Assembly: GCA_000500915.1 (NCBI GenBank)
Contig: AYNO01000022.1
Coordinates: 1-33,895, forward strand
Origin: Rhodobacter sp. CACIA14H1
GTDB lineage: Bacteria > Pseudomonadota > Alphaproteobacteria > Rhodobacterales > Rhodobacteraceae
Length of the DNA: 33,895 bases
Direction of reading: 5' to 3'
Shown: positions 1 through 33,895 of the stretch, in pieces
How the letters are laid out: every line of letters starts with the position of its first letter
Position numbering within the stretch: position 1 is the stretch's first letter
Program-made: the position numbers and the translations under genes
The notes under the pieces: model-generated
What the model was told of the DNA's origin: nothing
Databases searched by the model: none
Seen by the model: the letters and a program-made list of their open reading frames with translations, nothing else

Positions 1-152
1 AAGGTCCATGCCATCCAGCCGCCGGGAATGAGGGGGGCGAACCAGTCGATGCCGTCTTCCGTGCGGGGGACGGAGGCGAGGAGCGCGGCGAGGATGGCGG
101 CAAGGACGCCGCCCGTGACGAGGTAGATGGTGTTCCAGCGGGTGGCGGTCAT
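1..152 (-). CDS. glpU: DUF2160 family membrane protein, 5' part only
   Basis: This is the N-terminal 50 codons of a gene that continues past the left edge. The visible protein starts MTATRWNTIYLVTGGVLAAI, has a hydrophobic segment at about residues 9-26, and reaches GGWMAWT, a motif characteristic of the DUF2160 small membrane proteins found in rhizobial glp transport operons. An AAGGGAA ribosome site lies about 8 bases before the ATG. It follows glpQ in the same direction, the order known for glpSTPQUV, so I infer it is the GlpU equivalent. Its exact role in glycerol uptake is unclear. The solute-binding protein glpV would be expected beyond the window. The gap to glpQ holds a large palindrome. 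Confidence 0.72.
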   Translation of the reverse strand, partial: MTATRWNTIYLVTGGVLAAILAALLASVPRTEDGIDWFAPLIPGGWMAWT

Positions 153-178
153 CTTGATTTCCCTTGGTTGCGGGAAGA

Positions 179-268
179 CCCGCCCCGGGCCTGACCCGGG
201 GCCTCCGGCTGGCGGTGGCGGTGCGGGTTGGAGGGGAGGCCCCGGGTCAGGCCCGGGGCGGGGTTTGC
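179..268. repeat. Intergenic palindromic repeat, copy 1 (REP-like)
   Basis: A perfect 26-bp inverted repeat (arms 181-206 and 235-260) surrounds a 28-base loop. Each arm is itself nearly palindromic (GCCCCGGG, five bases, CCCGGGGC), so the unit could form a double hairpin. The right flank CCCGGGGCGGGGTTTGC (252-268) recurs exactly at 6844-6860 in copy 2. The element lies between glpQ and the DUF2160 gene inside an operon, where it could act as a 3' mRNA stabiliser or attenuator. Repeats built on CCCCGGNNTNGANCCGGGG are common between genes in alphaproteobacteria. Confidence 0.85.
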
Positions 269-288
269 GAGGTGGCGTCCGGTCATCA

Positions 289-1092
<804 letters not shown>

Positions 1093-1093
1093 G

Positions 1094-1965
<872 letters not shown>

Positions 1966-1966
<1 letters not shown>

Positions 1967-3048
1967 CAGGCGGCCCCCCCAAGCGGCGCGACGCGCCAGT
2001 CGTCGGCATAGACGTTGATGCGGTCGGGCGTGAAGCGGACATGGGTAAGCGATGCGCCCACGGGCATCCCTTCGGGGGCGATGACGTTGACGGCGGTGCC
2101 GGCCACGTCGCCCCGGATGATGCGGTGGCGGCCGACATCTTCCACCCTGCGGATGGTGATGGGCAGCCCGTCGCCTTCGGTCAGGACGGCGTATTCGGGG
2201 CGGATTCCGATCTGGGTGCGACCCGATATTGGCCCGTAGGCCGCACCCAGCGGGACGGCGGCGCCTTGCAGGTGCGCCATGCCGCCCCGGATTTCGGCGG
2301 GCAGGAGGTTCATGCCCGGCGAGCCGATGAAATAGCCCACGAAGGTATGGGCGGGGGTTTCGAAGAGTTCTTCCGGCGTGCCCATCTGGACGACGCGGCC
2401 GTCATACATGACGACGACCTTGTCGGCGAAGGTGAGCGCCTCGGTCTGGTCATGGGTGACGTAGATCATCGTATGGCCGAATTCGCGGTGCAGCTGTTTC
2501 AGCTGCGTGCGCAGTTCCCATTTCATGTGGGGGTCGATGACCGTCAGCGGTTCGTCGAAGAGGATGGCGTTGACGTCTTCGCGCACCATGCCGCGCCCGA
2601 GGGAAATCTTCTGCTTGGCGTCGGCGGTCAGGCCGCGAGCCTTGCGGTCGAGGATGTGGTCCATCCCGATCATGGCCGCGATCTGGGTGACGCGGGCCTT
2701 GATATAGGCGGCATCCATGCCCCGGTTGCGCAGGGGGAAGGCGAGGTTGTCGCGCACGGTCATGGTGTCATAGACGACCGGGAACTGGAAGACCTGCGCG
2801 ATGTTGCGTTCCGCCGTTTCCGCATCGGTCACGTCGCGGTCACCGAAGAGGACGCGGCCCTGTGACGGGCGCAGGAGGCCGGAGATGATGTTCAGAAGGG
2901 TCGTCTTGCCGCAGCCGGAGGAGCCGAGCAGCGCATAGGCGCCGCCATCCTGCCAGACATGGTCCATCTCCTTCAGCGCGAAGTCCTGTTCGCCGCGCGG
3001 GTTGGCGTGGTAGCTGTGGGCGAGGTTCTTGAGGGTGATCTGGGACAT
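1966..3048 (-). CDS. glpT: Glycerol ABC transporter ATPase GlpT
   Basis: A 360-residue sugar-type ABC ATPase with a C-terminal TOBE-like regulatory region (about 230-355). Walker A is GSSGCGKT (42-49), Walker B is AILFDEP (161-167) and the H-loop histidine is H199 (YVTHDQTEA). The ABC signature is degenerate: where LSGGQ is expected the protein reads LTADAKQKISLGRG (140-153). Its partner GlpS has a perfect signature but lacks the H-loop histidine, so the pair should form one complete and one defective nucleotide site. It lies 5 bases after glpS. Confidence 0.87.
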
Positions 3049-3053
3049 GGGGA

Positions 3054-4142
3054 TCAGGCCGCCGCCGCATAGGCCGCAGGCGCGGCAAGCCGCCCTTCGG
3101 CGTCGAAGATATAGACATGGGCGGGGTCGAGCCAGACGCTGACTTCGGCCCCTGCCTGCAGGTCATGGACACCGTGGACGAGGCCGACCCAGCGGTCGGT
3201 GCCATGCGTCAGGTGGAGGAAGGTTTCGGAACCGGTGATTTCCGTGACGCCGAGGGTGCAGCGGAATTCCACCGCCGCCCCGGAATGGGTGTTCAGGTGC
3301 AGGTGGTTGGCGCGGAAGCCGGCGGTGTAGCGGCCATCCGGCAGGCCCGCGAAGGCCCCGTCGGCCGGTGCGTTGGCATTGCCGCCGAAGTTCATGCGGT
3401 GGCCTTCCTTGAAGCAGGACACGAAGTTCATCGGCGGGTCGGAGAACACGCGGGCGGTCGTCGCGTCGGCGGGTTGGCGATAGACGGTGGGCGTGGGGCC
3501 GAATTGCGTGACGCGGCCTTCCCAGAGCGTCGCGGTATTGCCGCCGAGGAGGAGGGCTTCTTCAGGTTCGGTGGTGGCATAGACGAAGATCGCGCCCGAT
3601 TCCTCGAAGATGCGGGGGATTTCGGCGCGGAGTTCCTCGCGCAGCTTGTAGTCGAGGTTGGCGAGCGGTTCGTCCAGCAGGACGAGGCCCGCGCCCTTCA
3701 CCAGCGCCCGCGCAAGGGCGCAGCGCTGCTGCTGGCCGCCCGACAGTTCCAGCGGCTTGCGGTCGAGCATCGGGGTGAGCTTCAGCATCTCGGCCGTTTC
3801 GCGGACGGCGCGGTCGATGGCGGCGCGGTCCTTGCCCATCAGGCGGAGGGGGGAGGCGATGTTGTCATAGACCGACATGGCGGGGTAGTTGATGAACTGC
3901 TGATAGACCATCGCCACCTTGCGGTCCTGCACGCGCTGGCCGGTCACATCGGTGCCGTGCCACAGGATGCGACCGGTGGAGGGCACGTCCAGCCCCGCCA
4001 TCAGGCGCATCAGCGATGTCTTGCCCGACAGTGTCGGCCCCAGAAGGACGTTCATCGTCCCCTTTTCCAGCGTCAGCGTCGTGGGGTGGATATGCACCTG
4101 CCCCTTCACGACGCGGCTTACGGCTTGAAGTTCAAGCGCCAT
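3054..4142 (-). CDS. glpS: Glycerol ABC transporter ATPase GlpS
   Basis: A 362-residue ABC ATPase. Walker A is GPTLSGKT (35-42), the Q-loop region is VYQQF (79-83), the signature is a perfect LSGGQ (133-137) and Walker B is LVLLDEP (153-159). The H-loop position carries threonine (YATTEPEEA, T191) instead of the usual histidine. A C-terminal TOBE-like portion follows (about 235-350). It starts 9 bases after glpD, placing glycerol import and glycerol-3-phosphate oxidation on one transcript. The name follows the rhizobial glpST order; which ATPase is S and which T is inferred from order and motifs. Confidence 0.87.
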   Translation of the reverse strand: MALELQAVSRVVKGQVHIHPTTLTLEKGTMNVLLGPTLSGKTSLMRLMAGLDVPSTGRILWHGTDVTGQRVQDRKVAMVYQQFINYPAMSVYDNIASPLRLMGKDRAAIDRAVRETAEMLKLTPMLDRKPLELSGGQQQRCALARALVKGAGLVLLDEPLANLDYKLREELRAEIPRIFEESGAIFVYATTEPEEALLLGGNTATLWEGRVTQFGPTPTVYRQPADATTARVFSDPPMNFVSCFKEGHRMNFGGNANAPADGAFAGLPDGRYTAGFRANHLHLNTHSGAAVEFRCTLGVTEITGSETFLHLTHGTDRWVGLVHGVHDLQAGAEVSVWLDPAHVYIFDAEGRLAAPAAYAAAA

Positions 4143-4151
4143 CCGTCCCCC

Positions 4152-5744
4152 TCATTCCGCCGCGGGGCTGACCGCCCCGTGGTTTGCGCCCGCCATCCAG
4201 GCATCGAGCGCGGCGATCTGTTCCTTCGACAGGCGAAGGCCAAGCTTGGTGCGCCGCCAGACCACATCTGCGGCGGCGCGGGCGAATTCGTGTTGCATGA
4301 GCCAGCGCACCTCGGCCTCGGTCAGGGTGGCGCCGAAGTCGCGGCCAAGGTCGGCTGCGGTCTGCGCGGTGCCGAGGATGGTTTCGGCTTCGGTCCCGTA
4401 GGCGCGGATCAGGCGGGCGGCCCAGTAATCGGTCAGGAAGGGGAAGCGCGACTTCAGCGCGGCGGTCAGGGCGGGGACCCCGTCATGGGCGAAACCGCCG
4501 CCCGGCAGGGGGACGCGGGCGGTCCACGGTCCCTTGGCCTGCGGGAAGAATGGCTGCAGCTTTTCCAGCGCGGATTCGGCGAGGCGGCGGTAGGTGGTGA
4601 TCTTGCCGCCGAAGACGTTGAGGAGCGGCGCGCCGTTGCCGTCCAGTGACAGGACATAGTCGCGGGTCGCCGCCGTCGCGGATTTCGCGCCGTCGTTATA
4701 CAGGGGGCGGACACCGGAATAGGTCCAGACCACATCCTTCACGGTGACGGGCTTTGCGAAGTATTGCGAGGCGAATTTCAGCAGGTAATCGCGTTCCTCG
4801 TCCGTGCAGGTGGCGTCCTTGGGGGCGCCCTTGTGGTCCTTGTCGGTGGTGCCGATCAGGGTGAAGTCCTGCTCGTACGGGATGGCGAAGATGATGCGCC
4901 CGTCGGTGCCCTGGAAGAAGTAGCAGCGGTCGTGGTCGTAGAGTTTCTTCGTCACGATGTGCGAGCCGCGGACAAGGCGGACGCCTTCGGAGGAATTGAT
5001 GCGGGCGACGTTGCGGATGACGTCTTCGACCCAAGGGCCGCCCGCGTTCACAAGGGCGTGGGCGTGGTGGGTCCGGGGGCCTTCGGGGCCGTCGGTGGCG
5101 ATTTCCCACAGGTCGCCCGTGCGGGTGGCCGAGGTGACGCGGGTGCGGGTCAGCACCGTGGCACCGCGCTGGGCGGCGTCGCGGGCGTTGAGGGAGACGA
5201 GTTTCGAATCCTCGACCCAGCAGTCGGAATATTCGTAGGCGTGGCGGAAGCGGGATTGCAGCGGCTTGCCCGCCGGATCGCGCGTCAGGTCCAGCGTGCG
5301 GGTGGCGGGCAGGATGCGGCGCCCGCCGAGCGTGTCGTAGAGGAACAGGCCCAGCCGGATCAGCCATGCGGGACGGCGGCCCTTCATCCACGGCATCAGG
5401 CGCGACAGCAGGCGGCCCGTGGGCGTGTCGCCTTCGAAGCGCATGTCGGGATGGTAGGGCAGCACGAAGCGCATGGGCCACGAGATGTGGGGCATGGCGA
5501 CGAGGAGGGTTTCGCGTTCCTCCAGCGCCTCGCGCACCAGACGGAATTCGAAATATTCGAGGTAGCGCAGACCGCCGTGGAACAGTTTGGTCGAGGCCGA
5601 GGATGTGGCGGAGGCAAGGTCGTTCTGTTCGGCAAGGATGACCGAAAGGCCCCGCCCCGTCGCGTCACGGGCGATGCCGCAGCCGTTGATGCCGCCGCCG
5701 ATGATGAAGAGGTCGGCCACTTCGGGCCTGTTCTTCGTGGTCAC
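4152..5744 (-). CDS. glpD: Glycerol-3-phosphate dehydrogenase, FAD-dependent
   Basis: A 530-residue flavoprotein that oxidises glycerol-3-phosphate to dihydroxyacetone phosphate at the membrane and passes electrons to quinone. The FAD-binding dinucleotide fold is at the N-terminus (DLFIIGGGINGCGIARDA), followed by the family block ASSASTKLFHGGLRYLE. A C-terminal helical domain follows. I chose the GTG at 5744 over the ATG at 5798: AGGGAGGAG lies 7 bases upstream of the GTG, the FAD motif then begins at a normal distance, and the likely -35 (TTGACC, 5798-5793) overlaps the longer start. It is the first gene of the glp operon, divergent from glpR. Confidence 0.93.
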   Translation of the reverse strand: MTTKNRPEVADLFIIGGGINGCGIARDATGRGLSVILAEQNDLASATSSASTKLFHGGLRYLEYFEFRLVREALEERETLLVAMPHISWPMRFVLPYHPDMRFEGDTPTGRLLSRLMPWMKGRRPAWLIRLGLFLYDTLGGRRILPATRTLDLTRDPAGKPLQSRFRHAYEYSDCWVEDSKLVSLNARDAAQRGATVLTRTRVTSATRTGDLWEIATDGPEGPRTHHAHALVNAGGPWVEDVIRNVARINSSEGVRLVRGSHIVTKKLYDHDRCYFFQGTDGRIIFAIPYEQDFTLIGTTDKDHKGAPKDATCTDEERDYLLKFASQYFAKPVTVKDVVWTYSGVRPLYNDGAKSATAATRDYVLSLDGNGAPLLNVFGGKITTYRRLAESALEKLQPFFPQAKGPWTARVPLPGGGFAHDGVPALTAALKSRFPFLTDYWAARLIRAYGTEAETILGTAQTAADLGRDFGATLTEAEVRWLMQHEFARAAADVVWRRTKLGLRLSKEQIAALDAWMAGANHGAVSPAAE

Positions 5745-6021
5745 GCCAGTCTCCTCCCTAGCGGTGGAAAGGTGAAACGAATCGCGCTGCAAGGTCAATC
5801 TGTTTTTTTCGTTTATGTGCGATTTACGAAAAAGCGAACATTGCCGCGCAAGTTACATAGGGTAAATTATTGAGTTGAAAGCCATTCCTGCCCATTCGCG
5901 CAATTTCGCGCTGCGCTGCGGCGCCGTTTCCGGCTGCACCTGCGGCAAGTTTTCCCGCTTGATCGGCGTGCCGCGCTTGACGAAAGTGCGCGATCAGCGG
6001 CGAAGGAAAAGGAACGCGCAT
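5745..6021. promoter_or_regulatory. glpD/glpR divergent control region with candidate GlpR operators
   Basis: This 277-bp gap is AT-richer than its surroundings. TTTCGT (5807-5812) and ACGAAA (5826-5831) form an inverted repeat. ATGTGCG (5815-5821) and CGAACAT (5835-5841) form a second, interleaved one with one mismatch; both have 13-base spacers. The second half-sites resemble the ATGTTCG/CGAACAT halves known for E. coli GlpR. On the minus strand a -35-like TTGACC lies at 5798-5793, just downstream of these repeats. On the plus strand TTGCCG (5841-5846) and TAAATT (5863-5868) are 16 bases apart and could drive glpR. The glpR leader also holds complementary arms near 5955-5965 and 5991-6000. 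Operator assignment is inference. Confidence 0.5.
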
Positions 6022-6804
6022 GTGGCGCTGAGCTTCCGTCAGAGCGAGATACTGGAGATTGCCCGCGCCGAGGGGCGCGTGGTGGTGGAGGACCTTGCGC
6101 AGCGGTTCGATGTGACGCTGCAGACCATCCGGCGCGACCTGACGGAACTGGCGGATCTGGGGCATCTGGACCGCGTGCATGGCGGGGCGGTGCCGAAGAC
6201 GGGTGTGGCGAACCTTGGCTACGAACAGCGGCGGCGGATGAACGAGGGGGCGAAGGCCGCCATCGCGCGGGCCTGTGCGGTGGCGATACCGGAGAATTGC
6301 AGCCTGATCATGAACCTTGGCACCACGACGGAAGCAGTGGCGCAAGAGCTGCTGGGGCATCGCAACATCACGGTGGTCACGAACAACATGAACGTGGCCA
6401 ACACGCTGGCGGCCAATCCGGGCTGCGACATCATGGTGGCGGGCGGTGCGCTGCGGCGGTCGGATGGCGGGTTGGTGGGGGAGCTGACGACGCAGTTCTT
6501 CGAGCAGTTCAAGGTGGATTATGCGGTGATCGGCGTGTCGGCGCTGGACCGGGACGGGGATTTGCTGGATTTCGATCTGGCCGAGGTGCGGGTGTCCAAG
6601 ACGATCATCCGGCAGGCGCGGAAGGTGTTTCTGGTCTGCGACCATTCCAAGCTGGACCGTTCCGCGCCCGCAAGGCTGGCGTCCTTGTCGGAGATCACCT
6701 GTCTTTTCACCGACCGGCCCCTGCCGCAGGATCTGGCGCGGAAATGCGCGGAATGGGGGACCGAGGTGGTGGTCGCCTCCGGGGATGGTGCGCCCCGGAC
6801 TTGA
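6022..6804 (+). CDS. glpR: DeoR-family glycerol regulon repressor GlpR
   Basis: A 260-residue DeoR-type repressor. The N-terminal winged helix covers residues about 3-57 (FRQSEILEIARAEGRV, then TLQTIRRDLTELADLGHLDR), and a sugar-phosphate-isomerase-like effector domain follows, with NLGTTTEAVAQ and VVTNNMNVANTL. The family effector is glycerol-3-phosphate. I chose the GTG at 6022 because AAGGAAAAGG ends 9 bases before it and the protein then starts VALSFRQSEIL, the usual position for this family; 49 in-frame codons upstream look like leader. The last codons and the stop lie in the palindromic repeat at 6791-6852. Confidence 0.9.
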   Translation: MALSFRQSEILEIARAEGRVVVEDLAQRFDVTLQTIRRDLTELADLGHLDRVHGGAVPKTGVANLGYEQRRRMNEGAKAAIARACAVAIPENCSLIMNLGTTTEAVAQELLGHRNITVVTNNMNVANTLAANPGCDIMVAGGALRRSDGGLVGELTTQFFEQFKVDYAVIGVSALDRDGDLLDFDLAEVRVSKTIIRQARKVFLVCDHSKLDRSAPARLASLSEITCLFTDRPLPQDLARKCAEWGTEVVVASGDGAPRT

Positions 6805-6860
6805 TCCGGGGCCTCCCCCTGACCCGCGAGGCTCCGGGTCAAGCCCGGGGCGGGGTTTGC
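6791..6860. repeat. Palindromic repeat, copy 2, holding both convergent stop codons
   Basis: Arms 6791-6815 and 6828-6852 are complementary at 22 of 25 positions, with two of the three exceptions allowing G-U pairs in RNA. Each arm contains its own small dyad around CCGGNNTNNANCCGG. The flank CCCGGGGCGGGGTTTGC is identical to that of copy 1 (252-268). The TGA of glpR (6802-6804) is in the left arm and the TGA of the convergent esterase gene (6841-6839) is in the right arm, so the last residues of both proteins are encoded by the repeat. It may also serve as a two-way transcription end, though no T-run follows. Confidence 0.85.
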
Positions 6861-7462
6861 CTGGTGGCTGTCCACGCGGCCAGCAGCGTGCGGGCGCGGG
6901 CCATGCCTTGCGGGCCGGGGGCGTGCCCGACGCCATCTTCGAGGATCAAGTCGGGATGGGCGCCTGCGGCGGTGAGGGCGGCGTGGGCGGCTTCGGCCTC
7001 TGTCGCGGGGATGACGGTGTCCTGCCGACCATGGGCGATGAGGACGGGTGTTCCGGCCGGTGTCAGCGGAGGCCGCGTGGCGAGGCGGCCGGAGAAGGCC
7101 ACGACCGCGCCGAAGGACCAGCGACCTGTGGCCACGGCGTCCAGCGCCATGATGGCCCCCTGCGAGAAGCCCACCAGCGCCACGCGGTCGGGGTGGTCCG
7201 TCAGGCCATGGGCGGCGATGGTGTCGGACAGCACCGCGTCGAAGGGTTCGCGGGCTGCGGCGACGCGGGCGGGGCGGTTTGCGGCGGTGACGCCTGTGAC
7301 GCTGAACCATTGGCGAGCGGGGCCGCCGGGGGCTTGGTCGAAGGCGAAGGGCGCGTCGGGGGCGGCGAAGGCCGCGCCGGGCAGCGGCAGGTGGTCGGCC
7401 ATCCAAGCGAGGGATGACCCGTGCGCGCCGACGCCATGCAGGAGGATGACAAGGTGCGTCAT
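6839..7462 (-). CDS. Serine esterase, phospholipase/carboxylesterase family (MhqD-like)
   Basis: A 207-residue single-domain alpha/beta hydrolase. The oxyanion region HGVGAHGS is at 9-16, the nucleophile elbow is GFSQG with S100, and the remaining triad residues fit D148 (GRQDTV) and H180 (GVGHAPGPQG). Family members hydrolyse small carboxyl esters. The start ATG overlaps the stop of the upstream reductase gene by four bases (ATGA), so it is the last gene of the cluster. In Bacillus, a hydrolase of this family (MhqD) is co-regulated with VOC dioxygenases and a DoxX protein under quinone stress, matching the neighbours here. The tail ANPAPGLT-like reading of the repeat is absent; the protein ends RQTPPRA, coded by the palindromic repeat. 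The natural substrate is unknown. Confidence 0.85.
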   Translation of the reverse strand: MTHLVILLHGVGAHGSSLAWMADHLPLPGAAFAAPDAPFAFDQAPGGPARQWFSVTGVTAANRPARVAAAREPFDAVLSDTIAAHGLTDHPDRVALVGFSQGAIMALDAVATGRWSFGAVVAFSGRLATRPPLTPAGTPVLIAHGRQDTVIPATEAEAAHAALTAAGAHPDLILEDGVGHAPGPQGMARARTLLAAWTATRQTPPRA

Positions 7463-8403
7463 GGTGCCAGCCAGTCCAGTTCCGGACCAAGCGGGACGAT
7501 TCCGTTCGGATTCAATGCCTTGATCGAGTAGTAGCCGCGCTTGATGTGGTCGATGCTGACGGTTTCCGCGATGCCCGGCAGGCGGTGGACGCGGGCGGTA
7601 TAGGCGGTCAGGCGGGGATAGTCGGCCAGCCTGCGCAGGTTGCACTTGAACAGCCCGTGATAGGCTGCGTCGAAGCGGGCCAGCGTCACGAAGGCGCGGA
7701 TGTCGGTTTCGGTGAAGCGGTCGCCGTGCAGCCAGTCCCGCCCGTCCGACAGGCGGGCTTCCAGCGCGTCGAGGGTGGCGAAGACGTCGCGGAAGGCCTC
7801 TTCATAGGCGAGTTGGGTGGTGGCGAAGCCCGCGCGATAGACGCCGTTGTTCAGCGTGGGATAGATCGCGTCGTTCAGCGCGTCGATGTCGGCTGCAAGG
7901 TCGGCGGGATAGAGGTCAATGCCTTTCGCCAGTGCGCCGAAGCCCGTGTTGAACATGCGGACTATGTCGGCGCTTTCGTTGTTGACGATGGTGCCGGTCT
8001 GTTTGTCCCAGAGGACCGGGACGGTGGCGCGGCCGTTCACCAGCGGGTCGGTCTTGGTGTAAAGTTCGTGCATGTAGGTCGCGCCGTTGACCGGATCGGC
8101 GCCGGGGGCGAAGCGCCAGCCCTGATCGGTCAGTTCGGGTTCGACGATGGAGACGGGGATCGCATCCTCCAACCCCTTGATCTTGCGGGCCATCAGGGTG
8201 CGGCTGGCCCAGGGGCAGATGAGCGCGACATAGAGGTGGTAGCGCCCTGCCTCGGCCTTGAAGCCGCCCGTTCCTGTCGGGCCTGCGCTGCCGTCCGGCG
8301 TCACCCAGTTGCGGAAGGTCGAGGTCTGGCGGACGAAGCCGCCCTTTTCATCCTTGGCCTGCACGGGGTCCCATCTGGCGACCCATTTGCCGTTGACGAG
8401 CAT
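7459..8403 (-). CDS. Glutathionyl-hydroquinone reductase, Xi-class GST (YqjG/PcpF-like)
   Basis: A 314-residue Xi-class glutathione transferase, typical in length. The catalytic motif CPWA has its cysteine at C63 (LICPWASRTL), in an N-terminal thioredoxin fold; the GSH-binding NNESADIVRMFN follows, then a helical C-terminal domain with HGDRFTETDIRAFVTLARFD. These enzymes use glutathione to reduce glutathionyl-hydroquinones back to free hydroquinones. The start overlaps the VOC gene stop by one base (TGATG), with GGAGAAA upstream. The neighbouring VOC and DoxX genes suggest a role in clearing quinone electrophiles. Confidence 0.9.
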   Translation of the reverse strand: MLVNGKWVARWDPVQAKDEKGGFVRQTSTFRNWVTPDGSAGPTGTGGFKAEAGRYHLYVALICPWASRTLMARKIKGLEDAIPVSIVEPELTDQGWRFAPGADPVNGATYMHELYTKTDPLVNGRATVPVLWDKQTGTIVNNESADIVRMFNTGFGALAKGIDLYPADLAADIDALNDAIYPTLNNGVYRAGFATTQLAYEEAFRDVFATLDALEARLSDGRDWLHGDRFTETDIRAFVTLARFDAAYHGLFKCNLRRLADYPRLTAYTARVHRLPGIAETVSIDHIKRGYYSIKALNPNGIVPLGPELDWLAP

Positions 8404-9212
8404 CAGGATTTCTCCGTCAGGGTGATGCGGGTGTTCCACGGATCGGTCAGGTCGGTGGTGCGGCCCGCCTTGGCCTTGATCGCGGCGAGCGACGGGGCGT
8501 CGGCGAGGATTTCCACGGCGGTCAGGCCCGTGGAGGGGGTGCGGGGGGCGGCGCCGCGGCTGTTCCAGACATTGGTGGCGAGGTGGTGGTGATAGCCGCC
8601 CGCGCCGTAGAAGGCCGCGCCGGGGTAATGGGCGGTGACGGGGAAGCCGAGGGTGCCGGAATAGAAATCCTCGGCCTGTTTCACGTCGCCCACCTGCAGG
8701 TGGACATGGCCGACGACCATGCCTTCGGGCGCGCCTGCCCAAGATGTTGAGGCGGATGCGGCCAAGTAGTCAATATCCAGCGGGTCGGTGGTCATGTGGA
8801 TGGAGCCGTCGGGTTTCGTCCATGCGCTGCGGGGACGATCGACATAGATCTCGATTCCGTTCCCTTCGGGGTCGGCGAAGTAGATGGCTTCGGACACCTT
8901 GTGGTCGGATGCGCCCTGCACGGGCAGGCGCGACCCTGCGGCGTGGTGGACCCATGCGCCAAGCGCGGGGCGGTCGGGCATGAGGAAGGCGGTGTGGAAC
9001 AGCCCCGCCTCGCGCGGGGAGCGCTGGCGGGCGGCGGGATCGGCGATGAGCCGCACCAGCGCCCGGTTGCCCGCGCCCAGCGTCGCCTCGGTCCGGTCGG
9101 ATGCCAGTTTGGCAAGGCCGAGGGCGCGGGCGTAGAAGTCGGCGGTGCGGGTCAGGTCGTGCACGGTCAGGGTGACGGTGCCGATTTCCATGGGGGCGGT
9201 GGCGGTGCTCAT
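8403..9212 (-). CDS. Double-VOC ring-cleaving dioxygenase-like protein (CatE/MhqO-like)
   Basis: A 269-residue protein with two glyoxalase/dioxygenase (VOC) domains, about 8-125 and 165-268. Candidate metal ligands include H73 (LFHTAF) and E121 (GNGIEIYVDRP) in the first domain and H169/H171 (GHVHLQVG) with a HHH run at 208-210 in the second. The family includes catechol-2,3-dioxygenase CatE and the hydroquinone dioxygenases MhqE/MhqO. The ATG has GGAGAAAAG just upstream. It lies 21 bases after the DoxX gene and is coupled to the reductase gene. The exact ring substrate cannot be read from sequence. Confidence 0.85.
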   Translation of the reverse strand: MSTATAPMEIGTVTLTVHDLTRTADFYARALGLAKLASDRTEATLGAGNRALVRLIADPAARQRSPREAGLFHTAFLMPDRPALGAWVHHAAGSRLPVQGASDHKVSEAIYFADPEGNGIEIYVDRPRSAWTKPDGSIHMTTDPLDIDYLAASASTSWAGAPEGMVVGHVHLQVGDVKQAEDFYSGTLGFPVTAHYPGAAFYGAGGYHHHLATNVWNSRGAAPRTPSTGLTAVEILADAPSLAAIKAKAGRTTDLTDPWNTRITLTEKS

Positions 9213-9233
9213 CGCTTTTCTCCGGTCAGGCGG

Positions 9234-9650
9234 TCAGCGCTTGCCGACAGCGTAGGCGCCATCGCCCAGCAGGGCCAGCGCCCAGAGCGTCAGCGCCCAG
9301 AAGGCGGGGAATTCCCAGCCGCCATTCGGGTTCGAGAAGAAGAAGCCCGCGGCGAAGTGGGGCGTGTAGATGGAGCCGAGCAGGATGACCGACAGGCCGA
9401 GCGCGACGAGGCGGGTCTTGAAGCCCGCGATCAGGGCGAGGCCGCCGAGCAGTTCGGCGATGATGACGACATAGGCGAGGAAGGACGGCAGGCCGATGGA
9501 TTCGAAGAAGCCTGCGGTGCCTGCGGGGGTGAAGACGAAGATCTTGAGCCCTGCATGGAGCAGGAACCAGACGCCCGAGGTGACGCGCAGCAGGGTCGCG
9601 GCGAGGTCGGCGTTGGAGGCGGAGCTGGCGGAGAAGGTGGAGGTGGTCAT
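9234..9650 (-). CDS. DoxX family membrane protein
   Basis: A 138-residue integral membrane protein with four predicted helices (around residues 18-36, 55-75, 80-97 and 112-132), the layout of DoxX/MhqP proteins. The start at 9650 follows AAGGGAA; an in-frame ATG at 9788 lies inside the LysR gene and has no good ribosome site. It is the first structural gene of the cluster, 116 bases after the LysR stop. DoxX proteins are often co-induced with thiol and quinone stress genes, but their biochemistry is poorly defined. Confidence 0.85.
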   Translation of the reverse strand: MTTSTFSASSASNADLAATLLRVTSGVWFLLHAGLKIFVFTPAGTAGFFESIGLPSFLAYVVIIAELLGGLALIAGFKTRLVALGLSVILLGSIYTPHFAAGFFFSNPNGGWEFPAFWALTLWALALLGDGAYAVGKR

Positions 9651-9724
9651 TGGAGCGGTTCCCTTTGTTCGGGTGCCGTGGGTGGCACCGATGGGAAGGA
9701 AGATGCGCCAATTCTGAAGCGGTG

Positions 9725-9766
9725 ATAATATGGCCGTTTGGAAGATTATTCCTTCCGGTATGGAAT
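9725..9766 (-). promoter_or_regulatory. Candidate promoter and LysR-type site for the DoxX operon
   Basis: The gap between the LysR stop and the DoxX start is an AT-rich island. On the minus strand a -10-like TATTAT lies at 9730-9725, with a poor -35 (AGGAAT) 17 bases upstream. That -35 overlaps an inverted repeat ATTCC (9748-9752), nine bases, GGAAT (9762-9766). A weak -35 overlapped by a dyad suits activator dependence. The dyad abuts the stop codon of the LysR gene. Assignment is inference. Confidence 0.4.
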
Positions 9767-10675
9767 TTATTGCGGCGGAACGCTCCAATCCGCGCCTTTG
9801 AAGCGGGTGGCGAGGTAGTCAACGAGGTGGCGGACTTTTGCGGCAAGGTGCTTTCCGGGGGGATACATTGCGTAGATTCCCCCCGCTTCGTCACCGAAAT
9901 CGCAAAGCAGCGCACGCACCCTGCCTGCGGCGAGGCTGGGTCCGGCAACGAAATCGGGGACATGGGCGATGCCGAGGCCCATTTCGGCGGCCCCGAGGCA
10001 GGCTTCGGCGTTGGAATAGCGCAGGCGGCCGGTGACGGGCTGGGTGAGGGGCGTGCCCTTGTCGCGGAAGCGCCAGACCAGCGGGTCGCGGAAGTTGGTG
10101 TCGATGATGCAGTGGTGGCGCGACAGGTCGGCCGGATGGGCGGGCGTGCCGTGGATATGCAGGTAGCCGTCGGAGGCGACGGGGATCGTCCGCATGTCGC
10201 AGAGTTTGCGGGCGATCAGGCTGCTGTCGGTCACGCGACCGGCGCGGATGGCGGCGTCGAAGCCTTCGTCCACGAGGTTGACCATACGGTCGGTGAAGGA
10301 GACGTCCAGTTCTATCTCTCTGTAAAGATTGGCGAAATCGTTGAGTGCGGGGGCCAGCCAGAGGGTGCCGAAGGTCAGGGGCGCGGTCAGGCGCAGGCGG
10401 CCGCGCGGGGTGGCGGCGCGGTCCTTCACCTGCGCGTCCAGCGTGTCGAGATCGTCGAGTATGGCGCGGATGCGGTCGTAATAGGCCTGCCCGACCTCGG
10501 TGGGCGACAGGGCGCGGGTGGTGCGGTTCAGGAGCCTGACGCCAAGGTCGGATTCGAGGCGGGCGAGGAGTTTGGAGGCCTGACCGGAGGACAGGCCAAG
10601 GCGGGCGGCGGCCCCTGCAAGGCTGCCGGTTTCCATCACGGCGACGAAGAGGCGGTCACAATCGAGACGGTCCAT
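9767..10675 (-). CDS. LysR family transcriptional regulator
   Basis: A 302-residue LysR protein. The winged helix is at residues about 4-62 (ETGSLAGAAARLGLSSGQAS as helix-turn-helix, then RLLNRTTRALSPTEVG). The substrate-binding domain runs from about 88 to 295, with RGRLRLTAPLTFG and AEMGLGIAHVPDF. This subtype (LTTR_CrgA-like) often controls oxidoreductase and quinone genes. Unusually for a LysR, it is upstream of and co-directional with the genes it probably controls. The start at 10675 is chosen because MDRLDCDRLFVAVMETGS matches the family N-terminus; upstream in-frame codons overlap the terminator region. The ribosome site is weak. Confidence 0.88.
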   Translation of the reverse strand: MDRLDCDRLFVAVMETGSLAGAAARLGLSSGQASKLLARLESDLGVRLLNRTTRALSPTEVGQAYYDRIRAILDDLDTLDAQVKDRAATPRGRLRLTAPLTFGTLWLAPALNDFANLYREIELDVSFTDRMVNLVDEGFDAAIRAGRVTDSSLIARKLCDMRTIPVASDGYLHIHGTPAHPADLSRHHCIIDTNFRDPLVWRFRDKGTPLTQPVTGRLRYSNAEACLGAAEMGLGIAHVPDFVAGPSLAAGRVRALLCDFGDEAGGIYAMYPPGKHLAAKVRHLVDYLATRFKGADWSVPPQ

Positions 10676-10782
10676 GCGGGGAAGGGGGCGATTTTTCCAC
10701 GAAAGATCAAGGGGGGCTTTGCGCCCGCCCCGCCGCAAGCGGCTTTCCCCCTGCAGGGTGTCCGGGGCGGGATGGGGCCGGG

Positions 10783-10811
10783 CAAAAAGAAACGGGCGCC
10801 AGAGGCGCCCG
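10783..10811 (-). terminator. Intrinsic terminator, minus strand
   Basis: On the minus strand CGGGCGCC (10811-10804), loop TCT, GGCGCCCG (10800-10793) is followed directly by TTTCTTTTT. This is a textbook Rho-independent terminator with an 8-bp GC stem. It lies 300 bases downstream of the aminotransferase stop and 108 bases upstream of the LysR start. It could end the transport operon, end a small RNA, or attenuate LysR transcription. Confidence 0.85.
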
Positions 10812-10880
10812 CAGATGGCGATGGGTTCCGCCCCTTCGCTCGCGCCAGAAATCGCGCTGCGGGAGAGCCCGAACCGGTAA
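10785..10880 (-). ncRNA. Candidate small RNA or attenuated leader ending at the terminator
   Basis: A minus-strand promoter-like pair, TTTACA (10915-10910) and CTTTAA (10892-10887) with 17 bases between, would start an RNA near 10880 of about 95 nt. Its 5' part can fold: GGTTC (10875-10871) pairs with GAACC (10828-10824), enclosing a GCGCG/CGCG hairpin. CCCGCAG (10863-10857) is perfectly complementary to CTGCGGG (10814-10808), which overlaps the first arm of the terminator by four bases, so an antiterminator-like alternative is possible. I do not recognise a known RNA family. Promoter and ends are predicted by eye. Confidence 0.4.
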
Positions 10881-11109
10881 CACAGCTTAAAGCACAGCGC
10901 ACCTGTGGTTGTAAAAGTGCAAATGCACAATCGGCGGTAAGTGGCGGATGCCCGCCGCGTTTCGTTTGACCCTGTGCCTTGGGCGCAACCCGTTTTCGTT
11001 CTGCAAAACGGCTGTGGCGGCTGTGCCGTGTGTTGTGCCGCGGATTGTACCGCAAACTGTCAGCACGCAGCGGGCGCTGGATGCACGGTTCGGCAAGGAT
11101 TGGCGGAGC

Positions 11110-12228
11110 CTAGGCCACGGCGGCGGCGAGTGTTCCGGTCAGGAGGTCCACCCCTTCGCCGGTCGTGATCGCGCCGGGGGAGAGGCGGAGCGTCTGGCTG
11201 CGGGCGTCCGCCGCCACGCCCGCGCTGCGGAGGCGGTCGAGGACGGCGGGGGCGGGCAGGCGGTCGGGCAGGCGGATCATGACGGAGCCGCCGCGCCGCG
11301 ACTCGTCGCGCGGGGTGACGAGGTCGAGGCCCATGTTATCGGCGGCGGCGATGATGCGGGCGGTCAGGTGGCGGTTCTGGTCCAGCAGCGCGCTGCGGTC
11401 CTGCACGGCGTGCCAGTCCAGCGCGGGAAGCGAGGCGATGGCCGCCATGCAGCCCGGCGTCCCGCTGTCGAAGCGGCGGATGTCGGGGGCGAGGGTGAAG
11501 CGGTCGAGCGCCCAGCTGAAGGGGTCCGGCTGGCTGAACCAGCCGCGGAGTTCGGGGTTGGCCTCGTCGATCAGGGGGGCGGCGACATGCAGGATGCCTG
11601 CGCCCGGCGTGCCGCACATCCATTTGAGCGAGGTGGAAAGGGTGAAGTCGATGCCCGGCTGCGTCACGTCGAAGGGCAGGAGGCCCGCGGCCTGGGTGAT
11701 GTCCACGCCGATCAGGCTGCCCATGCTGCGGCCATGGGCGACGAGGGCGGGCAGGTCGATGCGGTGCGACGTGGTGGAGGAGACCCATGTCAGCAGGGCC
11801 AGCGCGACGTCGGGGCCCCAGTGGGCGGCGAAATCCTCGGACTCCACATGGGCGGAGCCTTGGCGCAGGGGAACGGTGTCCAGCGTGAAGCCGTGGCGGC
11901 GGGCGAGTTCGGTCAGGAGGAAGTGGTTGGAGGGGAAGCAGTCGGCGGCCACCAGCACGCGGCGGCCCTTCAGGCGGTGGGGGATGGCGGTCAACAGCAT
12001 GTGCAGGCCGTGCGTCACGCTTTCGCAGGTGGTCACGGTGCCCTGGGGCGCGTTGATGATGCCGCGCCAGCGGTCGATGAAGCGTTGTCTCTGTCCCAGC
12101 AGATAGCCCCATTGCCGGTCGTCCGGGGCGGCCCAGACCTTGGCGAAGGCGGCCATGGCGGTGGCGAGGTCGGTTTCCTTCGCCGGGTATTGACCGATGG
12201 AGTGGTAGAGGAAATAGGCGTCTTTCAT
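11110..12228 (-). CDS. Class V aminotransferase / kynureninase-like PLP enzyme
   Basis: A 372-residue PLP-dependent fold-type I enzyme. The PLP lysine fits K202 (STSLKWMCGTPGAG) and the ring-nitrogen aspartate fits D176 (GVDITQAAG), the arrangement in kynureninases and class V aminotransferases. The C-terminal domain carries VMIRLPDRLPAPAVL and RLSPGAITTGEG. AGGGA lies 7 bases before the ATG at 12228; an ATG seven codons earlier overlaps the permease stop and is less likely. It is the last gene of the binding-protein operon, 10 bases after the permease stop. It presumably acts on the imported amino compound; transamination, lyase or hydrolase chemistry cannot be separated from sequence alone. 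Confidence 0.85.
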   Translation of the reverse strand: MKDAYFLYHSIGQYPAKETDLATAMAAFAKVWAAPDDRQWGYLLGQRQRFIDRWRGIINAPQGTVTTCESVTHGLHMLLTAIPHRLKGRRVLVAADCFPSNHFLLTELARRHGFTLDTVPLRQGSAHVESEDFAAHWGPDVALALLTWVSSTTSHRIDLPALVAHGRSMGSLIGVDITQAAGLLPFDVTQPGIDFTLSTSLKWMCGTPGAGILHVAAPLIDEANPELRGWFSQPDPFSWALDRFTLAPDIRRFDSGTPGCMAAIASLPALDWHAVQDRSALLDQNRHLTARIIAAADNMGLDLVTPRDESRRGGSVMIRLPDRLPAPAVLDRLRSAGVAADARSQTLRLSPGAITTGEGVDLLTGTLAAAVA

Positions 12229-12238
12229 TGGGCAGTCC

Positions 12239-12915
12239 CTATCGCACATAGGCGCGTTGGAAGCGGTGTTCGAGCCAGCCGGTCAGGCGGACCAGCGGCC
12301 AGAGGATGATGACGTAGATGATCGCGGCCCCGATCAGGGGCGTCGGGTTGGCGAACAGCGCCTGCGCGTCGGTGGCCTGTTTCAGCAGGTCCGACATGGC
12401 GACGACCGAGGCGAGGGACGTGTACCTTGATGATCGACACGCAGTTGGAGGCATGGGGCGGGATGAACGATCCGCATGGCCTGCGGAAAGATCACCTTGC
12501 GCATCGTCATCCAGAAGCCGAGGCCGAGGGAGGCGGCGGCTTCGAACTGGCCTTTCGGGACGGACTGGATGCCGGCGCGGATGACTTCGGCGGCATAGGC
12601 GGCGAAGACCATCGACAGGGCGACGGAGGCGGCGGCGAAGGAGGACAGCACGATGCCCGCGAAGGGGAGCGCGTAGTAGATCAGGATCAGGACCACCAGC
12701 ACGGGCAGGGCCCGCATCAGGTCGGTATAGAGGATGGCCAGCAGGGCCAGCGGGCGCGGCGCGTAGAGGCGGATGAGGGCGACGGCGGTCCCGAGGGCGG
12801 AGCCGAGGATGATGGCCGTCGCGCCGAGGAGGAGGGTGTTGGTCAGCCCCATCAGCAGGATCGGCAGGGCGCGGCGCATCACGTCGAGGTTGAAGAAGAT
12901 GTCTAGGGCGGTCAC
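12239..12915 (-). pseudogene. Amino-acid ABC transporter permease with two frameshifts
   Basis: A HisM/GlnP-type permease starting at GTG 12915 (AGGAGG six bases upstream; GTGA overlap with the DUF1445 gene). Frame 1 gives a normal N-terminus (VTALDIFFNLDVMRRALPIL), three hydrophobic segments and an EAA loop (IRAGIQSVPKGQFEAAASLG). After QAMRIV the frame breaks. One extra A on the plus strand at 12466/12467 and another at 12424 shift it twice. Removing both restores IPPHASNCVSIIKDTSLASV and the normal C-terminus ending RFQRAYVR at 12239. The repaired length is exactly 224 residues. As written the gene is broken. Conserved residues between the two insertions suggest very recent mutation or sequence error. 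Confidence 0.85.
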
Positions 12916-13685
12916 GGGTGGCCTCCTGTCGCGGGGCGGTCGGTGATGAGCATGTGGCCCGGGGCATGGGTGATGGCGAAGGGCAGGCGGGCCGAGGTGA
13001 TGGCCCGTTCCAGCGTCACGCCGCAGGCCCAGAAGACGGGGGTTTCGTGGGGAAGGATGTCGGTCAGGCCGAGGTTGTCGATGGGTTTCGACAGGTCCAC
13101 GCCGATGGCGGCGGGGGCGCCGGCAAGGACGGGGGCGCCGTGGGCGTCGGGGTGGGCCTTGGTGATGGCCGTGGCGAGGGGGACCTGATCGGTCGGGATG
13201 GCCCGCATCGAGACGACGAGGTTTCCGGCGAAGGGACCGGAGGGGGTGTTGGGGATCGCCGTGTCGAAGGCGGAACAGGACCGGCCCGCGCCGTGGCAGC
13301 GCAGGGTGACGCCTTGGGCCACGAGATCGGCTTCGAAGGAGAGCGAGCAGCCGATGGCGAAGGGGACGAGGTCGGCCGTCCAGAGCGCCGCGATGTCGGG
13401 GGTGACGGGCAGCGCCGCGCCGTCGCGGAAGGGGCGGTAGAGCGGCAGGTCGTGGCGCAGGTCGATGGTGCCGAGGCCGGGCAGCGCGGGGTCGCCGGCC
13501 CGGCCACGCGACAGGAGCGGGCAGGCGGCGGGGTTGGCGCGCAGGAAGCCTTCGAAGGCATCGGCATGGGCGGCGGGGATGAGGGCGAGGTTGGCCTGGG
13601 TGTAGCCGGGGCAGAGCGCGGCGGTCTGGCGGATCTCGCCCGCGCGGAAGCGGGCACGCCATGCGGCGGGGGTGCCTGCGGTCAT
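12912..13685 (-). CDS. DUF1445 family putative hydro-lyase / D-glutamate cyclase-like
   Basis: A 257-residue DUF1445 protein of the usual length. The family core is visible in VPFAIGCSLSFEADLVAQGV, then NTPSGPFAGNLVVSMRAIP and near the end THAPGHMLITD. Bacterial members are annotated as putative hydro-lyases, and the mammalian homologue DGLUCY is a D-glutamate cyclase forming 5-oxo-D-proline. The start overlaps the upstream stop by four bases (ATGA) and the end overlaps the permease GTG. With the amino-acid binding protein and PLP enzyme it suggests catabolism of an unusual amino acid. The reaction here is not known. Confidence 0.85.
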   Translation of the reverse strand: MTAGTPAAWRARFRAGEIRQTAALCPGYTQANLALIPAAHADAFEGFLRANPAACPLLSRGRAGDPALPGLGTIDLRHDLPLYRPFRDGAALPVTPDIAALWTADLVPFAIGCSLSFEADLVAQGVTLRCHGAGRSCSAFDTAIPNTPSGPFAGNLVVSMRAIPTDQVPLATAITKAHPDAHGAPVLAGAPAAIGVDLSKPIDNLGLTDILPHETPVFWACGVTLERAITSARLPFAITHAPGHMLITDRPATGGHP

Positions 13686-14128
13686 TGCGCGGCCTTCCAG
13701 TCGGTTTCGATCTGGGCGCGGAAGAGCAGCACTTCCAGTTCGTGCGACTTGACGGTGCGCATCCAGCGGGCGTCGTCCATCCATCCGGCCCGCCATGTGG
13801 TCATGGCGGCGAGGCAGGAGGTTTCGGGCAGCCCCCAGTCGGGGCCGGGGGTGACGCGGATCGACACGCGGGGGACGCGGGCACCGGCGGGGCCGAGGTG
13901 GAAGTCGATCAGGCCGAGGCGGGGTTCGGGGCGGATTTCCACCAGCGCCTCGGACCCGTCGAAAAGGGACTGGCCGCGCCAGAGGGCGGGTTCGTCCGTG
14001 GGCGCGAGGTCCATGGAGCCGAGCGTCCAACGCCCCAGCCTGCGCCCGTCCGACAGGTGCGCGAAGGCGAAGGCCGCGGGGGCGTCGATGCGGGTTGCCG
14101 CAAGGTGGGCGGGGGTGAGGTCGGTCAT
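13682..14128 (-). CDS. SRPBCC (START-like) family protein, function unknown
   Basis: A 148-residue soluble protein. Its N-terminus (ATRIDAPAAFAFAHLSD, then LGRWTLGSMDL) fits the first strand and helix of the SRPBCC/polyketide-cyclase fold, which binds small hydrophobic ligands. No catalytic residues are recognisable. It overlaps the DUF1445 gene by four bases and follows the binding-protein gene after a 42-base gap with a strong hairpin. A role in handling the imported compound or its product is guesswork. Confidence 0.68.
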   Translation of the reverse strand: MTDLTPAHLAATRIDAPAAFAFAHLSDGRRLGRWTLGSMDLAPTDEPALWRGQSLFDGSEALVEIRPEPRLGLIDFHLGPAGARVPRVSIRVTPGPDWGLPETSCLAAMTTWRAGWMDDARWMRTVKSHELEVLLFRAQIETDWKAAQ

Positions 14129-14137
14129 GCCGGGATG

Positions 14138-14160
14138 GGGCGGGGCGCGTGGCCCCGCCC
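14138..14160 (-). promoter_or_regulatory. GC hairpin after the binding-protein gene
   Basis: GGGCGGGGC (14138-14146) and GCCCCGCCC (14152-14160) form a perfect 9-bp stem with a 5-base loop between the binding-protein stop and the next start. It lacks a T-run. In transport operons such hairpins commonly protect the binding-protein mRNA, raising its level over the downstream genes. Confidence 0.65.
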
Positions 14161-14170
14161 GGGGTCCGTG

Positions 14171-14974
14171 TCAATCCGCCGAGGTCGGGACGGGCATGGG
14201 CGTGACGGTCCAGCTATCCGCCGCGGGCGCGACGCCGAGCCATTTTTCGTGCAGCTTGGCCATGGTGCCGTCGGACTTCATGTCCGAGATGATCTGGTTC
14301 ACCTGTTCCAGCTTGTCCGATCCCTTGGGCATCATGATGGCGAATTTCTCGCCCGTCTTGATTTCCGCGCCGACGGTCAGCCCCTGCATCTGCGTGAAGG
14401 CGTAGCGCAGGCCCACCACGTCATTCACCGCCGCGTCGATGCGGCCGTTCTGCAGGTCGGTCAGCATGTTGGCGGTGGTGTCGTAGCTTTTGTATTCGGC
14501 CATGCCGAGTTCGGCTTCGCGTTCCTTCAGCCACTGTTCGGGGAAGGAGGTGGCGATGGAGCCCACGACCTTGCCCTTCAGCCCTTCGGGCGAGGTGATG
14601 TCGGAGCCTTCCTTCACGCCGATCCCGAGGGCGCCTTCGATATAGGGCTGGGTGAAGGACTGGCTTTCCAGCCGTTCGTTGGTGATCGTCAGCGAGGAGA
14701 TCACCATGTCCACCCGGCCCGAGGCGGAGGCGACGAAGAGGGCCTTGAAATCCATGTCCTCGATCGTGGCGGTGGTGCCCATGCGGGCGGCGATTTCGTT
14801 CACGATGTCCACCTCGAAGCCTTCGAAGGTGCCGGCTTCGGTCTTGTTTTCCCATGGCGGGTTGGCAGGGTAGGCGGCGACTTTCAGCGCGTCCTGTGCA
14901 TGGGCGGTGGCGGCAAGGCCGGTGGCGAGCGTCAGGCCGGCCATCAGGCCGAGTGCGCGGCGGGTGAGGTTCAT
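14171..14974 (-). CDS. Amino-acid-type ABC transporter substrate-binding protein
   Basis: A 267-residue periplasmic binding protein of family 3 (SBP_bac_3). It has a signal peptide with likely cleavage after AHA at about residue 26 (MNLTRRALGLMAGLTLATGL start). The family block GTFEGFEVDIVNEIAARMG is followed by DMVISSLTITNERL and NDVVGLRYAF, which line the ligand site. AGGGAGA precedes the ATG. It is first in the operon, divergent from a GntR regulator. The permease is frameshifted and no ATPase gene is nearby, so transport would need repair of the permease and an ATPase from elsewhere. The ligand is unknown. Confidence 0.9.
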   Translation of the reverse strand: MNLTRRALGLMAGLTLATGLAATAHAQDALKVAAYPANPPWENKTEAGTFEGFEVDIVNEIAARMGTTATIEDMDFKALFVASASGRVDMVISSLTITNERLESQSFTQPYIEGALGIGVKEGSDITSPEGLKGKVVGSIATSFPEQWLKEREAELGMAEYKSYDTTANMLTDLQNGRIDAAVNDVVGLRYAFTQMQGLTVGAEIKTGEKFAIMMPKGSDKLEQVNQIISDMKSDGTMAKLHEKWLGVAPAADSWTVTPMPVPTSAD

Positions 14975-15175
14975 GGCAGTCTCCCTGTTGCAACGGGCGG
15001 TCGTTGGCGCGTGCCGTGTCGGCGGGAATCGCGGGCCGTCCCTGAGTCTCAGGCTGACAGGAATTGGATACTTTTCAAGCGGTCTTTTGGGTTTGAAATA
15101 TGGTGTGTTCGGCGTTTTACGTTGCAAAAGCTTGACTTTCAGGGGGTTTTGCCAAGGATCGGGGGCAGAAACAGT
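14975..15175. promoter_or_regulatory. Divergent control region between binding-protein gene and GntR gene
   Basis: This 201-bp gap has an AT-rich centre. TTTCAA (15073-15078) and TTGAAA (15093-15098) are inverted repeats with 14 bases between, a candidate operator for the divergent GntR protein. TTGAAA followed 16 bases later by TTTTAC (15115-15120) could be a plus-strand promoter, and TTGACT occurs at 15132-15137. On the minus strand another TTGAAA overlaps the first half-site. No element is certain. Confidence 0.4.
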
Positions 15176-15826
15176 ATGCAGTTTAACCCCATGTCCCGCC
15201 AAAGTCACCGCGACCGTATCCATGCCCTGCTGTTGCAGCGCATCCAGACCGGCGGGGTGGGCTGGGATGACCGGCTGGTGGATGTGGCGCTGGCGGCCGA
15301 GATGGGCGTGTCGCGGATGCCGGTGCGCGATGCGCTGATGCGGCTGGCGGCGGAAGGGTATCTGGTCGCCACCACGCGGGGTTTCACCCTGCCCAACCTG
15401 TCGGAAGCGGAGGTGCTGGAGGTGTTCGAATTGCGCCGCCTGCTGGAGCCGCGGGCGGCGGCGATGGCGGCGCAGGCGATGACGGAGGACCGTCACGCGA
15501 TGCTGTCCGACGCCGTGGCGCAGGCGCGGGGGACGCTGGAAAGCGGGGATGTGCCGCTGTTCTATCACGCCTCGGAACGGTTCCGCAGCGGGTGGCTGGC
15601 GGCGGTGCCCAACCGGATGCTTGTGGACACGATCCAGCGCTATCTGGCGCAGGTGCAGACGGTGCGGCTGACCACGATGCGCGATCCGGTGTCCCATGCC
15701 GTGATCGTGGAGGGGCAGCGCGACCTGCTGGCGGCATTCGGCCGCCGCGATGCGGTGGGGGCGGCGGACCGGATGCTGCGCTTTGTGATCGAGGGGGAAC
15801 AGGCCTTCCGGCGGGCGCGGGGCTAG
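15176..15826 (+). CDS. GntR family transcriptional regulator, FadR/FCD type
   Basis: A 216-residue regulator. The winged helix covers residues about 10-75, with VALAAEMGVSRMPVRDALMR typical of GntR proteins, and an all-helical FCD effector domain follows (LSEAEVLEVFELRRLLEPRA). FCD proteins bind small carboxylic acids. I start it at ATG 15176; ATG 15191 in the same frame is possible, and neither has a strong ribosome site. It is divergent from the binding-protein operon, which it probably controls in response to the imported compound or a breakdown product. Confidence 0.87.
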   Translation: MQFNPMSRQSHRDRIHALLLQRIQTGGVGWDDRLVDVALAAEMGVSRMPVRDALMRLAAEGYLVATTRGFTLPNLSEAEVLEVFELRRLLEPRAAAMAAQAMTEDRHAMLSDAVAQARGTLESGDVPLFYHASERFRSGWLAAVPNRMLVDTIQRYLAQVQTVRLTTMRDPVSHAVIVEGQRDLLAAFGRRDAVGAADRMLRFVIEGEQAFRRARG

Positions 15827-15873
15827 GCACCTTTCGCGCCCTGCCGCGTTGCGTCGGAAAGCGGAGTGTTCCG

Positions 15874-16956
15874 ATGCGCCTTTTGCCCCTTGCCCTGATC
15901 CTGCTGCCCGCGCCCGCGCTGGCCCATGTCAAATGGTTCGCCCCCTATATCGTCGATGCCCCGCCCGCGCCGGTGGGGCGCACGCTGGCGGACCCGTGGT
16001 TCTGGGCGGCACTGGTCCTTGTGCTGGTGTTCTTCCTTGCCACGCGGGCGGTGGAGCAGACGCGGGCGGGCGCGGCGGTGACGGGGGCGCTGGACCGTGG
16101 CACGGCGGGGCTGTGGCTGCGGATGGACGATTTCGTGCGGGCGGTGATCGCGGGTTTCTTCGTGGCGGTCTTTGCCGTGGGTGGCGTCTATCTGACGCCC
16201 GACCTTAAGACGCCCAGCGAATGGGTGAGCTGGGCGCAACTGCTGATCGCGGCGGGGGTGTTCTGGCGGCGGACGATGCCCCTGTCGGCGGCGGGGATCA
16301 TCGGGCTGTGGGTGCTGGCGCTGCGGGATTACGATTTCTTCCACCTGCTGGACTATCTGGCGCTGGGGGTGGCGGTGGCGGCCTATCTGGTGCTGGCGTC
16401 ATCGGACCGCGCGGCCTGGCGGGCGCACCGGTTCGAGGTGTTGCGCTGGGGGGTGGCCATCGCGCTGATGTGGTCGTCGCTGGAGAAATTCGCCTATCCG
16501 AAGTGGTTCCATCCGCTGGTGGAGGAAAAGCCGTTCCTGACCTTCGGACTGCCCCGCGACATGTTCATCCCGATGGCCGGGGTGGCGGAATTCACGCTGG
16601 GCTTCGGGCTGATCGGGACGCCGCTGGTGCGGCGGCTGTCGGCGCTGGCGCTGATCGGGATCTTCGTGGCGGCGGTCTGGCCGTTCGGGCGGATCGACCT
16701 TGTGGGACATGCGCTGATCATGGCGATCCTCGTGGTGATCGCGGTGGACCCGACGCCGCGCCTGCACTGGCTGCGGATGGTGCGGGAGTCGCTGGCGGGG
16801 ATACCTTTCGGGCTGGCGGGGGCGCTGGCGGTGTTCGTGGCGGCCTATTGGGGGCTTCATGCGGCCTTCTACGGGGCGGGCGGCGTGCCGGGGGCGGGGG
16901 GCGCCACGCACAGCTATTCCGAGGAACATCCGCACGGGCCGCAGGCGGCGGATTAG
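15874..16956 (+). CDS. Multi-pass membrane protein with AHVKWF start and His-rich tail
   Basis: A 360-residue protein, function unknown. It has a signal peptide (MRLLPLALILLPAPALA) with likely cleavage before HVKWFAPY, then about eight to nine hydrophobic segments. The second half (EKFAYPKWFHPL, AGVAEFTLGFGLIGTP, FGRIDLVGHALIMAI) resembles DoxX-like quinone/redox membrane proteins. The C-terminus is rich in histidine (THSYSEEHPHGPQ). Together with the H after the signal peptide it could bind a metal, but this is inference. The start has AGCGGAG upstream. It sits between the GntR gene and dctB with no obvious partner. Confidence 0.75.
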   Translation: MRLLPLALILLPAPALAHVKWFAPYIVDAPPAPVGRTLADPWFWAALVLVLVFFLATRAVEQTRAGAAVTGALDRGTAGLWLRMDDFVRAVIAGFFVAVFAVGGVYLTPDLKTPSEWVSWAQLLIAAGVFWRRTMPLSAAGIIGLWVLALRDYDFFHLLDYLALGVAVAAYLVLASSDRAAWRAHRFEVLRWGVAIALMWSSLEKFAYPKWFHPLVEEKPFLTFGLPRDMFIPMAGVAEFTLGFGLIGTPLVRRLSALALIGIFVAAVWPFGRIDLVGHALIMAILVVIAVDPTPRLHWLRMVRESLAGIPFGLAGALAVFVAAYWGLHAAFYGAGGVPGAGGATHSYSEEHPHGPQAAD

Positions 16957-17038
16957 GGCGGGGCTATACAGGGTTCCGCGCTTCGTCCATCCTGCCGCCC
17001 GTTGCGGGGAAGGCGTTGCGGGGAAAGGCGGCGGCGGC

Positions 17039-18826
17039 ATGGGCACAGCGCGGCAGTGGCGGGTGGCGGCGGTCATGGCGATCCTGTCGCTGGTGGCCGT
17101 GCTGGCCGTGGACCGGCTGGCCACCGTCGCGGCCCTGTCCGAGGGCGGCGCAAGGGCGGAGGTGACGCTGCGCCAGACGGTGAACGCGCTGGAAGGGCAT
17201 ATCCGGCGCTTCGAGGCGCTGCCGGAACTGCTGGCCCGCGATGACGAGGTGCGGGACTTCTTCGCCCGGCCGCAGGACGCGGCGGGGATCGCGGCGATGA
17301 ACCGCTGGCTGAAGGAGACGAACGATCTGGCGGGGGCGTCGGACCTGTACCTGATCGCGCCGGACGGGTTGACGCTGGCGGCGTCGAATTACGACCGCGC
17401 GGACAGCTTTGTCGGCGAAAGCTTCACCTACCGGCCCTATTTCACCGAGGCGATGGCGGGCCGGACGGGCCGGTTCTTCGCGCTGGGCACGACGTCGGGG
17501 GTGCGGGGGTATTACTTCGGTTCCCCCGTGCGGGATGGCGCGGGGCGCGTGACGGGGGTTGTCGCGCTGAAGATCGGGGTGGATGACATGGAAGCCGCGT
17601 GGCGCAGCGCGGAATACCACATCATCGTGGCCGACCCCGAAGGGATCGCCTTCATGGCGACGGAAGGGGACTGGCTCTATCGCGGGCTGCTTCCGTTGAC
17701 GGCGGAGCGTGTCGCCCGGACCGAAGCCTCGCGCCGCTATGCCGAGACGCCGCTGTCCGAACTGCCCCTGCGGCGGGAGACGGACGGGGGGCTGGAGCTG
17801 GTGTCGCTGCCCGGCGGGGATGGCGTGGTGCGGAATTACCTCGAGCTGCGGCGGGCGATGCCAGATGCGGGCTGGACGGTGCATGTCCTGCTGGACACCG
17901 CGCCCTTGCGGGCGCAGGCGCGGCTGGCGGTGGCGGCGACAGTGTTGCTGCTGGGGGTGGCGCTGTCGCTGGGCTGGGCGCTGTGGCAGCGGCGGGCGCG
18001 GCTGGCGGAACGGATCGCCCTGCAGGAGGCCGCGCAGGTGGCGCTGGAGCGGCAGGTGGCCGAGCGCACCGCCGATCTGACGCGGGCGAATGACGAGTTG
18101 CGGCGGATGCAGGCCGATCTGGTGCAGGCGGGCAAGCTGGCGGCGCTGGGGCGGATGTCGGCGGCGCTGAGCCACGAGATCAACCAGCCGCTGGCGGCGG
18201 CGCGGAACTATGCCGACAGCGCGGCGCTGCTGATCGGACGGGGCGATGCGGCGCGGGCGGTGGAGAACCTCGGGCAGATCACGTCGCTGATCGACCGCAT
18301 GGCGACCATCGCGCGGCATCTGCGCAGCGTGGCGCGGAAGCCGGACGAGAAGCTGAAGGTCCTTGCGCTGGCGCCGGTCGTGCAGGACGCGCTGCAGGTG
18401 GCTGAGACGCGGCTGCAGGCATCGGGGCTGGCGGTGCGGGTCGATGTGCCGGCGGACCTGCCTGCCGTGCTGGGCGGTCCGGTGCGGTTGCAGCAGGTGG
18501 TCGTCAACCTGCTGTCCAATGCGGCGGATGCGATGGAGGGGCGGGCGGGCGACATCGAACTGTCCGCCCGGGCCGAGGGGGGCGCGGTGGTTCTGTCGGT
18601 GCGGGATCACGGGGCGGGGGTGGCGCCGGCGATTGCGGACCGTATCTTCGACCCGTTCTTCACGACGAAGACCGTGGGGTCCGGTCTGGGGCTGGGGCTG
18701 TCGATCAGCTACAACATCATGAAGGATTTTGGCGGCGATCTGCGCGTGGCGAACCATCCGGAGGGCGGGGCGGTGTTTTCCGCCGTGCTGCGGGTGGCGG
18801 AGGCGGGGGAGATGGCGGCGGAATGA
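17039..18826 (+). CDS. dctB: C4-dicarboxylate-type sensor histidine kinase DctB
   Basis: A 595-residue membrane kinase. Membrane helices at about 9-26 and 294-316 enclose a periplasmic double-PAS sensor with the DctB hallmark ASNYDRADSFVGESFTYRPY and GRFFALGTTSGVRGYYF (residues 115-160). A coiled coil (about 325-362) leads to the H-box with H379 (ALSHEINQPLAAARNYADSA). The N-box is near N490 (VVNLLSNAADAM), with G-boxes DHGAGV and GSGLGLGLSISYNI. GGGGAAAGG precedes ATG 17039; GTTGCGGGGAA(A)GG is tandemly repeated there (17001-17028). Its stop overlaps dctD by four bases. It likely senses a carboxylate imported by TctCBA. Confidence 0.9.
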   Translation: MGTARQWRVAAVMAILSLVAVLAVDRLATVAALSEGGARAEVTLRQTVNALEGHIRRFEALPELLARDDEVRDFFARPQDAAGIAAMNRWLKETNDLAGASDLYLIAPDGLTLAASNYDRADSFVGESFTYRPYFTEAMAGRTGRFFALGTTSGVRGYYFGSPVRDGAGRVTGVVALKIGVDDMEAAWRSAEYHIIVADPEGIAFMATEGDWLYRGLLPLTAERVARTEASRRYAETPLSELPLRRETDGGLELVSLPGGDGVVRNYLELRRAMPDAGWTVHVLLDTAPLRAQARLAVAATVLLLGVALSLGWALWQRRARLAERIALQEAAQVALERQVAERTADLTRANDELRRMQADLVQAGKLAALGRMSAALSHEINQPLAAARNYADSAALLIGRGDAARAVENLGQITSLIDRMATIARHLRSVARKPDEKLKVLALAPVVQDALQVAETRLQASGLAVRVDVPADLPAVLGGPVRLQQVVVNLLSNAADAMEGRAGDIELSARAEGGAVVLSVRDHGAGVAPAIADRIFDPFFTTKTVGSGLGLGLSISYNIMKDFGGDLRVANHPEGGAVFSAVLRVAEAGEMAAE

Positions 18827-20166
18827 CCCAGACGGTCCTGCTGATCGACGATGACGACGCGATGCGGCGGTCCACCGAACAGGCGCTGGAACTGGCGGGC
18901 TTTGCCGTTTCCGCCCATGCGGGGGCCGAGGGGGCGCTGGGCCGCGCGGGGCGGGGCTTCGACGGGGTGGTGGTGACGGATATCCGGATGCCCGGGCTGG
19001 ACGGGATGGGGCTGCTGCAGCTTCTGTCCGAGCGCGATCCGGACCTGCCCGTGATCCTGATCACCGGCCATGCCGAGGTCAGCCTTGCGGTCGAGGCGAT
19101 GCGGCGCGGGGCCTATGATTTCATCGAAAAGCCCTTTGCAGTGCAAGCGCTGGCGGTGGTGATCCGCCGTGCGCTGGACCACCGGGCGCTGGTGATGGAA
19201 AACCGCCGCCTGCGGGCGGTGGCCGGGCAGCGCGACGACATCGAGGCGCGGCTGCCCGGGCGGTCGGCGGCGATGGTGGACCTGCGGCGGCGGCTGCGCA
19301 GCATCGGGCCGTCCGAGGCGGATGCGCTGGTCACGGGGCCGACGGGCGCGGGCAAGGAGGTCGTGGCGCGGGCGATGCACGACCTGTCGCCACGTGCGGC
19401 GCGGCCTTTCGTGGCGATCAACTGCGCGGCTCTGCCCGCCGCGCTGATCGAGAGCGAGCTGTTCGGGCACGAGGCGGGGGCCTTTCCCGGCGCGATGCGC
19501 CCGCGCTACGGGCGGTTCGAACATGCGCGGGGCGGGACGATCCTGCTGGACGAGATCGGGTCGATGCCGCCGGACCTGCAGGCCAAGCTGCTGCGGGTGT
19601 TGCAGGACAGGGTCATCACGCGGCTGGGGTCGAACGATCCGGTGCAACTGGATGTGCGGTTCCTCGCCACATCGTCCGCCGATCTGGAGGGGATGGTGGC
19701 GGCCGGGGCCTTCCGCGCCGACCTGTTCTACCGGCTGAACGTGGCCACGCTGCGCGTGCCGCCGCTGGCCGAACGGCGCGAGGACATTCCGGTGCTGTTC
19801 CTGCAACTGGTCCGCGAGGCGGCGGTGCGGCACGGGGTGGAGGACCGCACCCCGCCGCCGGAACTGCTGGCCGGGCTGTCGGCGGGCGACTGGCCGGGCA
19901 ATGTGCGCGAGCTGCGCAATGTGGCGGACCGGTTCGTGCTGGGTCTGGACTGGCTGGAGGATGGCGGCGGTGCGCCGCTGCGGCTGGCCGATCGGGTGGC
20001 GGAATTCGAGCGCAGCGTGATCGCGGCGGCCATCGCCGCGCATCGCGGGCGGCTGCGGCGGGTCTATGAGTCGCTGGGGATCAGCCGCAAGACGCTGTAC
20101 GAGAAGATGCAGAAACACGGGCTGGACCGGCGTCTGGTCGTCGAGGGCGACGAAAACGAAGGTTAA
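18823..20166 (+). CDS. dctD: NtrC-family response regulator DctD with GAFPGA loop
   Basis: A 447-residue regulator. Its receiver domain (1-120) has phospho-acceptor D53 (VTDIRMPG), T81 and K103. The AAA+ domain (about 144-370) carries Walker A GPTGAGKE (172-179), Walker B ILLDEIG and arginine-finger region FYRLNV. The C-terminal Fis-like helix-turn-helix contains GISRKTLYEKMQKHGL. The loop that contacts sigma-54 is GAFPGA (219-224) instead of GAFTGA: the key threonine is proline (P222, codon CCC at 19486-19488). Coupled to dctB by a 4-bp overlap and followed by tctCBA, its likely target. Confidence 0.9.
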   Translation: MTQTVLLIDDDDAMRRSTEQALELAGFAVSAHAGAEGALGRAGRGFDGVVVTDIRMPGLDGMGLLQLLSERDPDLPVILITGHAEVSLAVEAMRRGAYDFIEKPFAVQALAVVIRRALDHRALVMENRRLRAVAGQRDDIEARLPGRSAAMVDLRRRLRSIGPSEADALVTGPTGAGKEVVARAMHDLSPRAARPFVAINCAALPAALIESELFGHEAGAFPGAMRPRYGRFEHARGGTILLDEIGSMPPDLQAKLLRVLQDRVITRLGSNDPVQLDVRFLATSSADLEGMVAAGAFRADLFYRLNVATLRVPPLAERREDIPVLFLQLVREAAVRHGVEDRTPPPELLAGLSAGDWPGNVRELRNVADRFVLGLDWLEDGGGAPLRLADRVAEFERSVIAAAIAAHRGRLRRVYESLGISRKTLYEKMQKHGLDRRLVVEGDENEG

Positions 20167-20373
20167 GGCGGGCTGCGGATGGGTGGAAACCCACACATGC
20201 CGTTCCGGCGGATGTCACCTTTTCCACCCATTGCGCGTTGAGGTCGGGGAGTTTTCCGCGACCGGGGCCCATGCCGGGCTTTCCGTAACGGGTCCGTGAC
20301 GGATTTCCTTCCCGCAACCGCAGGGCAGAGGAGGCCCTGCGGGGCGTAACACCGCCACGTCTGGGAGGACAAC
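20167..20373 (+). promoter_or_regulatory. dctD-tctC gap with dyads and leader hairpin
   Basis: TGGGTGGAAA (20180-20189) and TTTCCACCCA (20221-20230) form a perfect 10-bp inverted repeat with a 31-base spacer. Two 9-bp palindromes, CCGTAACGG (20283-20291) and CCGTGACGG (20294-20302), start 11 bases apart, one helical turn. A hairpin (20319-20326 with 20334-20341) lies ahead of the tctC ribosome site. No good sigma-54 promoter is visible; only the bare GG-N10-GC dinucleotides occur at 20246-20259. The dyads are candidate DctD or other regulator sites. Confidence 0.45.
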
Positions 20374-21351
20374 ATGGCACAGAAACTGACGATCGCCGGC
20401 ATCGCCGCCGGCGTGCTGATGACCGCATCCGCCGCGCTGGCGCAGGGCTATCCCGAGCGGCAGATCACGATGGTCATTCCCTTTGCCGCCGGGGGGCCGA
20501 CGGATACGGTGGGCCGCCTGATCGCGGAACGCATGTCGGCCGATCTTGGCCAGCAGGTCATCGTGGAGAACGTGGGCGGCGCGGGCGGCACGCTGGGCGC
20601 CGGTCAGGTGGCGACGGCCGAGGCGGACGGATACACCGTGCTGCTGCACCATATCGGGATGGCGACGGCGCCGACGCTGTACCGCAACCTGCCCTTCGAT
20701 CCGGTGGAGGCCTTCGATCCCGTCGGTCTGGTGACGGAGGTGCCGATGACCATCGTGGCGCGGAAGGATCTGGAGCCTGCGGATTTCGCGTCGCTGGTCA
20801 CTTACGTGAAGGAGAACGCCGACACGATCACCATGGCGAATGCCGGCATCGGGGCGGCGTCGCACCTGTGCGGGATGCTGTTCATGCAGGCGCTGGAAGC
20901 GCCCATCGTGACGGTTCCCTACAAGGGCACGGGTCCGGCGATGACGGAGCTTCTGGGCGGGCAGATCGACATCATGTGCGACCAGACGACCAACACCGCC
21001 GAACAGATCAGGGGCGGCACGATCAAGGCCTATGCGGTGACGACGCCCGCGCGGCTGGACATCTTTCCCGACCTGCCGACGGTGGGAGAGGGCGGTTTCC
21101 CGGGTCTGGAAGTGTCGGTCTGGCACGGGCTTTACGCGCCCAAGGGCACGCCTGCCGAGGCCGTGGCACGCCTGACGCAATCGCTGCAGACCGCGCTGGC
21201 CGATCCGGGGATCGCGGAAAAGCTGGCGGAACTGGGCACCGCGCCGTCTTCGGCGGCGGATGCGACGCCCGAGGCGCTGAAGGCAAAGCTGGAGGCCGAG
21301 ATTGCCCGCTGGAAGCCCGTGATCGAAACCGCCGGCGTCTATGCCGACTGA
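20374..21351 (+). CDS. tctC: Tripartite tricarboxylate transporter binding protein TctC
   Basis: A 325-residue periplasmic binding protein of the Bug/TctC family. The signal peptide is cleaved after about ALA (residue 23), the family N-terminus is YPERQITMVIPFAAGGPTDT, and GTGPAMTELLGGQIDIMCD is the conserved second-lobe block. GGGAGG precedes the ATG. It delivers a carboxylate to TctAB; the aspartate residues used by classic Bug proteins for amino-acid ligands are not diagnostic here, so the ligand (citrate, dicarboxylate or aromatic acid) stays open. First gene of tctCBA, downstream of dctBD. Confidence 0.92.
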   Translation: MAQKLTIAGIAAGVLMTASAALAQGYPERQITMVIPFAAGGPTDTVGRLIAERMSADLGQQVIVENVGGAGGTLGAGQVATAEADGYTVLLHHIGMATAPTLYRNLPFDPVEAFDPVGLVTEVPMTIVARKDLEPADFASLVTYVKENADTITMANAGIGAASHLCGMLFMQALEAPIVTVPYKGTGPAMTELLGGQIDIMCDQTTNTAEQIRGGTIKAYAVTTPARLDIFPDLPTVGEGGFPGLEVSVWHGLYAPKGTPAEAVARLTQSLQTALADPGIAEKLAELGTAPSSAADATPEALKAKLEAEIARWKPVIETAGVYAD

Positions 21352-21357
21352 GTGACG

Positions 21358-21383
21358 GGGGCCGCGCCGCAGGGTGCGGCCCT
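21358..21383 (+). promoter_or_regulatory. Hairpin between tctC and tctB
   Basis: GGGCCGC (21359-21365) pairs with GCGGCCC (21376-21382) around a 10-base loop and is followed by TTCCTCTTCT. It is too weak in T-content for a full terminator. As after other binding-protein genes it may stop part of the transcription or protect tctC mRNA, giving more TctC than TctAB. Confidence 0.6.
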
Positions 21384-21406
21384 TCCTCTTCTGTCGGGAG
21401 GCAGAC

Positions 21407-21871
21407 ATGAAAATCACGACCTTCGACCGCACCGACGCCGCTGCGGGCGTCCTGTTCATCCTGTTCGGCCTGTTCTTCGGCATCCAGTCGCTGGGGCTGG
21501 AAACGGGCACCGCCTTCCGCATGGGGCCGGGCTATTTTCCGCTGGTGCTGTCCGGCGTCCTGACCGGTTTCGGCGTGCTGGTCCTGCTGAACGCCCTGAA
21601 ATCCGAAGGGGGCGAGGGGATGGGCACCTTTGCCTGGCGGGGCATCGCCTTCATCCTGCCCGCGCCGGTGTTCTTTGGCCTGACGGTGCGGGGGCTGGGC
21701 TTCGTTCCGGCGATCTTCCTGACGACGCTGATCGCGGGGATGGCGTCGTTCCGGATGCGGCTGCACTGGGCGCTGGTGCTGGCGGTCGCGGTGACGGTCT
21801 TTTCCACGCTGGTCTTTTCCTATGCCCTCGGCCTGCCCTTCCGGCGCATCGGCCCGTGGCTGACGTTCTGA
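21407..21871 (+). CDS. tctB: Tripartite tricarboxylate transporter small membrane subunit TctB
   Basis: A 154-residue membrane protein with four predicted helices (about 8-27, 38-58, 75-100 and 112-142). The TctB family pattern is seen in RMGPGYFPLVLSGVLTGFGV. GGGAGG lies 7 bases before ATG 21407; an in-frame ATG at 21374 is within the hairpin and less likely. TctB is the small, poorly conserved partner of TctA in the proton- or sodium-driven importer. It lies between tctC and tctA, 10 bases from the latter. Confidence 0.9.
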   Translation: MKITTFDRTDAAAGVLFILFGLFFGIQSLGLETGTAFRMGPGYFPLVLSGVLTGFGVLVLLNALKSEGGEGMGTFAWRGIAFILPAPVFFGLTVRGLGFVPAIFLTTLIAGMASFRMRLHWALVLAVAVTVFSTLVFSYALGLPFRRIGPWLTF

Positions 21872-21881
21872 GGGGGCGTGC

Positions 21882-23387
21882 ATGGACCTTCTTTCCAACC
21901 TTGCGCTTGGGTTCGCCACGGCGGCCAGCCCAGAAAACCTGCTGTTCTGCCTGATCGGGGTCATCCTCGGCACGCTGATCGGCGTATTGCCCGGGATCGG
22001 GGCAACGGCGACCATCGCCATGCTGTTGCCCATCACCTTCCAGCTGGAGCCGGTGTCGTCGCTGATCATGCTGGCGGGCATCTATTACGGGGCGCAGTAC
22101 GGCGGATCGACGACCGCGATCCTGATCAACATGCCGGGCGAAAGTTCGTCCGCAGTGACGGCGATCGACGGCTATCAGATGGCCCGCAAGGGCAAGGCGG
22201 GCACGGCGCTGGCGGTGGCGGCGCTGGGGTCGTTCTTTGCCGGAACGGTGGCGACGCTGCTGGTCGCGCTGTTCGCGCCGCCGCTGACGGCCATCGCGTT
22301 GAAATTCGGGGCGGCGGAGTATTTCAGCCTGATGGTTCTTGGCCTCGTCTCGGCCATCGCGCTGGCGCATGGGTCGATCCTGAAGGCGCTGGCGATGGTG
22401 GTGCTGGGCCTGCTGCTGGGGCTGGTGGGGACGGACATCTATTCCGGCACGCCACGGTTCACGCTGGGGATACCGGAATATGCGGACGGGCTGAACTTCG
22501 TGGCGCTGGCCGTGGGGGTGTTCGGCATCGCGGAAATCCTGCGCAATCTGGAAGGAGAGCAGGACCGGACCGTGCTGGGGGCGAAACTGGGCGGGCTGTT
22601 CCCGTCGCGCGAGGACCTGAAGGCGATGGTCGCGCCGATGCTGCGCGGGACGGCGGTGGGGTCGGTCCTGGGCATCCTGCCGGGGGGCGGGGCGGTGCTG
22701 GCCTCTTTCGCGTCCTATACGATGGAAAAGCGCATGTCCGACCGCCCGCAGGAATTCGGGCACGGCGCGGTGGCGGGGGTGGCGGGGCCGGAATCGGCCA
22801 ACAATGCCGGGGCGCAGACCAGTTTCATCCCGCTGCTGACGCTGGGCATTCCGGCCAATCCCGTGATGGCGCTGATGGTGGGGGCGATGATCATACAGGG
22901 CATCGTGCCGGGGCCGAACGTGGCCACGGAACAGCCCGCGCTGTTCTGGGGCATCATCGCGTCCATGTGGATCGGCAATTTGATGCTGGTGGTGCTGAAC
23001 CTGCCGCTGATCGGGCTGTGGGTGCGGCTGCTGAAGGTGCCCTATCACGTGCTGTTCCCCGTGATCATGGCCTTCTGTTCCATCGGGGTCTATTCGGTGA
23101 ATTCCAACGTCTATGACCTGTTCGCCGTCGCCTTTTTCGGCCTGATGGGCTATGCGCTGATCAAGCTGCGCTGCGAACCGGCGCCCCTGCTGCTGGGCTT
23201 CGTCCTTGGCCCGATGCTGGAGGAGAACCTGCGCCGCGCGATGATCCTTGGCCGGGGCGATCCCACCATCTTCGTCAGCCGTCCGATCAGCCTGACGCTG
23301 CTGCTGCTGACGGTGGCGGTGCTGGTGATCGTGCTGTTGCCGTCCATCCGCAAGAAGCGCGACGAGGTGTTCGTGGAGGCGGATTGA
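21882..23387 (+). CDS. tctA: Tripartite tricarboxylate transporter large membrane subunit TctA
   Basis: A 501-residue membrane protein with about 11-12 helices. The strongly conserved TctA block GVLPGIGATATIAMLLPITF and the following GIYYGAQYGGSTTAILINMP are intact, with NNAGAQTSFIPLLTLGIPAN as the matching second-half motif. It is the transporting subunit that takes substrate from TctC. The gene ends at the terminator at 23408-23431. Length and motifs are normal. Confidence 0.95.
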   Translation: MDLLSNLALGFATAASPENLLFCLIGVILGTLIGVLPGIGATATIAMLLPITFQLEPVSSLIMLAGIYYGAQYGGSTTAILINMPGESSSAVTAIDGYQMARKGKAGTALAVAALGSFFAGTVATLLVALFAPPLTAIALKFGAAEYFSLMVLGLVSAIALAHGSILKALAMVVLGLLLGLVGTDIYSGTPRFTLGIPEYADGLNFVALAVGVFGIAEILRNLEGEQDRTVLGAKLGGLFPSREDLKAMVAPMLRGTAVGSVLGILPGGGAVLASFASYTMEKRMSDRPQEFGHGAVAGVAGPESANNAGAQTSFIPLLTLGIPANPVMALMVGAMIIQGIVPGPNVATEQPALFWGIIASMWIGNLMLVVLNLPLIGLWVRLLKVPYHVLFPVIMAFCSIGVYSVNSNVYDLFAVAFFGLMGYALIKLRCEPAPLLLGFVLGPMLEENLRRAMILGRGDPTIFVSRPISLTLLLLTVAVLVIVLLPSIRKKRDEVFVEAD

Positions 23388-23407
23388 TCCTTGGCGGGTG
23401 ACTGCGG

Positions 23408-23440
23408 ACGGCCCCCTGCGACGGGGGCCGTTTGCCGTTT
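23408..23440 (+). terminator. Intrinsic terminator after tctA
   Basis: ACGGCCCCC (23408-23416), loop TGCGAC, GGGGGCCGT (23423-23431) make a perfect 9-bp stem followed by TTGCCGTTT. It lies 21 bases after the tctA stop and directly before the convergent coxG stop. The T-rich side is on the plus strand, so it mainly ends the tctCBA transcript. Confidence 0.8.
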
Positions 23441-23895
23441 CAGGCCGTGGCCTGTTCTTCGGTCATCGCCTTGCGGAAGTCGTCGAAGAAGGCGGCGGCA
23501 AGTTTCGTGGCCGTCCCCTGCAGCAGGCGCGAGCCGAGCTGCGCGAGCTTGCCCCCGATATCGGCGCGGGCCTCGTAGCGCAGGAGCGTCTCGTCGCCCC
23601 TGTCTTCCAGCGTGACCGTCGCGCCGCCCTTGGCGAAGCCCGCGACGCCGCCATTGCCTTCGCCCGTCAGGGTGAAGGTTTCGGGCGGGTTTTCGGGGTT
23701 TAGCGTGACCTTGCCGGAAAAGCGGGCCTTCACGGGGCCGACCTTCAGGACGACCTTCGCCTCCAGCTCGGTGGCGGAGCTGCGGGTCAGTTCCTCGCAT
23801 CCCGGGATGCAGCGGGACAGGATGGCGGGGTCTTGCAGGGCTTCGTAAACGCGGGCGCGGGGGGCGGGGATGGTGATTTCGTCCGAAAGGTTCAT
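23440..23895 (-). CDS. coxG: CO dehydrogenase maturation/membrane protein CoxG, SRPBCC family
   Basis: A 151-residue CoxG protein. The N-terminus MNLSDEITIPAPRARVYEAL and the following DPAILSRCIPGCEEL are the family hallmark, and AGFAKGGATVTLEDRGDETL falls in the ligand-binding sheet. Oligotropha CoxG is linked to membrane anchoring of CO dehydrogenase. It is the last gene of the cox operon, 18 bases after the XdhC-type gene. Confidence 0.9.
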   Translation of the reverse strand: MNLSDEITIPAPRARVYEALQDPAILSRCIPGCEELTRSSATELEAKVVLKVGPVKARFSGKVTLNPENPPETFTLTGEGNGGVAGFAKGGATVTLEDRGDETLLRYEARADIGGKLAQLGSRLLQGTATKLAAAFFDDFRKAMTEEQATA

Positions 23896-23913
23896 GGGCT
23901 GGTCCGTTGGTTT

Positions 23914-24882
23914 TCAGCAGCAGGGTTTCTTGATCGTGGCCATGATGGCGGCCTGATCGGGGGTGAGGGGGGCGAAGAGGCGGGACATGAGGCCTGGCCT
24001 TGCCGCTTCACGCGGCGGGGGTGTTTCGGGTTCCCCCGTGGCTTCGGGCGCCACCCTGTCCGTGCCGCGCCCGCCTGCGCGGCGCAGGATGGTGACTTCG
24101 GCAAGGATCGACAGGGCGATTTCTTCCGGCGTGATGGCGTGGATGTCGAGGCCGGCAGGGGCCTTGACGCGGGCCAGCGCGGCGTCGCCGTTGCCCGTGG
24201 CCTTCAGCTTTTCCGACAGCGCCGCGAATTTGCGGCGGGAGCCGACGAAGGCGATGTGGTCCGCGCCGGATTGCAGGGCGGCGCGGAGGCCGGACTCGTC
24301 GCCCTTGCCCTGCGTCGCCACGATGATGAAGCGCTGGCCTGCGAAGGGCGAGAGGGGGTCCAGCGTGTCGCGGGTTTCCTCGGCCGGGCCGGCGGTCAGG
24401 CCGGGGGCGGCGTGGATGCGGTGGAAGCCGAAGGGTTGCGACAGCGCAGCGAGGGCGTGGGCGACCGGGCCTTCGCCAAGGATCACCAGTTGCGGTCGGG
24501 GCAGGACAGGTTCGACGAAGACGTCCATCGACCCTTTGGACGGGCAGCCGTTGCGGGCGAAGCGGATGCCCTGCCGTTCATCGCCGGGTTGCAGGCCTTC
24601 GGCGGCCAGCAGTTCCTCGGGGCGGAGGGAGACGAATTGCGGTTTGCCTTCGCGGATGGCTGTCACCCCTGCCTTGGTGACGGCGGATCGGGCGCAGCCG
24701 CCGCCGATCCAGCCTTCGGCGATGGTGCCGTCGGGCAGGATGATCGCCTTGGCCCCCGGTTTGGCAGAGGTGGCGTCGATGGTGCGGACGACGGTGGCCA
24801 GCGCGAAGGGTTCGCCGCGGGTGCGCAGGTCGTGCAGCATGGCGTCGAGTCGGTCTGACGGGAAGGGCAGCGGTGCGGTCAT
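23914..24882 (-). CDS. coxF: XdhC/CoxF family molybdenum-enzyme maturation protein
   Basis: A 322-residue XdhC-type protein. The N-terminal XdhC_CoxI block has GWIGGGCARSAV with C63, then GCPSKGSMDVFVEP with C113; a Rossmann-like domain begins at QLVILGEGPVAHALAAL (131-147), and TPEEIALSILAEVTILRR is the conserved end block. The C-terminus is an unusual Cys-Cys pair (TIKKPCC). These proteins insert or sulfurate the molybdenum cofactor. It overlaps coxE by four bases. The gene name follows its position in the cox order. Confidence 0.87.
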   Translation of the reverse strand: MTAPLPFPSDRLDAMLHDLRTRGEPFALATVVRTIDATSAKPGAKAIILPDGTIAEGWIGGGCARSAVTKAGVTAIREGKPQFVSLRPEELLAAEGLQPGDERQGIRFARNGCPSKGSMDVFVEPVLPRPQLVILGEGPVAHALAALSQPFGFHRIHAAPGLTAGPAEETRDTLDPLSPFAGQRFIIVATQGKGDESGLRAALQSGADHIAFVGSRRKFAALSEKLKATGNGDAALARVKAPAGLDIHAITPEEIALSILAEVTILRRAGGRGTDRVAPEATGEPETPPPREAARPGLMSRLFAPLTPDQAAIMATIKKPCC

Positions 24883-26066
24883 AGCGTTGCAAGCTCCGTT
24901 TCCAGTGCGGCGAGGTCGTCGAGTGTGGCGGCAGGCGCAAAGAGGTCGAGATGCGGCAGGGCAGCGGCCATGCCTGCGGCGACGGGCTGGTAGTCGCGCC
25001 AGCCTTTCAGCGGGTTGAGCCAGAGGATGCGGCAGCCGCGTTTCGACAGGCGTTCAAGGGCCGCGCCTATGTCGGTGGCGGCGGCGGAATCGTAGCCGTC
25101 CGACAGGATCATCACGACGGTGCGGCCATCGACATGGGTTCTGGCATGGGTGGTGGCGAAGTGCATCAGCGCCGCGCCGATGCGCGAGCCGCCGCCGAAG
25201 CCGTCGGCCAGCAGGGTGATGCGGTTCAGGGCGCGGAAGGGGTCTTCGTCGCGCAGCGCCTCGGTCACGCGGACGAGGCGGGTGTGGAAAAGGTAGGCGT
25301 CGGCGCTGCCATCCGCCCGCATCAGGCCCGCGAGGAAGGCGAGGAAGGGGCGGGCATAGGGTTGCATGGAGCCCGACACATCCACCAGCGCGGCGATGCG
25401 GACGGGGCGGTCGGGGTGGCGGCGTTTCTTCAGCCGGAAGGGTTCCCCGCCGGTGGAGAGCGAGGCGCGGAGCGTGCGGCGCAGGTCGATCCTTGCGCCC
25501 TTGGTCGCGGCCTTGGCGCGGCGGGAGCGGCGGTCCCGCAGGGCCGCACCGATGCGGCGGGCGACGGCTTCGGCAAGGCGGATGTCGTCGGCAGAGACGA
25601 TTTCGCGCAGGTCGCGGCGGCGGAGGTTCGTCACGCGGGTGGCGATGAGGCGGCCTTCGCCGCCGGTATCGGCCTCGCCGTCGCGGTCGGTGTCGGGGGT
25701 TTCCGTCCGGCCCGCGCCGCCGGTGGCGGTGCCTTCGGCTTCGCGGGTGGCCTTGGCTGGGGTGGTGTTGGACGGGACGGCCTTGGTGCGGACGCGGCCG
25801 CCGTTGCGCCAGTAGCTGTCGAAGGTGGCGTCGAAGCGGGCCCAGTCCTCGGCGCTGCCGCAGCAGACGGATTTCAGGGCGCGGCGGGTCTGGGGTTCCG
25901 ATGTGTCGGTGGTGGCCAAGGCGGCAAGGGCCGTTTCCGTTTCCGCGATGCCGAGGCGGAAGCCGTTGGCGCGCAGATGCGCCATGAAGCCCGCGATGCG
26001 GGCCACGGGGCCGGGGTCGCGGGCGGCGAAGCGGGTGACGGCGCCGCGAAGGTGGGGCCCGCTCAT
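24879..26066 (-). CDS. coxE: VWA-domain CO dehydrogenase maturation protein CoxE
   Basis: A 395-residue CoxE-type protein. An N-terminal helical region (1-90) is followed by a charged low-complexity linker (about 95-140). The VWA domain starts near residue 220 with the metal-site motif DVSGSM (229-234), and ILSDGYDSAAATDIGAAL marks the later metal-site aspartate. CoxE works with the ATPase CoxD in maturing the copper-molybdenum site of CO dehydrogenase. Four-base overlaps on both sides show tight coupling to coxD and coxF. Confidence 0.9.
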   Translation of the reverse strand: MSGPHLRGAVTRFAARDPGPVARIAGFMAHLRANGFRLGIAETETALAALATTDTSEPQTRRALKSVCCGSAEDWARFDATFDSYWRNGGRVRTKAVPSNTTPAKATREAEGTATGGAGRTETPDTDRDGEADTGGEGRLIATRVTNLRRRDLREIVSADDIRLAEAVARRIGAALRDRRSRRAKAATKGARIDLRRTLRASLSTGGEPFRLKKRRHPDRPVRIAALVDVSGSMQPYARPFLAFLAGLMRADGSADAYLFHTRLVRVTEALRDEDPFRALNRITLLADGFGGGSRIGAALMHFATTHARTHVDGRTVVMILSDGYDSAAATDIGAALERLSKRGCRILWLNPLKGWRDYQPVAAGMAAALPHLDLFAPAATLDDLAALETELATL

Positions 26067-26923
26067 GCCGCTTTCCCTGCAAGGCGCTGGGCGACTTCGG
26101 TTGTCACGGTCGCGCGGTCGGACTGGGTTTTCAGCAGCGTGGCAAGTGCGGCTTGCAGGATGGCGGGGTCGGCGGAAAGGTCGGCCACGCCGAGGCCTGC
26201 CAGCGCAGCGGCGAAGTCCAGCATTTCGGCGATGCCGGGTTTCTTTTCCAGCTCCTCTTTCCGCAGGGATTGGACGAAGCCCACGATCTGTGCGGCGAGC
26301 TGTGCGTTGATCGTCGGGTGCCGGGTCGTCAGGATCTGCAATTCCGTCGCCGTGTCGGGGTAATCGACATGCGCGTAAAGGCAGCGGCGGCGCAGCGCGT
26401 CGGACAGGTCGCGGGTGCCGTTGGCCGTCAGGATCACCATGGGCCGCGTGGTGGCGCGGATGGTGCCGAGTTCCGGTATGGTGATGGCGAAGTCCGACAG
26501 GATTTCAAGGAGATAGGCCTCGAATTCCTCGTCCGCGCGGTCGATTTCGTCGATCAGCAGGACGGGGGAAACAGGCTGGCGGATGGCCCGCAGCAGGGGG
26601 CGTTCGAGGAGATAGGTTTCCGAGAATAGCTGCGCCTCGTCCTTCGCCCCGCCTTCGGCGCGGATGGCCAGCAGTTGGCGGGGGTAGTTCCATTCATAGA
26701 TGGCCTGCGCGGCGTCCAGCCCTTCGTAGCATTGCAGGCGGATCAGGTCGCAGCCTTTCCATGCGGCCATGGCGCGGGCGACTTCGGTCTTGCCCACGCC
26801 TGCCGCGCCTTCCAGCAAAAGGGGGCGGCCGAGTGCCAGCGCAAGGTGCAGCGCCATGGCAAGGTCGGGCGGGGCGATGTAGCCCTGCGCGGCGAGGCCG
26901 GATTGGACGGAGGCGGCGGTCAT
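26063..26923 (-). CDS. coxD: MoxR-type AAA+ ATPase CoxD
   Basis: A 286-residue AAA+ protein. Walker A is GAAGVGKT (39-46), Walker B is VLLIDEIDRAD (121-131), sensor 1 is VILTANGTRD and the arginine-finger region is ALRRRC. Oligotropha CoxD is a membrane-bound chaperone-like ATPase needed to build the [CuSMoO2] cluster. I start it at 26923 (MTAASVQSGLAAQGYIAP); the in-frame ATG at 26977 overlaps coxL. A hairpin separates it from coxL. Confidence 0.92.
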   Translation of the reverse strand: MTAASVQSGLAAQGYIAPPDLAMALHLALALGRPLLLEGAAGVGKTEVARAMAAWKGCDLIRLQCYEGLDAAQAIYEWNYPRQLLAIRAEGGAKDEAQLFSETYLLERPLLRAIRQPVSPVLLIDEIDRADEEFEAYLLEILSDFAITIPELGTIRATTRPMVILTANGTRDLSDALRRRCLYAHVDYPDTATELQILTTRHPTINAQLAAQIVGFVQSLRKEELEKKPGIAEMLDFAAALAGLGVADLSADPAILQAALATLLKTQSDRATVTTEVAQRLAGKAA

Positions 26924-26944
26924 GTCTTGGTCCCGTGGGGGGTA

Positions 26945-26960
26945 GGGGGCTGTTGCCCCC
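26945..26960 (-). promoter_or_regulatory. Hairpin between coxL and coxD
   Basis: GGGGGC (26945-26950), loop TGTT, GCCCCC (26955-26960) form a 6-bp stem in the 46-base gap. There is no T-run. It may lower expression of the maturation genes relative to the structural coxMSL genes by attenuation or RNA protection. Confidence 0.5.
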
Positions 26961-26969
26961 CTTGCCGGA

Positions 26970-29390
26970 TCAGCCATGCAGGCCGAGATCGCGGGCGATC
27001 TGCCAGATGCGCCAGTGGTCGTGCGGCATGTGGGATTGCCGCAGGCCGAAGGCGCGGAAGGCGTCGTGGACCGCGTTGGAAAACGCCGGAACCGACCCCA
27101 CGTTGGGGCTTTCGCCCACGCCCTTGGCCCCGATGGGATGGTGGGGCGACGGGGTTTCGGTGTGGTCGGTGGTGTAATGTGGCGTCTCCCATGCGGTGGG
27201 CAGGAAGAAATCCATCAGCGTGCCGGTCTTGACGTTGCCGATCTCGTCATAGGCGATCTCCTGCCCCATGGCGATGGCATAGCCTTCGGTGGCGCCCCCG
27301 TGGACCTGACCTTCGATGACCATCGGGTTGATGCGGGTGCCGCAATCGTCCAGCGCATAGAACTGGCGGACTTCATGTTCGCCCGTGTCCACGTCGATCT
27401 CCATCACGGCGATATAGGCGCCGAAGGGATAGGTCATGTTGGGCGGGTCGTAGTAGCTGACCGCCTCCAGCCCCGGTTCGATGCCGGGGATCGCCTGATT
27501 GTAGGCCGCATAGGCGATGTCCTTCATGGTCTTGAACCGCTCCGGCGCGCCTTTGACGACGAAGCGGTCCACGTCCCATTCAAGGTCGCCTTCGTGGACT
27601 TCCAGCAGCCAAGCCGCGATCATCTGCGCCTTGGCGCGGATCTTGCGGCCGCACAGCGCCGTCGCCGCCCCTGCAACTGGGGTGGAGCGGGAGCCGTAGG
27701 TGCCAAGGCCATAGGGCGCGGTGTCGGTATCGCCTTCCTCGACCGTGATGCTATCCGCCGAAAGGCCGATCTCGGTGGCGATGATCTGGGCGAAGGTGGT
27801 GGCGTGGCCTTGGCCTTGGCTGATGGTCCCAAGCCGCGCGATGGCCGATCCGGTGGGATGGATGCGGATTTCGCACGAGTCGAACATGCCCATCCCGAGG
27901 ATGTCGCAGTTCTTCACCGGACCCGCGCCCACGATTTCGGTGAAGTGGGTCAGACCGATCCCCAAGAGCTTGCGCGTCTTGCCGGCCTTGAAGTCGGCAA
28001 TGCGCTGCGCCTGTTCGGCGCGGAGCGCCTTGTAGTTCACCGCCTCCAGCGCCTTGTCCCATGCGGTGTGGTAGTCGCCGGAGTCGTATTCCCAACCCAG
28101 CGCGGACTGGTAGGGGAACTGGTCCTTGCGGATGAAGTTGATGCGCCGCAACTCCGCCGCGTCCATGTTCAGCTCGATCGCCAGAACCTCGATCATCCGT
28201 TCGATGAAATAGGCGGCCTCAGTCACGCGGAAGGAACAGCGATAGGCGACGCCGCCGGGGGCCTTGTTGGTATAGACGCCGTCCACGCCGACATAGGCGA
28301 CGGGGATGTCGTAGCTGCCGGTGCAGATGTGGAAGAAGCCTGCGGGGAACTTCGTCGGGTCGGCGCAGGCGTCGAACGCGCCGTGGTCGGCAGTCACATG
28401 GCAATGCAGCGCGGTGATCTTGCCGTCCTTCGTCGCGCTGATGCGCCCCTTCATCCAGTAGTCGCGGGCAAAGGCGGTGGCCATCAGGTTGTCCATCCGG
28501 TCTTCGATCCACTTCACGGGCTTGCCCGTGACGATGGAGGCGACGATGGCGCAGACATAGCCCGGATAGACGCCGACCTTGTTGCCGAAGCCGCCGCCGA
28601 TATCGGGCGAGATGACGCGGATGTTGTGCTCCTCGATCCCCGACAGGAGGGAGGCGACGGTGCGGACGACGTGGGGGGCCTGGAAGGTGCCCCAGACGGT
28701 CAGCTTGCCGTTCACCTTGTCCATGCTGGCCACGGTCCCGCAGGTTTCCAGCGGGCAGGGATGGGTGCGGTGGTAATAGACCATCTCCTCGGCCACGACC
28801 TCGGACGCATCCAGCGCCTGTTCGGTGGCCTCCTTGTCCCCCGTCTCCCACAGGAAGATGTGGTTGTGGTGGCGGCGCGGGCCGTGGGCGCCGGACATGA
28901 TGCCGTTCAGGTCTTCGCGCAGGACGGTCGCGTCCGGCTCCAGCGCCTTGAACGGGTCCACGATGACGGGGAGTTCCTCGTATTCCACCTCCACCAGTTC
29001 GATGGCATCGGCGGCGATGTAGCGGTCGGTGGCGACGACGAAGGCCACTTCCTGCCCCTGGAACAGCACCTTTCCATCGGCCAGCACCATCTGCTTGTCG
29101 CCCGCCAGCGTGGGCATCCAGTGCAGGTTCAGCGGCGCGAGGTCGGCGGCGGTGAGGACCGCGATGACGCCGGGCAGCGCCTTGGCGGCGTCGGCGTTGA
29201 TCGACTTCACGCGGGCATGGGCATAGGGCGACCGGACGAAATCGCCGAACAGCATCCCCGGCAGCTTGATGTCATCGACATAGTTGCCCTTGCCTTGGGT
29301 GAAGCGGACATCCTCGACCCGCTTGCGGCTGGCCCCCATGCCCTTGAGGTTGGCGATGCGTTCTTCGCGGCTTGGCGTCAGGTCGTTCAT
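26970..29390 (-). CDS. coxL: Aerobic CO dehydrogenase large subunit, form I
   Basis: An 806-residue molybdopterin subunit that oxidises CO to CO2. The active-site loop AYRCSFR (382-388, with C385 as the copper-binding cysteine) is the form I signature separating true CO dehydrogenases from form II homologues. The molybdenum-site glutamate lies in [12 protein letters not shown] near the C-terminus. Other cofactor blocks include [16 protein letters not shown] (263-278). I start at 29390 ([19 protein letters not shown]), overlapping coxS by four bases; the longer frame upstream lies inside coxS. Gene order M-S-L also matches form I. Confidence 0.97.
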
Positions 29391-29878
29391 TCTGCGGCCT
29401 CCTTCGCGTTCATCTCGGCTGCGGCGGCGAGGATCGCCTTGACGATGTTCTGGTATCCCGTGCAGCGGCACAGGTTTCCGGCCATGCCGAAGCGCACTTC
29501 TTCCTCGGTGGGCGCGGGGTTTTCCTGCAGCAGGCGGTGGGCGCGGGTGATCATGCCGGGGGTGCAGTAGCCGCATTGCAGGCCGTGATGTTCGCGGAAC
29601 ATGCGTTGCAGGACGTGCAGGCCGTCCGGGTTGCCCAGCCCTTCGATGGTGGTGATGGTCGCCCCATCCGCCTGCGCGGCAAGGACGGTGCAGGATTTGA
29701 CGGATTTGCCGTCCATATCCACGGTGCAGGCGCCGCAATGGCTGGTTTCGCAGCCGATATGCGGGCCGGTCAGGCCCAGCTTTTCGCGCAGCACATGGAT
29801 GAGGAGTTCGCGCGGTTCGGCGAGGAGTTCGTGCGCCTCGCCGTTCACGGTGAGGCTGATCTGCATCTTCTTGGCCAT
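29387..29878 (-). CDS. coxS: Aerobic CO dehydrogenase small subunit, 2x[2Fe-2S]
   Basis: A 163-residue iron-sulfur subunit. The N-terminal ferredoxin-type cluster uses C43, C48, C51 and C63 ([14 protein letters not shown]); the C-terminal cluster uses C102, C105, C137 and C139 ([16 protein letters not shown]). It carries electrons from the Mo-Cu site to the FAD of CoxM. AAGGGGGA precedes the ATG at 29878. It is 10 bases after coxM and coupled to coxL. Confidence 0.96.
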
Positions 29879-29888
29879 GTTGTCCCCC

Positions 29889-30743
29889 TTACGCCCGCGA
29901 CCATGCGCGGGTGATGGCGCGGGCGAGGATGACGCCCGCGACGTGACGCTTGAATTCGATGGGGCCGCGGTTGTCCTTCTGCGGGTCGATGTCGCCCAGC
30001 ATGGCGGTGACGGCGACCTTGATGGCGGCATCGCCGCAGTCGGACCCCATCAGGGCGGCGGCGGCGTCTTCGGACCAGACGGGGGTGTCGGAGAGGTTGG
30101 TCATGGCGACCGAGGCCGTTGCCACCTTGCCGCCCGCCTTGGTCAGCAGGACGGCGGCGGCGGCGGTGGCGTAGTCGCCGATCTTGCGCTTCTGCTTTTC
30201 ATAGGCGTAGCCGCCGGAGGGGGCGGTGAAGGTGATCTTCGTCAGGATTTCATCGTCGGCGCGTTCGGTGACATAGGCCGAATGGTAGAAGTCCCGCGCC
30301 GCCACATCGCGGCTGCCACCGGGACCGGCCAGCGTGAAGGTCGCGCCAAGGCATTGCATCAGCCCCGGCATGTCGTTGCCCGGGTCGCCATTGGCCACGT
30401 TGCCGCCCACGGTGCCCATGTAGCGCACCTGCGGGTCGGCGATCTGCAACGCCGCTTCGCGCAGCAGGGGGGCGGCCTTGGCCAGCCCGTCATGGGCGAT
30501 GAGTTCCGCCTGCGTGACCATCGCGCCGATGGTGACGGTGTCGCCCGCGACGGTGATGCCGCGCAGTTCGCCCACCTTCTGCAGGTCCACCAGATGGCTG
30601 ATGGCTGCCATGCGCAGCTTCATCATGGGGATAAGGCTGTGTCCGCCCGCCACGACCCGCGCCTCGTCGCCATGTTCCGTCAGGATGGCGATGGCGGATG
30701 CGAGGCTGTCGGGCCGATGATATTCAAAGGCCGCTGGTATCAT
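29889..30743 (-). CDS. coxM: Aerobic CO dehydrogenase medium subunit, FAD-binding
   Basis: A 284-residue FAD subunit. The two flavin-binding motifs are AGGHSLIP (32-39) and [14 protein letters not shown] (111-124). It passes electrons to the respiratory quinone pool. GGGAGGAG lies close before the ATG at 30743. As the first gene of coxMSLDEFG it receives the promoter, and the 137-bp region upstream holds three direct repeats that may bind the adjacent LytTR regulator. Confidence 0.95.
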
Positions 30744-30821
30744 GTTCTCCTCCCAAGTCTGCGTCGAAACCGCGCAGTTGCCTTGACGCTAGCGGGCGCG
30801 GGGCAGGCGGGGAGGGGCGGC

Positions 30822-30876
30822 GCACGATTTCGGAGGGTTTTTGCACGAAATGCGAAAGCCGCGCACGAAATGCGAA
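30822..30876 (-). promoter_or_regulatory. Three direct repeats upstream of coxM, candidate LytTR operator
   Basis: GCACGAAATGCGAA occurs exactly at 30843-30856 and 30863-30876; a diverged copy, GCACGATTTCGGAG, is at 30822-30835. The starts are 21 and 20 bases apart, so all copies face the same side of the helix. Direct repeats spaced by two helical turns are the known binding pattern of LytTR proteins. They sit between the MHYT-LytTR gene stop and the coxM start. A -10-like TAGCGT (minus strand, 30793-30788) follows downstream. Confidence 0.65.
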
Positions 30877-30880
30877 GCGG

Positions 30881-31987
30881 TCAGACACCAAGCGCGGCGC
30901 GGACTTCCGGCAGGCGGTTGCGGCTGACGGGGATGCGCGGGCCGCCGTCGCCATCCACCATGCAGAGCGCGGTATCCTTCAGCCGTTCGAACTTGGCCAC
31001 GCGGGCCGGGTTCAGCAGATAGCTGCGGTGGACGCGCAGGAAACCGGCGGGGGCGAGGCGCTCCTCGGCCTCGGTGATCGACCAGGGGCAGAAGAGGGAA
31101 TCGCTGCCGCGGATGATGAAGGTGTAATGCCCTTCGGCGCGGATGGCGGACACGGTGGCGGGGTCGATGAAGAGGGTGCGCCCTTCGCGTTCATGCGGGA
31201 TGCGCAGTGATTTGGTGTCGGGTTTCGCCGCCGGTGCGGTATCGGGCTGGGGCGGGGAGGGTTCGGCAGGGGCCTCGGCCTGCGGGCCCGGCAGGAAGGT
31301 GATCGCGGTCAGCAGGAAGGCGGAACAGATGGTGAAGGCGGCAAGGGTGACGAGGATCGCCAGCGTCTCGTTCCCGATGCCGGGGGCGCGGGCGGCGTCG
31401 TCGGCGGGCAGGAAGCCCGTCCCGGCCATGGCGATGAAATGCACGGCGGTGACGGCAAGGCCGAAGCCCAGCGTCCCCTGCACGATGTTGCGCCGCCCGC
31501 GTTCGCCATAGGCCAGACGGACGGCAAGGATCGACAGGATCACCGAGGCCAGCCCCGCGCCTGCGACGCCGAAGGGGGTGAAGACGGGGATGCACAGCTC
31601 CATCCCCGACATGCCGAGGTAGTGCATGACGGAAATCCCCGCGCCGATGATCGCGCCCGCGACGGTCAGGCTGGCCGTGGTGCGCGGGCGGAAATGCAGG
31701 ATCAGCAGCGCGAGGCCCGTCATCAGGATCGCGGCAAGGGCCGAGATCAGCGTGGCGAGCGGGTCGTAGAAATAGAGGATCGGCAGGCGCAGGCCCAGCA
31801 TGGCGACGAAATGCATCGACCAGATGCCGCCGCCCAGAACGATGGCCGCCATGGCCACCACCGCCTTGCGATGCGCCGGGGCCAGACGCGACGCGCCACG
31901 GGTCAGCGACAGGCCGGTGAAGCCCGCCATCAGCGCGATGGCGAGCGATGCGAGGACGAGCCGCCAGTCATGGCTGAAATCCAGCAC
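30881..31987 (-). CDS. MHYT-LytTR membrane transcription regulator (CoxC/CoxH-like)
   Basis: A 368-residue one-component regulator. Seven or so membrane helices hold the three MHYT repeats: SMHFVAM (57-63), VMHYLGM (120-126) and AVHFIAM (181-187), thought to bind a metal and sense a gas or redox ligand. A proline-rich linker (about 235-260) leads to a LytTR DNA-binding domain (268-366; HYTFIIRG, FLRVHRSYLLN, PVSRNRLPEV). This architecture is known from CoxC and CoxH of Oligotropha. I chose GTG 31987 because GGGAGGG lies 6 bases upstream. Probable direct regulator of coxM. Confidence 0.9.
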   Translation of the reverse strand: MLDFSHDWRLVLASLAIALMAGFTGLSLTRGASRLAPAHRKAVVAMAAIVLGGGIWSMHFVAMLGLRLPILYFYDPLATLISALAAILMTGLALLILHFRPRTTASLTVAGAIIGAGISVMHYLGMSGMELCIPVFTPFGVAGAGLASVILSILAVRLAYGERGRRNIVQGTLGFGLAVTAVHFIAMAGTGFLPADDAARAPGIGNETLAILVTLAAFTICSAFLLTAITFLPGPQAEAPAEPSPPQPDTAPAAKPDTKSLRIPHEREGRTLFIDPATVSAIRAEGHYTFIIRGSDSLFCPWSITEAEERLAPAGFLRVHRSYLLNPARVAKFERLKDTALCMVDGDGGPRIPVSRNRLPEVRAALGV

Positions 31988-32021
31988 GCGAAGCCCTCCC
32001 TGACATCTCATGCCGGGGCAG

Positions 32022-32049
32022 AGACTAGCCCGACCCGCCGCAAAGACAA
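32022..32049 (-). promoter_or_regulatory. Candidate promoter for the MHYT-LytTR gene
   Basis: On the minus strand TTGTCT (32049-32044) and TAGTCT (32027-32022) are separated by 16 bases, a fair sigma-70-type pair 35 bases before the GTG start. It lies in the 109-base gap after the response-regulator gene, so the regulator could be transcribed on its own. Confidence 0.4.
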
Positions 32050-32096
32050 AGGCCCGCAATGGGGGTGGCGTGCTTTTCCGGCGGGGCGGGCGGGGG

Positions 32097-32732
32097 TCAC
32101 AGGCCCATTTCGCGGGCCTTCAGCGCGGCCTCGACGCGGTTGCGGACCTGCAGCTTCTGCAGGATGTTCGTCATGTAGTGCTTCACCGTCTTTTCCTGCA
32201 GGTTCAGGTGCAGCGCGATTTCCTTGTTGGACCGCCCCGTGGCGACGAGGCGGAGGATCTCTGCCTCGCGCAGGGCCAGCCCCTCGCCCTCGGTTGGGCG
32301 GCCGGTGCGGGTCTGCATGGTGGACAGGACCCGCGCGGCCAAGGCGGGCGACACGTAGGACCCGCCCGAGGCGACGGCCTGCAGCACGCCGGTCAGGTCT
32401 GCCGCGCTGACCCCTTTCAGCACATAGCCCCGCGCCCCCGCCCGCAAGGCGGCCAGCACGTCGTCGTCATCCTCGGACACGGTCAGCATGACGATGGCCA
32501 CGGCGGGAAAGCGGTGCGAGATTTCGGCCGCGGCGCGGAGGCCGGAGCCGGGCATGGACACGTCCAGCAGCGCGATGTCGGGCATGTGCTGTTCTACGGC
32601 GAGGATCGCCCCTGCCGTATCGCCCGCCTGCTCCACGACGGAAAAGCCCGGATGTTCCGTCAGGGTGGCGACGACCCCTTCGCGCATCAGCGGGTGGTCG
32701 TCGGCCACGACGATATGCACGGTACCCGTCAC
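32097..32732 (-). CDS. NarL/FixJ-family response regulator
   Basis: A 211-residue response regulator. The receiver domain has acidic D11/D12, phospho-acceptor D57 (LLDVSMPG) and K106 (GYVLKGVS). The LuxR-type helix-turn-helix is at the C-terminus (LREAEILRLVATGRSNKEIA, then EKTVKHYMTNILQKL). I start at GTG 32732, with AGGAGG 8 bases upstream and a GTGA overlap with the kinase stop. Its position next to the cox regulator suggests a role in CO or energy metabolism, but its targets are unknown. Confidence 0.9.
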   Translation of the reverse strand: MTGTVHIVVADDHPLMREGVVATLTEHPGFSVVEQAGDTAGAILAVEQHMPDIALLDVSMPGSGLRAAAEISHRFPAVAIVMLTVSEDDDDVLAALRAGARGYVLKGVSAADLTGVLQAVASGGSYVSPALAARVLSTMQTRTGRPTEGEGLALREAEILRLVATGRSNKEIALHLNLQEKTVKHYMTNILQKLQVRNRVEAALKAREMGL

Positions 32733-33895
32733 GGCTGCGCCTCCTGCGTCAGGTGGACGGTGATGCGGGTGCCCGCGCCCTTGCGGCTGTCCACGGTGAA
32801 CCTGCCGCCGATGCTTTCGATCCGTTCGCGCAGGCCCGCGAGCCCCAGCCCCCCGGTTCGGCCCTGCGGGTCGAAGCCCGGCCCGCGATCGGCAACCGAT
32901 ACGGTGATCTGGCCTTCGACGGTCAGGCAGACCACGGCGACCTCGGCCCCGGGGGCGTGGCGGTAGGCGTTCATCAGACCCTCCTGCACGAAGCGGTAAA
33001 GGCAGATCAGCGCGGGGTGGGGGGCCGGGCGGTCGGGCCACTGTTCGGGCGCGGGCCAGCGCAGGACGGTGGTGCCGGTGCGGCGTTCATGGGCGCCGAT
33101 GGCGGCTTCCAGCGTGTCGCGCAGGCTGCGGCCCCGCAGTTCCGGCAGGCTGAGCCCCTGGCAGATGTTGCGGATGTCGTGCAGCGCGTCGGCCAGCGCG
33201 GTGCGCAGGGCGGCGACCTCGCGGTCGTCGGGGGGCATGTTGGCGCGTTTTGTCAGGGAATCCAGCCGCAGGGCCGCGACGGCCAGCGCCTGTGCGGGCC
33301 CGTCATGCAGTTCGGCGCTGATCCGGCGCATCCCCTGTTCGCTGCGTTCCGACAACCGCCGCGACGCGCCTTCGACGCGCAGCCGCAGGGCGACGTTCTG
33401 GGCGGAAATGCGCGACAGGTCGCGGTAGCGCGATTCCAGCGTCCTGCGCTGGTCCTCGATCGTGCGGCTGCCCGCCTTGACCACGCCGAACAGCGCCGCG
33501 AAGGTCACGAGGGAAACGAGGCTGACCACGCCCCATGACTGGAGCCGGGCCCATTTCAGGTCGGATTCCAGTTCGGCAGCGTTCAGGTAGAATTCGGCAA
33601 CCGCGATCACCTCGCCCGTCACGATGGAGTGGATGGGGTTGTAAACCTCCAGCAGCGGGACGCCGATGTTCTGTTCGGGCAGGTTCTCCGCCTCGTCCAG
33701 CGAGTCGAACGAGGCGGTGAGGTCGCCGGTCCACGCCTTGCGCAGGCTGTCGCTGGGGGGGAAGGTGCGCCCGATCAGCGAAGCATCCGACGAATAGGCC
33801 AGACGCCCGCCTTCGCGCCAGATCTTGACCGAGATGATGCGGTCCGACAGCGGCGGTTCGGACAGCACCGCCTGCATCCGCGCGATGGTGGCAGG
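32729..33895 (-). CDS. NarX/DegS-type sensor histidine kinase, 5' end missing
   Basis: The last 388 residues of a kinase that continues past the right edge; the frame is open to the final base. The visible part has the end of a Cache-like extracellular sensor (REGGRLAYSSDASLIGRTFP, PLLEVYNPIHS), one membrane helix (SWGVVSLVSLVTFAALFGVV), a coiled coil, the HisKA_3 H-box (RRISAELHDGPAQALAVAAL) and an HATPase domain (YRFVQEGLMNAYRHA, DRGPGFDPQ, GLGLAGLRERIESIGG). It phosphorylates the response regulator that overlaps its stop. The ligand is unknown. Confidence 0.9.
   Translation of the reverse strand, partial: PATIARMQAVLSEPPLSDRIISVKIWREGGRLAYSSDASLIGRTFPPSDSLRKAWTGDLTASFDSLDEAENLPEQNIGVPLLEVYNPIHSIVTGEVIAVAEFYLNAAELESDLKWARLQSWGVVSLVSLVTFAALFGVVKAGSRTIEDQRRTLESRYRDLSRISAQNVALRLRVEGASRRLSERSEQGMRRISAELHDGPAQALAVAALRLDSLTKRANMPPDDREVAALRTALADALHDIRNICQGLSLPELRGRSLRDTLEAAIGAHERRTGTTVLRWPAPEQWPDRPAPHPALICLYRFVQEGLMNAYRHAPGAEVAVVCLTVEGQITVSVADRGPGFDPQGRTGGLGLAGLRERIESIGGRFTVDSRKGAGTRITVHLTQEAQP

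Follow-up and report, generated by a model that had tools for sequence, protein, structure and literature searches.

What is the role of the direct repeats in the short gap between a regulator gene and coxM in Rhodobacter sp. CACIA14H1? The window (the whole stretch of DNA that was analysed, 33,895 nucleotides) carries on its minus strand the genes coxM (29889..30743; open frames and domain search), coxS (29387..29878; domain search) and coxL (26970..29390; domain search with TIGR02416 above cut-off, start set by eye), which code for the medium, small and large subunits of CO dehydrogenase. Ahead of coxM on the same strand lies a regulator gene of the CoxC type (30881..31987; open frames and domain search), for which a GTG start was chosen by eye on account of a preceding GGGAGGG; its open frame extends up to a TTG at 32059. 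The sequence-only reading had described the product as a protein with MHYT and LytTR parts, and the domain search agrees, with PF03707 (MHYT, N-terminal) and PF04397 (LytTR, C-terminal) both above cut-off. An NCBIfam search of the regulator returned no model above its cut-off. Among solved structures, a single response-regulator chain matched its LytTR domain with E 0.0038, and three other entries listed had E of at least 0.3. The protein is about 31% identical to CoxC of Afipia. The three MHYT motifs (30884-31975) read MHF, MHY and VHF; the histidine is kept in all three, and VHF replaces MHY in the third. The regulator is the sole LytTR match in the genome of the window (assembly 88% complete).

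From the regulator stop codon (low end 30881) to the coxM ATG (30743), the gap measures 137 bp (30744-30880). The repeat finder located exact copies of GCACGAAATGCGAA at 30843-30856 and 30863-30876, with a start spacing of 20. A diverged copy, GCACGATTTCGGAG, lies at 30822-30835 with a spacing of 21 and is identical at 9 of 14 positions as counted by eye; it is absent from the copy list of the repeat finder. Read on the minus strand toward coxM, the array is TTCGCATTTCGTGC twice, then CTCCGAAATCGTGC. The two exact 14-bp copies, the diverged third and the spacings claimed from sequence alone are thus all present. No non-overlapping exact direct repeat in the gap exceeds 14 bp, and this length was reached in 0 of 5000 dinucleotide shuffles of the gap, in which the maximum was 12. 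Short direct repeats are common, and when the window is cut into 1688 overlapping tiles of 137 bp, 8 of them contain a 14-bp exact repeat, the one in the coxM gap included; nevertheless, since no shuffle gave such a repeat and the element is kept across genera in association with the regulator, a chance or neutral repeat is rejected as highly improbable.

The conservation of the array was analysed in the family, which by its named relatives corresponds to the Rhodobacterales (e.g., Rhodobacter ruber, L151, with a regulator 69% identical). Among 295 genomes searched, 68 have a match to the regulator (E 1e-20 or better), 72 have coxL and 67 have both, and the regulator gene and coxM are directly adjacent in nearly all loci fetched. 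An early scan for TTCNNGC triplets was too loose, gave wrong triplets in several loci and was superseded by an iterated 14-bp matrix built from 67 family coxM upstreams. Duplicates and loci devoid of coxM were excluded from matrix scoring (L002-L005, L021, L061, L067, L080-L084, L086). The matrix consensus is the 14-bp element KCGCANYTCGTGMR, eight positions of which are conserved to at least 94%. In the register of this matrix, the putative operator elements of the window, all on the minus strand, are the distal element 1 (TCGCATTTCGTGCG, 30862..30875), element 2 (TCGCATTTCGTGCA, 30842..30855, 20 bp from element 1) and the diverged element 3 (TCCGAAATCGTGCG, 30821..30834, 21 bp from element 2). 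Elements 1 and 2 form the matrix pair (L001) and match the strict pair pattern exactly, and element 3 was assigned from the sequence and the triplet scan. With respect to the core TTNNNGCN, elements 1 and 2 read TTCGTGCG and TTCGTGCA, and element 3 reads ATCGTGCG.

The sequence-only reading had proposed a comparison of coxM upstream regions from relatives that have and that lack the regulator gene. Where the regulator is present, the repeats are retained as predicted: 66 of the 67 family upstreams outscore every control (coxM coding stretches, reverse complements and 1340 resampled sequences; highest 10.3), a result which is partly circular because the same 67 sequences made the matrix. The exception, L071, scores 9.1 and thus stays under the highest resampled control. 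Less circular than the score is a scan of spacings from 8 to 63 bp, which has a clear optimum at 20 and 21 only. When the upstreams are anchored on element 2 (n=65; L068 and L071, which have weak pairs, were left out here, in the family count of third cores and in the search for a -10 box), two elements rise above less conserved flanks and a weaker third follows. Some relatives keep the third core: 32 of 65 upstreams have it at offset 20 or 21, and for offsets 24 and 25 the same count is 16 of 65, owing to an overlapping word TTGAT.

Presence of the element goes along with presence of the regulator gene. The strict pair pattern occurs in 41 of the 295 genomes, once in each, and every one of them belongs to the 68 that carry the regulator; it occurs in none of the 227 genomes without it, and the reversed pattern in none of the 295. 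The corresponding Fisher value of 2e-32 ignores kinship, nearly every genome representing another genus. In the genome of the window, the sole exact match lies upstream of coxM, and other places need 2 or 3 mismatches (the pair of elements 2 and 3 being recovered at 3). As the strict pattern is found once per genome, a regulon of many sites is rejected. Even where the regulator gene is distant, by 3.8 kb in G007 and by about 30 kb in G279, the pair is kept before coxM; conservation as a mere by-product of the 3' end of the regulator gene was also considered and rejected.

coxL is present in 67 of the 68 regulator genomes and in five genomes without the regulator, of which three (G008, G102, G110) have cut or broken coxL stretches only, leaving two that are informative, one of them with a remnant pair. 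G083 has neither a LytTR match nor a pair (-33). In G109, the single LytTR gene codes for a different kind of protein (264 aa, its first half hydrophobic as judged by eye), and the pair is eroded, with a score of 16.4. The pair is thus absent from one and eroded in the other of the relatives that lack the regulator. In the coxMSL locus of G109 (L076), which is devoid of an MHYT-LytTR gene, element 1 is intact and element 2 is damaged upstream of coxM, a state that would fit decay of the operator once the regulator is lost. The LytTR proteins of G008 and G109 (L213 and L214; 256 and 264 aa) both have hydrophobic first halves and, judged by eye, represent another membrane-type LytTR family.

The analysis was extended beyond the family. 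A class-level search of 385 genomes gave 25 with a match, some by the MHYT part alone; the pair scores of nine class-level loci range from 7.2 to 40.6, and L090 scores 16.6 over its whole 545-bp gap and -18.8 if limited to 300 bp. From a scan of named relatives, 80 loci were kept of at least 583, and plasmid records were added. Among the matches listed, 53 loci have regulator and coxM in order (48 from the named scan and 5 from plasmids), covering Hyphomicrobiales, Rhodospirillales and two assemblies titled Granulosicoccus-like; training genomes may recur among the Rhodobacterales loci (L139/G262, L167/G086). All 53 of these listed gaps, taken as lying outside the training set, exceed their coding, reversed and reverse-complement controls (lowest gap -3.8, highest control -7.9, mean of the gaps 31.9). 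For whole-locus controls, 33 loci had been intended, of which L164, L167 and L171 are true positives; the remaining 30, which match by the MHYT part alone, have no pair above 6.0. Three weak gaps among the 53 listed, which exceed their own controls by a small margin, stay below that value (L155, -3.8; L134, -2.0; L118, 2.3). The best pair of the whole locus falls in the gap between regulator and coxM in 52 of the 53 listed loci; for Afipia, PcoxB ties.

Outside the family, 22 of the 29 loci analysed among the matches listed have the third core at offset 19 or 20, with L115 (near-identical to L110) and L155 excluded from these analyses. A block with the consensus ATAGGTCA stands at a fixed distance before element 1 in coxC-coxM gaps (L112-L145 and others); 21 of 26 rows, as counted by eye, carry GTC at -13 to -11. 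This block possibly represents a degenerate element, one more step upstream. Two metagenome assemblies titled Granulosicoccaceae/Granulosicoccus (L149, L155) share the gene order regulator-coxMSL. Their pairs are weaker (19.3 and -3.8), and transfer of the module or mis-binned contigs are possible. In Sinorhizobium meliloti AK83 pSINME01 (L111:5237-5300), a pair scoring 28.9 and a third core follow an MHYT-LytTR gene; the 9.2 kb of this locus contain no match to coxM, coxS or coxL, the next annotated gene codes for an EAL-domain protein, and the pair is either a remnant or a new target. Two other stretches with a full-length MHYT-LytTR gene and devoid of coxM (L121, L136) have no pair above 6.0.

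In the window, genes for a NarL/LuxR-type response regulator and a histidine kinase (the latter incomplete at the window end) adjoin the regulator gene (32097-33895). Their adjacency could suggest that the site belongs to them. However, among the matches listed, relatives of this gene pair are missing from 81 of 83 loci of at least 10 kb, the two matches being L155 and L165, the latter not an MHYT-LytTR locus, and L080, from the same genus (G104), has neither gene; binding by the neighbouring response regulator is thus rejected and would be most surprising. Relatives of both genes are present in the 9.1-kb locus L113.

We thus consider it very likely that the array serves the neighbouring MHYT-LytTR regulator, a protein of the CoxC type, as its operator at the coxMSL promoter. 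Counting against this reading are the identity of about 31% to Afipia CoxC, the weak gaps, the partly circular family score and the small number of informative genomes devoid of the regulator. The anatomy of the array, its conservation, its tie to the regulator gene and its near-uniqueness in the genome are read from the sequences themselves. Binding, and the sensing of CO with copper, are inferred from the work on Afipia CoxC. LytTR domains, held at the inner membrane by the MHYT part, would bind the two strong 14-bp elements and the weaker third, which lie on the same side of the DNA at intervals of two helical turns; this arrangement suggests cooperative binding by the membrane-held domains. 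CO would be sensed at the membrane with copper, occupancy of the array would change, and the CO dehydrogenase genes would be induced. The operator lies behind the regulator gene and the genome has no second good match, so that control of the regulator by itself through this site is unlikely.

AgrA and AlgR are among the canonical LytTR proteins. According to a 2024 paper (PMC11347149), canonical LytTR sites consist of a pair of 9-bp repeats 10-13 bp apart. The window resembles these in having direct repeats two helical turns apart, but differs by its 14-bp elements, two strong and one weak, and by its membrane-bound protein, canonical LytTR proteins being mostly response regulators. As described in the same paper, RcoM1 of Paraburkholderia xenovorans has an operator in which TTCNNGCA is directly repeated three times with gaps of 12-13 bp, which correspond to 20-21-bp steps. 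The window shares with RcoM1 the three direct repeats, the steps (20 and 21 bp, as in CoxC/RcoM-type operators), the LytTR domain and the association with cox genes; RcoM is a soluble haem protein, unlike the regulator of the window.

The closest precedent is CoxC of Afipia carboxidovorans OM5, an MHYT-LytTR protein. As described in PMC11347149, its LytTR domain binds three direct repeats at PcoxB, which the protein represses in E. coli; repression is relieved by CO via the MHYT domain with copper, and the array is said to overlap the -35 box. The mutant primers given there define the repeats as TTACCGCC, TTTGGGCA and TTGCGGCA at pHCG3 25704, 25733 and 25759, which is 29 and 26 bp from start to start, the 18-21 bp of the text being the gaps between repeats. 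The window shares with this system the type of protein, the cox genes and three direct repeats, with a core like TTNNNGCN in elements 1 and 2. It differs in its target (coxM rather than PcoxB), in its 14-bp element with steps of 20 and 21, and in the apparent position of its elements upstream of the predicted -35 place. Apart from Afipia, coxB was detected in none of the other 85 loci examined, among the matches listed.

We ran the Rhodobacterales matrix over all 133,057 bases of Afipia pHCG3, on both strands and with spacings of 15-27. The top five pairs are located at three cox promoters and in two unrelated genes: PcoxB (25686, step 21, score 14.1), the coxC-coxM gap (28726, step 20, 14.1), the inside of a hydrogenase gene (66365, 13.6), the coxH-coxI gap (37938, step 20, 11.4) and the inside of fba (48584, 10.8). 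The next best pair scores 7.8. That a matrix trained on another order puts PcoxB, the site of demonstrated CoxC binding (PMC11347149), at the top of the plasmid speaks for the operator reading. The array in the coxH-coxI gap (L208:37938-37992) is triplet-like (CAGCAGTTCATGCG, TCGTAGTTCGTGTT and a core CTCGTGAT) and lies behind coxH, the second MHYT-LytTR gene of Afipia. At PcoxB, the conserved register (pHCG3 25686-25741) reads CCGCAGTTCATGCG, CCGCCGTTGGTGGA and AGTCGTTTGGGCAA with steps of 21 and 21 and element scores of 12.5, 1.6 and -25, the third being weak. The core of AGTCGTTTGGGCAA is the published repeat II. Since the published mutation of repeat I also hits position 2 of element 2, a G conserved to 99% in the matrix, its effect is compatible with both registers. 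The third published mutation, reported to abolish residual binding (PMC11347149), touches none of the three elements in the new register, which, like the weak third element, counts against that register. TTNNNGCN occurs 6 times in the 282-bp PcoxB fragment (plasmid mean 1.4), and this motif alone therefore cannot fix the register. Taken over sequence comparison, the conserved register suggests that the published PcoxB operator was read in the wrong one.

The register bears on the sign of control, for which repression and activation at coxM have about even odds. An RcoM-like activator, for which we put the chances slightly short of even, would when loaded with CO recruit RNA polymerase from elements upstream of -35. 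RcoM, with its 20-21-bp steps, is itself an activator that binds upstream of -35 according to PMC11347149. A motif search, from which upstreams identical in their last 120 bp were also excluded, assigned to 20 of 85 relatives a -10-like word GYATGCAG, at +59 counted from element 2 (79.5 versus 17-25 in six shuffles); with a -10 box there, element 3 would come to lie directly ahead of the -35 place, a position bound by activators. Between +36 and +44, the family alignment shows no -35 hexamer that is conserved (information at most 0.38), a further point in favour of an activator. However, start sites are predicted, and the other 65 relatives, window included, have no common -10 place. For the window, the search chose +47, and a possible, weak -10-like stretch GCTAGCG was noted by eye on the minus strand at 30787..30793, about +62 from the start of element 2, in the position that GYATGCAG occupies in those 20 relatives. 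Activation also contradicts the sole experiment (PMC11347149).

That experiment, in E. coli and by gel shift, found CoxC to be a repressor at PcoxB. By analogy, the protein would block coxM transcription without CO and leave the DNA upon CO binding, which we regard as having practically an even chance. Yet the published -35 overlap rests on a register which the comparison does not support, and in the conserved register the elements lie, by eye, upstream of the predicted -35 places.

With the three-repeat operator of CoxC published in 2024 (PMC11347149), the operator idea is less new than it first appeared. This kind of operator is already known; new are its place at coxM, the 14-bp element KCGCANYTCGTGMR, the register and the breadth. 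A literature search, with subscription literature mostly outside its scope, found a single paper on an MHYT-LytTR operator and, among the matches listed, no coxM operator of this kind. A wider reading, which we advance tentatively and hold to be rather doubtful as a whole, is that MHYT-LytTR proteins recognise the 14-bp element every two turns, that coxM is their ancestral and nearly only target, that PcoxB was misregistered, that the array lies upstream of -35, and that the protein activates coxM upon CO in native hosts, repression in E. coli being a partial action. For Afipia, a corrected register is proposed for the published operator and two candidate operators are named in this model organism, at coxM and at coxI. 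The sign of CoxC control thereby becomes testable at the promoter of the enzyme itself.
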